A stretch of DNA of 64,000 nucleotides from Ruminococcaceae bacterium YAD3003 (GTDB taxonomy: Bacteria; Bacillota; Clostridia; Saccharofermentanales; Saccharofermentanaceae): the NCBI GenBank assembly GCA_900107185.1, contig FNPA01000003.1, positions 1 through 64,000 on the forward strand, in the 5' to 3' direction. The position numbers and the translations under genes are program-made. This document shows, one piece after another, positions 1 through 64,000 of the stretch (positions within the stretch are counted from its first letter, which is position 1; each line of letters starts with the position of its first letter). The notes under the pieces were generated by a model. That model was not told the origin of the DNA, made no database searches, and was given only the letters and a program-made list of their open reading frames with translations.

Positions 1-24
1 GATTTATCTTACAACCAGTAATCA

Positions 25-681
25 TCATCTAAATATGTTGACCTGATCATCGATTACGATAAGTTCGCAGTCCAGATCTGCTTCAGAAAACAGTTCATAC
101 CAGTTGCTGCTAATGGACAAAGTCTTCAATCCATCCAACTGTTTGATCTCATCCAAAACACTTTCTGCCAGACCGTTATCATCCTGAACAAAATTACCGA
201 TATAGAGGTTTTCCACACCGGACAAAGACGAAATATACGATACATCAGCCTGACTGAGAAGAACACAAAACGTATTCATAGTATTACTGACATCAGTGTC
301 ATTATCGTTGTGGTTTTTAATTTGTGCATATACGTGTGGTTCTGTAGAACTGGCAAAATGATATTCAGAAATAATTACAGTAATCTTCCATCCCTGTTCA
401 AGGAATCCGCCTTGCCGGCTCATGAAGTCTGCTAATGCGTTTCTTAAAGAATCAAGTTCTTCCAAAGACGGATTGGAACCTTTTTTGAGGGCTATGTTGA
501 GCCTGACAGTCTTATCGTCTTTTGAATATTTCCATTCGTCAATATAAGCTACTTCCACATCCGCATTATTGTTGATGTAGCTTTTTAAAGACCAATATTT
601 TGTTTCAGTGCAGGAACACACACCAAGTAATACTGCCAAAAGCATAATTCCGGCAATCAGACGTTTAATGTAGTATGTCAT
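25..681 (-). CDS. Lipoprotein of unknown function, weakly leucine-rich-repeat-like C-terminus
   Basis: The protein starts with a classical lipoprotein signal: a short basic stretch (YYIKR), a hydrophobic core and a lipobox ending VCSC, so it should be anchored outside the membrane by the second Cys. I chose the ATG at 679-681 because it puts this signal peptide at the N-terminus; a longer reading begins at 759 and adds 26 residues without a signal-like character. The mature part (about 195 residues) has no domain I can name. Its last 80 residues have short hydrophobic periods (SSLSGVENLYI, QLDGLKTLSI) resembling leucine-rich repeats, but this is only suggestive. It lies next to a mobile element and may be either host DNA or cargo. 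Confidence 0.7.
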   Translation of the reverse strand: MTYYIKRLIAGIMLLAVLLGVCSCTETKYWSLKSYINNNADVEVAYIDEWKYSKDDKTVRLNIALKKGSNPSLEELDSLRNALADFMSRQGGFLEQGWKITVIISEYHFASSTEPHVYAQIKNHNDNDTDVSNTMNTFCVLLSQADVSYISSLSGVENLYIGNFVQDDNGLAESVLDEIKQLDGLKTLSISSNWYELFSEADLDCELIVIDDQVNIFR

Positions 682-804
682 TTCTATCTTACAGTTCATT
701 ATTCTGTTTATTATCCCAACTAAGAGTTTCCTCTTGGATATGTAAATTATATCATGCAAATTTTACTATACGAGAATTTTATAAACTTATATTATCTCAG
801 GCAA

Positions 805-826
805 ATAGTTCCATTAATCGTACTTT
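805..826 (-). promoter_or_regulatory. Possible operator, copy 1 of a motif shared with the WYL gene
   Basis: This 22-base stretch matches 20 of 22 bases of the stretch at 27082-27103, which lies just upstream of the WYL regulator gene. In both places it sits upstream of a minus-strand gene in the same orientation. The copy at 27 kb contains an inverted repeat (AGTAC, 8 bases, GTACT); here one arm is AGTTC. This is seen in the sequence; a role as operator is inference. Confidence 0.35.
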
Positions 827-838
827 TATCTACCTGTT

Positions 839-851
839 CCATTTATGGGAC
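839..851 (+). other. Candidate distal attachment site of the mobilizable element
   Basis: CCATTTATGGGAC here matches CCATTTGTGGGAC at 4642-4654, inside the 3' end of the tRNA-Thr gene, at 12 of 13 bases and in the same orientation. tRNA-integrated elements are flanked by direct repeats of the tRNA 3' end, so this could mark the other end of a roughly 3.8 kb element. The match is short and imperfect; chance similarity is possible. Confidence 0.3.
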
Positions 852-868
852 ACCTTGAAAAATAAGGC

Positions 869-897
869 TTGCAAACCGTTTTCCACCCTCATATAAT
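869..897 (+). promoter_or_regulatory. Sigma-70-type promoter of the mobilization module
   Basis: A -35 box TTGCAA (869-874) and a perfect -10 box TATAAT (892-897) are separated by 17 bases. The promoter reads into the small ORF at 959 and then the oriT-like region and mobC. It is the only good plus-strand promoter I see ahead of the four mobilization-module genes. Confidence 0.6.
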
Positions 898-958
898 CTA
901 ACCGTACATAATCGAACATAAGTTCTTATAACTTACCGGAGAAAGCGAGGTGAGAGAA

Positions 959-1069
959 ATGATAAAGACAAAAGGTCATATAAAAAGAGAAACAGTAGTT
1001 ATGATCCTGCTGTCTTTATTGAAAGCTCCCATCCTGCCCGATCTGATCCAACCCAGCGGCCCGGGATAG
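959..1069 (+). CDS. Small ORF, 36 residues, unknown
   Basis: A 36-residue ORF begins at ATG 959 with a purine-rich ribosome site (GCGAGGTGAGAGA) just upstream and lies about 60 bases after the -10 box at 892-897. The product has a basic N-terminus (MIKTKGHIKRE), a hydrophobic middle (VVMILLSLLKAPIL) and a Pro/Gly end (LIQPSGPG). It may be a small membrane peptide or a leader peptide of the mobilization operon. No family is recognised, and the ORF could be non-coding. Confidence 0.35.
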   Translation: MIKTKGHIKRETVVMILLSLLKAPILPDLIQPSGPG

Positions 1070-1241
1070 TTCCTGGAAGCTACAAGGATCCACTACAACA
1101 TAAACAGTTTTTCGCAAAAGCGGTCGTGCTTGTGTGCTGGTATAAGTCGGCCTTTTTACGGAATACACCAAAACTTCAAGAGCGGAAAACTATACCAAAC
1201 TTGCGGTCTGTTTTTTGCGGCTTGACCCAGACTCTACCGCC

Positions 1242-1349
1242 CCACGAAGTGGATCTTTGTATTAGCAAGCAACGTATTTTCGGGAACACGAAAATACAAA
1301 GCTTGTCAGGGAGCGACCCCTGAGACCCCGAGGAACGCAAGATGCGTTC
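1242..1349 (+). other. Candidate origin of transfer (oriT), cluster of inverted repeats
   Basis: The stretch directly upstream of the mobC-like gene carries five inverted repeats in about 110 bases: CCAC/GTGG (1242-1252), CTTTGTATT/AATACAAAG (1255-1263 with 1293-1301), GTATTTTCG/CGAAAATAC (1274-1282 with 1289-1297), TCAGGG/CCCTGA (1306-1323) and GAACGCA/TGCGTTC (1333-1349). The second and third share bases and cannot form together. Relaxase origins typically show such repeats beside mobC, so this is the expected nic region; the nick site itself cannot be read from sequence alone. Confidence 0.5.
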
Positions 1350-1379
1350 AATCAAATTTCATCCCAAGGAGGAAATTTA

Positions 1380-1598
1380 ATGATAAGAATCAAGCCAAAC
1401 AGGAAACGCACCATCGAGTTCAAAGTGATGCTGAGTCCCGAGGAAGCAGAACTCTTGAAGAAGAAATCTGAAGAGTCAGGTCTGTCTCGATCAGAAGTTT
1501 TAAGGAGCTTGTTAATCGGCAGGAGCATCACCGGATACCGGGAAGAATCCACTACCCCATCACACTTTGGTCAGACTATAAGAAAGGACGGTAACTAA
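1380..1598 (+). CDS. MobC-like relaxosome accessory protein (ribbon-helix-helix)
   Basis: This 72-residue protein has the pattern of plasmid mobilization accessory proteins: a basic first strand (RNRT-like KRTIEFKVMLSPEEAE) followed by a helix-turn-helix stretch (LLKKKSEESGLSRSEVLRSLLIG) that resembles ribbon-helix-helix DNA-binding domains. Such proteins bind oriT and help the relaxase nick. It has a perfect ribosome site (AAGGAGG, 1366-1372) and is followed after one base by the relaxase gene, so the two are translationally coupled. It is shorter than many MobC proteins (100-130 residues), apparently comprising only the DNA-binding part. Confidence 0.75.
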   Translation: MIRIKPNRKRTIEFKVMLSPEEAELLKKKSEESGLSRSEVLRSLLIGRSITGYREESTTPSHFGQTIRKDGN

Positions 1599-1599
1599 A

Positions 1600-2997
1600 A
1601 TGGCAGTAACTTCCATATGGGCAGTTAAGAATCGTATGGACACCGTTCTCAACTATATCGAGAATCCGGAGAAAACGACACAAAGGCCGGAAGAAGCTCC
1701 CGATGCTAATGCAGCCATGAAACATATCCGTGACGTTCTCGGATATGCCTGCAACGAAGACAAGACCGACAAGATGATGTATGTCACAGGAGTTAATTGC
1801 GATCCCGATACAGCGCTTGAAGAATTCTTAGAGGTAAAGCAGCGCTGGCACAAAGAAGGCGGACGACTTGCCTATCACGGTTATCAGTCTTTCCTTGAAG
1901 GTCCCGGAGAGATCACAGCTGAAGAAGCTCACGAGATTGGAGTTGAACTTGCTAAAGAGTTGTGGGGCGACAGATTCCAAGTGGTAGTCGCTACTCACCT
2001 TAATACCGGTCATTACCACAATCACTTTGTGCTGAATTCCGTATCATTCACGGACGGTTACAAATTCTATCGAATGAATTCAGATTACCGCAGGATGCAG
2101 GAAATCAGTGACCGTTTGTGCAGAGAGCGTGGCTTGAACGTTATCATGAACCCGTCCACAACAAAGGGCAAAACATATGATGAATGGAAAGCCGAACGCG
2201 AAGGAAAGTATACGGTACGAGGCACGATCCGTGAAGATATCGATTATGCGATCCGACTCTCCAGTTCATGGAACGATTTCGCCGAAATGATGCATGAACT
2301 CGGATACGAGTTTAAGTTCTTCGGGAAGAATCATGAGCCGTTAAAATATCCTGGATTAAAACCGCCTGATGCAAAAGGTTATTTCAGATTCAGGAATCTC
2401 GGCCCTGATTATGATACTGATGCCATTTACAGAAGGATTATCAAGAACACATTAACTCCGGGCATTCAGCTTCATCCTCAAAACAAGATCGATATCAAGG
2501 AGTGGGATCCGCCAGCACAGAAATTAGCACCCAAGCCTCATTTGTTCAGATGGTACTGTTTCAAACTATATACGTTTGTCAGCAGTCCGCGAAAACGGAA
2601 AGAACACATCTCTATGTATATCCGCGAAGATATCCGTAAGTTAGATCACTATATCGAGATGTTGGATTTCATCTGCAAACACGAGGTGTACGACAAGCGG
2701 CCAATATCCGAAGTAAAAGCCGGGTATAACAGGCAACTCGAAGCTTTGCAGGAAAAGAAGAACGAAAGGTATTCATGGCTGAGATATCACGAGAAAAACG
2801 GGCATCAATCATTCGTCACCAGCCTCAAACGTGAAATAAAAGAGATCTCGCAAGAGATGGCAGATATCCGGCACAAACTCAAAATATGTGATGACTGCTA
2901 CATATCGACCGATGAGGTGTTGGAACATGCCGAAAGACTTCAACAACAGCTTCAGTCACAACAAAAACAAAGAAGCCGTGGCGGTCGAGCAAGATAA
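1600..2997 (+). CDS. Relaxase (MobA/VirD2-like mobilization nuclease)
   Basis: This 465-residue protein is a relaxase of the Relaxase/MobA-VirD2 family. The N-terminal third carries the metal-binding three-histidine motif in the form THLNTGHYHNHFVLNSV (about residues 132-148), with an upstream HGYQSF element, and the likely catalytic Tyr lies near the N-terminus. The rest is helical and basic with coiled-coil character (KREIKEISQEMADIRHKL) and ends in a Gln/Arg-rich tail. It would nick oriT at 1242-1349 and lead the single strand into a recipient using a helper conjugation machine. No type IV secretion genes are present here, so the element should be mobilizable rather than self-transmissible. 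Confidence 0.92.
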   Translation: MAVTSIWAVKNRMDTVLNYIENPEKTTQRPEEAPDANAAMKHIRDVLGYACNEDKTDKMMYVTGVNCDPDTALEEFLEVKQRWHKEGGRLAYHGYQSFLEGPGEITAEEAHEIGVELAKELWGDRFQVVVATHLNTGHYHNHFVLNSVSFTDGYKFYRMNSDYRRMQEISDRLCRERGLNVIMNPSTTKGKTYDEWKAEREGKYTVRGTIREDIDYAIRLSSSWNDFAEMMHELGYEFKFFGKNHEPLKYPGLKPPDAKGYFRFRNLGPDYDTDAIYRRIIKNTLTPGIQLHPQNKIDIKEWDPPAQKLAPKPHLFRWYCFKLYTFVSSPRKRKEHISMYIREDIRKLDHYIEMLDFICKHEVYDKRPISEVKAGYNRQLEALQEKKNERYSWLRYHEKNGHQSFVTSLKREIKEISQEMADIRHKLKICDDCYISTDEVLEHAERLQQQLQSQQKQRSRGGRAR

Positions 2998-3017
2998 AAC
3001 AAGGAGTTATCGTATAT

Positions 3018-4175
3018 ATGAAAAAACAATTTAAACCGCTTACGGTAGATACCGCAAAGAATCTTGCTGAAAAGGAATTCGAAAGCATCGATCCCCTGAT
3101 CGATCACTTTCTTCCTGGCAAAGGTTTATATCTTCTTTGCGGCAGCGCAAAAATCGGTAAGTCATGGATGGCACTTCAAATTGCCTTGTGTATCAGCACA
3201 GGTATGAACCTTTGGAATTACGACACCAAAAAGAAAGATGTTTTATATCTCTGCCTAGAAGATGGCGAGAAAAGGTTGCAGGACCGCTTGTTCAGTATTG
3301 CTAATGAATGCCCAAAAGAATTAATGTATAGCACGGATGCTGCTCCAATCGGCGGCGGCCTGGAAGAACAACTTGAAGATGCGCTTAAAGATCATCCGGA
3401 TATCGGTCTGTTCATCATAGACACACTTGCTGCTATCCGTTGCGAGCAGAACAAAGCAGATATTAACACCAAGAATCCTTATCAGGGGGATTACAACACT
3501 ATCAACCCTCTTCACAAGTTCTGTGAAGATCATAATGTCACAATCTTGCTTATTCATCACACCCGCAAGATGAGATCGATTGACCCGTTCGATGATATCT
3601 TGGGTACTAATGGTCTGTTCGGCGCATCCGATGGTGCATTCATTATGCGCAAAGAATCATCTGATATGGATGTCAAACTTCATATTCGCAGCCGCGATAT
3701 GGAAGAACGTGTTCTCACGATCAGATTCAACAGCACACTCAGCCACTGGGAACTTGTCAAAGAGAATACACCCATTGAAGATGCATTTCAGGCAGATGAT
3801 GATCTCAGAAAAGCGCTCGATTACCTGAAAGAACACGAAGCCTTTCATGGCACTGCTACGGAGTTCTGTAATCTGATAAAAGCCAGCAAAAAGCCGCAAT
3901 CAATAAGCGGAAAACTCTGGAACAGAAAGAACGAGCTTGCAAAAATGGGATTCCGTTTTGCCAGAGAACACAAGCGTGACGGCACATATCTGAGTTTTGA
4001 AAAAATCGATCAATTCCCTCAGAAGACTCATAACACCGAAGAAGGAGGATGCTATCCGTTTGATCTCATACTTTGTGGCAACATAATCGAACTGAATCAA
4101 CACTGTGGCAATAAAGCCGTCACATCATCACAGTCGTCACATATCATCTCATATTCAGAAAGGAACTTATCATGA
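3018..4175 (+). CDS. RepA-like AAA ATPase (AAA_25, replicative-helicase type)
   Basis: The protein belongs to the RepA/AAA_25 group of hexameric ATPases. The Walker A motif is CGSAKIGKSWMALQIA (about residues 42-57), Walker B is IGLFIIDTLAAI, and a downstream ILLIHHTRK sensor-like motif follows, as in RecA/DnaB-type folds. After the ATPase core comes a winged-helix-like region near residue 260-330. Such genes in plasmids and integrative mobilizable elements support replication of the excised circle. Its last codons overlap the next gene (ATGA, 4172-4175). The C-terminal 45 residues are low in recognizable structure. Confidence 0.85.
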   Translation: MKKQFKPLTVDTAKNLAEKEFESIDPLIDHFLPGKGLYLLCGSAKIGKSWMALQIALCISTGMNLWNYDTKKKDVLYLCLEDGEKRLQDRLFSIANECPKELMYSTDAAPIGGGLEEQLEDALKDHPDIGLFIIDTLAAIRCEQNKADINTKNPYQGDYNTINPLHKFCEDHNVTILLIHHTRKMRSIDPFDDILGTNGLFGASDGAFIMRKESSDMDVKLHIRSRDMEERVLTIRFNSTLSHWELVKENTPIEDAFQADDDLRKALDYLKEHEAFHGTATEFCNLIKASKKPQSISGKLWNRKNELAKMGFRFAREHKRDGTYLSFEKIDQFPQKTHNTEEGGCYPFDLILCGNIIELNQHCGNKAVTSSQSSHIISYSERNLS

Positions 4176-4510
4176 AAGACAAAGATAACATCAACATCAT
4201 TATTGACCAGCAGCTCACACCTGTAGTAAAAAGCGAGAACTGTACAGCTTACCTGGCTGAAGTATTGAAGTCTGCTCCAGTTAAAGAAACCACCAAACAT
4301 AACGAGACCAAAGAAGTCGACCTCAACCAGCTAAAAGAGAAAAAACTCTTGAGCGTTACAGAGGCATCAAAGCTTTTCGGAATAGGAATGAACCGAATCA
4401 GAGAGCTTACTAATGACAAAGAATGTCCCTTTGTCATCTGGATTGGATCTCACAGAAGGATCAAGAGAGAAGAATTCGAGATATTCCTCAAAGGGCGTCA
4501 GTCCGCCTGA
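4172..4510 (+). CDS. Excisionase-like helix-turn-helix protein
   Basis: This 112-residue protein has a MerR/Xis-type winged helix in its second half: LLSVTEASKLFGIGMNRIRELTND followed by the wing PFVIWIGSHRRIKREEFEIFL, as in Tn916 Xis and similar excisionases (HTH_17). The first 60 residues are hydrophilic and probably disordered. It is translationally coupled to the ATPase gene. In integrative elements this gene is normally followed by a tyrosine integrase; here 127 bases later comes the tRNA-Thr gene, so the integrase is absent from its usual place. It could instead act as a regulator of the module. Confidence 0.8.
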   Translation: MKDKDNINIIIDQQLTPVVKSENCTAYLAEVLKSAPVKETTKHNETKEVDLNQLKEKKLLSVTEASKLFGIGMNRIRELTNDKECPFVIWIGSHRRIKREEFEIFLKGRQSA

Positions 4511-4540
4511 CAAAAAGATGTTTTTTCAGCAGGTGTTACC

Positions 4541-4559
4541 AAATTGTTACCATTTTCGC
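4541..4559 (+). repeat. Short direct repeat, possible recombinase arm sites
   Basis: GTTACCA occurs twice within 19 bases between the excisionase-like gene and the tRNA. Paired short direct repeats next to a tRNA attachment site are typical of tyrosine recombinase or Xis arm sites. The positions are approximate and the role is inference. Confidence 0.3.
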
Positions 4560-4596
4560 GATTTTTGCCCTATTTGAGGTCTCAAGACTAAAAAAG

Positions 4597-4632
4597 AAAA
4601 ACCCTTGAAACGCAATGTTTTCAAGGGTTTTT
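4597..4632. terminator. Bidirectional intrinsic terminator
   Basis: A perfect 14-bp stem (4597-4610 with 4619-4632) with an 8-base loop has A-runs on the left and T-runs on the right on both strands. It can end the plus-strand mobilization operon and the minus-strand tRNA-Thr transcript. Confidence 0.85.
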
Positions 4633-4636
4633 GACT

Positions 4637-4712
4637 TGGAGCCATTTGTGGGACTCGAACCCACGACCTGCTGATTACAAATCAGCTGCTCTACCAACTG
4701 AGCTAAGATGGC
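4637..4712 (-). tRNA. tRNA-Thr (anticodon UGU)
   Basis: A 76-base cloverleaf on the minus strand includes an encoded CCA end (4637-4639). The D-loop contains AGTTGGTAGAGC, the anticodon stem-loop is GCTGA/TTTGTAA/TCAGC with anticodon TGT, and the T arm is GTGGG/TTCGAGT/CCCAC. The acceptor stem pairs GCCATCT with AAATGGC and has one mismatch (C6 against A67). The 3' end abuts the mobilizable element, the usual integration spot for tyrosine recombinases. Confidence 0.95.
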
Positions 4713-4736
4713 GTCCTAACGCTTTAAGCACGGAAG

Positions 4737-4765
4737 ATTATAACTAATCGTTTCCGTAATGTCAA
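4737..4765 (-). promoter_or_regulatory. Consensus promoter of tRNA-Thr
   Basis: On the minus strand, TTGACA (4760-4765) and TATAAT (4737-4742) are both perfect consensus boxes with a 17-base spacer, placed about 25 bases upstream of the tRNA 5' end. Confidence 0.85.
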
Positions 4766-4808
4766 ACACCATTTTCTGTTTTTTCTCATATTTATGATTT
4801 TTCGTGTT

Positions 4809-4836
4809 TTGAGCACATTAATTAAAAGAGTATAAT
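4809..4836 (+). promoter_or_regulatory. Promoter of the kinase-like/HPRT-like pair
   Basis: A -35 box TTGAGC (4809-4814) and a -10 box TATAAT (4831-4836) are separated by 16 bases, 30 bases ahead of the start codon at 4866. Confidence 0.6.
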
Positions 4837-4865
4837 TGATTAAAAGGCTCATTTCGGGGGTATTT

Positions 4866-5837
4866 ATGGCAATTATCACTATCTCTAGACAGAACGGAAG
4901 TCTGGGCGATGAGATTGCCGATGCACTCGCATCCAAACTAGGAACAGTTGTCATCTCCCGTAAATACGCATTAGAAAATTTCTTTGGAGAGATCAATCCC
5001 GGCACACTCGACAGGTTAAATGAGAGCGCCAAATTTTTTGAGACTACGCTTCCCGGCAGTAAGCGTACTTATGCAGATATTCTTGTCGAGAAGATAAGAA
5101 CTCTCGTTTCAGCATCCAAAGATAGGGATTTAATAATTCTCGGAATGGGCGGAAGCGTTCTGCTCGACAGTTTCCCTGGAGCTCTTCATATCAGAGTAAC
5201 CGCCAGTGAGACAACCCGTCTTAACACTATTGCCCGTAAATACCGCATCACTACCGATGAAGCTGCTGAGGTCCTTAATATTGCCGACCGCAAACACAAG
5301 AAGTTCGTCAGAACTGTTTACGGCAAAGATATTACTTCACCTGAACAGTTCGACCTTATTCTCAACACCGACAGATTAAGCGTCGACGAGTGTGTTGATG
5401 CCATATGTGAGCTGGCCAGGAAGCATGACATCAGAGTTAAGCTGTCTGAATCTAACATTGATAAAGGAACTTTCGATCATCAGACTCGCGCAACCAAATT
5501 CAAAAATGAGACTGAAGAAGAATTTGCAAGAATTCTCAATATGTATAACATTGAATGGCTATACGAACCCAAGACATTCCCTGTCGAATGGGATGCCGAA
5601 GGAAACGTAACGATGGCTATCTCCCCTGATTTCTTTCTTCCGAAGTTCAATCTTTATCTTGAACTCACAACAATGGATCAGAGATACGTAACCAAGAAGA
5701 ATAAGAAAATGCGTCTTGTACAGGAACTCTATCCGGGCACTAATATCCGCATAGTTTATAAGAAAGATTTCAACGAATTGGTTGACCGTCTGAAATTGTT
5801 TGGCGGCCTCAACGACAATACCCGGGAGGATAACTAA
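4866..5837 (+). CDS. Cytidylate kinase-like protein fused to a PD-(D/E)XK nuclease-like domain
   Basis: Residues 1 to about 195 resemble the cytidylate-kinase-like family: a P-loop variant at the very start (ITISRQNGSLGDEIADALA), an IILGMGGSVLL strand, and an ADRKHKKFVRTVYG helix. Residues about 215-323 look like a different fold, a PD-(D/E)XK nuclease or transfer-type domain: YEPKTFP, then SPDFFLPKFNLYLELTT, then a Lys-rich helix and TNIRIVYKKDF. I chose ATG 4866 because the P-loop protein family starts immediately with such a strand and a GGGGGT ribosome site precedes it. It abuts the next gene with no gap. The P-loop lacks the usual second Gly-rich context, so kinase activity is uncertain. 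Confidence 0.75.
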   Translation: MAIITISRQNGSLGDEIADALASKLGTVVISRKYALENFFGEINPGTLDRLNESAKFFETTLPGSKRTYADILVEKIRTLVSASKDRDLIILGMGGSVLLDSFPGALHIRVTASETTRLNTIARKYRITTDEAAEVLNIADRKHKKFVRTVYGKDITSPEQFDLILNTDRLSVDECVDAICELARKHDIRVKLSESNIDKGTFDHQTRATKFKNETEEEFARILNMYNIEWLYEPKTFPVEWDAEGNVTMAISPDFFLPKFNLYLELTTMDQRYVTKKNKKMRLVQELYPGTNIRIVYKKDFNELVDRLKLFGGLNDNTREDN

Positions 5838-6383
5838 GTGTCAAATCTTGAAGAGACTCTGAAGACCGAACGTGTCGTTTACAGTGAAGAAACCATCAAG
5901 GCCAGAGTTGCAGAACTCGGTAAACAGATAACCGAAGATTACGCCGGAAAAGAACTGGTAGTAATCGGTGTTATCAAGGGGTCCCTTTATTTCTTATCTG
6001 ATCTTACCAGAGCCATCGACCTTCCTGTAAAGGTCGATATGATCGGCTTTTCAAACATTCCCGATACAACATCAAAAACTGGTATCGTTCGTATAACAAA
6101 GGATATCGATATTGATATTACAGATAAGCATGTTCTTGTAGTTGAGGATGTAATCAGAACAGGTCTTACAACTGCTTATATAATTCAGAATCTCGAGATG
6201 AAGAAGCCGGCGGATATCACGCTTTGTTCCATGCTTCTTAATCCCGACAGACTTCTCATGACGATCCCCGTTAAATACTTCGGATTTGAGATCAACGACC
6301 AGTGGCTCGCAGGATACGGTCTCGACCATGATGAGATTGGCCGTAACCTTCCATATATCGCTCAGATTCCCAAGCGAAAATAA
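5838..6383 (+). CDS. hpt: Hypoxanthine/guanine phosphoribosyltransferase family protein, diverged active site
   Basis: The 181-residue protein has the HPRT layout: a KGS pyrophosphate loop (VIGVIKGSLYFLSDL, residues 43-55), a PRPP-binding motif VLVVEDVIRTGLTT (99-112), and a C-terminal GYGLDHDEIGRNLPYI motif. Family members convert hypoxanthine or guanine with PRPP to IMP or GMP. The family consensus of the PRPP motif is E-D-I-I-D-T-G; here the second acidic residue, the presumed general base, is Arg107. The usual LDKP is also LNPD. It starts with GTG directly after the stop of the previous gene (ribosome site GGGAGGA), so the two are co-translated. It may be a non-catalytic or altered-specificity paralog. 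Confidence 0.8.
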   Translation: MSNLEETLKTERVVYSEETIKARVAELGKQITEDYAGKELVVIGVIKGSLYFLSDLTRAIDLPVKVDMIGFSNIPDTTSKTGIVRITKDIDIDITDKHVLVVEDVIRTGLTTAYIIQNLEMKKPADITLCSMLLNPDRLLMTIPVKYFGFEINDQWLAGYGLDHDEIGRNLPYIAQIPKRK

Positions 6384-6404
6384 TTATTTTAGATTATCCC
6401 AAAG

Positions 6405-6438
6405 AAAAATCCCGATGACCTGAATCACCGGGATTTTC
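6405..6438. terminator. Bidirectional terminator between hpt and the noncoding RNA
   Basis: AAAATCCCG (6406-6414) pairs with CGGGATTTT (6429-6437). On the minus strand it is followed by TTTTTCTTT, a better T-run than on the plus strand, so it fits the end of a minus-strand transcript from the 6.4-7.2 kb region as well as the end of hpt. Confidence 0.8.
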
Positions 6439-7175
6439 AATTTGCTCCAACGAACCAAATTAGATTCACTGTCAAAAGATTACGCATTCACGCCTATCTT
6501 CCTATCGTACTCCCCTCCTACCAAAAGGCCCATTCTAAACACTACCCGAGCTTTATGTGATATCGTCACAACTAATCGATCTGCTGCAACTCTTCATCAC
6601 ACCGTGCAACTCATGACTCCATTCACCGAACATAACGCTATTCGATTCAGGTCTGCTCGTGATCTTCGCCTCTCGACTCTGATACTCACAGTTCGAAAGC
6701 CATATCGGCTACTCGGTTTGCACGAACCGGTGTAACATCGGCTGCGGCTTCGGTTCTCTCCTGTCGATGGTGACATCTCACCTACTCGCGGTTCCGAATA
6801 CCGAATCAACTAATTGTTACAACCTGTGGCTTGCATGTCTGGGACACCTTCAACCACTCGCTCGTCACTCCCTTAGCTATCTAATCCCTGGCTTCGTATC
6901 AACCTTTGATTGTTGTCTCCGGCTTCGTCTCTTCGGCTTCGCCATAAGCTTTTAACCACTCTGGTTCTACCCTGCGCCTGCTCGACTATTGCTTCGGGCG
7001 GCCTTCCTCGGATTGGAAGTTATCGCTTCCGTATTCCTTGGAGCTACCCTAATGATAAAGGGGGACCATTCACTTATCAATATCGCAGTTAATACCAAAT
7101 GAAAATCATTTGATTGTGCAGTATGCACAATACTTTGCATATCAAAATGTTATTGTTTTATGAACAATACCTCAA
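6405..7175 (-). ncRNA. Candidate large structured noncoding RNA
   Basis: About 750 bases between hpt and the next gene contain no ORF with a ribosome site or recognizable protein, yet they are not AT-rich spacer: the minus strand is G/A-rich and packed with hairpins. Clear stems are ATTGTGC/GCACAAT (7113-7131), CAAATGA/TCATTTG (7096-7112), TATTGTT/AACAATA (7151-7169), GGAAG/CTTCC (7015-7030), and TGTGA/TCACA (6556-6570). The heptamer CGAAGCC occurs four times (minus strand). A terminator at 6405-6438 has its better T-run on the minus strand. Size, ornate pairing and host type fit giant RNAs such as ROOL or GOLLD, but I cannot match it to either from memory. No promoter with both boxes is clear. 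Exact ends are unknown. Confidence 0.6.
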
Positions 7176-7210
7176 AAGTGCTTATTTATATGTTATTTGG
7201 GTTACATTCG

Positions 7211-7708
7211 TCAGACCAGGTCTGAAATTGAAGTAATACCGGCTTTGGCAAGAAGACTGATGACCAGCATAATGATTCCGGCCATAAGAACACCAAGAAC
7301 TACAGCCCTAGTGGTCTTCTTAAAATCAAAGTCGAGCATAGATGCTGCAAGAGTACCTGTCCATGCACCTGTTCCGGGGAGCGGGATGCCGACAAAGAGC
7401 ATCAGTGCAATAAATGCACCGTGCTTCTTTGAGTTAGCGGTAAGCTTTTTGCCTGCCTTCTCACCCTTCTGGAGGATCCATTTGAAAATGCCGCTGCCAT
7501 GCTTGAGCTTGCTGCCCCAGATAAGGACTCTTCTGGCGAACAGATAAATAATAGGAACGGGAATCATATTACCCACAATACAAACAGCGAGAGTAATATA
7601 TTCATTCAGACCGAAATATGTAACTCCGATCGGGACAGCTCCACGAAGCTCAATGATCGGAACCATAGAAATAAAAAACACCAATATATATTTAACGATC
7701 GTAGGCAT
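7211..7708 (-). CDS. Small multidrug export family membrane protein (COG2426)
   Basis: This 165-residue membrane protein resembles the Sm_multidrug_ex family: an opening MPTIVKYILVFFISMVPIIELRGAVPIGV with the conserved ELRGAIP-like motif, then GNMIPVPIIYLFARR, a loop with FALMLFVGIPLPGTGAWTG (residues about 112-128, the re-entrant helix), and a C-terminal helix. Four to five membrane segments are visible. The family name refers to early annotations; substrate is unknown. I chose the ATG at 7706-7708 because GGAGG lies 6 bases upstream. The gene has no immediate operon partner; the next minus-strand gene upstream ends at 7773. Confidence 0.85.
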   Translation of the reverse strand: MPTIVKYILVFFISMVPIIELRGAVPIGVTYFGLNEYITLAVCIVGNMIPVPIIYLFARRVLIWGSKLKHGSGIFKWILQKGEKAGKKLTANSKKHGAFIALMLFVGIPLPGTGAWTGTLAASMLDFDFKKTTRAVVLGVLMAGIIMLVISLLAKAGITSISDLV

Positions 7709-7772
7709 AGTTATCCTCCATACAAGCACCCATTATAACAAACGATCGCTAATCTATGTACTGAAATTAATA

Positions 7773-8144
7773 TCAGATCACCTTATCGGAATTAAGATAG
7801 GAACGCATCTCATCTCTCATGTGATACATCTTCTGGACGCTGTTCTCCAAAAAGTAGTAATGCATGACATATCCGATCGTAAGACCGAAGAATATGGCAA
7901 CCAGCAGAACACCTGCAACTAAAAACGAAGATGGAAGCATGAACAGACAGAAGATCTCGAAGAGAAGGAAGAACGCAAAAGACAGCGTGACCATAAGATG
8001 GATTAATCTCTCGTGCTGGAAAAATTCGATCTTCTTTTCAAATTCAGAGAGAACTTCTTTTGTCTTTGAGTCCGGAGAACTCTTCATTTCTTCATCGATG
8101 TATTTCTGAACGGCATTCATAGTCTGCAAAACATATTCTTTCAT
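7773..8144 (-). CDS. Hypothetical two-helix membrane protein
   Basis: This 123-residue protein has a hydrophilic, acidic first half with helical character (MKEYVLQTMNAVQKYIDEEMKSS) and two adjacent hydrophobic segments near residues 50-95 (LMVTLSFAFFLLFEIFCLFM and FLVAGVLLVAIFFGLTIGYV), then a short charged tail. No family is recognised. Its start overlaps the stop of the radical SAM gene by four bases (ATGA), so it belongs to the dinB operon and is translated by coupling. Confidence 0.7.
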   Translation of the reverse strand: MKEYVLQTMNAVQKYIDEEMKSSPDSKTKEVLSEFEKKIEFFQHERLIHLMVTLSFAFFLLFEIFCLFMLPSSFLVAGVLLVAIFFGLTIGYVMHYYFLENSVQKMYHMRDEMRSYLNSDKVI

Positions 8145-9016
8145 AAGCCGAACCTCCGGTTGATGTAGTTAACGACCTGCCTCTTATTCTTCGTCCACAG
8201 CGGAGCGATAAGAATCTTCTTTGGACCATCCCCCGTGAACCTGTGAACCACTGCGTTATCAGGCAGAATCGCAATTGCTGCTTCTACAATATCAAAATAC
8301 TCTTCCATCTCAAGTATCGCAATTTTATTATCTTCCCAAAGTTTTTCCAGAGGAGTATTGCAAAGCACATAAAGACATGTGAATTTATATCCGTCACTGC
8401 CTGCATCAACTGCAGTCTTTACGGACTCCATCATCATATCTTTTGTCTCTCCTGGAAGACCGAAGATAATGTGAGTAATAACATTCGCACCGATCGATTT
8501 GAGTTTCTTTACCGCTTCAATGTATTCAATTGTTTCATAACAGCGGTTAATTAACTTAGCAGTTTCATCATTTGAAGTCTGTAATCCGAGCTCAACATAT
8601 AATGGCATTTTCTCTGCCTGACGCTTCAGAACATCCAGAATATCACCGCCGAGACAATCTGGTCTGGTAGCCACGGAAACTGCTTCTATTCCTTCACATA
8701 ATGATGCTTCATCCATAGCTTTTTTGAGATAAGAAGGAGAACAATATGTGCTCGTAAAACTTTGGAAATATGCTATGTATCCGGCATCAGTTCCGGCCTT
8801 TTTCTTCACCTGGGCAATTGCTTCTTTTATCTGATCTGGAACAGATGTATTTCCGCAATACGCAGCGAATTCTCCTGACCCTCCTTCGGAACAGAAAATG
8901 CATCCTCCGACACCCTTGCTGCCGTCCCTGTTGGGACACGTAACATCCAAAGAAATAGATGCCTTATACATCTTATGTCCGAACACATCGCGAAAGTGTT
9001 TATTGGCAGTGATCAC
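8141..9016 (-). CDS. Radical SAM protein, TIGR01212/YhcC family
   Basis: The 291-residue protein matches the YhcC/TIGR01212 radical SAM family: the cluster motif CPNRDGSKGVGGCIFCSEGG (three Cys, residues about 26-45) with the family's longer spacing, then SFTSTYCSP, VATRPDCL, VELGLQTSND and HIIFGLPGETKDMM. These proteins bind a 4Fe-4S cluster and S-adenosylmethionine; the substrate is not firmly known. Length fits the family (about 300). It is coupled to dinB upstream and to a small membrane protein downstream by four-base overlaps. Confidence 0.92.
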   Translation of the reverse strand: MITANKHFRDVFGHKMYKASISLDVTCPNRDGSKGVGGCIFCSEGGSGEFAAYCGNTSVPDQIKEAIAQVKKKAGTDAGYIAYFQSFTSTYCSPSYLKKAMDEASLCEGIEAVSVATRPDCLGGDILDVLKRQAEKMPLYVELGLQTSNDETAKLINRCYETIEYIEAVKKLKSIGANVITHIIFGLPGETKDMMMESVKTAVDAGSDGYKFTCLYVLCNTPLEKLWEDNKIAILEMEEYFDIVEAAIAILPDNAVVHRFTGDGPKKILIAPLWTKNKRQVVNYINRRFGL

Positions 9017-10260
9017 TTAATATCATCCTCCGGATGGAACGGATCAGATACTATACCGGCAGTTTTGTTATCTCTGATAACTGATTCCGCTTCAGCTGCG
9101 CTCTTAATAATATTCGATCCGTATCGCCTGTTTATATCATCGATTGCCCTGTTAAGTTTGTCATCACGTTCTTCTTTTTGAATCTCCGTGAACAAAGACA
9201 ACTGTTCACCGCTGTCTGCTCTTACCAGTTTAGTACATCTTACACCGATACTTCTGACACCTTTATTCCAATTGTATGACTCTTTGAAGAGTTCTCTTGC
9301 TGTTTCATAAATATATTTGGCGTCATCAGACGGTCTGAATATTACCTTTTGTTTCTCATAAATACTTAAGTCTCTGTCTCTTACCGTAATCTGTACAACA
9401 GTACCCTTCAGATTATGTTTGCGGAGTCTTTCTGCCACACTCTCAGACAGCATATGAAGAGTTCTCTCAATCTGTCTGTCAGATGTCATATCTTCGGCTG
9501 TAGTAGTTGAATTACCGATTGATTTCGGGATGCGTTTATAACCCGATTCTGCAACAGGAGCATTATCTAAACCGTTTGCATATTCCCATAACATGACACC
9601 GGCTTTGCCGAGATAACGGTTGATGTAGTCTCCGTCAGTTTTCGCGAGGTCACCGATAGTCTTAACATTGATTTTCGAGAATTTTTCCATAGTATGTTTT
9701 CCGACAAAAAGGAGGTCTGCAACCGGCATCGGCCAGATCTTTTCCTGCCAGTCTGTATCACTAAAGACAGTAGTGGCATCAGGCTTCTTATAATCGCTGC
9801 CAAGTTTTGCAAACACCTTATTGAAACTTATCCCGACAGAACATGTAAGTTTAAACTCCTTTTTCACTCTCTCCCTTATCTCGAGAGCAACTTCTTCTGC
9901 TTCTCTGTAATCACCGACAGCATCCGTCATGTCGAGCCAGCATTCGTCGAGACCGAAAGGTTCAACCTTGTCTGTATATTCGGAATACATTTCGCGGAGT
10001 TTTTTTGAATAGTACTCATATTTTTTGTAGTGCGCCTCGACCAGGACCAGATCAGGACATTTGGCCTGGGCCTGCCAGATAGCTTCTGCAGTCTTTATTC
10101 CATACTTTTTGGCAGGTTCATTTTTAGCGAGGATTATTCCGTGACGCACTTCGGCATCGCCTGCTACGGCCATAGGAACATTCCTTAATTCCGGCTTCGA
10201 TATCATCTCAACCGATGCGAAATAGCAGTTCTGATCGATGTGAAAAATAATGCGTTTCAT
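9013..10260 (-). CDS. dinB: DNA polymerase IV (Y-family, DinB)
   Basis: The 415-residue protein is a Y-family translesion polymerase. It starts with the metal-binding motif FHIDQNCYFASVEM, has the second acidic motif PFGLDECWLDMTDA (about residues 103-116), the helix-hairpin-helix thumb (LFVGKHTMEKFSKINVKTIGDLA) and a little-finger domain ending near residue 350. It copies damaged DNA without proofreading. The C-terminal 60 residues contain a LysR-like or beta-clamp-binding candidate SGEQLSLFTE, matching the usual QLxLF clamp motif. First gene of an operon with the radical SAM and membrane genes. Its ribosome site is weak. Confidence 0.96.
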   Translation of the reverse strand: MKRIIFHIDQNCYFASVEMISKPELRNVPMAVAGDAEVRHGIILAKNEPAKKYGIKTAEAIWQAQAKCPDLVLVEAHYKKYEYYSKKLREMYSEYTDKVEPFGLDECWLDMTDAVGDYREAEEVALEIRERVKKEFKLTCSVGISFNKVFAKLGSDYKKPDATTVFSDTDWQEKIWPMPVADLLFVGKHTMEKFSKINVKTIGDLAKTDGDYINRYLGKAGVMLWEYANGLDNAPVAESGYKRIPKSIGNSTTTAEDMTSDRQIERTLHMLSESVAERLRKHNLKGTVVQITVRDRDLSIYEKQKVIFRPSDDAKYIYETARELFKESYNWNKGVRSIGVRCTKLVRADSGEQLSLFTEIQKEERDDKLNRAIDDINRRYGSNIIKSAAEAESVIRDNKTAGIVSDPFHPEDDIK

Positions 10261-10334
10261 ACCAAAAATGCTAACACAAAACGAACATATTTTCTACTTT
10301 CGATGGGTTTCCTCTTTTATATCCCTAAAAATAA

Positions 10335-10363
10335 TTGAAACTTATTGGATTTAACTATATAAA
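10335..10363 (+). promoter_or_regulatory. Promoter of the two-component system
   Basis: TTGAAA (10335-10340) and TATAAA (10358-10363) with a 17-base spacer lie about 125 bases upstream of the response regulator, leaving a long 5' leader. Confidence 0.55.
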
Positions 10364-10487
10364 ATCTCTTTGAGTTGATGTATACTATTCTCGTAAAAAT
10401 CAAAAAATCACAAGTTTGTAAAACGCGTACCGGAACAGTCCGGAAGCGGTTTGTGGTGAAGAATAAGAAATAACGGGAGGTATTTTA

Positions 10488-11198
10488 ATGGCTAAGCAAA
10501 AAGTATTTCTTGTAGATGATGACAGTGATATCTTGGTTCTCAACCGTGATTTTCTTGAGAGTGAGGGATATGATGTTGTAACAGCTACTTCTTGTGCTGA
10601 AGCACTCGAGAAGATTAAGCTTCATAGCTTTTCATGCATCGTATTGGATGTTATGCTCCCTGACGGAAGCGCATTCGATCTCGCACCCAAGATAAAAGAG
10701 TTTACTGATTGCCCTATCATCTTCCTTACAGCTAAGGATCAGCAGGAAGACGTTATCAACGGTTTCAAGGTTGGTGCTGACGATTACATCACCAAGCCCT
10801 ATTCACTTCCTGAGTTGAGCCTCAGAATCAATGTTCACATCAAGAGAAGCATGAAGAGTGAAGGATTCCTCGTAGAGTATCCGCCGCTCCGCATCAACAT
10901 CAAGACACGTGAGGTTACTCTCAAGGAGAAGCCTTTACATCTTACAAACCGTGAGTTCGATATTCTCTGCCTCCTGGCTGAGACACCTAACGTTATCGTT
11001 CCTTTCACAAGAATCTATTCGCATGTTTGGGGCGATGATTCTCCGTGTGACAACCACCTCGTAATGGTTAACATCTCTTACCTCCGTAAGAAGATGGAAA
11101 AGATCGCACCTGAGATCACATTCGTTAAGACTGAGTGGGGTATCGGTTATTCATTCGCTTACCCGCCGGTAAAGAACAGCATGAACACACAGTTCTGA
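10488..11198 (+). CDS. Response regulator, OmpR/PhoB family
   Basis: The 236-residue protein has a receiver domain (residues 1-120) with the acidic pocket VDDDSD, phosphoacceptor Asp54 in IVLDVMLPDG, the Thr switch IFLTAKD and Lys in YITKPYSLPEL. A winged-helix DNA-binding domain follows (about 135-230: LTNREFDILCLLAETPNVIVPFTRIYSHVWG ... ISYLRKKME in pieces). It should bind target promoters when phosphorylated by the histidine kinase encoded immediately downstream. A strong GGGAGG ribosome site precedes it. Signal and target genes are unknown. Confidence 0.95.
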   Translation: MAKQKVFLVDDDSDILVLNRDFLESEGYDVVTATSCAEALEKIKLHSFSCIVLDVMLPDGSAFDLAPKIKEFTDCPIIFLTAKDQQEDVINGFKVGADDYITKPYSLPELSLRINVHIKRSMKSEGFLVEYPPLRINIKTREVTLKEKPLHLTNREFDILCLLAETPNVIVPFTRIYSHVWGDDSPCDNHLVMVNISYLRKKMEKIAPEITFVKTEWGIGYSFAYPPVKNSMNTQF

Positions 11199-11224
11199 TT
11201 TTTCAAAAAAGCAATTGTATTAAC

Positions 11225-11245
11225 GCGGGACTAATATAGTCCCGC
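11225..11245 (+). promoter_or_regulatory. Hairpin between response regulator and kinase genes
   Basis: GCGGGACTA/TAGTCCCGC form a perfect 9-bp stem with a 3-base loop. No proper T-run follows, so it is more likely an attenuator or mRNA-stabilizing hairpin setting the ratio of regulator to kinase than a full terminator. Confidence 0.5.
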
Positions 11246-11265
11246 TTAATCATTTCAGAAAAAAT

Positions 11266-13524
11266 ATGGCACAGTACAAACACAGTAAACTGGTCGGTTT
11301 CAAGTTTACAGATCCTGACACGCATAGCAGGACCTTTGGTGGTACTATGCTTACATTTATTTTCGCATTGATCATAATGATGGTCATGGCAGGAATATTA
11401 AGCATCGTCATTACCTATGCCAATGAGCATCCTACCAATTATTCAAAAGAAGGTGCACTGATACTCAGCGAAGATCTTGCTACAGGCGGCATCTACAGTG
11501 ACCATATTCCGGGCGGCTGGACCTTCGTTCCCAATGTCTCACCTGAAATCGTTAAGTCCAGTCTCAGCAATGCGCCGAGCCAGTCACTGGACGGTAACGT
11601 TTCCAATTGGCCTTCTTCCGAATTGCTGAAGGACAGAGCATATCTTGATAACGTCGGTGTTTCAGATTCGTGGAGAGGCTGGTTTGATTACAATAATGCT
11701 TCCGATTGGCACAATGCGCCAAACGGTATTGAGTACCATCCTTTCAATATAAATGGCACAGACTGTTACTGCGCTGCCTACATAGGACATTTTGAATGCA
11801 GCCCCGATATCAGATCACTCACTCTTACATTCCACAGATTTAACGGCGTTGCCTGGGTATACAATAACGGAAATCTTATGGAACGGATCGGTGCCAACTG
11901 GCCGGGATTCAATCTGAATGCTTTTGCGGATTACTGTACGCTTATTCCGCAAGACGGTAAGATCGATCTCGTAATTGTCATCGCATGTGATTCTGACGTA
12001 ACCAATCCGGGTATCATTTCCGACCCTATCATTGGAACCGCGGCATCAAACGATGCACGCACTTCTGTAACAGGTGGACATTTTGCAATAGTTATCGTTC
12101 TTTCAATCGTAGCCATCGCCGTTGTATCAAACATCATTCTCACTTCAACGAGAAATAAATGGCTGTTTGTATTCTTCCTTTTAAGCTTCGCATCCATTCT
12201 TTTCTACTATCTGGCTGATGCCCGTTTCTTATCCGTCAACAGCCATACGCGAGCCGATCTGAGGTTCATTTTGATCGTAGTAACATCCATAGCCAGTTAT
12301 GTTGAGAACTCGTTGTTCTTCATCGGAACTAAAACCAGAAACAAATATCTCTTCTTAAGGAGAGGTCATTTTGTCGTTCTCGGAATCGGTACACTTCTTA
12401 TGGCAGCTTATTATTTCTTCAGTCTGGTATACGGAGTTTTAGCACCGGAATTTGTCGCTATCATGTTCGCCCTCTCTACAGTTATGCTCTCCATATTCGT
12501 GGATCTGTTCTTCTACAACAAGGAGAGCCAGAGATCGCTCCTTTTCGCGTTGCTGTTCAGCCTCATGTTCTTCGTCCTGTTCCTGGCAATTCTCCTCGAT
12601 AACATGATCGCATCCATGATTCCTGTATACAGTAACCTCTTCGCTGTTTTCGCGATTGCAGCAGAGATCGCGCTCGTATCTTCTTATATCAACCAGCAAA
12701 GAGAGATCAAGAGGAGTGCGGCTGTTCTGAAGCGCCAGGTTAGAGAAAAGACTGTATTTATTTCAGAGATAAACAGAGACCTCGTGCTCACAAATAAAAA
12801 ACTTCTCGAAGGTGAGGCAGCTCGAAAGAACGTCTTAAGCAACGTATCTCACGACCTTCGTACTCCTATCACCGCCATCAGAGGTTATGCCGAGCTCATG
12901 ATCAATGCGCAGGATAACTTCACACTCGAACAGCGCAATTCCTATCTGGCAAATATTGTCCGCCGTTCCGAACAGATGGAAAGAATTGTTTCGGACATCA
13001 TGGAACTCACGAGAATGGAATCAAGCGAGACCGAATTCCAGTTCACTTCAGTATCTATCGCAGAGATGCTCGACGAATTAGTAATGATGTATTCAATGGA
13101 TCTCGAAGACACCAAAAAGAATCTGTCTCTTGATCTGCCGATGCGCGATTCACTGATCGTCAAAGCTGATCCGGCAAAGCTGTCACGTGTATTCGAGAAC
13201 CTTATTTCAAATGCTATTAACTACACCGGTCCAGAAGCGGAAATCGTCATCAAGGCATGGCGTACAGGTGAGACAAAAAATATAGCCACCCAGAAGATTC
13301 ATATATCCGTCGAGGATAACGGAATCGGTATTCCGGAACAGGACATCCCGAGAATCTTCGACCGTTTCTACAGAGCTCATAACTCCGGCGTAAATATTAA
13401 AGGTACCGGCCTCGGCCTGGCAATCGTAAAACTCATCTGTGACAAACACGATGCCGAGATCAATGTAACCAGTACCTTAGGCAAGGGAACCAAATTTGAA
13501 GTAGTCCTCGCCGCTTCCTATTAA
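11266..13524 (+). CDS. Membrane sensor histidine kinase with 7TM-like sensor module
   Basis: This 752-residue kinase has one membrane helix near residues 26-48, an extracellular domain of about 220 residues (50-270) resembling the 7TMR-DISM extracellular type, a block of about seven membrane helices (272-470), a short coiled coil (475-515), a HisKA domain with phosphoacceptor His529 (SNVSHDLRTPITAIRGYAEL), and a HATPase domain with N box (FENLISNAINYTG), G1 (DNGIGIPEQDI) and G2 (GTGLGLAIVKLI). It should phosphorylate the upstream regulator in response to an external ligand, possibly a carbohydrate. There is almost no ribosome site (AGAAAAAAT), so it is probably made at a lower level than the regulator. 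Confidence 0.95.
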   Translation: MAQYKHSKLVGFKFTDPDTHSRTFGGTMLTFIFALIIMMVMAGILSIVITYANEHPTNYSKEGALILSEDLATGGIYSDHIPGGWTFVPNVSPEIVKSSLSNAPSQSLDGNVSNWPSSELLKDRAYLDNVGVSDSWRGWFDYNNASDWHNAPNGIEYHPFNINGTDCYCAAYIGHFECSPDIRSLTLTFHRFNGVAWVYNNGNLMERIGANWPGFNLNAFADYCTLIPQDGKIDLVIVIACDSDVTNPGIISDPIIGTAASNDARTSVTGGHFAIVIVLSIVAIAVVSNIILTSTRNKWLFVFFLLSFASILFYYLADARFLSVNSHTRADLRFILIVVTSIASYVENSLFFIGTKTRNKYLFLRRGHFVVLGIGTLLMAAYYFFSLVYGVLAPEFVAIMFALSTVMLSIFVDLFFYNKESQRSLLFALLFSLMFFVLFLAILLDNMIASMIPVYSNLFAVFAIAAEIALVSSYINQQREIKRSAAVLKRQVREKTVFISEINRDLVLTNKKLLEGEAARKNVLSNVSHDLRTPITAIRGYAELMINAQDNFTLEQRNSYLANIVRRSEQMERIVSDIMELTRMESSETEFQFTSVSIAEMLDELVMMYSMDLEDTKKNLSLDLPMRDSLIVKADPAKLSRVFENLISNAINYTGPEAEIVIKAWRTGETKNIATQKIHISVEDNGIGIPEQDIPRIFDRFYRAHNSGVNIKGTGLGLAIVKLICDKHDAEINVTSTLGKGTKFEVVLAASY

Positions 13525-13528
13525 AAGC

Positions 13529-13562
13529 AAAGAGATCACCCCAACGGATGATCTCTTTTTTA
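13529..13562. terminator. Terminator after the histidine kinase gene
   Basis: AGAGATCA (13531-13538) pairs with TGATCTCT (13549-13556), followed by a T-run; A-run on the left makes it usable on both strands. Confidence 0.85.
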
Positions 13563-13583
13563 ATCAGTTTAAGATGCTGTATA

Positions 13584-13787
13584 TCAGCCCTTGGACTGGA
13601 AATAGTTGTTGATCTCTTCTACCAACATGTCGCAATCCATGCCGTGAACCATGCAAGCTTCTTCAATAGTCTCGCCGGAAGCAAGAGCACAGCCAAGGCA
13701 GTGAAGACCTGAAGCCATAAGAATAGGAGCAACTCCTTCATCCTGCATTACAACATCACCGATAATTGTATCTTTAGTAACTATCAT
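13584..13787 (-). CDS. DUF1858 domain protein (hybrid-cluster-associated redox disulfide type)
   Basis: The 67-residue protein matches DUF1858: MIVTKDTIIGDVVMQDEGVA, then GLHCLGCALASGETIEEACMVHG with the family's CxxC pair, and a terminal helix. Such small proteins are often near iron-sulfur or hybrid-cluster proteins and are thought to be redox-active; no molecular function is established. I chose the ATG at 13785-13787, which has GGAGG nine bases upstream, over a longer reading starting at 13817. Confidence 0.88.
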   Translation of the reverse strand: MIVTKDTIIGDVVMQDEGVAPILMASGLHCLGCALASGETIEEACMVHGMDCDMLVEEINNYFQSKG

Positions 13788-13986
13788 ATATATTTTCCTC
13801 CAATAGGTTTTTTGCACTACAAATATACACTATCAACCGGAATAAATCTTGCATAAATCAGTCACTAATTCGCTTTTGCCGACATATTACCCCATAAGCA
13901 TAGGAACCTACCCCCAAAAGCCTCTCTGATAGTGCAAAACGTCAATAATTCATTGAACATTTTTCCATATTAACGTCTGAAAACTC

Positions 13987-14015
13987 TTGACTTCTTTTTA
14001 CTCAAAATAAATAAT
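13987..14015 (+). promoter_or_regulatory. Promoter of HU gene
   Basis: TTGACT (13987-13992) and AATAAT (14010-14015) with a 17-base spacer lie about 52 bases ahead of the HU start codon. The upstream gap 13788-13986 holds nothing else that I recognise. Confidence 0.5.
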
Positions 14016-14066
14016 GAAATTACTATAAAAACAAGCCTTTCAGCGGCTAACACAGGAGGAAACCAT

Positions 14067-14360
14067 ATGAACAAGTCACAGCTTATTGACAAGATCGCAG
14101 CTGATACAGGTCTGAGCAAAAAAGACTCAGAAGCAGCTCTTAAGGCTACACTCGGTGCTATCGAGGGTGCTCTCGTAAAGAATGACAAAGTCGTTCTCGT
14201 AGGTTTCGGTACATTCAAGACAAAGAAGCTCGCTGCTAGAAGCGGCCGTAATCCTGCTACAGGCGATAAGATTAAGATTGCTGCATCAACTGTCCCTACA
14301 TTTAAGGCAGGCAAGTCCCTCAAGGATAAGGTTAATGCTAAGAAGGGTAAGAAGAAGTAA
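14067..14360 (+). CDS. hup: DNA-binding protein HU
   Basis: A 97-residue HU/IHF family protein: MNKSQLIDKIAADTGLSKKDSE at the start, the dimerization core VVLVGFGTFKTKKLAARSGRNPATGD and the beta-arm RNP motif (RNPATG) used to bend DNA. The C-terminus has a short Lys-rich tail. It acts as a homodimer that compacts and bends the nucleoid. It has its own promoter, ribosome site (AGGAGG) and terminator, so it is monocistronic and probably highly expressed. Confidence 0.97.
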   Translation: MNKSQLIDKIAADTGLSKKDSEAALKATLGAIEGALVKNDKVVLVGFGTFKTKKLAARSGRNPATGDKIKIAASTVPTFKAGKSLKDKVNAKKGKKK

Positions 14361-14387
14361 TTCTTTTAATACAATAAGTTTATTCAG

Positions 14388-14414
14388 GGCTCCGCATTAT
14401 TGCGGAGCCTTTTT
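14388..14414. terminator. Terminator of HU gene
   Basis: GGCTCCGCA/TGCGGAGCC with a 4-base loop is followed by TTTTT. The last bases overlap the 3' end of the minus-strand Spo0A-like gene. Confidence 0.9.
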
Positions 14415-14958
14415 AATATATCGGTTCCCGAAATCCCAGTCTTCTCTCGATCCTTGAATGAATGCATCTCAGAACCGCCCTGCTCCTCGTATTCTTCAGT
14501 CCGCTCTTTGCTATCGCATATCGCACATCGCGTTCGCACTGATCGAGCGACAGTCCATAGTCTTTGCCGATCTCACAGTAGAGATCTTTCATTGTCGGAG
14601 GCATAGGTATCGCCCTTCTGAAACAACTGCAGATCGACCTGTAAATGATCACGGTTCCAATCAGTGACATATCAAAACCATATTCTCTTAAGACGCTCTT
14701 TACGCAATAATCCAGATAAGCTTCCTGTTTCATCATCTCATCTGATTTGTCATCTCCGGAAGTGATCGAAGAGATCTTACCTGCGACTTCCCTGCGGTTG
14801 CTTCTCCCGTCGACTATATAATGCAAAACACCATCTTCGTCCTCTACGGATATGACTCCCTTCTGGCTCAACAGCATATTAATGTTATCCAGAAGACTTA
14901 GGTCACTGCATACTACAGACATCTCCACCATGCCTCTTTTTATAACTCTGTTTTCCAT
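14413..14958 (-). CDS. Stand-alone Spo0A-type C-terminal (effector) domain protein
   Basis: The second half (about residues 90-165) matches the Spo0A C-terminal DNA-binding domain: VKSVLREYGFDMSLIGTVII, then PPTMKDLYCEIGKDYGLS and the recognition stretch CERDVRYAIAKSG, which corresponds to VERAIRHAIE of Spo0A. The first 80 residues lack the receiver signature (no phosphoacceptor Asp context, no terminal Lys motif) though they begin with a short beta-strand MVEMSVVCSDLS reminiscent of a degenerate receiver. I chose ATG 14956-14958, 8 bases after GGGAGG. Such proteins are likely transcription factors; whether it relates to sporulation is unknown. Confidence 0.75.
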   Translation of the reverse strand: MENRVIKRGMVEMSVVCSDLSLLDNINMLLSQKGVISVEDEDGVLHYIVDGRSNRREVAGKISSITSGDDKSDEMMKQEAYLDYCVKSVLREYGFDMSLIGTVIIYRSICSCFRRAIPMPPTMKDLYCEIGKDYGLSLDQCERDVRYAIAKSGLKNTRSRAVLRCIHSRIERRLGFREPIY

Positions 14959-15083
14959 ATCAGGCACCTCCCTTATCTGGAAGTGTAAAGCCTAAAAAGG
15001 CACTTGTGTAAGCAAGTTGCCTGAAAATGAAAAACTGATGCCAAATATGAGACTTTTGGAGAAAAACTGATACTGACTTAGTG

Positions 15084-15524
15084 TCAGATCTCAGATTCTT
15101 CGATATCTGAACTGTCCTCATCGGGTTCAGTACCCGAAACGATCGTCCAATCAACCGTATATGAAGAATACTGAGTATGCTTTACTCTGACTGTATCGCC
15201 TTCATTCAGAGTATTGTGCAACGGATTCAGGAAATAATACTCTCCATTAATCACATAGTAATTTCTAAGAAAACCAATCTTCTCTACTGTACCTGTGTTG
15301 TAGAAATAATTGTTGTTAGCAACATTATTGATATCCAATAATCTCGGAGCTGTATAAAGAACAATATCGACTACCGCAATGAGTGCAAAAGCAATCGGGA
15401 AGAAATAAGAAACAATATGCTTTGTCTTATGCTTTCTATTGCGTCCTGCGAAGATGCATGTAAGAACGACAAAAAAAGCCGTTACAAAAAGATGCAGTGT
15501 AAGATTAGCAATAAAGTAACGCAT
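15084..15524 (-). CDS. Hypothetical membrane protein with extracytoplasmic beta domain
   Basis: The 146-residue protein has two hydrophobic helices in the first half (FIANLTLHLFVTAFFVVLTC and VSYFFPIAFALIAVVDIVLY), then about 85 residues with beta-rich character (GTVEKIGFLRNYYVINGEYYF, DTVRVKHTQYSSYTVDW) ending in an acidic tail. No family is recognised. It follows fthC by seven bases and probably ends the ligA operon. Nothing else of note is seen in the 125 bases before the next gene. Confidence 0.65.
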   Translation of the reverse strand: MRYFIANLTLHLFVTAFFVVLTCIFAGRNRKHKTKHIVSYFFPIAFALIAVVDIVLYTAPRLLDINNVANNNYFYNTGTVEKIGFLRNYYVINGEYYFLNPLHNTLNEGDTVRVKHTQYSSYTVDWTIVSGTEPDEDSSDIEESEI

Positions 15525-15531
15525 TGATTCT

Positions 15532-16131
15532 TTACTCTCCGTATACTTCTTCAGGTATTACCGCTATAAAATCCGCTGCAATATCGTGCTCATCAGAAGG
15601 CACGTTTGAACAGATCTGGAATTCATAACAGATACCCAGAAGGTATGGTCTCTTACCGCCACAAGAAGCGATAAAACGGTCGTAATAACCGCCGCCCATT
15701 CCAAGTCTTGTACCTTCTTCATTATATGCAACCGCCGGAAGAACGACAACATCAATAGACTTCGGATCAACAGCCTGTTTGGAAGATACAGGTTCCTTGA
15801 TTCCATATGCCCCTGATTCGAATTCAGCATCATTAATACCGCAATCGCAGAATACTATTTCGCTGTTATCTGTCACCCTAGGAAAACAGCACTTTATTCC
15901 TTTAGCAATAAAAGCCTTTGCCAGACTGTCGACAGGAACCTCACCATTTACCGCCCTGTAAAGAGCAATCCTCTTTGCTTTCTTCAGTTTGGATTTGAGT
16001 TCATCGTCATCAATCGCGAAAACAAAATCGGGCAATGTCTTGTCTATTTCAGACAGGACAGAAGAAGACAACTCTCTCCTTCTTCTGATTACCTCTTTTC
16101 TGATCTTAGCTTTCTCTTCGCTGACGTTCAT
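15532..16131 (-). CDS. fthC: 5-formyltetrahydrofolate cyclo-ligase
   Basis: The 199-residue protein belongs to the 5-FTHF cyclo-ligase family, which uses ATP to turn 5-formyl-THF into 5,10-methenyl-THF. It begins with the expected basic helix (KAKIRKEVIRRRRELSS), has LYRAVNGEVPVDSL and the conserved nucleotide/substrate stretch VVLPAVAYNEEGTRLGMGGGYYDRFI, and ends with the usual DFIAVIPEE. It lies between ligA (4-base gap) and a small membrane protein gene, so it is operonic. Confidence 0.93.
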   Translation of the reverse strand: MNVSEEKAKIRKEVIRRRRELSSSVLSEIDKTLPDFVFAIDDDELKSKLKKAKRIALYRAVNGEVPVDSLAKAFIAKGIKCCFPRVTDNSEIVFCDCGINDAEFESGAYGIKEPVSSKQAVDPKSIDVVVLPAVAYNEEGTRLGMGGGYYDRFIASCGGKRPYLLGICYEFQICSNVPSDEHDIAADFIAVIPEEVYGE

Positions 16132-16135
16132 TATC

Positions 16136-18175
16136 TTAGCCCTTGGAAATCAATTCCTTCAGTTCTTCCAAACCGATTATCGGCACGCCAAGCTCTCTGG
16201 CCTTTCGTTCTTTTGAACCGGCATCCGCACCCATAAGAAGATAAGATGTCTTCTTCGATACGGAAGATACCGGCTTACCGCCGTTACTCTCGATGAGGCT
16301 CTCCGCTTCACTTCTTGACATTCCTTCGAGAGTTCCGGTAATGCAGAATGTGAGTCCTGCCAGAGCCGTGCCCTGTACTTCACCCTCGGCTCTCGCAAAG
16401 TTTAAGCCGAGTTCTTTAAGACGGGCCAGAAGAGTCTTGTTACCTTCATCACGGAAGAAGTTATAAATACCTTCTGCAGAGATTTCTCCGATATCCTGAA
16501 CCGCTACGAGATCTTCCTTCCCTGCTTCAGCAATAGCATCCAGAGAGCCGAAAGTTCTTATAAGTTCTTTGGCTGTTGCCTTACCTACACCGGGAATTCC
16601 GAGACCTGCCAGAACCTTATCAGCAGGAGTTTCTGCTCTCGCTGTTTCAATTGCTGCAAGGAGCTTATCCGTATTCTTCTCAAGTCCTAAGAGTTTTGCT
16701 TCGATCAGTTCATCTCTCTTATTCTTGAGTTCAAAAACATCCGCGATATCTTTTATATATTTTTCTTCAGTTAGTTTTCTTATGTATTCGGTTCCGAAAC
16801 CTTTTATATCCATGCAGTCGCGGGATACAAAATTAACTATGCGGTTAATGAGCGCTCCCGGGCACATGAGATTAACGCATTTGAGGTCAACACCGCCTTC
16901 ATCCCTGACGAGCTTGTGACCGCATACAGGGCAGCTGTCAGGCATCTTATAAGCCTGCCAGTCAGAAGGACGTTTAGCCTTAACGACGTCTTTTACTTTC
17001 GGGATGATCTCTCCTGATTTATAAACGAGGATCGTATCACCTATTCCGAGTCCCAACTGGTCTATGAAATCCTGGTTATGAAGAGTGGCTCTGGATACCA
17101 TCGTGCCGCACAAACTGATAGGTTCAAAAACAGCAACGGGCGTTACTCTTCCGGTTCTTCCTGTATTGATTTCCACATCCAACAGGCGTGTCTCTTTTTC
17201 TTCCGGCGGATACTTATATGCAATAGCCCATCTTGGGAACTTGATCGTATTGCCGAGCTGGTTTCTCTCAGACAGATTGTTGAGCTTAACAACCGCACCG
17301 TCGATATCGTACTCGAGCTCGTCACGCATCGCACCTATCTTCTGTATTGCATCCCAGACTTCATCAGCAGTCTTGCACTTAAAGCAATTCTCAATAACCT
17401 TAACGCCGTTGCGCTTAAGATATTCATAACCTTCCAGGTGCGTATTGAACGTAACGCCTCTTGTCTCCTGAATATTAAAAATAAATAGAGACAATCCTCT
17501 TTCCTTAGTAATTCTCGTATCTACCTGGCGCAGCGTTCCGGCTGCACAGTTTCTGGGATTAGCAAATGTTTTTGTTCCCTCTTCTTCCGCCTTGGCATTA
17601 ACGTTCTCAAAGGCTTTCCTGGTCATGTAGACTTCGCCTCTGATCTCGATATAAGGAACGGGCTCTTTCATCTGTCTTACGACATCAGGGATCTGCTTGG
17701 CGTTCATGGTAACATCTTCACCTTCGGTAATTCCGTCACCTCGCGTAACAGCGAGTTTCAATTCGCCTTCTTCATAACGGAGCGCCATCGACAGTCCGTC
17801 TATCTTTGTCTCTACAAGAAATTCAGCTTCTTCACCGAACTCTTCGATCATGGAGTTAACGAACTCGTAGACTTCTTCTTTTGAGAAAACATCCTGGAGC
17901 GATAACATCGGAACGTTATGCTTAACGTGAACACCCTTTTCTGCTTTCCAGCCGACTCTCTGTGAGGGCGAATCAGGAACGATCCAATCAGGATGTTCCT
18001 TCTCGATCTGCTTGAGCCTGTTGTTCATGGTGTCATATTCGTAATCGGAAATCTCCGGCTCATCTTTGGAATAGTAGAGCTCGGCAAAATGATTGAGCTG
18101 TTTTACGAGCTCAAGATATTCATTTCTCTCCTGATCCTCATTTGCCATGGCAGAAAAAAGGTCCAACTGTTCCAT
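16136..18175 (-). CDS. ligA: NAD-dependent DNA ligase
   Basis: The 679-residue protein has all LigA domains: the Ia domain and adenylation domain with catalytic Lys in VETKIDGLSMALRYEEG (about residue 118), OB fold with GDTILVYKSGEIIPKV, the four-Cys zinc finger (CPVCGHKL ... CVNLMCPG), the helix-hairpin-helix region (LAGLGIPGVGKATAKELI) and a C-terminal BRCT domain (GLTFCITGTLEGMSR). I chose ATG 18173-18175 because AGGAGG lies 7 bases upstream; a longer reading to 18202 runs into the preceding gene. It joins Okazaki fragments and repair nicks. Confidence 0.97.
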   Translation of the reverse strand: MEQLDLFSAMANEDQERNEYLELVKQLNHFAELYYSKDEPEISDYEYDTMNNRLKQIEKEHPDWIVPDSPSQRVGWKAEKGVHVKHNVPMLSLQDVFSKEEVYEFVNSMIEEFGEEAEFLVETKIDGLSMALRYEEGELKLAVTRGDGITEGEDVTMNAKQIPDVVRQMKEPVPYIEIRGEVYMTRKAFENVNAKAEEEGTKTFANPRNCAAGTLRQVDTRITKERGLSLFIFNIQETRGVTFNTHLEGYEYLKRNGVKVIENCFKCKTADEVWDAIQKIGAMRDELEYDIDGAVVKLNNLSERNQLGNTIKFPRWAIAYKYPPEEKETRLLDVEINTGRTGRVTPVAVFEPISLCGTMVSRATLHNQDFIDQLGLGIGDTILVYKSGEIIPKVKDVVKAKRPSDWQAYKMPDSCPVCGHKLVRDEGGVDLKCVNLMCPGALINRIVNFVSRDCMDIKGFGTEYIRKLTEEKYIKDIADVFELKNKRDELIEAKLLGLEKNTDKLLAAIETARAETPADKVLAGLGIPGVGKATAKELIRTFGSLDAIAEAGKEDLVAVQDIGEISAEGIYNFFRDEGNKTLLARLKELGLNFARAEGEVQGTALAGLTFCITGTLEGMSRSEAESLIESNGGKPVSSVSKKTSYLLMGADAGSKERKARELGVPIIGLEELKELISKG

Positions 18176-18176
18176 A

Positions 18177-18806
18177 TCATTTCCTCCTGCCTGCAGGGGC
18201 AAGATATATTATCGGGAATGCCACGAAAGCAGCGAGGAATAATCCCCAGACAACCTCATGGATCCCTGCAAGTCCTGACAGGCTGTTCGTGATAAAGAGA
18301 TCATTATATTTAGTTATATAAAGAATCTTGGAAAGAACATTATTCAGTCTTGCTAAAGGCACGAATAAAAGCGAATTAAGAAGCGCGATTGCCAATGAAT
18401 ATGTATAGGCATCTGTAAACCACTTAAGCCCGGTCTCGAACTTAAACAGATAAAACACCAGTCCCAAAACAGCAGGGATAGCAAGAGATACTGCATCACC
18501 TATACTGACCTTCGATTCCGTTATGCTCTTGATAACAAGAACCGCAATATAAACAGTTGTTATCGCACAGGGAATGAATGCACTCAGTTTCGTTTTGGAG
18601 AGTTTCTGAAATAAAACAATCACGGCAAATACTACAAGGTACATAACTATGGAAGTCAGGAGGCTGCCAGCCCCCAAACCGTTCATAGCATATGTGACGC
18701 CTTTAGCAATATACCGCGCAAAAATATGGAAGGGCTCTGTAATCAGAGTCCCCCACAAAAACAGCATAATTATTGAAACAATACCGGCTCGTTCTTCGCT
18801 TCTCAT
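18177..18806 (-). CDS. Hypothetical polytopic membrane protein
   Basis: A 209-residue protein with about six hydrophobic segments (for example IVSIIMLFLWGTLI, LLTSIVMYLVVFAVIVLF, FIPCAITTVYIAVLVI, VSLAIPAVLGLVFYLF, LSGLAGIHEVVWGLFLAAFVAF). No known family is evident and no catalytic motif is visible. It ends one base before the ligase start codon, so the two are likely coupled. Its own ribosome site is poor. Confidence 0.7.
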   Translation of the reverse strand: MRSEERAGIVSIIMLFLWGTLITEPFHIFARYIAKGVTYAMNGLGAGSLLTSIVMYLVVFAVIVLFQKLSKTKLSAFIPCAITTVYIAVLVIKSITESKVSIGDAVSLAIPAVLGLVFYLFKFETGLKWFTDAYTYSLAIALLNSLLFVPLARLNNVLSKILYITKYNDLFITNSLSGLAGIHEVVWGLFLAAFVAFPIIYLAPAGRRK

Positions 18807-18876
18807 ACTGAAAACTGACGCTTAATATCAGCGCCTTCCGTATTCAAATCAAATCACAGGTTTCTGCAACGAGAAA

Positions 18877-19119
18877 TTACTCGTCGAGAGAAGTGAAGTC
18901 ACCATCCTCAAGGTAAGCCTTGAGTGTATTGTATTCTTCGAAATCAAGAGAAATACCCTTACCTACCTTCTCATGGTTCGGGCCCCAATCACGGATGTCG
19001 AGCTTCGGCTTACCGTTATTCCACTTAACGATATTAAGCTCACGCTGCCAACCGGACTTGTTTTCCTTAAGAATTCCGATCTGCTGGACGATCTCGTATG
19101 TGATTTCTGTCTTAGGCAT
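18877..19119 (-). CDS. YdbC/PC4-like DNA-binding protein
   Basis: The 80-residue protein resembles the YdbC group of the transcriptional coactivator PC4 family: EITYEIVQQIGILKENKSGWQRELNIVKWN, then PKLDIRDWGPNHEKVGKGISLDFEEYNTL. PC4-like proteins bind single-stranded DNA as dimers. I chose ATG 19117-19119, with AGGAGG 8 bases upstream. An extended -10 (TG-T-TATAAT on the minus strand, 19158-19163) sits upstream and implies it is transcribed alone. Confidence 0.85.
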   Translation of the reverse strand: MPKTEITYEIVQQIGILKENKSGWQRELNIVKWNNGKPKLDIRDWGPNHEKVGKGISLDFEEYNTLKAYLEDGDFTSLDE

Positions 19120-19157
19120 CCTAAATTCCTCCTGCAAATACATATTTGATTGTATGA

Positions 19158-19166
19158 ATTATAACA
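19158..19166 (-). promoter_or_regulatory. Extended -10 promoter of the PC4-like gene
   Basis: On the minus strand TGTTATAAT matches an extended -10 element (TGN plus TATAAT). No convincing -35 box is needed for such promoters. Confidence 0.45.
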
Positions 19167-19221
19167 CACGTTTGATATCTTCATATAATATAATTAAGAA
19201 AAAAGGAGAAGAGTCCTAATA

Positions 19222-20115
19222 ATGGAAAAAATAGATTTGGTCTACATGGCTGTTTCAGCCCTGATTCTGCTCTATATCTTCTGGTGTTTTATTGAGCCCT
19301 TCTTCCTCATCCGTGACAAAGCGGTCTTAAAAAAATCTCCAAAAGACAATTCTCCTGTTGAGAATCTGAAGATTAAAAGACTTCCTATGTTACCTATAGG
19401 TGATAAAGAGGAGGCTGATTTCAGATATGTATTCTTCTCAGATACGCACGCTGAATGGTGCCCCGTATCTTCTAAAAGGATCTGCGAGTCAATACGAAGG
19501 GCACAAGCCAAGGCACCTCTAGATGCCGTAATCTTCGGCGGTGACATGAGCTCTTATAAACAGGGGGCCTCCAGAGGATTCAAATATCTAAATGCAATCA
19601 GCAAATGCTGTAAGGAATTGGATATTCCTTTCTATGGTGTTTCAGGCAATCATGATGTCCATGTCAGCAACATTCCGGAAACCGCCGGATTTGTTAGTCT
19701 CGATGATACCCATATAACCGTCAGATCACGCACCAGCGGCGCGAGCGCCATCCTGGCAGGATTATCCGATACAGGAAGAAAGAACCGCGTATGGCACAAA
19801 ATGCCTGCTCTGGACAGCAACGATCCGGTAATCCTGGTCGTTCACGATCCTGATGCCCTCCTGCACTTTGAACCGCAGACCAGACCTGATTATATGCTCT
19901 CAGGACATCTCCACGGTGGCCAGATGAAATTCCCCTTCAGGATAGAGTTCTGCGTCCTCAGAAGACACGACAAGCTCCCTAATATGGGTGCCGTACAGGG
20001 TGTTTATAACATCGGCGGCACTACTGTATTCATTTCGAGAGGATTAGGATGTGGAGTAATGCCGTTCCGTTTCCTGTCCATGCCTGAGGTTACGGTAGTA
20101 GAAATCAAACTCTAA
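19222..20115 (+). CDS. Membrane-anchored metallophosphoesterase
   Basis: This 297-residue protein has an N-terminal membrane helix (LVYMAVSALILLYIFWCFI) and a calcineurin-like phosphoesterase domain with all metal-binding motifs: FSDTHAEW, FGGDMSS, SGNHDVH, VHDPDAL and GHLHGGQM. Related YkuE/YaeI-type enzymes act at the membrane, possibly on UDP-diacylglucosamine-like or other phosphoesters; the substrate is not determined. It is on the plus strand alone, opposite to both neighbours, with an AAGGAG ribosome site. Confidence 0.92.
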   Translation: MEKIDLVYMAVSALILLYIFWCFIEPFFLIRDKAVLKKSPKDNSPVENLKIKRLPMLPIGDKEEADFRYVFFSDTHAEWCPVSSKRICESIRRAQAKAPLDAVIFGGDMSSYKQGASRGFKYLNAISKCCKELDIPFYGVSGNHDVHVSNIPETAGFVSLDDTHITVRSRTSGASAILAGLSDTGRKNRVWHKMPALDSNDPVILVVHDPDALLHFEPQTRPDYMLSGHLHGGQMKFPFRIEFCVLRRHDKLPNMGAVQGVYNIGGTTVFISRGLGCGVMPFRFLSMPEVTVVEIKL

Positions 20116-20162
20116 GCGTATATACTTTCGATCGTATATATAAATAATAAGAATATAAAAAA

Positions 20163-20184
20163 GGCTGCCTCATATGAGACAGCC
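20163..20184. terminator. Bidirectional terminator between phosphoesterase and gap
   Basis: GGCTG/CAGCC with an inner CTCAT/ATGAG helix forms a stem flanked by A-run on the left and CTCTT on the right. It serves the convergent phosphoesterase and gap genes. Confidence 0.75.
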
Positions 20185-20211
20185 TCTTATTATCTGTACT
20201 TAAGTCAGCTA

Positions 20212-21246
20212 TTAGCCGAGCTCTGCGAAGTACTTGATTGTTCTTACCATCTGTGATGTGTAAGAATTCTCGTTGTCGTACCAAGAAACAACCTGAACGA
20301 GTGAGTTGCCATCGTCCATCTTGGAAACCATTGTCTGGTTAGCATCGAAGAGTGAACCATATCTCATACCGATGATGTCGGAAGAAACGAGCTTCTCCTC
20401 TGTGTAACCGAATGACTCGTTAGCAGCAGCCTTCATAGCAGCGTTGATGCCCTCAACTGTAGCTTCACCCTTAACAACAGCGTGAAGGATTGTTGTAGAA
20501 CCTGTAGGTGTAGGAACTCTCTGAGCAGCACCGATGAGCTTACCATTGAGCTCAGGGATTACGAGGCCGATAGCCTTAGCAGCGCCTGTAGAGTTAGGTA
20601 CGATGTTAGCAGCACCAGCTCTAGCTCTCTGGAGGTCACCCTTTCTCTGAGGACCGTCGAGGATCATCTGGTCGCCTGTGTAAGCGTGAACTGTTGTCAT
20701 GATACCGCTCTGGATTGCAGCATAATCATTGAGAGCCTTTGTCATAGGAGCAAGGCAGTTTGTTGTGCAAGAAGCAGCAGAGATGATCTTGTCATCCTTT
20801 GTCAATGTTGTGTGGTTAACGTTGTAAACGATTGTAGGGAGATCGTTTCCTGCAGGAGCAGAGATAACAACCTTCTTAGCACCAGCATTGATGTGTGCCT
20901 GAGACTTTTCCTTAGATGTATAGAAACCTGTGCACTCGAGAACAACGTCTACACCGAGCTCACCCCAAGGGCAATTGTTAGCGTCAGATTCCTTGTAGAT
21001 CTTAAGTGTCTTACCGTCTACTGTGATTGTGTTAGCTTCGTCATCAGCGGATACAGTGTGCTTGTTCTCGCCGATTACACCAGCGTAACCACCCTGAGCT
21101 GTGTCATACTTGAGAAGGTGAGCGAGCATTGAAGGCTTTGTAAGATCGTTGATAGCAACTACCTCATAACCCTCAGCACCGAACATCTGTCTGAAAGCAA
21201 GACGACCGATACGACCGAAACCGTTAATCGCAACTTTTACTGCCAT
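20212..21246 (-). CDS. gap: Glyceraldehyde-3-phosphate dehydrogenase
   Basis: The 344-residue protein is a classical type I GAPDH: Rossmann start [22 protein letters not shown]-binding NDLT, and the catalytic Cys in [13 protein letters not shown] (about residue 158) with His in TVHAYTGDQ. The NAD-type glycolytic enzyme oxidizes glyceraldehyde 3-phosphate to 1,3-bisphosphoglycerate. It has an AGGAGG ribosome site and terminators on both sides, so it is monocistronic. Codon use is strongly biased (GCT, AAC, GTT), as expected for high expression. Confidence 0.98.
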
Positions 21247-21390
21247 ATTGAATTCCTCCTAAATTCCCTTAACCGGGATTATTAAAAAACTTATAAGTGC
21301 CATATGGTCTGCACCGTATGAATTCTACTCCACTTAAATAGGGTTTGCCACAGCATTTTTGTCATATAAATGTAAATTTAAATAAAAAAA

Positions 21391-21410
21391 GGGCATATTG
21401 CCCCTTTTTT
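21391..21410. terminator. Terminator downstream of the zinc-ribbon gene
   Basis: GGGCA/TGCCC with a 3-base loop is flanked by a long A-run on the left and a T-run on the right. It follows the minus-strand zinc-ribbon gene (ends 21480) and separates it from gap. Confidence 0.8.
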
Positions 21411-21479
21411 CCCTCAAACGATTTTTGTTTGGTATCAGAACCCCGTTTTTGAGGCATAAATCCTCAATAATTGAAAATC

Positions 21480-22172
21480 TCAGTCTACAGTTCCTGTCAA
21501 TCTGATTTTCGGCCTGTCTGCCCTGTTCTCAAAAGCGAGCAAGCAGATAAGGGCAGCTACGGTTCCCTGAAGATCGTAGTGGGAATTGAACGTTCCGATG
21601 TTATTCGAATACTTCTCTCCGAGCTTTACATCAGGAAGTCCTACCGAATAACCGAAGTTGATATAAGGAACTGCCGTATGGAGAATATCCTTAAACGACT
21701 TCTTCTCAACAAAGAAAGTACGCTTGTCTGTAACTACAACTCCCGTCTTACCGTGTACGAAAATACCGTCATCGTTATAAAGGATGACACGCTCACCCTG
21801 CTGGAAACTGCCGGACAGGCGGTCAACTATGCCCTTCATCTTGTCCTCGCGGATACCATTGGCAGATATCTCGTCAAAACCCATGAGGTAATCACGCATA
21901 TAGTTCTCTAACGCAGACGCTGAATCGTATTCGTTAAGGCCCCTTACGAAAGATGAGATAACAGGCTTTGTCTTAGGGCTCTCCGAGAGCTTTTTGTAAT
22001 CCCATTCGTAGATGAACCAGTCTTTGCTGATGGGATGATCACCGATGTCTTTTTGTGTCTGCTCATCGAGAGCAAACTCACTGCCACAGAAAGAACAAAC
22101 GAGTCTTTTGCTGCTGTGAATAACCTCTAGTTTTCCGTTACAGTTGGGACACTTATTAAGTTCAACCGGCAT
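21480..22172 (-). CDS. Zinc-ribbon protein with PH-like domain, unknown function
   Basis: The 230-residue protein starts with a TFIIB-type zinc ribbon (CPNCNGKLEVIHSSKRLVCSFCGSEF). A helical middle (residues 40-100) is followed by a beta-rich stretch GERVILYNDDGIFVHGKTGVVVTDKRTFFVEKKSFKDILH resembling a bacterial PH or GRAM-like domain. No enzymatic motif is visible. The ribosome site is GGAG, six bases before ATG. Ends before a strong terminator. It may be an RNA- or protein-binding adaptor; no function is assigned. Confidence 0.7.
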   Translation of the reverse strand: MPVELNKCPNCNGKLEVIHSSKRLVCSFCGSEFALDEQTQKDIGDHPISKDWFIYEWDYKKLSESPKTKPVISSFVRGLNEYDSASALENYMRDYLMGFDEISANGIREDKMKGIVDRLSGSFQQGERVILYNDDGIFVHGKTGVVVTDKRTFFVEKKSFKDILHTAVPYINFGYSVGLPDVKLGEKYSNNIGTFNSHYDLQGTVAALICLLAFENRADRPKIRLTGTVD

Positions 22173-22194
22173 ATTATTCTCCTACCCGTCCGGG

Positions 22195-22842
22195 TTACAT
22201 TACTGCTACTACTCTTTTGATCGTTATGCCCTGATCAGCGAATTTCTGCTCAAATTCAGTGCGGATGTTTTCTTCATTCCACTCACTGTTATGAAGATCT
22301 CTAGTAACGTCTTCGAGCTTAAAACCTGTCTCAGTGAATTCGCCCAGCGAAAAGTCAAACAGCTCATCGTTATCAGTCTTAAATTCGATCGCTCCGCCGT
22401 CACGCATCATAACCTTGTACTTGTTGAGGAAATCTCTGTAAGTAAGGCGTCTTTTAGGCTTGTTCTGTCTGGTCCAGGGATCGGAAAAATTGAGAAAGAT
22501 CCTGTTGATCTCATTCTCATCGAAATAGTTCTCGATGATGCCTGCATCACCTCTTACAAAGAAGAGATTCGGAATCTCCAGTTCATGTGCCTTCTCAATA
22601 GCCGCGAGAGTGACGGAAGCATCTCTCTCCATTGCGATATAAAGGACTTCGGGATGTCTTAATGCCATCTCGGAACAGAACTTACCCTTACCGCATCCGA
22701 TCTCAAGCCATACGGGAGTATCTTCAGAAACTCCGCATGCCTCTCTCCACTTGCCTTTATTCAGCATGGGCGCGTCAAACCAGCGCTCATGACATTTTTC
22801 CATGCGCGCAGGAATATTGCGCTTAGTTCTCATTCTAGCCAT
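22195..22842 (-). CDS. trmB: tRNA (guanine-N7)-methyltransferase
   Basis: The 215-residue protein matches TrmB: the SAM-binding WLEIGCGKGKFCSEMA, YIAMERDASV, VRGDAGIIENYF and the family motif NFSDPWTRQNKPKRRLTY (which corresponds to FPDPWPKKRHxKRRL), then EFKTDNDELFDFSL. It makes N7-methylguanosine at position 46 of tRNA. It starts four bases after the HIT gene stops, and probably shares its transcript and that of alaS. Confidence 0.95.
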   Translation of the reverse strand: MARMRTKRNIPARMEKCHERWFDAPMLNKGKWREACGVSEDTPVWLEIGCGKGKFCSEMALRHPEVLYIAMERDASVTLAAIEKAHELEIPNLFFVRGDAGIIENYFDENEINRIFLNFSDPWTRQNKPKRRLTYRDFLNKYKVMMRDGGAIEFKTDNDELFDFSLGEFTETGFKLEDVTRDLHNSEWNEENIRTEFEQKFADQGITIKRVVAVM

Positions 22843-22846
22843 AGGA

Positions 22847-23188
22847 TCAGATTAGCTTCTCCGTAAGTGTTACACCGCCTATAACATGGAAGTGAACGTG
22901 CATAACAGTCTGGCCTGCACCTTCACCGCAGTTATTGATTGTTCTGTATGCACCGCTGATGCCCTTAATCTTGGCAACTTCAGCGATCGCCTTTGTGATC
23001 TCGCCTGCATAAAGAGCACCCTCAGGATCTGAGGCAAGTTCATTCATGTCTGCGAAATGCTTCTTCGGAACAACGAGAACATGCACGGGTGCAACGGGAT
23101 TAATATCGTTGAAACAAAGAACATAATCGTTCTCATATACTTTTGTTGAAGGGATCTTACCCTCTACGATGTCACAAAATAAGCACAT
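22847..23188 (-). CDS. HIT family protein (HinT-like nucleotide hydrolase)
   Basis: The 113-residue protein is a histidine-triad protein: CLFCDIVEGKIPSTKVYEND at the start, PKKHFADMNEL in the middle, and the triad HVHFHVIGG near the end. HinT-type enzymes hydrolyse adenosine phosphoramidates. Ribosome site AAGGAG. It follows alaS by 12 bases and precedes trmB, so it is part of the same operon. Confidence 0.95.
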   Translation of the reverse strand: MCLFCDIVEGKIPSTKVYENDYVLCFNDINPVAPVHVLVVPKKHFADMNELASDPEGALYAGEITKAIAEVAKIKGISGAYRTINNCGEGAGQTVMHVHFHVIGGVTLTEKLI

Positions 23189-23199
23189 GGTATTTCTCC

Positions 23200-25890
23200 T
23201 TAACCATTAACCTGTGAAGCGAGGACTTCTTCTGCCTTAGCGAGAGCATCAGCGAGCTTGCTTACATCCTTACCGCCTGCCTGAGCCATGTCGGGACGTC
23301 CGCCGCCGCCACCGCCTGCAACCTTCGCAGCTTCCTTGATGATGTTTCCGCAGTGAGCACCCTTCTCATTTGCTGACTTTGTAGCCATAGCTGTGAAAAG
23401 GAGCTTGTCTCCGCCGTTTGCTGCGAGGAATACAACACCGCAGTCGAGCTTGTCACGGATCTTGTCAGCTGTATCTCTCAACGCTGCTGCATCAGCTGCG
23501 TCGCAGGAAGCGATAACTGCCTTAACGCCTCCGATATCCTTAGCACCGGAAATTGCGCTGTCAGCAAATGAACCGGCCTTAGCCTTCTCGATGTCAGCAA
23601 TCTCTTTTTCGAGAGTCTTAACCTCAGTGTGGAGAGCTTCGATTCTCTCTACGATCTTATCCTTAGGTGCCTTGAGGCTTGCAGCTGCGCTGTCGATGAG
23701 GCTTCTGTCAGCCTTGTTCATCTCATAACACTTAGCACCTGTAACAGCTTCGATTCTTCTTACTCCGGCTGCGATACCAGACTCGGAAACGATTCTGAAC
23801 TGGCCTACCTGGCTGCTGTTTGTAAGGTGTGTACCGCCGCAGAACTCGAGATCGAAAGGATCGCTGAAATCACCTACGGATACGACTCTTACCACTTCAC
23901 CATACTTCTCGCCGAAGATAGCTGTAGCACCGAGCTTCTTAGCCTCTTCGATATTCAATACCTTTGTCTCAACAGGAAGTGCCTGGAGAATTACGTCATT
24001 TACCATCTCCTCAACCTTGGAGATCTCTTCAGCTGTCATTGCCTGTGAGTGGTTGAAGTCGAATCTCAAACGGTCGCTGCCTACATAAGAACCTGCCTGC
24101 TCAACATGGCTTCCAAGTGTTTTCTGGAGAGCAGAAAGAAGAATGTGTGTAGCTGTGTGGTTTCTGGCGATAGACATTCTGTTCTTCTTATCGACTTCGA
24201 TGCTGACTGTTTCGCCCTTTGCAAGAGTACCCTTAACTACCTTAAGAGTATGGAGATACTTACCTGCAGCATCCTTATCTACTGAGAGAACTTCAGCCTC
24301 AAAACCGGATGTGAAGATCTTACCTTCGTCATGGATCTGACCACCCATCGTAGCGTAGAGAACTGTCTTATCACAAACAGCGATGATGTCATCACCTTCC
24401 GAAGCACCGTCAACTGTGCTGAGCTTACCGTCAGCATCAGCCTTCAGGATGTAGATAACCTTCGCATCGCACTTGAGGTTATCGTAACCGTCGTAAACTG
24501 TAGCATTGGAATCTTTGGAAACTTCTTCAGGAATCTCACTTACGCTTAATGCGAGGTCTTCTTTTGCCTTTGTAGCTGCTCTGGCAGTTTCCTTCTGCTT
24601 TTCCATTGCAGCCTTAAATCCGTCCTCATCTACCTTGAGACCTTCTTCGGAAGCCATCTCGATAGTAAGCTCGATCGGGAATCCGAATGTATCGTAGAGA
24701 TAGAAAGCGGAATCGCCGTCGATCTCAGAAGAACCTGCCTTCTTCTTATCATCGAGGATCTTCTTGAATTCTTTGATGCCATTCTCAAGTGTGCTCTCGA
24801 ATCTTGCAATCTCCTTATCGAGTTCGTTAAGAATGAACTCACGGTTTTTAGCAAGAAGCGGATAGCTGTCATCGTAAACGCTGTCGATATAGATCTTGGC
24901 AAGATCAAGGATCTGCTCTGTTGTCATTCCGAGTGTTCTTGCGTGTCTTACTGCACGTCTGATGAGACGTCTTAATACATAGCCTGCGCCTGCATTTGAA
25001 GGAACGAGCTTTGCTGCATCACCAATGAGCATAACGCTTGTACGGATGTGGTCAGCGAGGATTCTCATTGACTTTGTAAGCTTCTCGTCAGAATCGTACT
25101 TAACGCCGGAAGACTTCTCAATAAAAGCGATAGCTTCTGTGAAAAGGTCTGTCTTATAAACGTCCTTTGTACCATTGAGGAATGCGAGGATTCTCTCGAG
25201 GCCCCAACCGGTATCTACATTCTTCTGCTTAAGAGGTGTGAGGTGACCATCCTGGTGCTTCTCATACTGCATGAATACGTCGTTACCGATCTCTGTATAT
25301 TTGCCGCATGAGCATCCCGGACCGCAATTAGGACCGCAGTCAGGAACATCAGCAATATAGAACATTTCGCTGTCAGGACCGCAGGGACCATACTCAAGTC
25401 CCCACCAGTTATCGTCTGCACCTAAATAGTAGATGTTCTCCTTCTTGAATCCGGAAGCGATTCTGTACTGAGCGCCTTCCTCATCTCTGGGAGCGTTCTC
25501 GTCGCCTGCGAAAACAGTTGCTGCGAGGTGATCTCTGTCAAATCCGAAAACACCGGTAAGAAGTTCATAACTCCACTTACATCTGTCTTCCTTGAAGTAG
25601 TCACCAAGGCTCCAGCTGCCCATCATCTCGAAAAATGTAACGTGACTTCTGTCACCTACTGAATCGATATCGTTTGTTCGGACACAACCCTGAACATTGC
25701 AAAGTCTTGTTCCTAGGGGATGCTTCTCTCCAAGAAGATAAGGCATCAAAGGCTGCATGCCGGCAACATTAAATAAAACGCCTGTTGAACCGTCAGATAC
25801 TAATGATACGGCACCTACATCAACGTGACCTCTCTCAATGTAAAATTCCTTCCAGGTCTTTCTAAGCTCTTTTGATGTGAATTGTCTCAT
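23200..25890 (-). CDS. alaS: Alanyl-tRNA synthetase
   Basis: The 896-residue protein has the class II catalytic domain (FTSKELRKTWKEFYIERGH, motif 2 region RLCNVQGCVRTNDID, GWGLERILAFLNGTKDVY), the tRNA-recognition domain, the editing domain with zinc-binding pattern HTATHILLSALQKTLG ... CGGTHLTNSSQVGQF, and the C-terminal DHHA1-like part with Gly-rich GGGGGGRPDMAQAGGKD. It charges tRNA-Ala and edits Ser/Gly. Upstream spacing to the divergent side is only 66 bases, and no T-box leader is visible. Confidence 0.98.
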   Translation of the reverse strand: MRQFTSKELRKTWKEFYIERGHVDVGAVSLVSDGSTGVLFNVAGMQPLMPYLLGEKHPLGTRLCNVQGCVRTNDIDSVGDRSHVTFFEMMGSWSLGDYFKEDRCKWSYELLTGVFGFDRDHLAATVFAGDENAPRDEEGAQYRIASGFKKENIYYLGADDNWWGLEYGPCGPDSEMFYIADVPDCGPNCGPGCSCGKYTEIGNDVFMQYEKHQDGHLTPLKQKNVDTGWGLERILAFLNGTKDVYKTDLFTEAIAFIEKSSGVKYDSDEKLTKSMRILADHIRTSVMLIGDAAKLVPSNAGAGYVLRRLIRRAVRHARTLGMTTEQILDLAKIYIDSVYDDSYPLLAKNREFILNELDKEIARFESTLENGIKEFKKILDDKKKAGSSEIDGDSAFYLYDTFGFPIELTIEMASEEGLKVDEDGFKAAMEKQKETARAATKAKEDLALSVSEIPEEVSKDSNATVYDGYDNLKCDAKVIYILKADADGKLSTVDGASEGDDIIAVCDKTVLYATMGGQIHDEGKIFTSGFEAEVLSVDKDAAGKYLHTLKVVKGTLAKGETVSIEVDKKNRMSIARNHTATHILLSALQKTLGSHVEQAGSYVGSDRLRFDFNHSQAMTAEEISKVEEMVNDVILQALPVETKVLNIEEAKKLGATAIFGEKYGEVVRVVSVGDFSDPFDLEFCGGTHLTNSSQVGQFRIVSESGIAAGVRRIEAVTGAKCYEMNKADRSLIDSAAASLKAPKDKIVERIEALHTEVKTLEKEIADIEKAKAGSFADSAISGAKDIGGVKAVIASCDAADAAALRDTADKIRDKLDCGVVFLAANGGDKLLFTAMATKSANEKGAHCGNIIKEAAKVAGGGGGGRPDMAQAGGKDVSKLADALAKAEEVLASQVNG

Positions 25891-25956
25891 CGGTGCTACT
25901 ACTCCTTAATAATAATAAAACTTAGAAATTATAAATCGTTTAATTTCTCTTTGCAA

Positions 25957-27048
25957 TCAGAGGCAGTTAAGTTTTGCGGCCTGTGCTGCTTTCTTAATAT
26001 ATTCACCGTATTTGCTGCATACTTCATCGTTATCGATCTCGATATCTACATCCTCAAAGGTCGAGAGTTCGAAAAGATCCGTGAAAAGAGTCGGGGCTGT
26101 TCCGGTTGTTACGCTGATTCTCAGAATTCCCTTCCCGAGTTTTGTATCATCTGCGATCCTGACCTTGTCGCTTACTTTTGAAGCGAATGCTCCGTACGCT
26201 TTGAGTGCATCCTTACGGCTCTTGCCTTTTATCGTTATCTCAATAGGTATCGGTCTTCCACTCGAGAAAGCTGACAATGAGTTCTCAACAAAACTCTTGA
26301 GCTCCTGCTCCTTTAATCTCTCATTCTTAAAATCAACATAAGAGGCATGGTCAAGAAGAGAGACACTGGCCATTCGGTCAACCCTGTAACGGCGCAAAGC
26401 AGAAGACAATGACTGATCCCTGTCGAGGTCCTTAGCTGCTTCATTATCAATTGCAATCAGGTAATAGCAATTGTTTTTCCAGTCGAGAGCCATCGGCGAT
26501 ACGATTTTATCCGTTTTCTCAGTGAGTTCACTTCCTAACATATATCCGTACGCAATCTTCAGGGGACGCTTCTCCTCAATAGCACTTCTGATGCTGTTAA
26601 GTCTGAAAATACTCCTCTTATCCACCTTCTCGTAATGCGGGTAAAGTGCTCTTTTCAGGTAACCTTCGGGAAAATATGTAGGGAACATCTTTGTGATCTT
26701 CTCACACAGATCCGAATCAACGAATGTCGTTGTACTGATAGCATCGACTATGAGTCTTGCCTCGTCGATGGATATCTCGTCAATGAGCTCTCCCCTTCTG
26801 TATTTCTTCCCTTCCGTATAGATCCAGGCATCATCTGTAGTCTTGCCGGATTTCTGGACATATTCATTGATCTTATTGATATCTGCGTAGATCGATTTGC
26901 GTTCAAATACGGTACCTGTTTTTTCCTCCAGATAAGCGATCAATTCACTTACGGAAACTGATTCATTACCGCCTTCGGAATTGACTTGATTCTTGAAATA
27001 ATCGTAGATGAACAGGATCTTAAGTTTGGATAATTCACTGTTTGCCAT
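25957..27048 (-). CDS. WYL-domain transcriptional regulator
   Basis: The 363-residue protein has an N-terminal winged helix (KLKILFIYDYFKNQ ... SVSELIAYLEEKTGTVFERKSIYADINKI) and a WYL-type ligand domain, with IAYGYMLGSEL, KIVSPMALDWKNNCYYLIAID and YRVDRMASVSLLD. WYL regulators sense small molecules or nucleic-acid intermediates and often repress their own promoter. It has an ideal GGAGG ribosome site. A partly palindromic motif sits 34 bases upstream (27082-27103), a likely autoregulatory site, and a close copy lies at 805-826. Confidence 0.9.
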   Translation of the reverse strand: MANSELSKLKILFIYDYFKNQVNSEGGNESVSVSELIAYLEEKTGTVFERKSIYADINKINEYVQKSGKTTDDAWIYTEGKKYRRGELIDEISIDEARLIVDAISTTTFVDSDLCEKITKMFPTYFPEGYLKRALYPHYEKVDKRSIFRLNSIRSAIEEKRPLKIAYGYMLGSELTEKTDKIVSPMALDWKNNCYYLIAIDNEAAKDLDRDQSLSSALRRYRVDRMASVSLLDHASYVDFKNERLKEQELKSFVENSLSAFSSGRPIPIEITIKGKSRKDALKAYGAFASKVSDKVRIADDTKLGKGILRISVTTGTAPTLFTDLFELSTFEDVDIEIDNDEVCSKYGEYIKKAAQAAKLNCL

Positions 27049-27081
27049 ATGTCAGCCTCCGGTAAGAATATTGATGGAATA

Positions 27082-27103
27082 ATAGTACCATTAACCGTAC
27101 TTT
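27082..27103 (-). promoter_or_regulatory. Possible WYL operator, copy 2
   Basis: This contains AGTAC, eight bases, GTACT, an inverted repeat, in the space between the WYL gene and its divergent DUF1015 neighbour. It matches 20 of 22 bases of 805-826. The function is inference. Confidence 0.4.
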
Positions 27104-27231
27104 AAGTTAAGTTAAAGATGCCCTGAAATCAACAAATCCGTTGAATATAGGAATCACAGTTCGAACATTTTTTCGAGCAGCGCGAAAAATATAAAAAAGC
27201 CTGATTTTATCCCCAAATCAGAGCCTGTCCG

Positions 27232-27240
27232 TGATAGAAT
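27232..27240 (+). promoter_or_regulatory. Extended -10 promoter of the DUF1015 operon
   Basis: TGATAGAAT matches an extended -10 element (TGN then TAGAAT), 37 bases upstream of the TTG start codon. No clear -35 box is seen. Confidence 0.45.
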
Positions 27241-27276
27241 GGTAAGCACTTTATTCGATTTGGTGGGGTGTAGAAA

Positions 27277-28539
27277 TTGAGAACCGTTAATGAACTCGGT
27301 TTTGCGGTACCGGATATCCTTATTCCGCAGCAAGGTACAGATCTTAAGAAATGGGCAGTAATCGCCTGCGATCAATACACATCAGAACCTGAATATTGGG
27401 AGAACGTAAACAAAGAAGCAGGAGATGCTCCTTCCACTCTCAATCTGGTTCTTCCTGAAGTATATCTTAATACCGATAAGGAAACTGAAAAGCTCGGATC
27501 AATTGCTAAAACAGCACGTAAATATCTTGATGACGGCATTCTTCAGAGCCTTGGAACAGGTTTTATCTTAACTGACAGATCCACATCACTTCATCCGTCA
27601 AGAAGAGGCCTTATGGCTGCGATCGATCTTGAGGGATATAGCTTTGAACCCGGCAACAAGAATATCTGCAGAGCCACAGAAGGTACTGTTCTCTCCAGAA
27701 TTCCTCCGAGAGTAAGAATCAGAGCTAATTCACCTTTGGAACTCCCCCATATCATGATCCTTATTGATGATCCTAAGGGAATTACAATCGAGAAGGCTTT
27801 TGACATGGCAGCTGCAGAAGGCCTTAAGCCTTTGTATGACACAGATCTCATGCTCGGATCAGGCCACATCACAGGCACATTCATTCCTGACGGTTCTGCA
27901 ATTGCAGAATCAATCGTTAACGGCCTTTCAACACTTAAGGCTGATAATTCAGACGGCCTGTTGTTCCTCGTTGGCGACGGTAACCATTCTCTCGCTTCTG
28001 CAAAGGCACATTGGGAGAACATCAGAAAGAATCTTTCTGACGAAGAAAAGCTCAGCCACCCTGCAAGATATGCGCTCGCAGAGATCGTTAATATTCACGA
28101 TAAGGGCCTTGATTTTGAGCCTATTCACAGAGTTATCTTCAATATTTCAGGGGAAGAATTCATCGCTAAGGCAAAAGAATATTTCAAGGACAACGGCATT
28201 GAACTTAATGGTTCTGCTGAAGGAAAGCAAACATTCACAGTCGTTACTGAAGGTAATGAAGATGTTACTGTTTCTCTTGCAAATCCTCCACACACGCTGG
28301 CTGTCGGTTCAGTACAGATGATGATCGACGCTCTGGGTCTTGAGTGTGACTATATTCACGGTGAAGACTCTGTAAGAAAGCTTGCAACTGCAGGCAATAC
28401 AGGTGTTCTGGTTCCCGCCATCAGCAAAGATACTTTCTTTGCCACAGTAGAAAAAGAAGGCGTTTTCCCGAGAAAGACTTTCTCAATGGGTGAAGCTTTC
28501 GAGAAGAGATTTTATCTTGAGGCTAAGAATATCGAATGA
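27277..28539 (+). CDS. DUF1015 domain protein
   Basis: The 420-residue protein matches DUF1015: it opens with NELGFAVPDILIPQQGTDLKKWAVIACDQYTSEPEYW, and contains LLFLVGDGNHSLASAKAHWE, the signature DGNHR/S-like motif, and ends GEAFEKRFYLEAKNI. It may act as an SerK-like kinase; related DUF1015 proteins have been proposed as ADP/ATP-dependent serine kinases, but the function here is unproven. The start codon is TTG with GGTGGGGTG upstream. It begins a three-gene operon whose members overlap by four bases. Confidence 0.88.
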   Translation: MRTVNELGFAVPDILIPQQGTDLKKWAVIACDQYTSEPEYWENVNKEAGDAPSTLNLVLPEVYLNTDKETEKLGSIAKTARKYLDDGILQSLGTGFILTDRSTSLHPSRRGLMAAIDLEGYSFEPGNKNICRATEGTVLSRIPPRVRIRANSPLELPHIMILIDDPKGITIEKAFDMAAAEGLKPLYDTDLMLGSGHITGTFIPDGSAIAESIVNGLSTLKADNSDGLLFLVGDGNHSLASAKAHWENIRKNLSDEEKLSHPARYALAEIVNIHDKGLDFEPIHRVIFNISGEEFIAKAKEYFKDNGIELNGSAEGKQTFTVVTEGNEDVTVSLANPPHTLAVGSVQMMIDALGLECDYIHGEDSVRKLATAGNTGVLVPAISKDTFFATVEKEGVFPRKTFSMGEAFEKRFYLEAKNIE

Positions 28540-29693
28540 TGGATTCCGATAACGAAATCTTTATTGATGAGAGCAAAACTGTCTGCATTATCGGCTCCGG
28601 ACTGTCCGGTCTGACTTGCGGTATGAAGCTTGCAAAAGCAGGCTTCAATGTTACTGTCGTCGAGGAGCTCGCTTCTCCCGGCGGTCTGCTCGCATATACA
28701 AGAATCGGAAGAGAATATTTGGAGCTCCTCCCTCACCACCTTAGAAAGAGCGACAAGGCTTTGCTCGCATTATCCAAGGAGATGGGCGTAGAAGATAAGA
28801 TCAACTGGTTTGATTCAGCATGGTCAGGTAAAGCATCCCACCGCAAAGTCGGATATTACGACGGTGGTTTTGCATGCCTTATCTCCAGCCTCATGCAGGA
28901 GATAACAGATAACGGCGGACATATCTACTATTCAACCACCGTTGCTGAAATCGCGAGACTCGGCAGCGGAATGTACCGCACCAGCTGCATTCTGTCCAAC
29001 TCTACAAGAGTCGTTATCGACAGCGCTTATGTTGTTTTCACCGGCTCATGCAGAACATTCGTAAATGTAAGTCACGGCCTCCCCATCGCAATGGATGACA
29101 GGGATATCCTCATGAACGTTACATACAGCGCGAAGATTACCGCCATGATGGTAATGAAGCACGAGTTGTCGCAGATGTTCTACCAGGTTCCTCCCAAGGA
29201 TTCCGGACTTCCCTTCAAGGCGATCATCAATCACACGAGCGCATTCGGCGAGCGTAATTATGGCGGACATGTAGTCTATCTGGTTGGATCATGTTCCATT
29301 ACTGATTCACTTTGGATCGACTCTGATGCAAACATCATGCTCAAGTATTTTGCAGGTCTTCGTAAGCTCTACCCTTCACTTCGTAAATCCGATGTCAAAT
29401 CATGGCGTCTTACAAAGACACGCTATGCACTTACTTCACAATATCCTGAGATCGATCTTACAAACCCTTGTGAGAACCTTTATGTATGTTCAACAGGACT
29501 TACAAAGTATGCCACTAACGATACACCCGAGAATCACATGGATTCCGTTGTCGCTCTGGCAGGAAAGATCAGTTCAGAAATTATTAAGTCTTACGAGGCT
29601 TCTGTTGAGCGCGCTGCAAATCCTATTCCGGTTACAGAGCTTAACGTTCAGGATAATACAGTAAAAGACCCGCTCGAAGGAGTTCTGTCATGA
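28536..29693 (+). CDS. FAD-dependent oxidoreductase (amine oxidase / phytoene desaturase-like)
   Basis: A 385-residue flavoprotein with the Rossmann dinucleotide motif VCIIGSGLSGLTCGMKLAKA near residues 13-32, VVEELASPGGLLAYT (the conserved E-GG pattern) and a C-terminal part like the GMC-less amine oxidase/phytoene desaturase group (YVCSTGLTKYATNDTPENHMDSVV). Substrate unknown; an isoprenoid, lipid or sugar-lipid is plausible from the membrane context. It overlaps the DUF1015 gene and the following gene by four bases each (ATGA). Confidence 0.85.
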   Translation: MMDSDNEIFIDESKTVCIIGSGLSGLTCGMKLAKAGFNVTVVEELASPGGLLAYTRIGREYLELLPHHLRKSDKALLALSKEMGVEDKINWFDSAWSGKASHRKVGYYDGGFACLISSLMQEITDNGGHIYYSTTVAEIARLGSGMYRTSCILSNSTRVVIDSAYVVFTGSCRTFVNVSHGLPIAMDDRDILMNVTYSAKITAMMVMKHELSQMFYQVPPKDSGLPFKAIINHTSAFGERNYGGHVVYLVGSCSITDSLWIDSDANIMLKYFAGLRKLYPSLRKSDVKSWRLTKTRYALTSQYPEIDLTNPCENLYVCSTGLTKYATNDTPENHMDSVVALAGKISSEIIKSYEASVERAANPIPVTELNVQDNTVKDPLEGVLS

Positions 29694-32362
29694 GTAGATC
29701 CGGAGATTCACTTTTTGAGTCTGCTTCACCTTTACGTTTTCTTTTGATACTCGTTCCTTTCGTAGCAGCATCCGTAATCGGATTCTGCACTATGGGAACT
29801 ACCGATACGGCTTACGCTGTCTGGTGGGCATTTGTACTTATGCTCTTCGGACTCGTTACTCTGCCGCTTGCGACCAAACTGTGGGAAAGATTTTCTTCCG
29901 GCGGTTTTTTCCTGTCGCAGCCGATGGGCCTGATATTAACCTGTCTTGTTTTATGGACATTGGGACATCTTAAGCTGTTCAGGATCAACCTCCTGTGCAT
30001 CATTCTTTCTGCGCTGATCGTCGGCGCTCTGTGTTATATTCCTAAGACATTCAGAGAATCGTTTATAAAGAAATTAAACACAGAAGGATTTATCGAAGCA
30101 GTATTCATCGAGGAAATCGCATTCCTGATCGTCTTCGTTCTGATGTGCTATTTCAAAGGTTTCCTTCCTGATATCAACGGACAGGAAAAATACATGGACT
30201 ACGGTTTCATTATGTCCATGCTGAGAAATGACAGACTCCCTGCCAACGATATGTGGCTGTCCGGATTCTCTATTAACTACTATTATTTCGGCCAGTACAT
30301 CTGGTCAGTAATGATTAAAACTACGGGTATCTATTCCGGCATCGGCTACAACCTCGCGATGTGTTCAGCAACTGCGATTCCTTTCGCAATGAGTTTTTCA
30401 ATCGGAAAGTTCCTTATTGAAGGTGCTGCCGAAAAGGGATTCAACAACAATAAGATCATTAAGTATGTCGCAGGTCTCGTTACCGGTTGTGCTGTATCAA
30501 TCTGGGGTAACTCACACGCATTCTATTATGATCAGGACAGCATCGGGAACGGCTTTCTTAACGTATTTAAATCACTAGGCATCGATGTTGGAAGAACGGA
30601 TAATTTCTTTTATCCCGACAGCACCAGATATATCGGATGGAACCCTGCAGTCACGGAAAACGGCGGAGATTATACGATCGAAGAATTCCCGTTTTATTCC
30701 TATCTCGTAGGAGATCTTCACGCGCACGTAATCTCGATGATGATAGTCCTCATTATCGCTGCTATCGTTCTGTCTATGATCTGTTCAGTTAAACTTCCTT
30801 CTAACAACGAAGTTGCTGCACGTCCCGGAATCAATAATCTCAGTGGAAAAGGTCTTCTCCGTGAGTTCGATTCATCTATAACTTTGGGACTTGTTTTATG
30901 TGCCATCCTTCTTGGTTGTGCCCAGATGACAAACTATTGGGACTTCCTCATCTACTTCGTTTTCTGTTCGATGGGATGTTTCATTATCAACATTATCAGG
31001 TCACCAAAATTCACAACTGTTGGCGGTGCGTTTTTCTTTGTTGCAAACGTTATCTCTATATTGGTTGTATATCTGAGAGCAGGTGACCAACCGGCAATCC
31101 TGGTTATTATACAGGCATTGATCATGATCTCTTCTTTCCTGTTCTGTGTTGTAACGCCTTCAGCTCTGCCCAGAACATCATTCCAGATGAGTTTCATTTT
31201 CACTGTCGCATCAGTTGTCGCGTTGCCGTTCAACCTCAATTTCGACATGATCTCCAATTCATTGGGTGCTGTTAAGAACCGTTCTTCTTTATATCAGCTG
31301 TTCATTCTCTGGGGAACACACGTAATAATCAGCGTAGCCTTTATGGTTATTGTTTTTGTGAATAAGAATTTCAGATATATCTCTTCTGCCAAAGCGAAAA
31401 AGAAGGCAGCAGCAAATAATACCAATGCTGAAGTAGTCGGACAGGAGAATACATTTACCAACCCCGTACAGAAATTCTTCGGTCAGCGCAACCTTATAGA
31501 TATCTTCAGCTGCGGAATGACGATCGTAGGTCTGATGCTCCTTATAGCTCCTGAAATATTCTATGTAAGAGATATTTATACAGGCGGATATTTGCGTTCC
31601 AATACAATGTTCAAATTCACTTTCGCCGGATTCATAATCCTGTCGATTACCATGATCTACGGCATTGTAAGACTTCTCTGGTTCGTAAATAAAAAAGGAA
31701 AGTATTCAATGTCTTTATTCGTTGTTGCCCTTGTCTTCGCTGTATTACTCATAATTCCTGCTCATTACACGATGGTATCCCTGAAGCAGCGTTGCGGTGA
31801 GTTAAAACGCGAAAGATATAAGACTTTGGATGGAACTGCTTATATTGATGAATATACAAGTCACATGGTGAACACCACATATACAGGTAATCTGAAATCT
31901 TATAAGGCAGCTGTCGACTGGTTTAATACAAGCGTTGACGGCAGTCCTGTTATCTGCGAAGCATATGCTGACAGTTATACTGATGGCTGCATGATCTCAG
32001 CTTACACCGGTCTGCCTACTGTTTTCGGATGGCAGACACACGAGTGGTTGTGGAGATTCCACGGTATTGTTGACGAGAAGACTGATACTCTGGTTTCTGA
32101 TCCGGCTAATGATGTCTGGAAGATCTATATCACTCCTCGTCACAACGATGTTAATACTCTCTATTTGAGCACGTATACACCTGAAGTTCAGGCGATAATT
32201 GATAAGTACCAGATCGAGTACATTGTTGTCGGTGAAATAGAGCGTTGTAAATACGGTTACGACAATTCACAGACTTTCTCTGAGCTCGGAACTGAAGTGT
32301 TCAGATATGAGGATCTCGTAGTATTTAAGGTAAACCCTGCTCCGGTAGAAGCGGTAATCTGA
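29690..32362 (+). CDS. DUF2298 (YYY) giant polytopic membrane protein
   Basis: The 890-residue protein is a DUF2298 family member, with many hydrophobic segments (at least fifteen are visible) and the family's NYYYFGQYIW motif near residue 196, PDINGQEKYMDYGFIMSMLR before it, and LVGDLHAHVISM (about residue 339). DUF2298 proteins are poorly understood glycosyltransferase-like membrane proteins known in archaea, Chloroflexi and a few Firmicutes. The C-terminal 150 residues are extracytoplasmic and contain conserved-looking YKAAVDWFN and YIVVGEIERCKYG stretches. It is the last gene of the operon. Confidence 0.9.
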   Translation: MSRSGDSLFESASPLRFLLILVPFVAASVIGFCTMGTTDTAYAVWWAFVLMLFGLVTLPLATKLWERFSSGGFFLSQPMGLILTCLVLWTLGHLKLFRINLLCIILSALIVGALCYIPKTFRESFIKKLNTEGFIEAVFIEEIAFLIVFVLMCYFKGFLPDINGQEKYMDYGFIMSMLRNDRLPANDMWLSGFSINYYYFGQYIWSVMIKTTGIYSGIGYNLAMCSATAIPFAMSFSIGKFLIEGAAEKGFNNNKIIKYVAGLVTGCAVSIWGNSHAFYYDQDSIGNGFLNVFKSLGIDVGRTDNFFYPDSTRYIGWNPAVTENGGDYTIEEFPFYSYLVGDLHAHVISMMIVLIIAAIVLSMICSVKLPSNNEVAARPGINNLSGKGLLREFDSSITLGLVLCAILLGCAQMTNYWDFLIYFVFCSMGCFIINIIRSPKFTTVGGAFFFVANVISILVVYLRAGDQPAILVIIQALIMISSFLFCVVTPSALPRTSFQMSFIFTVASVVALPFNLNFDMISNSLGAVKNRSSLYQLFILWGTHVIISVAFMVIVFVNKNFRYISSAKAKKKAAANNTNAEVVGQENTFTNPVQKFFGQRNLIDIFSCGMTIVGLMLLIAPEIFYVRDIYTGGYLRSNTMFKFTFAGFIILSITMIYGIVRLLWFVNKKGKYSMSLFVVALVFAVLLIIPAHYTMVSLKQRCGELKRERYKTLDGTAYIDEYTSHMVNTTYTGNLKSYKAAVDWFNTSVDGSPVICEAYADSYTDGCMISAYTGLPTVFGWQTHEWLWRFHGIVDEKTDTLVSDPANDVWKIYITPRHNDVNTLYLSTYTPEVQAIIDKYQIEYIVVGEIERCKYGYDNSQTFSELGTEVFRYEDLVVFKVNPAPVEAVI

Positions 32363-32926
32363 TCAGACAGAAGACAGTTCTGTTTCAGGATCGATCTTTA
32401 CTGTCTTCTTTTCTGTTCCTTCGCCTTCATCATAGGTAAGTTCAGCCATAACAAGAGCTATTGGACACTTTATCCTGCTCCCGTATTTGCCGTCTCCTGC
32501 CAATGGATGTTTTCTGGACGCGAACTGCGTTCTTATCTGATGCGTTCTTCCTGTATCAAGAGTGACCGATACAAAGGAGATATCTTTTTCTTCGTTATAG
32601 GATAAAACCCTGTAACTCAATCTTGCTTCTTTGACGCCTTTTCTCATGCGCTTTACGGGGAACGTGCGGTTAGTTCTGGAATCATGGAACAGCAGATCTT
32701 CCATTGTACCTTCTGTAATTTCAAATCCGCCCTGGCAGACAAGATAGTATTTCTTATCTAATATCCTGATTCTTTTGCCTGAATCTGCAACAGCTATCAC
32801 ACCGGGCACCGGTACATCCAGACGTGACAGAGCTGATAATCCGGAAGGCGCGATCTTCTCGCTGTCTTCGCCTCTCTCTTTATAAAGGATCTGGTATCCT
32901 TCGCCCTCCGAAAGCACTCTCGACAT
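32363..32926 (-). CDS. Short RluA-family pseudouridine synthase-like protein
   Basis: This 187-residue protein has the core of RluA/RluD pseudouridine synthases: SRLDVPVPGVIAVA corresponds to HRLDxxTSGLLVxA with the catalytic Asp retained (RLD), and TLDTGRTHQIRTQFASRKHPLAGDGKYG is the classic RluA motif. It is much shorter than family members (around 300): the S4 domain and most of the region before the RLD motif are missing, and the His and TSG residues are changed. It may be an unusual but active enzyme or a decayed one. It lies 7 bases after the GH32-like gene. Confidence 0.75.
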   Translation of the reverse strand: MSRVLSEGEGYQILYKERGEDSEKIAPSGLSALSRLDVPVPGVIAVADSGKRIRILDKKYYLVCQGGFEITEGTMEDLLFHDSRTNRTFPVKRMRKGVKEARLSYRVLSYNEEKDISFVSVTLDTGRTHQIRTQFASRKHPLAGDGKYGSRIKCPIALVMAELTYDEGEGTEKKTVKIDPETELSSV

Positions 32927-32932
32927 ATGGGT

Positions 32933-33979
32933 TTAGCAGACAAACATAGAGATCATCTCTCTGCCGCCGTCAAGGAAAACCTCAACAGTTCCAACGTCTT
33001 CCAAAACGATTATTTCCGGACATTCTCTGTATGCTTTATCAAACAGAGTACGGCCCTGGAACTGGACTCTTAATCTTCCCTGGTTGTAGCAGACAAAACT
33101 GCTCTCTTTAACTGTTTTATTTCTGAGATTTCCGTAAGGGATCATGCAGACATCGCCGGTTCTCGATAACGTCAATTCTCTCGGTGCGGTAATAGCCGCG
33201 GAATTCATCTTCATAGAGAACAGCCACGCCATCAGAACTGCTCTGCCGTCTTTATCTTTGGTAATTACAGGATTTAAGAAGTCAAATCCGGAATCAACAG
33301 GTTTGAACGGTTCTGTCTCATCATCATAAATAAATCTCTCGCCGTCATAGGTTCCTGTTGCGAACAAAACCTTTGTAGGTACATGTCTCTCACTCTGAAT
33401 TGCAAAGATCCACTTACCGTCTGTTTCAACCATATGAGGTGATTCAATAACACTTCCGTAACGTCCGTCAGACAGGAGTTCACCCATGTAATTCCAGTTG
33501 ATCAGATCTTCAGATTCATACTGAAGAACCTTTGCAACGCCGAATTTTCCGGCTCCTGCAAACATACGGAAACCTGTACCGTATCTCATTACATATGGAT
33601 CTCTGAATTTGCAGTTTCCTTCAAAAGGTGCACTAACAACAGGATTATCAAACTTAGTGAAATTAATTCCGTCTTCAGAAACTGCTGCGCAGATCGATTC
33701 ACGGTTATCCATGGAAAGAGACGTATAAAAGAGCCACAGTTTACCGTCATAAGCCAATACAGATCCGGAGTTGCAGCTTAATTCATTCTTAGGACTTACG
33801 GCAACGGGACAATCTTCCCATGTAATAAGATCATCTGATATAGCGTGACCCCAATGCATAGGTCCGTATCTGAAACTTAACGGATTGACTTGGAAGAACA
33901 GATGATATCTATCTTTGAAATATACAAGGCCGCAGGGATTCCCCAGCCAACCTTCTTTTCCTGAATAATGGTATTTCAC
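32933..33979 (-). CDS. GH32-like protein with substituted catalytic nucleophile
   Basis: The 348-residue protein resembles glycoside hydrolase family 32 (sucrase, levanase): a five-bladed propeller with YHLFFQVNPLSFRYGPMHWGHAISDDLITWE, the RDP motif FRDPYV (R126-D127), and the EC-like motif ESPH (E179). In the family, the nucleophile is the Asp of W-M-N-D-P-N-G; here the same stretch reads WLGNPCG, so Asn14 replaces Asp. A short C-terminal sandwich (VEVFLDGG) remains. No signal peptide. Start is GTG 33977-33979 with AGAGGT upstream. It may bind a sugar without cleaving it, or use another mechanism. Confidence 0.82.
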   Translation of the reverse strand: MKYHYSGKEGWLGNPCGLVYFKDRYHLFFQVNPLSFRYGPMHWGHAISDDLITWEDCPVAVSPKNELSCNSGSVLAYDGKLWLFYTSLSMDNRESICAAVSEDGINFTKFDNPVVSAPFEGNCKFRDPYVMRYGTGFRMFAGAGKFGVAKVLQYESEDLINWNYMGELLSDGRYGSVIESPHMVETDGKWIFAIQSERHVPTKVLFATGTYDGERFIYDDETEPFKPVDSGFDFLNPVITKDKDGRAVLMAWLFSMKMNSAAITAPRELTLSRTGDVCMIPYGNLRNKTVKESSFVCYNQGRLRVQFQGRTLFDKAYRECPEIIVLEDVGTVEVFLDGGREMISMFVC

Positions 33980-34029
33980 TGGTTCTACCTCTGCGGCCTG
34001 AAATTCTGTTTAAATGTCCGTCGGTTATA

Positions 34030-35652
34030 TTAGCCGAGTTCTAAGAGCGAAACGCGGAGGACACCCTCTGCTGCTCTGAGTTCCTCGAGAATATCTTCTG
34101 AAATAGGCTGCTCAACAGCAACGAAAGCCTGAGCGTGCGGGTTATCAGAACCATCCTGGTTCTTTCTTCCCCAATGCATGGATACGATGTTGATATCATG
34201 CTTACCGAGGATTGTTGCGATTCTTCCGATAACGCCCGGAACGTCATTGTTCTTAAGAGCGAGAACTGTGGAAGACAGAGGACAGTTCATCTCGTAACCG
34301 AAGAAAGATACGATAACCTCTGTGTTAGGTTCGAATACTGTACCGTTGATCTTGAGCTCACGGCCATCTTCAGTAATGAACTTAACGTTGATGAGGTTGT
34401 TGTACTTCTGGATTGATTCTGTCTTTGTCTCAACAACTTCAATACCGCTCTCAGCCATGCACTCCTGAGCGTTTACATAAGATACGTGATCATTACCCAT
34501 ACCCTTCAAAAGACCCATCATGAGTGAGAGTGTGATAATGCCTGTACCTGTGCTCTCAGCGAGCTCGCCTCTGTATCTTACTTCAACCTTGGAAATAGGT
34601 GTTGCTTCTGCCTGGAAATACATGCGGCCGATCTTCTCAGCGAGTGAGCAGTAAGGCTTGATGTCTTCGATGCTGCCTGAGAACTGAGGCATATTGATTG
34701 CTGCAACGAGCTCACCCTTCAGTGCGCCGTCGATGAGTTCAACGATGCCCTGACCAACCTTAGCTGTAGCCTCAACAGTAGAAGCTCCGAGGTGAGGTGT
34801 GATGTAGCAGTGAGGTGCGTGGAGAAGAACGTTATCATATTCCTGCTCGCCGGGTGCCTTATTGTATGAAGGCTCCTTATCGAAAACGTCGATAGCAGCT
34901 GCTGCAACCTGGCCTTCAGCCAAAGCATCAGCGAGATCCTGCTCGTTTACGAGACCGCCTCTTGCAGCGTTAACGATTCTAACGCCTCTCTTACACTTAT
35001 AGAGCTGCTCCTTAGAAAGGATGCCGTATGTTTCCTTTGTCTTAGGTGTGTGAAGTGTGATAAGGTCGCATAAAGGAAGGAGTTCATCAAGAGTCTTGCA
35101 TCTTGTAACTCCAAGCTTGTCGAACTTCTCCTGGGGAACATAGGGATCGTAAGCTACTACATTCATGCCTACACCCTTAAGCTTTCTGGATACGATTGAA
35201 CCGATACGGCCCAAACCGATAACACCTGCAGTCTTGCCCTCGAGCTCGATTCCTACCCAGTTTCCACGTCTGAAGTCGCCGTTGTGAACGCCTTCATTAG
35301 CTGCGCAAAGGTTACGGAAGATAGAGAAAGCATGACCTACTGCGAGCTCACCTGCTGCCATGTTATTAGCTGTAGGTGTGTTAAGAGCGATAACGCCGTG
35401 CTCTGTACAAGCCTTAACATCGATGTTGTCGATACCTGTACCTGCTCTGCCGACTGCCTTAAGAACATCTGCATTGTCCAAAAGTGTCTCGTTGATCTTT
35501 GTTGCCGATCTTACGATGATTGCGTCAAAGCCTTTGATATATTGTTCAATCTCTTCCTGAGAATGACCGAGGTACTCTTCTACTTCATAGCCTCTGTCTC
35601 TTAAGTACTGAACGCTCTCTTCTGCGATGCTCTCGGTAATAAGGATCTTCAT
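34030..35652 (-). CDS. serA: D-3-phosphoglycerate dehydrogenase (long, ASB + ACT form)
   Basis: The 540-residue protein has the catalytic/NAD domains of SerA (VGRAGTGIDNIDVKACTEHG, GLGRIGSIVSRKLKG, and HTPKTKETYG), followed by an allosteric substrate-binding domain and a C-terminal ACT domain (DVPGVIGRIATILGKHDINI). It oxidizes 3-phosphoglycerate to 3-phosphohydroxypyruvate and is feedback-controlled by serine through the ACT part. The ribosome site is GGGGGA. It lies directly after the class V aminotransferase gene, which should supply the next step. Confidence 0.97.
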   Translation of the reverse strand: MKILITESIAEESVQYLRDRGYEVEEYLGHSQEEIEQYIKGFDAIIVRSATKINETLLDNADVLKAVGRAGTGIDNIDVKACTEHGVIALNTPTANNMAAGELAVGHAFSIFRNLCAANEGVHNGDFRRGNWVGIELEGKTAGVIGLGRIGSIVSRKLKGVGMNVVAYDPYVPQEKFDKLGVTRCKTLDELLPLCDLITLHTPKTKETYGILSKEQLYKCKRGVRIVNAARGGLVNEQDLADALAEGQVAAAAIDVFDKEPSYNKAPGEQEYDNVLLHAPHCYITPHLGASTVEATAKVGQGIVELIDGALKGELVAAINMPQFSGSIEDIKPYCSLAEKIGRMYFQAEATPISKVEVRYRGELAESTGTGIITLSLMMGLLKGMGNDHVSYVNAQECMAESGIEVVETKTESIQKYNNLINVKFITEDGRELKINGTVFEPNTEVIVSFFGYEMNCPLSSTVLALKNNDVPGVIGRIATILGKHDINIVSMHWGRKNQDGSDNPHAQAFVAVEQPISEDILEELRAAEGVLRVSLLELG

Positions 35653-35674
35653 ATTTGTATTCCCCCGTAATTAA

Positions 35675-36760
35675 TTATGCTTTAGCTTTAAGTTCTGCGA
35701 TTGTCTCTTCAAGGTCCTTCAGGTAAGCCTTGAGTTCTTCCTCTGTGAGATCACCCATGTGAGCGATTCTGAAGGTCTTGTCCTTCAAAGGGCCGTAACC
35801 GTTACTCATAAGGTAACCCTTCTCTCCCATAGCCTTGATAAGGTCTGATGTAGGGATTCCTGTTGTATTAGTAACGCATGTGACTGTAACTGAGAGATTA
35901 TCCGGATTGGAGTAGAGTTCACAATTCTCTCTTGCCCAGTCCTGAGCGATCTTTGCGAGCTTACAGTGCTTCTGATATCTGTTCTCAACGCCTTCAGCGA
36001 GGATCTTGTCGAGCTGATAATCAAGTGCGAACATGTGTGACTCTGAAGGTGTTGAAGGATACTGATAAGGCTTTTCCTTAACGAACTTAACGAGTTCAAG
36101 ATAATCGAAGTAGAGTCCTCTGTTCTCAACTGTCTCAGCCTTCTTGATTGCCTTTTCTGATACAGAAGCGATAGCCATTCCCGGAGGCAGACCCAAACAC
36201 TTCTGTGTTGATGTGATGCAGACGTCGATTCCGAGCTCATCTACAGGAATATAGTCACCTGCCATTGATGAAACTGCGTCAACGCATACGATAACATCAG
36301 GATATTTCTTATAGACTTCAGCGAGCTTATCCATAGGATTGTGGATACCTGTTGATGTCTCATTCTGTGTAATTGTGATGAGGTCATACTTACCTGTTGA
36401 GAGAGCTGCCTCGATCATTTCAGGTGTTGTAGGCTGACCGAGCTCTGACTCGAAAAGGTCAGCAGCAATGCCATTGGATGTGCACATCTTGTGCCACCTC
36501 TTACCAAATGCGCCAATTGAGAAAACTGCTGCTCTGGTCTTTGTGAAACTTCTTACAGCACCTTCCATAAGACCACTGCCTGATGACGTTGATAAAACAA
36601 TAGTATTGTTTGTCATCATTACCTTCTGGAGCTTCTCGGAAATTGACTGCTGAAGAGCGGACATATCCTTTGTTCTGTGTCCGATCATAGGAGTAGCCAT
36701 CTTCTCCAGAACGTCCTGCGAAACCTCAATAGGTCCAGGTATAAACAGTTTCTTATGCAT
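35675..36760 (-). CDS. Class V aminotransferase (serine-pyruvate / phosphoserine-type)
   Basis: A 361-residue PLP enzyme of the alanine-glyoxylate/serine-pyruvate aminotransferase group: KLFIPGPIEVSQDVL at the start, the PLP Lys in ITSTQKCLGLPPGMAIA, and ASVSEKAIKKAETVENRGLYFDYLE after it. Next to serA it is likely the phosphoserine-forming aminotransferase of serine synthesis, as in lineages that lack canonical SerC; this is inference from context. I chose ATG 36758-36760 since it starts exactly at the family N-terminus with AGAGGG upstream; a longer reading to 36940 crosses a terminator. Confidence 0.9.
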   Translation of the reverse strand: MHKKLFIPGPIEVSQDVLEKMATPMIGHRTKDMSALQQSISEKLQKVMMTNNTIVLSTSSGSGLMEGAVRSFTKTRAAVFSIGAFGKRWHKMCTSNGIAADLFESELGQPTTPEMIEAALSTGKYDLITITQNETSTGIHNPMDKLAEVYKKYPDVIVCVDAVSSMAGDYIPVDELGIDVCITSTQKCLGLPPGMAIASVSEKAIKKAETVENRGLYFDYLELVKFVKEKPYQYPSTPSESHMFALDYQLDKILAEGVENRYQKHCKLAKIAQDWARENCELYSNPDNLSVTVTCVTNTTGIPTSDLIKAMGEKGYLMSNGYGPLKDKTFRIAHMGDLTEEELKAYLKDLEETIAELKAKA

Positions 36761-36912
36761 TATAAAAACCCTCTTTTCGCGCGTTATTTTAAGAGCAATA
36801 GAATTATATACTTGAACGAAACATTTTTGTAATAAAGTTACTTGTCTAAATAGCCAAAAAACCGACTGTATCGCGGAAGTAAATACACGTTTTTGGGTGT
36901 TCTCAACATAAA

Positions 36913-36946
36913 ACGGGGTTGCACCGTAAATTTGGTGCAACCCCGT
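36913..36946. terminator. Strong terminator between serine operon and the large membrane protein gene
   Basis: A perfect 13-bp stem, ACGGGGTTGCACC with GGTGCAACCCCGT, with 8-base loop; the minus strand continues TTTTAT. It ends transcription of the 1086-residue protein gene upstream (minus strand). Confidence 0.9.
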
Positions 36947-36970
36947 CTGGTTTATCAGTTGATTTTGATA

Positions 36971-39900
36971 TCAGGTGATGTGGATTGAGCTTGTGATCTC
37001 ATCACTTGCTGTGGTCTCACCTGCAGATGTCTGAGAAGCCTCTGATGCAGCGCCGGCACTCCATGTATTCTCGATCTCACCTGTTAATACGCCCGGAGGA
37101 GGCAAGAGGAGTCTGTCTCCGCTGTTAGGACCTGTGTATGTTGCAGGGTCGAGCTTATTGTATGTGATGATGATCGCGATCTTCGGATCCCTATTGTTCT
37201 CGATATCGATACCGTAAACAGTATGGAACAAATCCCACCATGTTCTGTAACCGATGTTATCAGAGAATACGAAGTAACCGATAGGAGCTGAAGCATCAGG
37301 CAATGTAGCCTGAGTCGAAGGCATTGTTGTCTCGGTTGTCGTTTCTTCAGAAGAGAGTGAAGGAACAGTCTCCGTAGGCTTTGTCTTCTTGCTGCAGCCT
37401 CTTGCGATAAGAGCAACAACGATAATAATGCAGATCAAAAGGATAGCAAGGAATGCGATGAACATGTAACCGTTACGGTTAAGCTTCATCTTCTTTCCGC
37501 CGCCGTTTCCGCCCTTACCGGCAGAAGCACTTGTGCGCGGAGCACTGCCTGTAGGTCTTCCGTTATTGTTAGGGCCTGAACCTGAAGGCCTGTAAGATGT
37601 CTGGCCGGGATTTGTATACTGAGCCTGCTGCTGTGCATCAGGAACAACAGTCTTTGCTTCTTCATCTGCCGGATTAAATCCGTAATTGTTCTCACCAAAT
37701 GTCTGGCCAGCATCGTCAACACCAAGGATGTTATTGAACCACTCGTCGTCTAAGGAAGCTGAAGAAGAAGCAGATGCCTGAGGCTGTGCAAATTCTTCGT
37801 TGAAACCTTCCTCTACCGGAGCTGTAAAATCCTGATATCCTTCCTGCTGATAGAATGGTGACTCAGCTGCACCGGCATCCTGATATCCGCCAAAGCTCTG
37901 AGGCTGATCGTTACCGGGAACATATCCGTTATCAACATTTCCGAATTCTGAATATCCGTTATCATCCATAGGCGCACCTCCCTGTGCATCAGCAGACTGG
38001 CTGCCGTATGAACCGAAACTGCTCTGATCAGCTGCGGAGAATGCTTCTGCTCCATAAGGCTGATACGGCGGAACTTCTGTTACGCCCTCTGCCTGAGCTT
38101 CAGCACCGGCATAATCTCCATAGAAAGATGCATTCTCGAAAGGCTGTGAAACATTCTGCTCGGAACCGACTGCATTGACCGGGTTATTGTAATTATCCGA
38201 ATCATAAAGCGGCATCTGGGGAATGTCATCTGACTTTTCCTGTGTATTATCATCTTCGCCTGAAACGAAAGCAGGACTGCCGAACGGAAGAACAATATCA
38301 TCTTCTGAAGGAACAGCTGCAACAGGTTCTTCGGGGATTACTTCCTTTACAACGGGAGCTACAGGCTCAACTACTGCTGCCTGGGGCTTTTCTGTCTCAG
38401 GGAAATCAACATTGAGCTTATCCTCTTCCTTCAACTCAGGCTTTTCTTCAGCGAGTTCGTAATCAGGAACAGGGATAGAATCAACTTCCTCAGAAGGAAC
38501 AGGTTCTTCCTTGGGGACCAGACCATCATCGCCAAATACGATAGGTGCTGTATTCTTGAGTTCCTGTGCGCTGACTTTGCCGTAAGGATCAAATGTATCT
38601 TCTGCATTTGCAGTAACATCTGAATCGCCTGAATCAGCTGTAACTTCGCCAGGTGCGAAAACGATCTCTTCAGGCTTATTAACAACTGCAGGTGCCGGAG
38701 GAACTGCTACAGGAGCAACCGGAACTGCAGGTGTCTCTGCAACAAACGGGATAACGGGTGTCTCTGCAACTACCGGAATATCAGGTACTGCAGGAACTAC
38801 AGGTTCTTCTTCCTTAAGATCTGACAAAGTTGTTTCCTTAACTGCTTCCTTTTCCTTGGAATCTGCGATTGCCTGTGCAAGGATTCCGGAAGATGAAGTA
38901 AACAGAATGGAATTGATATCTGTAACCGGCTTTGTCGGTGAATCGTCATCAGCATCGGGAGTAAACTCGGTTGTTGAAATAGTTTCCATAACAGGAACTG
39001 TTTCAGCTGCGGCCGGTTCAACTTCCTGGGATGTAGCAACGTTATCTACGTTGAAAACAAACGGAGACTCAGCAACTGCTGCGGCTTCTGCCTGAGCTGC
39101 TGCTTCAGAATCGCTCTGAGCTGACTTCTGCATATCACCGAAGATCTTCTTCATGGCTTCTTCCGCAGAAATCTCTTCAGGAGTCTCTGATGTAGCCGGG
39201 AACTCAGGAGCATCATCAGGAATCTTCTGTGCTTCAGGCTGCCCTGCTGTATCACCGAACTGAACGCTTCCGTCTGCAGGTGCTGCTGACTCGTCAACAG
39301 GAATAACTACAGGAGCTTCAGGAGTGAGGTTAACAAATCCTGCATCGGCAATTGCCTTAGCTGCAGCTCCTACCTCGCCGCCTTCAACAGTAGACTCTAA
39401 GAGCTCGTGAGCTTCGATCTCGAAGTCCTTGTTCTTTTTCTTCTTGCCGAACAGACCTCTCTTCTCCTCTTTTGTTACGCTCTCAACGAATGAGATTGAA
39501 ATCTGCATCGGAGTGTTGGGCATTCTTGCTGATGCCTGAGTGAGGATAAGACCTGCTGCATCGCACTGATCCTCAGCGTCTGTAAGGATTCTCAATATTT
39601 CTCTCTGACCCAGTGCATCGTAAACTGCCTTGTTGCAGAGGATGATGCAGTCGTCAGGTGTAACCGTAAAGAAGTTTGACCAGAGGGCATTAGCTGTCTT
39701 AGATGAACAGTAATACTGGAAGTCACCTACTCTGTTGCCGTATGCATCGATAGGTTCCATCGGGATACCTGCATCAGTTAAGGGGAACATCGTATCGTCT
39801 CTGTAGAGGAACGCAAGACCTCCGCCGATTGTAACAGCGAATGCTTCAGAGTCTCTGACAATAACACCGGTAAAATACGGATCTCTTGTCTCGTTATCTG

Positions 39901-40231
39901 TAAGCTTTGTTGTTCCGGCAACCTCAACAGCCGTCGAAAGGAACTTCTCGATCATTGCATCGATTTCTTTGTGAGAAGTCTTAACCTCGTTGCAAAGGCC
40001 TCTGAGCTGGGGCTCAAACGGCGGTATCGTACCGGGTTCAAAACCTTCGATGGTAGGATGCGTGAAAAGCGAGAAGAAAAAGCCTCTCTCATCTTTGTCG
40101 ATAGTGATATCGGCCTGTCTGGTCTCGCGCTTACCACAGAGTCTTCCATCAAGATAGAATGCGTCTGTGAGCGAACCGGAAGGGAAATAGCGTGCTGTCA
40201 GCGTGCTAGCAAGCCTAGTTAAGGTAGCCAT
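36971..40231 (-). CDS. PP2C-like pseudophosphatase with acidic linker, membrane helix and LysM-like ectodomain
   Basis: The 1086-residue protein has three parts. Residues 1 to about 265 align in pattern with PP2C phosphatases (TGVIVRDSEAFAVTIGGGLAFLYRDD; FTVTPDDCIILCNKAVYDALG), but the metal-binding Asp residues of VGDSR, SDGL and DDN are replaced (GGG, NKAV, PNT). About 265-915 is acidic, Pro/Ala/Glu-rich and surely disordered. A single membrane helix follows (FIAFLAILLICIIIVVALIA, about 921-940), then about 140 extracellular residues with a LysM-like end (GYFVFSDNIGYRTWW ... GDRLLLPPP). It may sense envelope state. I chose ATG 40229-40231, 8 bases after GGAGG. Topology and PP2C relation are inference. 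Confidence 0.7.
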   Translation of the reverse strand: MATLTRLASTLTARYFPSGSLTDAFYLDGRLCGKRETRQADITIDKDERGFFFSLFTHPTIEGFEPGTIPPFEPQLRGLCNEVKTSHKEIDAMIEKFLSTAVEVAGTTKLTDNETRDPYFTGVIVRDSEAFAVTIGGGLAFLYRDDTMFPLTDAGIPMEPIDAYGNRVGDFQYYCSSKTANALWSNFFTVTPDDCIILCNKAVYDALGQREILRILTDAEDQCDAAGLILTQASARMPNTPMQISISFVESVTKEEKRGLFGKKKKNKDFEIEAHELLESTVEGGEVGAAAKAIADAGFVNLTPEAPVVIPVDESAAPADGSVQFGDTAGQPEAQKIPDDAPEFPATSETPEEISAEEAMKKIFGDMQKSAQSDSEAAAQAEAAAVAESPFVFNVDNVATSQEVEPAAAETVPVMETISTTEFTPDADDDSPTKPVTDINSILFTSSSGILAQAIADSKEKEAVKETTLSDLKEEEPVVPAVPDIPVVAETPVIPFVAETPAVPVAPVAVPPAPAVVNKPEEIVFAPGEVTADSGDSDVTANAEDTFDPYGKVSAQELKNTAPIVFGDDGLVPKEEPVPSEEVDSIPVPDYELAEEKPELKEEDKLNVDFPETEKPQAAVVEPVAPVVKEVIPEEPVAAVPSEDDIVLPFGSPAFVSGEDDNTQEKSDDIPQMPLYDSDNYNNPVNAVGSEQNVSQPFENASFYGDYAGAEAQAEGVTEVPPYQPYGAEAFSAADQSSFGSYGSQSADAQGGAPMDDNGYSEFGNVDNGYVPGNDQPQSFGGYQDAGAAESPFYQQEGYQDFTAPVEEGFNEEFAQPQASASSSASLDDEWFNNILGVDDAGQTFGENNYGFNPADEEAKTVVPDAQQQAQYTNPGQTSYRPSGSGPNNNGRPTGSAPRTSASAGKGGNGGGKKMKLNRNGYMFIAFLAILLICIIIVVALIARGCSKKTKPTETVPSLSSEETTTETTMPSTQATLPDASAPIGYFVFSDNIGYRTWWDLFHTVYGIDIENNRDPKIAIIITYNKLDPATYTGPNSGDRLLLPPPGVLTGEIENTWSAGAASEASQTSAGETTASDEITSSIHIT

Positions 40232-40346
40232 GAAGCCGTCCTCCGTATAAATATTCACGATAATTATAACACAACGTTATTTTTCTCAAACAATTTATAT
40301 AAAAATTAATTTAATAGTAATTTTCGCCGAAACGCAGCAAAATAAA

Positions 40347-40374
40347 GCCCCGCAGGCATTTTCACCTACGGGGC
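40347..40374. terminator. Terminator after the DUF885 gene
   Basis: GCCCCGCAGG pairs with CCTACGGGGC (one mismatch); the minus strand continues with CTTTATTTT. It ends the DUF885 lipoprotein gene, which lies upstream on the minus strand. Confidence 0.8.
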
Positions 40375-40401
40375 CAATTGGTGTTATTTTGTGGCAATCA
40401 A

Positions 40402-42387
40402 TTAAACGAGTTTTTTATCCATGTATGCATTGATCTGTTCAAATGTTCCAGTCAGAGAATTGAGATAAGCTGTGTGAATCTCCAAATCGGTAGCATTCGG
40501 ATGTTTCTGATGCATATCATCCATTGTTTTCTGGGTCCAAAGGTAACCCATTCCGTACTTTGCGTAATAGCAGGGATCGGTAACCAGGAGCGTGTAATAC
40601 TTGCTGAAAGATTTCTCGCTGACACCAAATCCGAATGAATTAAAGTAATCAACGCAGTCGCTCAACGACCAGTTCTCTACATGAATGCCGTAATCCACTC
40701 TTGTTCCCAACAGCAGTGACATGAGTGATTCGTCTTTAATGACCTTCATTCCATCAGTAACATTATCGCTATCAGAAAAATACTTCATCGAGTAATTCTC
40801 GGTATATGTAGCCCAGCCTTCGAGATAACCTGTGGACTCGCTAAGGAACATATACGGGTGGCTCGTATGGTCACGGGTATAAATTGACTGGAACATATGG
40901 CCAGGATAAGCCTCATGCGCAACCGTAATACCAAAGTCATCATCGACACTCGCATTATTAACGATCAGCATATTTGAATCGTAATTGTCCAAATGATATC
41001 CGAGGTAAGCAGCAGGTGAGAAATTGTCCTGGAATACTTCAGGAACATCCAGCATAAAGTAACTGTGCGCAGGGATTGACGGGAAATCACGCTTGATCTC
41101 GCCATAAAGGAAGTCGAGGTTATCGTTAATGTCTCCTTTAGTGTACTTGTGGTCCGCATATTCGTTGTACCAGTCAAAACCCGAACTGGTTATATCGCTG
41201 AATTCGTTGTAAATGTCAGCTATTGTTTTATCGAGGATTTCGATGCTCTCAGCAACTGTTGCACCACTGTTAGTCTGGCGTCTGGTAAGCATAGCATAAT
41301 AAGCGTCTCCGCCTCTGTATTCACAAAGACCTGCATCAACTCCGCCTGATCCTTTGAGCGCTCTCATTCTGTCAGCGCACTCCTGGAATTCCGGGAATAC
41401 AACTTCCTTCATTGCCTTCTCGTGCTCAGAAATGAGTCTGGTCCTGTCAGAATCGGAGAGATTTTTTATGTTATCCAGTCTTTCTTCGAAAGAACCATAA
41501 AGGAAACAGTCATCCTTTTGTTTTACCAGGTTGTCGAATGACTTGGCAGCCTCTTCATAACTGGTATCAGAGGAAGCAAAACCCAAAGATGCTCTGGTCT
41601 CTTCGTATTCACAGAGCTGATCGAAATACCTGTCGATGTCCTTGATGAGAGCAATGTAGTTCTCGGCATCTTTTACAGTGTCGAAAGAATAAACTTCCAT
41701 GATAAACAGGATCTCGGACTGAGGACCTACAAGATAATTGAACGTCATCGTGTAATACTCAAACGCTGTATAAGAATACATGTAAACGTACTCTTCACAG
41801 TCATATACGATCTTGTCATAGCAGAGTTTGTCATCATCTGTCAGAGACTCATAATCGATTTCAAAGAGCTTATCAAGCTGTTCCTGATAAAATTCTTTTT
41901 CATCATCATAGTCATCGATCGAACCGATATCTCCCCATGTAATATCCGTGATGTCAAAGCCGTACTTTGACGGATCATCAAACAGGATCTCCACATCAGA
42001 ATAACAGTTGATCTGGTGATGGAGAATATTCATCTCGACTTCAGACAGCTGTGACACGGCCGCCTTACCGGTGACGTTTCCGGGTGCATGATACGGGTGG
42101 ATCTCATCTACCGTTGCGACGTGATCAGGATACGTAAGTGTATCAGACGTCGGAATATAGTTGCCCTGGTTGTTCGGAGGCGTTGTCGGATCAGTAGGAT
42201 CCGTCGGATTTGTCGGATCTACAATTGTTGTGGGATCCGTTCCTTCTGTCCACCTGGGTTTTTCACTGCCGCCGTTGTTTCTGCCTCCATGTCCTGATGT
42301 AGGCTGTGTTGTGTTACAAGCTGCCATTGGCAACATCACAGCAACCATGCATAAAACAGCAACAGCTTTTCTGGAAAGCTTTTTCAT
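40402..42387 (-). CDS. DUF885 family lipoprotein, putative metallopeptidase
   Basis: The 661-residue protein has a lipoprotein signal (KKLSRKAVAVLCMVAVMLPMAAC, Cys in the lipobox), then a low-complexity stretch of DPTxPTDPTDPT repeats (residues about 48-75) that probably spans the cell wall, then a DUF885 domain with the zinc-binding motif VAHEAYPGHMFQSIY (HExxPGH, about residue 490). Such proteins are extracellular peptidases of uncertain substrate. A terminator follows. Upstream (42388-42476) I see nothing but a weak AT-rich leader. Confidence 0.92.
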   Translation of the reverse strand: MKKLSRKAVAVLCMVAVMLPMAACNTTQPTSGHGGRNNGGSEKPRWTEGTDPTTIVDPTNPTDPTDPTTPPNNQGNYIPTSDTLTYPDHVATVDEIHPYHAPGNVTGKAAVSQLSEVEMNILHHQINCYSDVEILFDDPSKYGFDITDITWGDIGSIDDYDDEKEFYQEQLDKLFEIDYESLTDDDKLCYDKIVYDCEEYVYMYSYTAFEYYTMTFNYLVGPQSEILFIMEVYSFDTVKDAENYIALIKDIDRYFDQLCEYEETRASLGFASSDTSYEEAAKSFDNLVKQKDDCFLYGSFEERLDNIKNLSDSDRTRLISEHEKAMKEVVFPEFQECADRMRALKGSGGVDAGLCEYRGGDAYYAMLTRRQTNSGATVAESIEILDKTIADIYNEFSDITSSGFDWYNEYADHKYTKGDINDNLDFLYGEIKRDFPSIPAHSYFMLDVPEVFQDNFSPAAYLGYHLDNYDSNMLIVNNASVDDDFGITVAHEAYPGHMFQSIYTRDHTSHPYMFLSESTGYLEGWATYTENYSMKYFSDSDNVTDGMKVIKDESLMSLLLGTRVDYGIHVENWSLSDCVDYFNSFGFGVSEKSFSKYYTLLVTDPCYYAKYGMGYLWTQKTMDDMHQKHPNATDLEIHTAYLNSLTGTFEQINAYMDKKLV

Positions 42388-42476
42388 TTAATCATCTCCT
42401 TTATCCACTATCCCAATATATATTCGAAGCATATCGAATCCTATGAATAATACCACGAAAGCAATTTTATTTCCCG

Positions 42477-44255
42477 TTAAGAAGGTTCAGGTTCAGATAT
42501 CACATCATCTGCAGGTTCTTCATCCTGAATCAATTCTATCTTCATCCTTATCGCCTCATAATCCATTGCACCTTTGGTATCTCTCGGCAAAGATACGAAG
42601 AATATAATCTCCGAAGGTCTCATCGATTCATGAAGTGTCATCTCGCATTCAGACTTGATCCTGTCACGAAGAGCTTCCATAAGTGAATTGTCATAGAAAT
42701 ACTCTTCCTGAGGAACAACCGCCGTTACCAGAACAGGGCCTTCAGCTTTCTCAATTACAACAGAACAAGACTCAACAACGCCTTCCGTCATCTGAACAGC
42801 CTCATCGACTCTCTCAGGATAAACAGGATAACTGTTGATTCTTGTTTCATGAGATTTATTCGCAACAAGATAGAACATCTTGTTACCGTCCTGTTTGCCT
42901 ATCGTTCCTGTAAAGAACCAGTGTCTTCCGTCAGGCATTTTTCTGTACTTGCCCTTGCAGATCTTACCATCCGCAAGACCCGTTCCTGCTGCCACCGGAG
43001 AACAAACCGCGATCTCGCCTTCAGTTCCTTCCGGAACATCAAGTCCTGTTTCACTGTCTGTTACCCTCATAAGTATTCCGGGCAGAGGGAATCCTATCAG
43101 TCTGTCACTGTCCAGATCAGACGGGCCGTATGCATATGTCAGCAGTTCATCACAGCCGGTAATAGAACAAAGCGAGAGTTTGCCACCGGAATTCTGTGCT
43201 ATCTCAAAGAGAGTCGCCTTCTGACTGCTGGTAAGAAGCCCTCCTCCGACAATGATCCTGTTGACACTCTTTAGAATATTCGAGCCGCTCCCCGCTTTGT
43301 TGATTGCAGCAACAGTGCTGTTATAACCAATAAGAACATCAGGTTTATACCGCTTTATCGCGAATGTGAGCATATCTGTATCAAACCAGGTAAACAGCAA
43401 CACTGTCTGTGCACTGCATAAGACATTGTGAATGCCTGCGACAAAGCCGAATGCGAAACAGCTCTCATTAAGACAGAGCATTCTGACCGGGAGCCCTGTC
43501 AGATCTTCGTTTGTCATATAAACCATTTGGGTAAGATTGGCGGTAACATTTATGCTTTTCGCGCTCAATTCGGTAGCCTTGCATTCAGCATTCGGCACAC
43601 TCGGGAACAGATATACTGCCGTTCTCATATTATCCCTGTCACAGCCGAAATCATCATGTTCCAACCCGTTCTCCTGCTGGAACATAAGATCTTCCCAATA
43701 ATAGAGTTTAATTCCTTCCGGAACAGTTTTGGGCTTGGGTTTGTCATATGCTGACAACGGATAGAACGGAAAAGCGAACAGGTCTTTTCCTGTTACCATC
43801 TCCTTGTATTTACCGATAATGACCATCTTGATCGGTGTCTTAGTCAAAAGGGATGCGTAATTCAGATACTGGTTACAGCTCATAACACAGCACTTAGCAC
43901 CGACGATATTTGCATAAGCTTCAAAATACTCCGTCGCAAGATTAGGAACGGTCAGCGCAGCCGTTGCGCCTATCTTATCTAATGCATAAATGCTTATTAC
44001 GTTTATCGGATTATGTCCCATGGCGAGCATGACAACGTCACCTTTGACGATTCCCATGCGTTTCCATAACAGTGCCGCCTCATTAATCTTCTCGAGGAAT
44101 GCTGCATACGTTAGCTTATAACTTCCGTATTCGAGAGCAATCCTGGCAGGATAAGCCTCGCACACTCTCCTGATACGCATATAAAGTGTCTCATCCGAAT
44201 CTGTTTCCGGATTTGAATACTTTTCAGGATAAAAAACACTCCAATGGCTCTCCAA
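42477..44255 (-). CDS. AMP-forming acyl-CoA synthetase / ligase
   Basis: This is an ANL-superfamily enzyme: LAMGHNPINVISIYALDKIGATAAL near the start, a C-terminal SVVIEKAEGPVLVTAVVPQEE, and DTKGAMDYEAIRMKIE at the catalytic-Lys region (KxAxD-like). The usual P-loop (YTSGTTGxPKG) is not obvious, since the corresponding stretch reads NEDLTGLPVRMLC, so activity is uncertain. The best start is TTG 44253-44255, preceded by GGGAGA at normal spacing; a reading beginning at 44309 overlaps a TATAAT-like promoter. Substrate is unknown. Confidence 0.75.
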   Translation of the reverse strand: MESHWSVFYPEKYSNPETDSDETLYMRIRRVCEAYPARIALEYGSYKLTYAAFLEKINEAALLWKRMGIVKGDVVMLAMGHNPINVISIYALDKIGATAALTVPNLATEYFEAYANIVGAKCCVMSCNQYLNYASLLTKTPIKMVIIGKYKEMVTGKDLFAFPFYPLSAYDKPKPKTVPEGIKLYYWEDLMFQQENGLEHDDFGCDRDNMRTAVYLFPSVPNAECKATELSAKSINVTANLTQMVYMTNEDLTGLPVRMLCLNESCFAFGFVAGIHNVLCSAQTVLLFTWFDTDMLTFAIKRYKPDVLIGYNSTVAAINKAGSGSNILKSVNRIIVGGGLLTSSQKATLFEIAQNSGGKLSLCSITGCDELLTYAYGPSDLDSDRLIGFPLPGILMRVTDSETGLDVPEGTEGEIAVCSPVAAGTGLADGKICKGKYRKMPDGRHWFFTGTIGKQDGNKMFYLVANKSHETRINSYPVYPERVDEAVQMTEGVVESCSVVIEKAEGPVLVTAVVPQEEYFYDNSLMEALRDRIKSECEMTLHESMRPSEIIFFVSLPRDTKGAMDYEAIRMKIELIQDEEPADDVISEPEPS

Positions 44256-44393
44256 AATGATTCTCCCATGACTGAAGTAATTAACGTTAATTATACACCG
44301 TTCTGTCAAATCCCTTTTACATCAAACGTATTATTCCCAACATTTATTTGTGCATATGTACGAAAACATTTTTTAATCGCTTAAAAACACGCG

Positions 44394-44402
44394 TGATAAA
44401 AT
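44394..44402 (+). promoter_or_regulatory. Extended -10 promoter of dapL
   Basis: TGATAAAAT fits an extended -10 (TGN then TAAAAT) 36 bases before the dapL ATG. The gap 44256-44437 holds nothing else certain. Confidence 0.45.
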
Positions 44403-44437
44403 GTTCGCATATTTTTATAGCCCTGAGGTAAAAAGCC

Positions 44438-45622
44438 ATGAATATCAAGTTAAACAATCATTTCCTTGACATAAAAGAAACATACCTTTTCTCTGATATT
44501 GCTAAGCGCGTAAAGAAATTCCAGGAGGAAAATCCTGACAGAGAAATCATCAGAATGGGAATTGGAGATGTTACTCTCCCCCTTCCTTCTTCCATTACTT
44601 CAGCTATGGAGGAAGCTGTTAAAGAAATGTCCGTCAAGGATTCTTTCCATGGCTATCCGCCGGAATACGGTTACGATTTCTTAAGAGATGCTATTGCAGC
44701 ACACTACAAGGAAATTGGAGCTCCCGCTGTTACATCGAACATCATCTATGTATCAGACGGCGCCAAGAGCGACCTCGGAAATCTCCCGGATGTTTTGGGC
44801 GACAACCCGGTAATCATTCCTGATCCCGTATATCCTGTTTATGTAGATTCCAACCTCATGAACGGCAGAAAGGTATCATTCGTTGCAGGCAACAAGGAGA
44901 ACGGCTTCCTGCCTCTCCCTCCTGCTGATACAAACATCGAACCTTCAGTAATCTATATCTGCTCACCTAACAATCCTACAGGCGCAGTTTACAGCTACGA
45001 AGGCCTCACAGCATGGGTTAACTTCGCACTCAAGACAGGTTCACTCATCATTTTCGATGCCGCATACGAAGCATTCATCACAGAAGATAAGCCTCATACG
45101 ATCTATGAGATTCCCGGTGCAGACACTTGCGCCATCGAAGTCTCATCATTCTCCAAGTTTGCAGGTTTCACAGGTGTAAGATGCGGCTGGACAGTAGTTC
45201 CGGACGGACTCGAAGCAGACGGCATCAAACTGTCCAAGTTCTGGGCAAGACGTCAGGCTACAAAGTTCAACGGCGTATCCTATGTCACACAGAAGGGCGC
45301 AGCAGCTTCACTCTCCGGCCAGGGACTTGCTGACTGCAAGGCTAACATCGCTTATTACAAGCGCAACGCACAGGCTCTTGCTGAAGTATTCACAGCGAAG
45401 GGCATTTATTTCACAGGCGGAGTTAACTCACCTTACATCTGGCTCGAATGCCCGAATAATATGGGCAGCTGGGAGTTCTTCGATTCCCTCCTTAACCGCT
45501 TCGGCATCGTAGGCACACCGGGCGAGGGCTTTGGCGAGAACGGTGCAGGTTATTTCCGTCTCACAGCATTCGGTTCTTATGAGAACACACTGAAGGCATG
45601 CGAGTTCTTCAAGACACTTTAA
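44438..45622 (+). CDS. dapL: LL-diaminopimelate aminotransferase
   Basis: The 394-residue protein matches DapL, a class I/II PLP aminotransferase that makes LL-diaminopimelate from tetrahydrodipicolinate in one step. It has MNIKLNNHFLDIKETYLFSDIA at the start, VSDGAKSDLGN, IPDPVYPVYVDSN, ICSPNNPTGAV, and the PLP Lys in SSFSKFAGFTGVRCGW. A DapL route is typical of Clostridia and some anaerobes. The next step, the epimerase DapF, is encoded at 56 kb as part of a CarB fusion. Ribosome site GAGGTAA. Confidence 0.95.
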   Translation: MNIKLNNHFLDIKETYLFSDIAKRVKKFQEENPDREIIRMGIGDVTLPLPSSITSAMEEAVKEMSVKDSFHGYPPEYGYDFLRDAIAAHYKEIGAPAVTSNIIYVSDGAKSDLGNLPDVLGDNPVIIPDPVYPVYVDSNLMNGRKVSFVAGNKENGFLPLPPADTNIEPSVIYICSPNNPTGAVYSYEGLTAWVNFALKTGSLIIFDAAYEAFITEDKPHTIYEIPGADTCAIEVSSFSKFAGFTGVRCGWTVVPDGLEADGIKLSKFWARRQATKFNGVSYVTQKGAAASLSGQGLADCKANIAYYKRNAQALAEVFTAKGIYFTGGVNSPYIWLECPNNMGSWEFFDSLLNRFGIVGTPGEGFGENGAGYFRLTAFGSYENTLKACEFFKTL

Positions 45623-45642
45623 GCGATATAAGACTATAATCA

Positions 45643-45674
45643 AAAGGCCGTCTCAAAACGAGGCGGCCTTTTTT
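45643..45674. terminator. Bidirectional terminator
   Basis: GGCCG (45646-45650) pairs with CGGCC (45664-45668), with inner CTC/GAG; T-runs on both strands. It separates dapL (plus) from the HAD gene (minus). Confidence 0.85.
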
Positions 45675-45677
45675 CTT

Positions 45678-46397
45678 TCACATTTTTTCAGACCATTTCC
45701 GCAACACTTCAAACAGATCATCGAAAGATGACGCGCAATAATCGATTTCATACTTCTTCATTGAACCTTCGATATCACCCTGCGGCATAAACCATACGGA
45801 AGTAATGGAAGCATTTTTGGCACCAAGCATATCAGAAGTCAGTGAATCACCGATCATGATGCATGTATCCTTCGGCTCTGCGATATCTTCAAGGCACATA
45901 TCAAAAAACTCGGGGGAAGGTTTTGCTACACCCATCCATTCACTGACATAGATCTTATCTATGTATTTATCTAACCCTGTTGATTTGATCCTGCCTTCGG
46001 CATTTATGGTTGCACCGTTTGACGCAATATATATCCTTGCATCCGGTATCTCACGCTTAAGCTTTTGAACGAATTCGAGGGCGCCTTTCATCAGCACTCC
46101 GTTTATAGACATCGTATAGATGAATTCATCATTCACCTTCAAAGGATCAAGTTCTGAATGATCGCCTTCTGATTGTTCAAACAAATACATGAAACGCTGT
46201 CTGAACAGTTCTGTTCTTGTCAGATTTCCCTTCTCAAGTTCCAGCCACAGTGACTTGTTTTTCTCTTTAAACAAAAGATAGGTGTCTTCGGTAAATTTTA
46301 ATCCGGAAGCATTAATAACGATCTCAAGAGCTTTTCGCTCTGATGCATGGAAATCAAGCAACGTCATGTCGAGATCAAAAAGAAAATTATGGTGCAT
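45678..46397 (-). CDS. HAD hydrolase, YjjG-type 5'-nucleotidase-like
   Basis: A 239-residue HAD protein: motif I FLFDLDMTLLDFHASE, motif II region IYIASNGAT, Lys in GVAKPSPEFF and motif IV CIMIGDSLTSDMLGAKN. The length and cap (residues 15-90, helical) fit the YjjG group of 5'-nucleotidases. I chose ATG 46395-46397, which lies right before motif I; a longer reading adds 15 residues. The ribosome site is weak. Confidence 0.9.
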   Translation of the reverse strand: MHHNFLFDLDMTLLDFHASERKALEIVINASGLKFTEDTYLLFKEKNKSLWLELEKGNLTRTELFRQRFMYLFEQSEGDHSELDPLKVNDEFIYTMSINGVLMKGALEFVQKLKREIPDARIYIASNGATINAEGRIKSTGLDKYIDKIYVSEWMGVAKPSPEFFDMCLEDIAEPKDTCIMIGDSLTSDMLGAKNASITSVWFMPQGDIEGSMKKYEIDYCASSFDDLFEVLRKWSEKM

Positions 46398-46539
46398 ATC
46401 CAAAGTCCCTATAAAATATCCGGAATAAACAAACGCTAACACTAACAGGCAGACTGCGCAATAAATATCACCATAATTTTAAGATTAGTCTCAATATTCA
46501 GCCAAAACGCATTATTGTCCCATTAATAACAACTTGCTT

Positions 46540-46548
46540 TGTTATAAT
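46540..46548 (+). promoter_or_regulatory. Extended -10 promoter of radA
   Basis: TGTTATAAT matches an extended -10 (TGN then TATAAT), 34 bases upstream of the radA start codon. Confidence 0.5.
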
Positions 46549-46581
46549 TCAGATAATAAAGGTTTCGGACGGATATTTATT

Positions 46582-48000
46582 ATGGCTAAGAAAACAACAT
46601 TTTTCTGTAAGGAATGCGGATATGAAACATCCGGATGGATGGGTAAATGTCCTGCATGCGGCATGTTCAACACATTTGTCGAGGCGCCTGCCGAGAAGAC
46701 TCCTGCCAAGGCAAAGACTGACTCGCCTGCTTTTACGGCAAACCAGTATTCATGGACTGACTCTGCTGTCACAGTAAGACTTAAAGATGCAGGCAAAGAA
46801 AACTACAGAAGACATTCAACAGGCATACCGAGCCTTGATACATTATTTGGCGGCGGTGTAACCGAAGGTTCCGTTACACTTGTAGCAGGCGAACCCGGCA
46901 TTGGTAAATCCACTATTCTCATGCAGCTTGCAGATTCGTATAAGGCTGAGGGAGAGATCCTCTATATCTCCGGCGAGGAATCACCTGCACAGATTGGAAT
47001 GAGGGCATCAAGGCTCAAGATCAAGAGAGATATCCTTATCTGCGGCGAGACTAGATTCGAGGCTATCGCCGAACAATTGAAGACACATAAACCCTGTCTG
47101 GCAATAATCGATTCAATACAGACTCTTTATTCAGAACAGGTTGCAGGTACACCCGGCGGTGTTGCCCAGATTAGAGAAGTAGCTGCTGGCCTTATTAGAA
47201 TCGCTAAGACCAATAACATTACGATCATTATGGTAGGCCATATCGCTAAGGATGGCTCCATCGCAGGACCCAAAACGATTGAGCATATGGTCGACACCGT
47301 ATTGGGATTTGAAGGAGATGCTACGGGCGGATACCGCATTATCCGTTCTGCCAAGAACCGTTTCGGCAGATCCAATGAGATATGTTTCTTTGAAATGGGC
47401 GAGACAGGCCTCATCCCTGTCGACAGTTCCAAGGCTCTGCTCGTAGCGGGCAGACCGCTTAACAGTCCCGGATCGGTATTAACCTCTACTCTTGAAGGCA
47501 ACGATGCTCTCACCATTGAGGTCCAGGCGCTTTGCACTGAGAGCGTATATGCAAATCCTCAGCGTATGACATCAGGACCTGAGAGAGGCAGAGTTCTTAT
47601 GCTCCTTGCAGTATGTGAGAAACTCCTGCAGCTGGGTCTTACTTCGAAGGATTGCTTTGTTAACGTAATCGGCGGTCTCAAGGTAAGTGATCCTGCTACC
47701 GATCTCGCAGTATGTATGGCGACTGTTTCTTCTGCGAGAGGCGTAAGTGTCAGACCTAATACACTTATTCTCGGAGAAGTCGGACTGTCAGGCGAGATCA
47801 GACCTGTCAGCAGAATCCTTAAGAGATGTTTATCTTCAGCACGACTCGGAATCACAACGGTAGTTCTTCCTGGCAGTTCCAAAGATGCACTCGAGAAGGA
47901 ACTTGCAAATGCGTCAGCGGAAGTTTTCGCAGGTAATCCTGTACCGGAATTCATATATGCTGACAATCTTAAAGAAGCTGTAGATATACTGTTCTCGTAA
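46582..48000 (+). CDS. radA: DNA repair ATPase RadA
   Basis: The 472-residue protein has a C4 zinc finger (FFCKECGYETSGWMGKCPACG), Walker A GEPGIGKST, the RadA KNRFG motif (AKNRFGRSNE) and a C-terminal Lon-protease-like domain (ARGVSVRPNTLILGEVGLSGEIRP). It processes recombination intermediates. I chose ATG 46582, the position before the zinc finger; a longer reading starts at 46534. Downstream ispD starts after 21 bases with AAGGAGG. Confidence 0.96.
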   Translation: MAKKTTFFCKECGYETSGWMGKCPACGMFNTFVEAPAEKTPAKAKTDSPAFTANQYSWTDSAVTVRLKDAGKENYRRHSTGIPSLDTLFGGGVTEGSVTLVAGEPGIGKSTILMQLADSYKAEGEILYISGEESPAQIGMRASRLKIKRDILICGETRFEAIAEQLKTHKPCLAIIDSIQTLYSEQVAGTPGGVAQIREVAAGLIRIAKTNNITIIMVGHIAKDGSIAGPKTIEHMVDTVLGFEGDATGGYRIIRSAKNRFGRSNEICFFEMGETGLIPVDSSKALLVAGRPLNSPGSVLTSTLEGNDALTIEVQALCTESVYANPQRMTSGPERGRVLMLLAVCEKLLQLGLTSKDCFVNVIGGLKVSDPATDLAVCMATVSSARGVSVRPNTLILGEVGLSGEIRPVSRILKRCLSSARLGITTVVLPGSSKDALEKELANASAEVFAGNPVPEFIYADNLKEAVDILFS

Positions 48001-48021
48001 CTATACGAAGGAGGTGTTCTT

Positions 48022-48771
48022 ATGAACCGCAAATGTTATTTTCTTATACCGGCAGCAGGCAGCGGTACCCGGATGGGTGCAGGCCAGCCTAAACTCATGA
48101 GAAACGTTGAAGGAAGACCGGTCATATTAAGAACACTCACTGCTATTGCTAACGTATGCAGAAATAATTACGCGGGCTTTGATTATAAGATAATTCTCGT
48201 AACCACCAATGACCTTATAGATACACTTAAGGCGATGTGTTCAGAATACTTCCCTGATATACCGTTCATTTTCACTTTGGGTGGTAATACCAGAACAGAA
48301 TCAGTCTCAAAAGGACTCAACATGATAAACGATGCACAGGACGATGATCTGGTGCTCGTCCATGACGGCGCACGTTGTCTCGTCACAACAGAAGAGATAA
48401 CAGCCTGCATCGACGGTTTAAGCAGCCACACTGTATGCGCATCGGCAGTTCCCGTAAAGAACACTTTGAAAGAAGTTGAGATTTCTTCATCAGGTGAAGT
48501 AAAAGTTACAGACACCCCTGACAGAACCAGATTCTATGAGATACTTACTCCTCAAGGATTTAAGTTCAAAGATATTGAAATCTGCTATATGAGAGCAATG
48601 GATGAAGGTGTAACCGCAACAGATGATACTGCTCTTGCTACCCAATATGGGTTGGATGTATATCTGACAAAAGGCATGTATTCAAATCTTAAGATAACAA
48701 CACCTGAAGATATTGCTTTCGCGTCGGAAATAGTAAGATCACGCGGCGAGAGTGAACCTTTCACCGACTAA
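48022..48771 (+). CDS. ispD: 2-C-methyl-D-erythritol 4-phosphate cytidylyltransferase
   Basis: The 249-residue protein is IspD of the MEP isoprenoid pathway: the nucleotide-binding PAAGSGTRMGAGQPKLM, LVHDGARCLVT (normally VHDGARPxV), DRTRFYEILTPQGFKF, and TDDTALATQYG. It transfers CMP to methylerythritol 4-phosphate. It is slightly longer than usual (about 230). It shares the transcript with radA. It converges with the IspF-like gene (7-base gap). Confidence 0.92.
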   Translation: MNRKCYFLIPAAGSGTRMGAGQPKLMRNVEGRPVILRTLTAIANVCRNNYAGFDYKIILVTTNDLIDTLKAMCSEYFPDIPFIFTLGGNTRTESVSKGLNMINDAQDDDLVLVHDGARCLVTTEEITACIDGLSSHTVCASAVPVKNTLKEVEISSSGEVKVTDTPDRTRFYEILTPQGFKFKDIEICYMRAMDEGVTATDDTALATQYGLDVYLTKGMYSNLKITTPEDIAFASEIVRSRGESEPFTD

Positions 48772-48778
48772 GGATAGA

Positions 48779-49273
48779 TCAGATCTCTTTAGTAAAAGTA
48801 AGGATGCAGAATACCTGTATTCCTTCTCCTCTTCCAAAGCCGGTTAATCCTTCACCGGTAGTTGCAGTAATGCCGACTGAAGATGCGGGAATTCCGAGGA
48901 TGTTTCCGATAGATTCCTTCATGGCAGGAATATGGGGCTTGAGCTTCGGGCAAAGGCATTCAATGGTAATTGAACAGTGAATGATCTTTCCATCTGTCAA
49001 ATACTCAAGTGCTTTGTCAATATAAACAGCGCTGTCCTTGATTCCCTTATCAAGACAGATTACGTCAGCTTCACCGCCTAAGATATTTACACCGGTAAAT
49101 CCGGAAATAGCATTGGTAATAGCGTGATAAACGACGTCTCCGTCGCTGTTAGCTTCGATAGGCTTATCAAAAGGAATGTCGATTCCTCCGAGCTTTATAA
49201 ATGTATCGCCGCAAGGCTCTCCAAATCTGTGACTGTCCTGTCCGATTGTACTAATAGAAACGATATTACCCAT
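48779..49273 (-). CDS. ispF: IspF-like (MECDP synthase family) protein, diverged
   Basis: The 164-residue protein resembles IspF, which closes the cyclic diphosphate of the MEP pathway. The zinc ligands are present (Asp13 and His15 in GQDSHRF, His50 in DVVYHAI), and GITATTGEGLTGFGRGEGI is the conserved C-terminal loop. But the His of the AHSDGD motif is Asn42 (ANSDGD), and the DIGxxFPDTD segment is missing or highly changed. I chose ATG 49271-49273 with AAAGGTGG upstream. It may be the working IspF in this lineage or a paralog. Confidence 0.72.
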   Translation of the reverse strand: MGNIVSISTIGQDSHRFGEPCGDTFIKLGGIDIPFDKPIEANSDGDVVYHAITNAISGFTGVNILGGEADVICLDKGIKDSAVYIDKALEYLTDGKIIHCSITIECLCPKLKPHIPAMKESIGNILGIPASSVGITATTGEGLTGFGRGEGIQVFCILTFTKEI

Positions 49274-49284
49274 ATTAACCACCT

Positions 49285-49806
49285 TTATGTCACGCCATTA
49301 TTACGAAGCCATGATACCACATCACTTATGGTCCAATATTCGTATTGTAAACTACCAAACACCTGGTCAGCCTGGCCCGGTTTGATCAGGACAAATTCAG
49401 GAACAGCATCGATCTCGTACTTGTCCATATAAGTCTTGTATTCCATCGCATCGAGCATAACCACGATCAGTCTGCCACTGTAGTTCTGAGCCATGTCCTC
49501 AACAAGTGCGGTTATAGCCGAAGTGTCACTGGACATTGAACTGTAGAAATACATCATAATGACGTTACCGGAAGAAAGAAGACCATCGAGGTCTTTTATC
49601 TCACGGTATTGGATGCCGTAGTATGGATTTCCTGCATCGTCGAATTCGCCTTCAACAGGCTCGTAAACCATACAAATAGCAGAGTCGGTATAAGAATAAT
49701 CACCGAGATATTTATTCAGGTCATTGGTACCCTTTGACTTCCCGCAGGAACAAAGGAATACCAAAGAGACCATAACAGCTAATACTAATGAAAGATATCT
49801 TTTCAC
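49285..49806 (-). CDS. Lipoprotein with thioredoxin-like fold lacking CxxC
   Basis: The 173-residue protein has a lipoprotein signal (MKRYLSLVLAVMVSLVFLCSC, lipobox LCSC). The rest resembles a thioredoxin-fold: NVIMMYFYSSMSSDTSAITALVEDM (where thioredoxins have the active WCxxC), RLIVVMLDAMEY, and the cis-Pro-like AVPEFVLIKPG. The two active Cys residues are absent. It begins with GTG overlapping the end of the Mrp gene by four bases, so it is translationally coupled to an iron-sulfur ATPase. Function is not assigned. Confidence 0.75.
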   Translation of the reverse strand: MKRYLSLVLAVMVSLVFLCSCGKSKGTNDLNKYLGDYSYTDSAICMVYEPVEGEFDDAGNPYYGIQYREIKDLDGLLSSGNVIMMYFYSSMSSDTSAITALVEDMAQNYSGRLIVVMLDAMEYKTYMDKYEIDAVPEFVLIKPGQADQVFGSLQYEYWTISDVVSWLRNNGVT

Positions 49807-50651
49807 TTCTTGATCAGTTCAACAATCATGTCGGTTGTGCCGGTGAGGAGATCTGTGCTGACCTCTTCAGCCTTACCGCTGTCAACGAGCTTAGTAACCT
49901 CAGGATCGAGCGGGAGCTTATCTGTAACCTTCGAACCGATCTCTTCAGCTGACTTCTCGATAGAAGAGCCGTCACCATAAAGCCTTATCTCATCACCGCA
50001 ATGAGGGCACTTGATATAACTCATGTTCTCAACCATGCCGAGAACCGGAACCTTCATCATAGATGCCATGTTTCTCGCCTTGTTAACGATCATGGAAACG
50101 AGATCCTGACTCGTAGCAACGAGAACAATACCGTCCAGAGGAATTGACTGGAACAATGTAAGCGGAACATCACCTGTTCCCGGAGGCATATCGATAAGGA
50201 GAACATCGAGAGTCTCCCAATTTGTCTGACCCCAGAACTGCTTAAGAAGCGAGCTCAATACAGGTCCTCTCCAGATTACAGGAGCTTCCTTATTCTCAAG
50301 AACGAGATTTACACTTACGGTCTTAATTCCTGTAGCAGTCTCAGCAGGAACGATGAGCTGATCGTCTGTTGCTCTGAGATTTTCTGTCAGTCCGAAAGAC
50401 TGGGGAATTGAAGGGCCTGTAATATCAGCATCCATGATGCCGACCTTATATCCTTTTCTGGCGAGCTGAACTGCCAAAACTGTAGTTACGAATGATTTAC
50501 CTACTCCGCCCTTACCGCTTGCTACACCGATAACTGTCTTGATAGATGAACCTGCTGCGAGGGGATCTTTTGTGATTCCGTTTGCAGAAGGGCATGAATC
50601 CTGGGATGTGCAGCCACTCTTTGAAGGGCAAGTATCACATGCTGATGACAT
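49803..50651 (-). CDS. mrp: Mrp/NBP35-type iron-sulfur carrier ATPase
   Basis: The 282-residue ParA-like ATPase has the deviant Walker A GVASGKGGVGKSFVTTVLAV, LLIDMPPGTGDVPLTLFQS, and the CPHC-like IKCPHCGDEIRLYGDGS near the C-terminus. The N-terminus is Cys-rich (CDTCPSKSGCTSQDSCPS), a possible extra cluster-binding tail. Family members carry 4Fe-4S clusters to apoproteins. Ribosome site AAGGAG. The 74-base upstream gap separates it from the CmpB-like gene. Confidence 0.94.
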   Translation of the reverse strand: MSSACDTCPSKSGCTSQDSCPSANGITKDPLAAGSSIKTVIGVASGKGGVGKSFVTTVLAVQLARKGYKVGIMDADITGPSIPQSFGLTENLRATDDQLIVPAETATGIKTVSVNLVLENKEAPVIWRGPVLSSLLKQFWGQTNWETLDVLLIDMPPGTGDVPLTLFQSIPLDGIVLVATSQDLVSMIVNKARNMASMMKVPVLGMVENMSYIKCPHCGDEIRLYGDGSSIEKSAEEIGSKVTDKLPLDPEVTKLVDSGKAEEVSTDLLTGTTDMIVELIKK

Positions 50652-50725
50652 ATTTTTTCTCCTTTGACTGAATGTCGCACTTATTATAAGAAATGCTTAT
50701 ATCTTTTTCAATTTCGAAAAGGGTC

Positions 50726-51691
50726 TTAAGTGTCTGAAGAATCATTATCTTCGATATCGAAAATTTCTTCATTCTCATTATCTGTCTTATGCTTGATAAA
50801 CTTCATAACTGCGGCGCCCGCATCGCTGGATCTGACCATAACGACCCTGACCAGACGCTGCTCATTCTTTTTAAATGATTTAACGAGTGAACCCACCCTG
50901 TTGACGGCCTGGTCTTTGGCAAGCCTGAGACTCTCTTTCTCAGCCTCAGTAAACTGGTTGGCAAAGGCCTTTTCTTCCGCCCTGTGCTGGGCAATGAGTT
51001 CTTTTTCCTGCTTACGGTTCTCGGCCAGAAGCTTCTTGTACTGTTCATAATGATTTCTTGTAGGTTCACTTACTGTTACGATCGTATCAACCGCACTGTA
51101 GATGCTCGAACCGATCTTGTCAGATACATCTTTAACGCTGTCAGTCATCTTGGAGATTGCTTCAAACTTCTTCTTGAAGCCTACGATGGTTACGATCGTG
51201 GTAATGAGGTCAGCGATCAGGACCAAGGTAAAGAATCCCAATATTCCGATCTGAACATAAAAACCGATATGGGCGATTATCCATTTAACGATCGGGTGCA
51301 GCACATATATACCGAGCGAAGCAGCGATACCCCAATAGATAGTGAATCTGAGACAGATATATCCGCGGAAATTCAGTTTGTATTCTGAATAATCCCACCA
51401 ACGCATATGGAACATGTGATAAAGGATAACGCCGGCTATGAGTTCGACCAGTGTGCAGGCAGCTGCCATTCCGAAGAAAATGATCATGAAATTATTGGCA
51501 TACGGTTCAAAGAACCATATAGCCGCATAGAAACCCAGTCCGTAAACAGGACAGAGCGGACCTGCCAGGAATCCTCTGTTAATGAATTTACCTTCAGTAA
51601 TTCCATAGTAGATAACTTCAATAACCCAGCCGATAAAGCTGTAGATAAAGAACATCATGTAGGAATCTAAAAACGGATATGGAAGACTCAT
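50726..51691 (-). CDS. Putative ABC-transporter type IV (CmpB) membrane protein
   Basis: The 321-residue protein has five to six membrane helices in the first 160 residues (YSFIGWVIEVIYYGITEGKFINRGFLAGPLCPVYGLG is characteristic of the CmpB family; then EYKLNFRGYICL) and a long charged coiled-coil tail (residues about 200-300: EQYKKLLAENRKQEKELIAQHRAEE). Function is not known. It overlaps the preceding methyltransferase gene by four bases. Confidence 0.88.
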   Translation of the reverse strand: MSLPYPFLDSYMMFFIYSFIGWVIEVIYYGITEGKFINRGFLAGPLCPVYGLGFYAAIWFFEPYANNFMIIFFGMAAACTLVELIAGVILYHMFHMRWWDYSEYKLNFRGYICLRFTIYWGIAASLGIYVLHPIVKWIIAHIGFYVQIGILGFFTLVLIADLITTIVTIVGFKKKFEAISKMTDSVKDVSDKIGSSIYSAVDTIVTVSEPTRNHYEQYKKLLAENRKQEKELIAQHRAEEKAFANQFTEAEKESLRLAKDQAVNRVGSLVKSFKKNEQRLVRVVMVRSSDAGAAVMKFIKHKTDNENEEIFDIEDNDSSDT

Positions 51692-52299
51692 TCTTTTCTC
51701 GACCTCATAACGCGGTAACCGCCGTCTATAGATAATGTCTCGCAGTTTCCGAATAACTCTTTGAGTTTTTCCATAGTTGAAGGAGCACCCTGTTTGCGCT
51801 GCAATACAACATACAGATATCCGCCCGGATTAAGTGCTTCAAAAGACTGCTCATAGAAACCGAATACTGTCTTCTTGCCTGCTCTAACCGGAGGATTGGT
51901 AGCAATAATATCGAATCGTTCATCTCTTATGCTGAACAAAATGTCAGAAGATAAGAACTTGCAGTTAACACCATTGAGTTTGCTGTTCTCTCTTGCGAGT
52001 GCAACTGCTCTGGAATTAATATCAACACCCGTAACGTCAAACGCCATAAAGCAAGACTTTATAACGATTCCAACGATACCTACGCCGCATCCGAGATCAG
52101 CGAAGCGTTCCATCTTAGGGCCTCTCTCCTTGATGTCTTTTACGAGCGTTTCAATAAGGAGATTTGTGCCGAAATCAACATCCTTTCTGGAGAATACGGA
52201 TGTATCTGTACAGAACTCAAAATTGATTCCGTTCATTCTGTAGGAAATCGTTTTGCGGTCTGACGGTGTTAAAGGATTAGGATCAAAATACTGTGTCAT
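51688..52299 (-). CDS. Class I SAM-dependent methyltransferase, RsmC-like
   Basis: The 203-residue protein has a SAM-binding motif FADLGCGVGIVGIVIK and the N-methyltransferase motif IIATNPPVRAGKK, with the N-terminal YFDPNPLTP stretch common in RsmC/RlmG-like proteins (16S rRNA G1207 type). It likely methylates a nucleic-acid base, perhaps rRNA. It sits in a four-gene run with QueT upstream and a CmpB gene downstream, each overlapping by four bases. Confidence 0.92.
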   Translation of the reverse strand: MTQYFDPNPLTPSDRKTISYRMNGINFEFCTDTSVFSRKDVDFGTNLLIETLVKDIKERGPKMERFADLGCGVGIVGIVIKSCFMAFDVTGVDINSRAVALARENSKLNGVNCKFLSSDILFSIRDERFDIIATNPPVRAGKKTVFGFYEQSFEALNPGGYLYVVLQRKQGAPSTMEKLKELFGNCETLSIDGGYRVMRSRKE

Positions 52300-52814
52300 G
52301 GAAGTTTATTCTTTAAACCTGTCTTTTCTATTAATGTAACAAGCGGAAGTCCCAAAACTATGAGAACTACTGCTTCGCCACCTGCAACAGTAAGCATTGT
52401 TATCAATACTGACTGCACTGTAACTGTATCAAATAACAGGAACGGGAGATATCCTCCGACTATTACCCCGTTGAAAACAACTGGCGGAATAATACCCAGC
52501 CACTTGTTCTTTTTTCCGATCAGATATGAAGTGATTCCTGCCAACAATGTGGCAACGGTACCGCCGATAATATCAACAGGACCTAAATTCTCAGGGTTGA
52601 TAAGATTCGAGATAAGGCATCCGACTGTAAGACCCGGAATCGTCGACCATGAAAAGATCGGGAAAACTGTCATTATCTCAGATATTCTCGCCTGAATAGG
52701 TCCGTATGAAATCGGCGCAAGGAAATAAGTCAGCACAACATAGAGCGCTGCTATTATTCCGTTAAATACAACAAATCTGATTCGCTTTTTATTGTCAGTC
52801 TTAATTGAATTCAT
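52296..52814 (-). CDS. queT: QueT family ECF-type transporter S component
   Basis: The 172-residue membrane protein matches QueT: AALYVVLTYFLAPISYGPIQARISEIMTV is the family signature, followed by GCLISNLINPENLGPVDIIGGTVATL. QueT is thought to import queuosine precursors. It would work with an ECF module encoded elsewhere. I see no preQ1 riboswitch in this transcript, which continues upstream through the dehydrogenase gene. It starts 2 bases after that gene ends. Confidence 0.92.
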   Translation of the reverse strand: MNSIKTDNKKRIRFVVFNGIIAALYVVLTYFLAPISYGPIQARISEIMTVFPIFSWSTIPGLTVGCLISNLINPENLGPVDIIGGTVATLLAGITSYLIGKKNKWLGIIPPVVFNGVIVGGYLPFLLFDTVTVQSVLITMLTVAGGEAVVLIVLGLPLVTLIEKTGLKNKLP

Positions 52815-52816
52815 TT

Positions 52817-53776
52817 TTACATCATTGAACGGACTGCATCATTGATCTGGGCAATCTTTATAGTCCTGCTCCAAGGCATATCCGGAGCCTGAATAAGTCC
52901 TTTCTTAATCGCATCAGCACATGCTTCAAATTCATGCGCATAACCGAGAAGATAATCCTCACCGGCATCTATTTCCTCAACAATCTTGTCGTCAGTTGTA
53001 AGAAGAGTGATCTTACGGAAATTGTTGACGTTATCGGCAATGATCTTACCCTTCTCGCCAACAATGACACCCATCTTATCGGTATTGGCACACATAGTTA
53101 CATAGAAGTTTCCGAGAATGCTGCCGTCTTCAGATTCCATTGAATAAGAAGTATCTCTGTCTATTCCGGAAGAGATCTGTCTGGCAAATACTCTGGATAC
53201 CTTAATGTCATCACCCATGAACGAGAGCGCGAAATTGGTTGTATAAACGCCGAGATCCAGATAGCTTCCGCCGCCTAATACGGGGCTGTTAAGTCTTGCA
53301 ACGTTGGAAATGTCATATCCTAAGTTGGCAGTTACATACTTAACTGCACCGATTTTCCCTTCATCCAGCCATTCAAGAACTTTCTTGTGAAGAGGTGTGT
53401 AGCTGGTCCACATTGCTTCAGCGACAAAAACATTTCTGTTCTTAGCCTCAAAAAAGATGCTGTCAACTTCTGCTTTGCTCATCGCGAAAGGCTTCTCAAC
53501 AAGAATATTCTTGTACTCCTTGATGCACATGATCGCATGCTCATAGTGATATGTGTTGGGAGTTGCTATATAAATGAGATCGATCTCATCAGAAGCAGCG
53601 AGCTTCTCATAGCCGGTAAAAACAGTTGCATCAGGGCAATGCGCTGCTGCAAACTTCTTGGCTTTATTCCTCTCACGTGATGCTACTCCTGCAATAACGA
53701 CCTTCTTGTTGCCCTTCAAAGCATCTGCGATTTTAGCTGCAATTCCACCGCAGCCGAGTATTCCGACTCTGAGCAT
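52817..53776 (-). CDS. Gfo/Idh/MocA family oxidoreductase
   Basis: The 319-residue dehydrogenase has the Rossmann start LRVGILGCGGIAAKIADALK, ATPNTYHYEHA and the conserved EKPFAMSK (Lys at catalytic triad). The C-terminal domain has GGGSYLDLGVYTTNF. It would oxidize or reduce a sugar or cyclitol with NAD(P). It is first in the operon of QueT, methyltransferase and CmpB genes. Its transcriptional start is not clear; the 43 bases to the divergent side have no good promoter. Confidence 0.93.
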   Translation of the reverse strand: MLRVGILGCGGIAAKIADALKGNKKVVIAGVASRERNKAKKFAAAHCPDATVFTGYEKLAASDEIDLIYIATPNTYHYEHAIMCIKEYKNILVEKPFAMSKAEVDSIFFEAKNRNVFVAEAMWTSYTPLHKKVLEWLDEGKIGAVKYVTANLGYDISNVARLNSPVLGGGSYLDLGVYTTNFALSFMGDDIKVSRVFARQISSGIDRDTSYSMESEDGSILGNFYVTMCANTDKMGVIVGEKGKIIADNVNNFRKITLLTTDDKIVEEIDAGEDYLLGYAHEFEACADAIKKGLIQAPDMPWSRTIKIAQINDAVRSMM

Positions 53777-53927
53777 AAACCGACCTCTTTTTCTTATTTT
53801 AGGAACTCCCTAATTTTATTTGCCCCTATTCTTTGTGTCAATCTACGTTTTGAACAAGGGGAAGTTTATAGACATTACGGGGCTGTTGTTTTATTTTATT
53901 TCGAAAAGAAGCGAAAAGAGAATAATC

Positions 53928-54845
53928 GTGACGTTCAAATTCTTAGACAAGATATCGCCAAAAAAAAGAGGCATCATATACCTTTTGCTGTCGTCATTCT
54001 CTTTCGCATGTATGGCATTATTTATCAACCTCGCAGGAGATATGCCCGTTTTTCAGAAAGCCTTTTTCAGAAATCTGGTTGCGATCATCATGTCCTACAT
54101 CATGCTCGCCAGGAGCCCTGAGAAATTCAAGATAAAGAAAGGTTCCCTTCCCAGTCTTTTCATGCGCGCATCGTTCGGCACGATTGGCGTTATCGCGAAC
54201 TTCTACGCGATTTCCAACACAAACATGTCCGATGCCATGATGCTGAATAAACTCTCGCCGTTCTTTGCGATGCTGACATCTATCATCGTTCTCAAAGAAG
54301 CTGCTGACGGTTTCCAGTGGGCAGCGATCCTTACTGCCATTGTCGGTGCGGTATTCGTCGTTAAACCTTCATTCCTTTTCGGCAATCTCGGCATCACCGG
54401 TGACTCGGTATTTCCTCTTATAATTGCGCTCATTGGCGGAATATGTGCCGGCATTGCTTACACTTTCCTCCGCAAAGCCACACTTAAAGGCGAGCGCGGT
54501 ATCGTAGTCGTGGCATTCTTCTCGACGTTTTCGTGTATCGCATTGATACCGTTCATCATATTCACATACCAGCCGATTACATGGCTGCAGTTCTTCTTCT
54601 GCGTAATGACAGGTGTGTCGGCATGTTTCGGACAGATATTCATTACGTCTGCTTATGCTGCATGCCCTGCGAAAGAGATCTCGATCTACGATTATTCAAC
54701 TGTTATCTTTACTGCGCTTTTGGGTCTCATCGTTTTGGGCGAGATTCCTGATTGGCTCAGCATAATAGGATACGCAATAATCATTGGCGCATCCCTGCTG
54801 AATTACCTTTATAACAATAATCACTTGAGATTTAAAAAGTCCTGA
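53928..54845 (+). CDS. DMT superfamily transporter (two EamA domains)
   Basis: About ten hydrophobic helices arranged in two EamA repeats: GIIYLLLSSFSFACMALFINLAG with RNLVAIIMSY, and later FGQIFITSAYAACPAKEISIYDYSTVIF. Members export amino acids or other small metabolites. The start is GTG 53928-53930 because the resulting length (305) and start fit the family; longer readings begin at TTG 53820 with no ribosome site. The 3' end overlaps the convergent HAD gene by 25 bases. Confidence 0.85.
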   Translation: MTFKFLDKISPKKRGIIYLLLSSFSFACMALFINLAGDMPVFQKAFFRNLVAIIMSYIMLARSPEKFKIKKGSLPSLFMRASFGTIGVIANFYAISNTNMSDAMMLNKLSPFFAMLTSIIVLKEAADGFQWAAILTAIVGAVFVVKPSFLFGNLGITGDSVFPLIIALIGGICAGIAYTFLRKATLKGERGIVVVAFFSTFSCIALIPFIIFTYQPITWLQFFFCVMTGVSACFGQIFITSAYAACPAKEISIYDYSTVIFTALLGLIVLGEIPDWLSIIGYAIIIGASLLNYLYNNNHLRFKKS

Positions 54846-55483
54846 ACGTCTTTAAGTGACGGAAGGATAATGTCTGCGAGGCCCTTCATCTCATCATCAG
54901 GCTGGATAATATCAGGAACCATTATTGTATAAAGTCCTGATGCCTTACATGATCTTACTCCATTAAAAGAATCTTCGAGACCCACGCCTTCTTCAGGCTT
55001 TACGCCCAATACATCGCATGCCAGAAGGAATATCTCGGGATCCGGTTTGGATTTAGTAACCTGGTCTCCGCAGACACATGTATCAAAATATGGCAGAGCT
55101 CCTAACGTCGCCATCTGTGAAGTAACTTCTTCCCTTGTAGAAGAAGATGCGATCGCAATCTTCATGCCGGCATTTTTCATTGAACTCAAAAGTTCGATCG
55201 TGTGAGGCTTAAGCGGCACCTTACCCTGCTCTGCCAGTCCGTTATAGATCTCCCGGAGCTCGCGCTCATATCGGTCACCGGGCTCACCATAGACTCTCTC
55301 AAATTCGTCAATGGTAGCTTTCTTATTCTTGCCGATAACACTTATACCGTAAGTAATTATGTCCTTAAAGCCGTACTTCTTGCCTATTTCTTCCCAGCAT
55401 TTCAGGACTGTCCTCTCTGAATCGAGGATCAGTCCGTCCATGTCGAAAATTGCTGCTTTGAACTGCCTGTTAATGGTCTCCAT
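54821..55483 (-). CDS. HAD hydrolase, beta-phosphoglucomutase-like
   Basis: The 220-residue protein has motif I AIFDMDGLILDSE, motif II MKIAIASSSTREEV, Lys in TKSKPDPEIFLLA and motif IV EGVGLEDSFNGVRSCKASG, typical of the beta-PGM and phosphatase group with a helical cap (residues 20-85). Whether it is a phosphatase or mutase cannot be told. It directly follows the CarB-DapF gene (same first/last base, 55483), so it is probably on the same transcript. Its end overlaps the convergent transporter gene. Confidence 0.9.
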   Translation of the reverse strand: METINRQFKAAIFDMDGLILDSERTVLKCWEEIGKKYGFKDIITYGISVIGKNKKATIDEFERVYGEPGDRYERELREIYNGLAEQGKVPLKPHTIELLSSMKNAGMKIAIASSSTREEVTSQMATLGALPYFDTCVCGDQVTKSKPDPEIFLLACDVLGVKPEEGVGLEDSFNGVRSCKASGLYTIMVPDIIQPDDEMKGLADIILPSLKDVQDFLNLK

Positions 55484-58400
55484 CAGACTTCCATTGTTCC
55501 TTCGAAAACCTTAGCGCAGTTACCTGTCATGAATACTGCATCATCTGTGTACTTAATGATGAGGTCGCCGCCCTTAAGGATTACCCTGATGTCTTCGCCC
55601 TTCTTGCAGTAACCGTTCTCGCATGCTGCAACTACTGTAGCGCATGCACCTGTTCCGCAGGCCATTGTCTCGCCTGAGCCTCTCTCCCATACTCTCATCT
55701 TGAGTGTGTGGTCATCGATGACTTTAACGAACTCTGTATTTACTCTCTCAGGGAAGATATCCGTTGAGTATTCGAACTTGGGTCCGATCGTATTGAGATC
55801 GAGAACATCTACGCGATCAGTGAATACAACAGCGTGAGGGTTACCCATTGAAACCGCTGTGATCTTATATTCATCACCGTCTATATTTACCGGAACGTTG
55901 ATTGCAGTATCACCCGGGAGTGTGCAGGGGATCTTCGGCGGATTGAGTTCTGCCTTACCCATGTCGACCTTAACTCTAGCAACAACACCGCCAAGTGTCA
56001 TGAGCTCCAGCGTCTTGATGCCGCTCTTAGTCTCAATCTTCATATGTCTCTTCTTGTGGCCGCGCTCATCGTACATGTACTTGGCAACGCATCTGATCGC
56101 GTTACCGCACATCATACCCTCTGAACCGTCGAGGTTGTACATGATCATACGGCAGTCAGCTACCTTTGAAGGCGCAATGAGAACGATACCGTCACCGCCT
56201 ACACCGAAGTGTCTGTCACTCATGTAGACTGACAAAGATTCAGGTGAAGATACCATATTCTCCATACAGTCGATGTAGATGTAATCGTTACCTGCACCCT
56301 GCATCTTTGTAAACGTGATCTTACGTCTCTTATCACGCATGTTGTTGATATCAACGAGTTCTGTGTTGATCTCAGAGAAGTGGCTCATGAGTGAATCAGC
56401 GAGAGCGTCTGCAGTATCAATAGCCGTAAGACAAGGAATACCGAGCATGACTGCTCTTCTTCTGAGCTTAACGGAGTCTCTTGCAGGGAGTCTTCCCTTT
56501 GCTGATGTTGAGATGATGTAATTGATCTTGCCGCTCTCAATCAGAGACATAGTGTTGTTCTCATCAGACTCGTGAATCTTGGACACTTCGGAAACTTCCA
56601 TGCCTGCGAGTCTCAGAGCTTCGGCTGTGCCATGTGTAGCATAGAGCTCGAAGCCCATTGAATCGAACTTCTTTGCGATCTCGACGATCTCCATCTTGTC
56701 GGAATTTCTAACCGTGATGAATACACCGCCGCGCTTGTACATCTTGTAACCAGCTGCTACGAGACCCTTATACAAAGCTTCTGAAAGATTTCTTCCGACA
56801 CCTAAAACTTCGCCCGTAGACTTCATTTCAGGTCCTAACTGTGTATCAACGTCAGTGAGCTTCTCGAAAGAGAACACAGGAACCTTAACTGCTGTGTAAG
56901 GTGACTGTCTGTAGAATCCTGTGCCGTAATCCATATCAGCGAGCTTTGTTCCGAGGCTTACTTCAATGGCAACGTCTACCATCGGGATGCCTGTAACCTT
57001 GCTCATGTAAGGAACTGTTCTGGATGCTCTCGGGTTAACCTCGATTACATAGATCCTGTTGTCCTTTACGATGTACTGGATGTTTACGATACCTGTAGAC
57101 TTAAGGCCATCGCAGAGTGCGATCGTTGTATCTGCGAGTTTCTTATACATATCATCGTAGATATGCTTTGCAGGATACATTGCGATAGAGTCACCGGAGT
57201 GGATACCAGCACGCTCAACGTGCTCCATAAGTCCCGGAATGAGAACATCCTTACCGTCATAGATAGCATCTACTTCGATTTCCTTACCCTGGATGTACTT
57301 ATCGATGAGGACAGGATTTTCGATGCCCTGCGCGAGAATGATCTTCATGTACTCGTTAACGTCTTCATCGTTGAAGGCGATGATCATGTTCTGACCGCCA
57401 AGCACGTAAGAAGGTCTCAGAAGTACAGGGTACTCGAGAGTGTTTGCAGCCTTAAGAGCTTCATCCAATGTGAGAACGGAGAATCCCTTAGGTCTTGCTA
57501 TTCCAAGGCGCTCCAGGAGTTCATCGAATCTCTCACGGTCTTCTGCCATATCGATTGAATCTGCAGATGTACCAATGATGTTGATGTTATTCTCGGAAAG
57601 GGTTTTCGTGAGTTTGATAGCTGTCTGGCCGCCGAAAGCAACAACTACACCAAAAGGTTTTTCCTGATGAACGATATTCATTACATCTTCAGGGGTGAGA
57701 GGCTCAAAGTAGAGTCTGTCGCCAGTATCGAAGTCAGTTGATACTGTCTCAGGGTTGTTGTTTACGATAACAACTCTGTAGCCGAGATCTCTTAAGGCGT
57801 GTACGCAGTGAACTGCTGCGTAGTCGAACTCGATACCCTGACCGATTCTGATAGGGCCAGAACCGAATACGATTACTGTCTTCTTATCCTTATCGCCTGC
57901 CTTCTCAAAGTCAGCTTCGTTCTCGCCGCCCTCTTCCGGTCTGTTAAACGTTGCATAGAAATAAGGAGTGTGTGCTTCGAACTCGCCTGCGCAAGTATCA
58001 ACCATCTTGAATGTAGGCTTGAGTTCATAAGTAACGGGCTTGCCTGTGATCCTTGCGATTGCTTTGTCTGTAAATCCGTATTTCTTCGCCTTTACATATT
58101 CATCGAAAGAGATTTCTCTTCCGCTGATTTCTTTCTCAAAATCGACGAGGTTCTTGATCTTTGAGAGGAACCACATATCGATCTTTGTCTCAGCGTTGAT
58201 CTTTGAGATCTCAACACCTCTTCTTATTGCCTCAGCTACATAGAAGAGTCTCTCATCAGTAGGAGTTACGCAGCGCTCCATGAGATCTTCGTCTGCAACA
58301 TCTTCCATCTTCTTGAGGTGGAGTGTATCTGCAGAGATCTCTGCGCCTCTTACGGCCTTCATGAGCGCACTCTCGAAAGAATCGGAGATAGCCATTACTT

Positions 58401-59541
58401 CGCCCGTTGCCTTCATCTGTGTGCCGAGATTTCTCTTTGCATATACGAACTTGTCGAAAGGCCACTTCGGATACTTAACTGCTACGTAGTCCAAAGCGGG
58501 CTCGAAAGCAGCATATGTGTGACCTGTGACAGCATTTACGATCTCGTGGAGTCTGTAACCGATAGCGATCTTAGTAGCAACCTTTGCGATCGGATAACCT
58601 GTAGCCTTTGAAGCGAGGGCTGATGATCTGGAAACTCTAGGGTTAACCTCGATTACCGCATACTCGAATGAGTTAGGGTTAAGAGCGAACTGGCAGTTAC
58701 AACCGCCTTCTACTCCCAATGCCTCGATTATGTTAAGTGATGCTGTTCTGAGCATCTGATACTCTTTGTCTGAGAGTGTTACTGCAGGAGCAATAACGAT
58801 AGAGTCACCTGTGTGAACTCCGACAGGGTCTAGGTTCTCCATTGAGCAGACAGTGATTACGTTGCCGTCTTTATCTCTGATAACTTCGAACTCGATTTCC
58901 TTCCAGCCTGCGATACCTCTCTCGATTAGTACCTGTGTGATAGGAGATAATGCAAGACCGTTTCTTGCGATCTCGTGGAGCTCAGCCTCATCGTTTGCAA
59001 TACCACCGCCTGTTCCGCCCAATGTGAACGCAGGTCTTACGATAACCGGATAACCGATCTCTTTTGCAAAATCCATAGCATCTTCAACTGTTGTTACGAC
59101 CTTTGAAGGGATGCAGGGCTGGCCGATTGCTTCCATCGTATCCTTAAACATCTGACGGTCTTCAGCCTTGTCGATACACTCAGGTGATGAACCTAAAAGC
59201 TTAACGCCATGGGATTCGAGGAATCCTTCCTTAGCCAGCTGCATACAGAGTGTGAGTGCTGTCTGTCCGCCCAATCCAGAGAGGATTGAGTCAGGCTTTT
59301 CTGTCTCGATGATTCTCTTTACTGTAGTAAGTGTAAGAGGCTCGATGTAGATCTTATCTGCCATCGACTTATCGGTCATGATGGTAGCAGGGTTAGAGTT
59401 AAGAAGAACGATCTCTATACCGTCTTCACGGAGTGCTCTGCAGGCCTGTGTACCTGCGTAGTCGAATTCGGCTGCCTGTCCTATTACGATAGGGCCTGAA
59501 CCGATAACAAGAACTTTTCTTATAGTTTTATCAAGCGGCAT
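55483..59541 (-). CDS. carB: Carbamoyl-phosphate synthase large subunit fused to diaminopimelate epimerase
   Basis: A single 1352-residue reading frame. Residues 1 to about 1060 are a full CarB: two ATP-grasp halves (GGTGGGIANDEAELHEI; LRPSYVLGGQNMIIAF) and a C-terminal MGS regulatory domain with ATHGTAEAL and STSAKGRLPARDSVKLRRRAV. From Met1068 on is a full DapF: FTKMQGAGNDYI, first catalytic Cys in NLDGSEGMMCGNAIRC, second Cys in ERGSGETMACGTGACA. No stop codon, frame change or ribosome site lies in the linker (SEINTELVDINNMRDKRRKI), so a fused protein is expected. CarB feeds pyrimidine and arginine synthesis; DapF interconverts LL- and meso-diaminopimelate. Ribosome site GGGGGAG; it begins 1 base after carA. 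Confidence 0.93.
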   Translation of the reverse strand: MPLDKTIRKVLVIGSGPIVIGQAAEFDYAGTQACRALREDGIEIVLLNSNPATIMTDKSMADKIYIEPLTLTTVKRIIETEKPDSILSGLGGQTALTLCMQLAKEGFLESHGVKLLGSSPECIDKAEDRQMFKDTMEAIGQPCIPSKVVTTVEDAMDFAKEIGYPVIVRPAFTLGGTGGGIANDEAELHEIARNGLALSPITQVLIERGIAGWKEIEFEVIRDKDGNVITVCSMENLDPVGVHTGDSIVIAPAVTLSDKEYQMLRTASLNIIEALGVEGGCNCQFALNPNSFEYAVIEVNPRVSRSSALASKATGYPIAKVATKIAIGYRLHEIVNAVTGHTYAAFEPALDYVAVKYPKWPFDKFVYAKRNLGTQMKATGEVMAISDSFESALMKAVRGAEISADTLHLKKMEDVADEDLMERCVTPTDERLFYVAEAIRRGVEISKINAETKIDMWFLSKIKNLVDFEKEISGREISFDEYVKAKKYGFTDKAIARITGKPVTYELKPTFKMVDTCAGEFEAHTPYFYATFNRPEEGGENEADFEKAGDKDKKTVIVFGSGPIRIGQGIEFDYAAVHCVHALRDLGYRVVIVNNNPETVSTDFDTGDRLYFEPLTPEDVMNIVHQEKPFGVVVAFGGQTAIKLTKTLSENNINIIGTSADSIDMAEDRERFDELLERLGIARPKGFSVLTLDEALKAANTLEYPVLLRPSYVLGGQNMIIAFNDEDVNEYMKIILAQGIENPVLIDKYIQGKEIEVDAIYDGKDVLIPGLMEHVERAGIHSGDSIAMYPAKHIYDDMYKKLADTTIALCDGLKSTGIVNIQYIVKDNRIYVIEVNPRASRTVPYMSKVTGIPMVDVAIEVSLGTKLADMDYGTGFYRQSPYTAVKVPVFSFEKLTDVDTQLGPEMKSTGEVLGVGRNLSEALYKGLVAAGYKMYKRGGVFITVRNSDKMEIVEIAKKFDSMGFELYATHGTAEALRLAGMEVSEVSKIHESDENNTMSLIESGKINYIISTSAKGRLPARDSVKLRRRAVMLGIPCLTAIDTADALADSLMSHFSEINTELVDINNMRDKRRKITFTKMQGAGNDYIYIDCMENMVSSPESLSVYMSDRHFGVGGDGIVLIAPSKVADCRMIMYNLDGSEGMMCGNAIRCVAKYMYDERGHKKRHMKIETKSGIKTLELMTLGGVVARVKVDMGKAELNPPKIPCTLPGDTAINVPVNIDGDEYKITAVSMGNPHAVVFTDRVDVLDLNTIGPKFEYSTDIFPERVNTEFVKVIDDHTLKMRVWERGSGETMACGTGACATVVAACENGYCKKGEDIRVILKGGDLIIKYTDDAVFMTGNCAKVFEGTMEV

Positions 59542-59542
59542 A

Positions 59543-60625
59543 TTAGTTCTCCCCCTTCTTCTCTTCCATCATCTGAATAAATGTATCAAAAAGGAATTCC
59601 GTATCTCTCGGTCCACCACATGCTTCAGGGTGGAACTGTACTGAATAAGCAGGCTTATCCAGATACTTTATTCCTTCGTTTGTTCCGTCGTTTACGTTAA
59701 CGAAATATTCTTTCGCGATTGATGTATCGATTGAATCGCTCAACACCTGATAACCGTGGTTTTGTGATGTGATATAAACTTTACCGGTCTCAAGATTCTT
59801 AACAGGGTGATTTGCACCTCTGTGACCGTACTTAAGCTTCGATGTCTTAAATCCGTGTGCGAGCGCGAGAATCTGGTGACCAAGGCAGATGCCCATGATA
59901 GGTGTGCCCCAGTCCTTGATCTCCTTCATTGTCTCGATTGCCTTAACATTGTCCTCAGGATCTCCAGGACCGTTCGAAAGGAAGATTCCGTCAGGATTGA
60001 TTTCCTTTACCTGTGCAGCACTTGCATCAGCAGGAAGGAGATGAACCTCGCATCCTCTCTTTGCGAGTTCTCTTGAGATATTTGTCTTGATTCCGAAGTC
60101 GAACATCGCAACCTTGAACTTAACCTCATCCTTGGCAGGAACTATCTGTTCCTCTTTTGTAGTTACTTCTTCAACGGGGTTAACAATCTTGTATGCTTTG
60201 ATCTCATCAAGGGAAAACTCATCAGGGCTGCTGCAGATAGCACCGTTCATGGTACCTGATTCTCTCAGGCACTTTGTAAGAGCTCTGGTATCAATTCCCT
60301 TGATTCCGGGAATGCCCTGTTCCTTAAGGAATGAATCGAGATCAGTCTCGCATCTGAAGTTTGAAGGAAGGTCACAGACTTCTCTTACGATGTAGCCTGA
60401 TACATTTACCTTGTCACTCTCCATATCAGGAGTGATTATTCCGTAGTTGCCTATCAGGGGGAATGTTTGGACTACTGCCTGTCCTTTATAACTCGGATCG
60501 GTCAGTGTCTCGAGGTAAGCTGTCATTGCTGTTGTAAAAACGATCTCTGAAATGACACTTCCTTCGGCACCCATTGCGGTACCTTCATAAACATTTCCGT
60601 TCTCTAATACTAGATAACGTTTCAT
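59543..60625 (-). CDS. carA: Carbamoyl-phosphate synthase small subunit
   Basis: The 360-residue protein has the CarA N-terminal domain (KRYLVLENGNVYEGTAMGAEG) and a class I glutamine amidotransferase domain with catalytic Cys in MGICLGHQILALAHGF, LSNGPGDPEDN and the His/Glu pair in VQFHPEACGGPRD. It provides ammonia to the large subunit. Ribosome site GGGGGACA. Starts on its own after a terminator, and is immediately followed by the carB-dapF gene. Confidence 0.97.
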   Translation of the reverse strand: MKRYLVLENGNVYEGTAMGAEGSVISEIVFTTAMTAYLETLTDPSYKGQAVVQTFPLIGNYGIITPDMESDKVNVSGYIVREVCDLPSNFRCETDLDSFLKEQGIPGIKGIDTRALTKCLRESGTMNGAICSSPDEFSLDEIKAYKIVNPVEEVTTKEEQIVPAKDEVKFKVAMFDFGIKTNISRELAKRGCEVHLLPADASAAQVKEINPDGIFLSNGPGDPEDNVKAIETMKEIKDWGTPIMGICLGHQILALAHGFKTSKLKYGHRGANHPVKNLETGKVYITSQNHGYQVLSDSIDTSIAKEYFVNVNDGTNEGIKYLDKPAYSVQFHPEACGGPRDTEFLFDTFIQMMEEKKGEN

Positions 60626-60649
60626 ATTGTTTGTCCCCCTTTTATAAAA

Positions 60650-60677
60650 AAGGCTTTTCCGAAAAAAGAAAAGCCTT
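60650..60677. terminator. Terminator between thrC and carA
   Basis: AAGGCTTTTC pairs with GAAAAGCCTT around an 8-base loop, with a minus-strand T-run (TTTTTTAT). It ends thrC transcription; carA must therefore have its own promoter. Confidence 0.85.
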
Positions 60678-60687
60678 AAAAATCAAA

Positions 60688-62193
60688 TCACCCGAGAAGG
60701 ATCTTGCGCACCATGCTCATCATCTGTTCTTTCTCGATAACATCCTTATGTCTTACTTCAAGAGTCGGCAGTTCGGCAATTGACTGCGGGAGTTCGAGCC
60801 CGCTCTCTTCGGCAAGTTCGGCAATGATATCAGGTGTCTCTTTATCATCGGAGTAACCTGCTCCTCTTAATGCATCCATGACAGCCGGTGCGAATTTGAA
60901 CGGTGAAGCTGTAGATGCGAATACCGTCTTGCTCTCGTCGCCTGATCTCTGATGATATCTTCCGTAGATGTTGAAACCAACAGCTGTATGCGGATCGATA
61001 ACATGATCTGTACGGTCGTAAACTTCAAGGATAGTTTTAGCTACACCTGTCTCATCAGCAAAACCTCCGACAAAGAGTCTCTGCAAAGACTTAAGTGTAT
61101 CTTTATCAACACTGTACTTGCCATCACGGCTAAGTTCAGACATCCACTCTGTTACCTTTTGGGAATCCTTGTCTGTAATCTCGAAAAGAAGTCTCTCGAG
61201 GTTAGAAGAAATAAGGATATCCATTGAAGGAGATGTCGTCTTGAAGAACTCTCTGTTGCGGTCGTAAATACCGCTTGAGAAGAAGTCACACAAAACCTTA
61301 TTGCGGTTGGAAGCGCAAATAAGCTTATGGACAGGGATGCCCATCTGCTTTGCAAACCATGCAGCGAGGATATTACCGAAGTTACCTGTCGGAACAACGA
61401 TGTTGAACGACTCGGTAAGATCAATCTTGCCCTTTCTCAAGAGTTCTACATATGAATATACATAATAAGCAATCTGCGGTGCCAATCTTCCCCAGTTGAT
61501 GGAGTTTGCAGAAGAGAGCATTATGTCATGCTCATCAAGTGTGATGGCAAATTCCATATCACCAAAGATTCTCTTAACACCTGTCTGTGCATCATCGAAG
61601 CAGCCGTTAACCGCGATTACATGAGTATTGGAACCGCCCGTTGTTGTCATCTGGAGCTTCTGTGCCTCAGATACGCCGCCTGTCGGATAGAATACGATGA
61701 TCTCTGTTCCGGGAAGGTCCTTAAAACCTTCGAGAGCTGCCTTACCTGTATCACCTGAAGTAGCTGTAAGAATGCAGATCTTCTTGTTTGTGCCTGTCTT
61801 CTTAGCAGAAGCGGTCATAAGGTGAGGCAGGAGCTGGAGAGCAACATCCTTAAATGCGCACGTAGGTCCGTGCCAGAGCTCAAGGATGTATTCTCTGTCG
61901 TTATATTCGTTCATCTGAACGAGAGGTACGGGATTCTCACCCCACTTCTCTTCAGCATAAGCCTGTCTGGTATATTCGAGGAGCTCAGCCTCTGTAAAAT
62001 CTGTAAGAAACTTGGAAAGTACAAAAGCAGACAGTTCATAGAACTGCATCGTCTGCATTCTCTCGAGATCTTCTTTTGTTAACTGGGGGATTGACTCAGG
62101 AACGAAAAGGCCACCGTCGGGAGCAATACCTCTTATGATTGCTTCGCTTGAAGAAAACTTTCCTTCATATCCTCTGGTGCTTATGTAGTTCAT
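60688..62193 (-). CDS. thrC: Threonine synthase
   Basis: The 501-residue protein has the ThrC start (YISTRGYEGKFSSSEAIIRGIAPDGGLFVPE), PLP-binding Lys in WHGPTCAFKDVALQLLPHL, and TATSGDTGKAAL, with NFGNILAAWFAKQMG. It converts O-phosphohomoserine to threonine. Its start codon shares one base with the previous stop (TAATG), so it is coupled to the TPR-like membrane protein. Ribosome site AAGGAG. Confidence 0.96.
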   Translation of the reverse strand: MNYISTRGYEGKFSSSEAIIRGIAPDGGLFVPESIPQLTKEDLERMQTMQFYELSAFVLSKFLTDFTEAELLEYTRQAYAEEKWGENPVPLVQMNEYNDREYILELWHGPTCAFKDVALQLLPHLMTASAKKTGTNKKICILTATSGDTGKAALEGFKDLPGTEIIVFYPTGGVSEAQKLQMTTTGGSNTHVIAVNGCFDDAQTGVKRIFGDMEFAITLDEHDIMLSSANSINWGRLAPQIAYYVYSYVELLRKGKIDLTESFNIVVPTGNFGNILAAWFAKQMGIPVHKLICASNRNKVLCDFFSSGIYDRNREFFKTTSPSMDILISSNLERLLFEITDKDSQKVTEWMSELSRDGKYSVDKDTLKSLQRLFVGGFADETGVAKTILEVYDRTDHVIDPHTAVGFNIYGRYHQRSGDESKTVFASTASPFKFAPAVMDALRGAGYSDDKETPDIIAELAEESGLELPQSIAELPTLEVRHKDVIEKEQMMSMVRKILLG

Positions 62194-63176
62194 TAATCTT
62201 CTCCTTCGATTGTCTCCACTGCTTCAGTCGTTGTCTCCACCGGTGAAGGCTCAACTATATATGCGGTAAGCTCTGTCTCTGTCGTAGTCTCTTCAGCTGT
62301 CTCTACAATATCTGTCGATACCGTAATTTCTTCAGTCTCAGAAGGGGCAAATATAGTGCCATAACTGGATTCATAGGCACTGACAATGGCCGAGACTTCC
62401 GGATCGTATCTGTTTTTGCGGAACTCACCATACAGGTATTCGAGCCTGTCCTGGGCATCTCCGCCGGATTCAATCTGTTTTATCAGAGGAATAATACCAA
62501 ATATAATAAGCAACGTCATTAGTAACATTGACAGAATTACGACGCCTATTATGACTAAACTTCTCATTCTTTCTCTTGGAGATTTTATATCCTCAATATC
62601 TATTGAATCATCGGGGAGCTCATCAGCTACTCCGCCTGAACGCATGAGAATGTCTCTTCTCTCCTTGGAAGAAGCCATTTGAGGCGGTTCAGAGGTCTTC
62701 TGAGCCTTTGTAAGGATCGGTGCCTGGAAGTTAACTCTGGCTGCCGGAGATGAACCTGAAGCCATCTGGGCATTCTTGAGTTTTCCTGCGATATCTGCCG
62801 GAGGGAGATCAGCCGGAGGATTCTTAATGTCCTCTCTGACCATTCTCAAAGCCTCCTGGGCGATCATAAGATACTGCTCTGTTCCCAATACGCCCTGAAT
62901 AGCAAATGTTAAACTGCCCTCAGCCCTCTTGAACTGACCTTCTCTTGCGAGACACAGTCCAAAGATCAATGCGGGATCTCCCCACTTCTGATACTGGGCA
63001 ATAAGGGGTTTCAAAAAGATCTGTGCAACGTCTGTTCCGTCACCCTGGGAATTCTGCAGTGCTCTGTTAAACTGACGGACTATTCTGGCCTTTTCTTCGT
63101 TGCTCACGTCGAAAAGAATGAGGCTGGACTCATTTATCGGCTGAATCATCATGCATAAGCTTAAATAGTCGTGCAT
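62193..63176 (-). CDS. Hypothetical TPR-like protein with a membrane helix and Thr/Glu-rich tail
   Basis: This 327-residue protein has a helical N-terminus (residues 25-110: KARIVRQFNRALQNSQ ... GDPALIFGLCLAREGQFKRAEG) resembling a TPR repeat, a linker of about 90 residues, one membrane helix (SLVIIGVVILSMLLMTLLIIFGIIPL, about 207-230) and about 100 outside residues ending in a Thr/Glu-rich tail (ETAEETTTETE). I chose the ATG at 63174-63176, with AAAGGA upstream; it overlaps folC by 16 bases. Function is not recognised. Confidence 0.7.
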   Translation of the reverse strand: MHDYLSLCMMIQPINESSLILFDVSNEEKARIVRQFNRALQNSQGDGTDVAQIFLKPLIAQYQKWGDPALIFGLCLAREGQFKRAEGSLTFAIQGVLGTEQYLMIAQEALRMVREDIKNPPADLPPADIAGKLKNAQMASGSSPAARVNFQAPILTKAQKTSEPPQMASSKERRDILMRSGGVADELPDDSIDIEDIKSPRERMRSLVIIGVVILSMLLMTLLIIFGIIPLIKQIESGGDAQDRLEYLYGEFRKNRYDPEVSAIVSAYESSYGTIFAPSETEEITVSTDIVETAEETTTETELTAYIVEPSPVETTTEAVETIEGED

Positions 63177-64000
63177 TCAATCAATCCTTTCAACGTGCTT
63201 CTAATCTGACCTGCCAGGTATAACGATCCTGTTGCAAGAAGGATCTCCCCATCCTTAAGAGATTTTTCATAGGCCAGTCTTGCACCTTCTTCAGCATTGG
63301 GACAGACCTCCAAATCTTCGGAGATATTATACACATCTTTTATTTTATTCGCGAGAATACCGGCAGGTTCGCTCCTGGGGTTATCAGGCGTTACGGTAAC
63401 TGCGCTGACTATGTTAAGACCACACTTTTTATAGGCTTCGAGGATTCCCGAAACATCTTTATCCTTCATTACGCCCATGAGAATTCTTACAGGTTTGCCT
63501 TTCAAACCGCCTCCGAACATCTCGTCCATGGTGGTTACCAGACTTATAGCTCCTTGAGGATTATGGCCGCCGTCGATAATGACAGTCGGCTTAATGCTTA
63601 ATATTTCAGCCCTGCACTTCCATCTGGCAAGGAAAATTCCTTTATAGATCGCTTCTTCGGATACTCCGCACTTTCTGGCTGCCTCTATAGCAGTAATCGC
63701 ATTTCCTACCTGGTGTTTTCCGTTCAGATCCGTCACATACATTTCATCGCCGTACGGGAAAATCATCTTACCGTCGGATGAGAATAATGCATTGTCATAA
63801 GATTCTTTGCTTCCAGCAAAAGTAATATCAACATTTATCTCTTCTGCCTTGGCTAAAAGAGTTTTTCTTACATCAGATTTCATTTCTTCAGGAAGGATCA
63901 TAAGATCAGGATCAAAACATACGGCAGGTGATCCCTGCTTAAAGATTCCGGCCTTCTCGCCGGTTATCTCTGAGATCGTATTGCCCAATACACCTGTATG
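63161..64000 (-). CDS. folC: Folylpolyglutamate synthase, N-terminal part beyond window edge
   Basis: This is the C-terminal part of FolC, cut by the right edge: the first visible residues read HTGVLGNTISEITGEKAGIFK, matching the family stretch (H-x-x-L-G-x-T-I-xx-I-xx-E-K-A-G-I). DGGHNPQGAISL and ILMGVMKDKDVSGILE follow, with ILLATGSLYLAGQIR near the end. It adds glutamates to folates (and perhaps to dihydropteroate). The normal length is about 430; only about 280 residues are in the window. Confidence 0.93.
   Translation of the reverse strand, partial: HTGVLGNTISEITGEKAGIFKQGSPAVCFDPDLMILPEEMKSDVRKTLLAKAEEINVDITFAGSKESYDNALFSSDGKMIFPYGDEMYVTDLNGKHQVGNAITAIEAARKCGVSEEAIYKGIFLARWKCRAEILSIKPTVIIDGGHNPQGAISLVTTMDEMFGGGLKGKPVRILMGVMKDKDVSGILEAYKKCGLNIVSAVTVTPDNPRSEPAGILANKIKDVYNISEDLEVCPNAEEGARLAYEKSLKDGEILLATGSLYLAGQIRSTLKGLIECTTI

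Follow-up and report, generated by a model that had tools for sequence, protein, structure and literature searches.

Evidence for a large structured noncoding RNA family, absent from Rfam, in Saccharofermentans and its relatives

The window is the whole stretch of DNA that was analysed, 64,000 nucleotides from Ruminococcaceae bacterium YAD3003. The interval 6384–7211 is the spacer between an hpt-like phosphoribosyltransferase gene on the plus strand (5838–6383; Pfam PF00156) and a COG2426-type membrane protein gene on the minus strand (7211–7729; PF06695). Further upstream on the minus strand are the genes of a small, apparently membrane protein of 123 aa (7773–8144; no Pfam family at the cut-off) and a radical SAM protein (8141–9016). 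According to the original prediction, the minus strand of this spacer encodes a large structured noncoding RNA. Homologs, covariation and end signals now lend this strong support; the predicted transcript, whose ends are inferred, spans 6404–7045 on the minus strand (about 640 nt). The prediction also described the spacer correctly as lacking a recognisable open reading frame (ORF) or product, as raised in G+C, and as purine-rich on the minus strand. The interval in the window holds only mechanical ORFs of 60–97 aa (listed from 60 aa upward), none of them convincing. The G+C content was 0.50 at 6501–7000 and 0.41–0.43 in the neighbouring 500-base windows on either side, and the plus strand had a GC skew of −0.29 and an AT skew of −0.19, indicating a purine-rich minus strand. 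Folding was more stable than that of dinucleotide shuffles, with z values of −5.8 on the minus strand and −3.7 on the plus strand (20 shuffles each). The RNA gene was single-copy in its own genome.

When 59 genomes, the own genome included, were searched with blastn, 31 matched; within the genus, the RNA was found in 30 of 35 genomes, again including its own. The remaining blastn match, 28 nt long and at chance level (E 0.0035), came from another genus of the order; it was rejected as unsupported, the order-wide model search described below having matched the genus only. The relatives found via hpt were Saccharofermentans and uncultured Clostridia, Ruminococcaceae and Clostridiales bacteria, many of them from the rumen or gut. 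Iterated nhmmer found the RNA in 62 of 87 loci, among them all 30 blastn loci of the genus and 32 of the 34 hpt loci at 75% protein identity or above, some of the latter lying on the same contigs as blastn loci. One of the loci matched, L042, belongs to Ruminococcaceae bacterium AB4001, which is not tagged as a metagenome-assembled genome and may be in culture. A covariance model built on a 135-nt core detected the RNA in 78 of the 85 genomes that represent the genus (Saccharofermentans and relatives); the 103 other genomes of the order gave no match. In a draw from the class, 8 of 391 genomes matched, all of the same genus, while three further members of the genus gave no match; in a draw from the phylum, the own genome was the sole match among 398. 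The order, class and phylum searches used stricter filters, with which some weak matches are lost. Within the family, 30 genomes from its other genera gave a single match, at chance level (E 0.5), when laxer filters were used. Within the searches made, the new RNA family is apparently restricted to one genus.

Seven genomes of the genus lacked the RNA, both by the model and by a 23-nt pattern at up to three mismatches, and the radical SAM locus was recovered in three of them (G124, G033 and G123). In G124, which is 98% complete, the COG2426 gene is followed by a tRNA-Thr gene and the RNA is absent (locus L195 on contig C39), as if the segment between the two genes had been deleted or moved. 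Loss of the RNA is thus possible in at least one lineage. The tRNA-Thr of G124 (TGT) is of the same kind as the tRNA beyond hpt in the window. In G033 the contig stops before the expected RNA site, and in G123 there was no RNA in the stretch examined, which may end short of the site. At L054, whose hpt product is 79% identical, other genes lie downstream of hpt and no RNA match was found within 10.5 kb. In L031, from a red deer metagenome-assembled genome, a group II intron at 5552–6020 lies directly downstream of hpt, in the usual position of the RNA; because the contig ends soon after the intron, loss and insertion look the same here. The G117 bin has two RNA copies (L156 and L157) in like neighbourhoods, which may come from two strains since the contamination of this bin is 7%.

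Gene order was surveyed in 79 loci, some of them shortened by contig ends. The hpt-like gene was 3ʹ of the RNA and convergent with it in 45 loci, whereas the genes for the 123-aa protein (60 loci), the radical SAM protein (56), the COG2426-type protein (43) and dinB (25), where found, were always 5ʹ on the same strand as the RNA. In more distant species the immediate neighbours differ on both sides of the RNA, and include genes for undecaprenyl-phosphate-translocase-like, divergent MscS-type, thioesterase, NlpC/P60 and RDD proteins, each assigned by Pfam on one example. The MscS-type gene (PF00924 on one example) is divergent from the RNA and starts less than 80 nt from the conserved region in 13 distant relatives (L019, L020, L024, L025, L028, L145, L151, L153, L161, L162, L169, L175 and L181); because of this short distance, it may share the promoter region of the RNA. 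The identity of the RNA between genomes correlated with that of the radical SAM protein (r = 0.80, n = 21, 0 of 999 permutations). Since RNA identity tracks radical SAM identity and gene order is kept, we conclude that the RNA is vertically inherited as an independent gene. A role as cis-regulator of one downstream gene was rejected because there is no consistent downstream gene, the 3ʹ neighbour being either the convergent hpt or a gene that varies between clades. No obligate protein partner was found; G124 retains the genes for the 123-aa and COG2426-type proteins without the RNA.

The 111 loci with matches included 105 near full length, from which 74 distinct sequences were aligned; after five near-duplicates were dropped, 69 sequences at less than 96% identity were retained, with a lowest pairwise identity of 44%. 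No ORF was common to most of these homologs. The longest sense ORF had a median of 53 codons, compared to 54 in shuffles, and the most shared sense stop column occurred in 21 of 69. Antisense ORFs were longer (median 74 codons), with the most shared stop in 25 of 69, so that no ORF end on either strand was common to more than 25 homologs. The single-sequence minimum free energy was lower on the minus than on the plus strand in all 69 sequences, and RNAalifold gave −215.6 kcal/mol on the minus strand versus −157.9 kcal/mol on the plus strand.

Covariation was assessed with self-written, R-scape-like code (not R-scape itself), using an APC-corrected G statistic and null alignments evolved on the tree, with substitutions placed either uniformly or so as to preserve site rates. 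An earlier test with 45 sequences had given only one significant pair among all pairs. With 69 sequences, the all-pairs test returned three significant pairs on the longer alignment and two on the alignment of the transcript only (629 columns); when testing was restricted to the consensus structure, 11 of 138 and 9 of 137 pairs, respectively, were significant. At the level of whole helices, both nulls gave E ≤ 0.02 for 7 of the 212 candidates, which points to covariation beyond what phylogeny explains; six of the seven are part of the consensus fold, and the seventh is an overlapping alternative. The significant helices contained 355 G-U versus 13 A-C combinations, a count that is biased because the helices were selected with G-U allowed. 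No helix passed this test in the 5ʹ third inside the closing stem.

The closing stem, P1, joins nucleotides about 600 apart, its 5ʹ strand GCUCCAA (7038–7044) pairing with UUGGAGC (6444–6450); it was fully paired in 69 of 69 homologs with 12 sequence combinations (helix E 0.00/0.01). Inside it lies an inner closing stem, whose 5ʹ strands GAAU and CGGA (7028–7036) pair with 6452–6455 and 6456–6459, respectively (3ʹ strands 6452–6459). The GAAU/GUUC part is invariant in all 69; the CGGA/UUUG part covaries, with three double changes at one pair, and is incompletely paired in 12 of 69. A hairpin at 6826–6857 had the two highest helix scores: its outer helix (6857–6852/6831–6826) was paired in all 69 sequences with 12 combinations, and its inner helix (6847–6844/6838–6835) was fully paired in 63. 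Covariation was also seen in the outer pairs of the hairpin GGUGA-GAUG-UCACC at 6769–6782. In a long-range helix, UUACACCG (6728–6735) pairs with CGGUGUGA (6597–6604; helix E 0.00/0.01). A block, CGGUUCGUGCAAACCGAGUAGCC (6708–6730), was near-invariant in the 45-sequence alignment and is changed in some more distant species. All of these elements are on the minus strand.

Ahead of the RNA on the minus strand is a predicted sigma-70-type promoter, TTGATA-17-TATCAT (7080–7052), with the −35 element at 7075–7080 and the −10 element at 7052–7057, which together match 10 of 12 consensus positions. Since shuffles yield 1.7 such sites per same 1-kb stretch, a single promoter-like site in the window is not evidence alone. 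Across the aligned homologs, TTG of the −35 element and positions 1, 2 and 6 of the −10 element (TA...T) were kept in 69 of 69, with a spacing of 17 bp in 51 and 16 bp in 18, and a promoter scan near the closing stem reached a score of at least 9/12 in 45 of 69 homologs versus 3.7% of shuffled upstream stretches. This promoter puts the predicted start at about 7045, immediately 5ʹ of P1, and not near 7170 as originally proposed. At the other end, sequence and fold both point to an intrinsic terminator hairpin with a U run at 6407–6436 on the minus strand, directly after the 3ʹ strand of P1; the prediction had already noted a hairpin at 6405–6438 with the longer T run on the minus strand, and this is present. 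A crude scan located a hairpin and T run behind P1 in 59 of the 69 homologs; this is an undercount, because the window copy is among the 10 misses though its hairpin is plain in sequence and fold. A separate terminator scan did not list the hairpin at 6407–6436 either. The predicted ends, 7045 and 6404, give a length nearer 640 nt than the 750 bases initially suggested. Judged by these signals, the large structured noncoding RNA would have a promoter and a terminator of its own.

Three perfect stems that had been counted as part of the RNA (7096–7112, 7113–7131 and 7151–7169) exist as described and lie in the upstream DNA, outside the predicted transcript, because the conserved promoter sits at 7080–7052. 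One is the palindrome TTGTGCA-N3-TGCACAA (7114–7130), which is kept in near clades and whose right half, TGCACAA, is conserved more broadly than the left; adjacent to it is a second palindrome, CAAATGA-N3-TCATTTG (7096–7112), which is conserved only in near clades. In other clades, TTGTGC/GCACAA arms are spaced farther apart than in the window. The palindrome at 7114–7130 is possibly an operator or a remnant of the terminator of the upstream gene. A genome scan for it gave eight sites at up to two mismatches versus two in the reversed control, and the idea of a regulon motif was rejected because the two best other sites read as terminator hairpins.

We compared the RNA with known families using Rfam 15. 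At the gathering level, no family was found in the window except a tRNA at 4640–4712, and the RNA matched none at 17 further loci; tRNAs and the group II intron of L031 were detected in that search. When matches with E up to 10 were admitted for the window stretch and 13 trimmed homologs, no plausible family appeared. The sub-threshold matches were to scattered, unrelated small families, the lowest E value (0.06) belonging to a human lncRNA segment with 19 bits against a cut-off of 80. Thus none of the families named beforehand as candidates (ROOL, GOLLD, OLE, HEARO and introns) was matched, and the group II intron domain V and D1–D4 models gave no match in the new RNA. RNase P RNA (RF00010), which is likewise large, conserved, single-copy and structured, was rejected as an identity, as the genome has an ordinary copy elsewhere (C7:104931–105274, 255 bits). 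To our knowledge, the list of bacterial noncoding RNAs that exceed 500 nt and have complex folds is very short.

Among these, OLE RNA (RF01071) is described as an RNA of about 600 nt from Bacillota with a complex fold, which is dispensable. Its gene is reported to lie often beside a membrane-protein gene, and the RNA to be a membrane-associated RNP aiding cells under stress (PMC11332333). The new RNA shares with OLE its size, hosts, complex fold, nearby membrane-protein genes and probable dispensability. It differs in that neither the window stretch nor 13 homologs matched the OLE model when E values up to 10 were allowed, in that the six window neighbours are without a CNNM (OapA-like) domain in Pfam, and in having been found in one genus only. 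The OLE model also matched 0 of 85 genomes, a weak result since control genomes were silent too. For ROOL, a second report describes a 659-nt example from the cow rumen, hosts among gut and rumen bacteria, a function that is unknown, and occurrence in phages and prophages, often near tRNA islands; GOLLD is often longer than 800 nt and phage- or prophage-borne, and both are reported as RNA-only cages (PMC12286853). The likeness in size and look that had been noted is fair: the new RNA resembles ROOL in size and in gut and rumen hosts, and GOLLD in being large and ornate. Membership in either family was not borne out: even with E values up to 10 admitted, neither was matched in the window or the 13 trimmed homologs, and the new RNA had no match in phage records or, for an exact 22-mer, in viral contigs. 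Unlike ROOL, the new RNA sits in the chromosome amid genes whose order is conserved, is present in 78 of the genus's 85 genomes and was absent from the phage records, and Rfam gives no match; one tRNA-Thr, the only tRNA in the window, lies 1.7 kb past its 3ʹ end. Unlike GOLLD, it is about 640 nt long and without a match to the GOLLD model in the window, the 17 further loci, or the 13 homologs at E up to 10. In size the RNA is comparable to OLE and ROOL, and we claim relatedness to neither. The same source states that three large bacterial RNAs with solved structures form unprecedented RNA homo-oligomers (PMC12286853). Covariation gave no significant sign of symmetric same-loop intermolecular pairing (kissing loops), the best E value being 0.14, a result that leaves room for other intermolecular contacts.

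That the locus holds a real structured noncoding RNA gene of a family absent from Rfam is highly probable. The best explanation overall, to which we give a probability of about 0.6, is that a new family of large structured noncoding RNA, about 640 nt long, is encoded here by a stand-alone gene. Because the RNA is noncoding, its fold is conserved and no catalogued family matches, it has the appearance of a large structural RNA of a new kind; large structured bacterial noncoding RNAs as such are already known, and this family is in neither Rfam nor the literature found. A structured 3ʹ untranslated region of the upstream membrane-protein/radical SAM operon, produced by read-through or processing and acting on that mRNA or as a 3ʹ-UTR-derived RNA, would agree with the position of the RNA 3ʹ of same-strand genes wherever these are found (123-aa gene 60/79 loci, radical SAM gene 56/79) and with the distance of only about 165 nt from the COG2426 stop to the predicted RNA start in the window. 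We regard it as unlikely, since the gene just upstream varies (COG2426-type, 123-aa, undecaprenyl-phosphate-translocase-like or divergent MscS-type), yet the −35/−10 pattern is kept in 69 of 69, and in 13 loci the conserved region has an opposite-strand MscS-type gene starting no more than 80 nt away. Much the same low probability applies to a switching RNA or ribozyme, in which the strand 6737–6728 would pair alternately with 6821–6815 and 6604–6597. UGUAACA at 6815–6821 (minus strand) is the alternative partner of 6731–6737; the helix test was passed by this pairing (E 0.00/0.02) and by the long-range helix that it overlaps (E 0.00/0.01), and one clade has changed the middle strand and both partners together. 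However, the alternative helix shows only two double-change events, one at each of two pairs, with 13 pair-breaking branch events over seven pairs, in comparison with four double changes and nine breaks over eight pairs for the consensus helix.

A very diverged member of ROOL, GOLLD, OLE, HEARO or raiA would account for the similar size, gut and rumen hosts and complex fold, and also for the nearby membrane-protein gene, as the OLE gene is reported often to adjoin one (PMC11332333). We consider this very unlikely, given the lack of a gathering-level match in the window and 17 further RNA-bearing loci, of any match to these families, with E values up to 10 allowed, in either the window stretch or the 13 trimmed homologs, of the phage-record match expected of ROOL and GOLLD, and of a CNNM (OapA-like) domain among the window neighbours. 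The relic of a group II intron, of another mobile element or of a decayed protein gene is largely refuted and has the lowest probability of all. It is suggested by L031, where a group II intron lies immediately downstream of hpt, but the Rfam intron models that match L031 miss the RNA in the window and the tested homologs, covariation shows selection on structure, and no ORF is widely common among the 69 homologs, which speaks against the decayed protein-coding gene that the original prediction had weighed. A mobile element was also rejected because the RNA is single-copy and syntenic, because phage and plasmid records contained nothing matching the window copy, and because viral contigs contained nothing matching an exact 22-mer of it.

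As the product of a stand-alone gene, the RNA would be transcribed as its own unit from the conserved promoter, may fold into a compact multi-domain particle closed by P1, and, by analogy with OLE, ROOL and GOLLD, could serve a structural function in trans, either by itself or together with proteins. Its role would be dispensable and probably stress- or condition-related, as is reported for OLE RNA. This scaffold or RNP mechanism is a tentative proposal by analogy, in which our confidence is rather low. Somewhat more speculative still is an undescribed class of ornate RNA like OLE, ROOL and GOLLD, a self-assembling RNA or RNA–protein particle inherited with the chromosome and not with phages, which may also swap the two overlapping pairings and so be switchable or domain-swapping. 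The RNA would add a further unrelated class of large RNA that is chromosomal, about 640 nt long, represented by 69 non-redundant diverse sequences and provided with a precise predicted promoter, making it directly testable. The finding suggests that uncultured gut bacteria have genus-restricted large RNAs absent from Rfam.

Beyond hpt, the region 1380–4510 of the window is part or whole of a mobilizable element adjoining the tRNA-Thr gene (4637–4712). It encodes NikA-like and MobA-type relaxase proteins, an AAA protein and a Tn916-Xis-like excisionase, and a similar excisionase-like ORF lies on the corresponding side in five loci (L139, L141, L146, L176 and L185).
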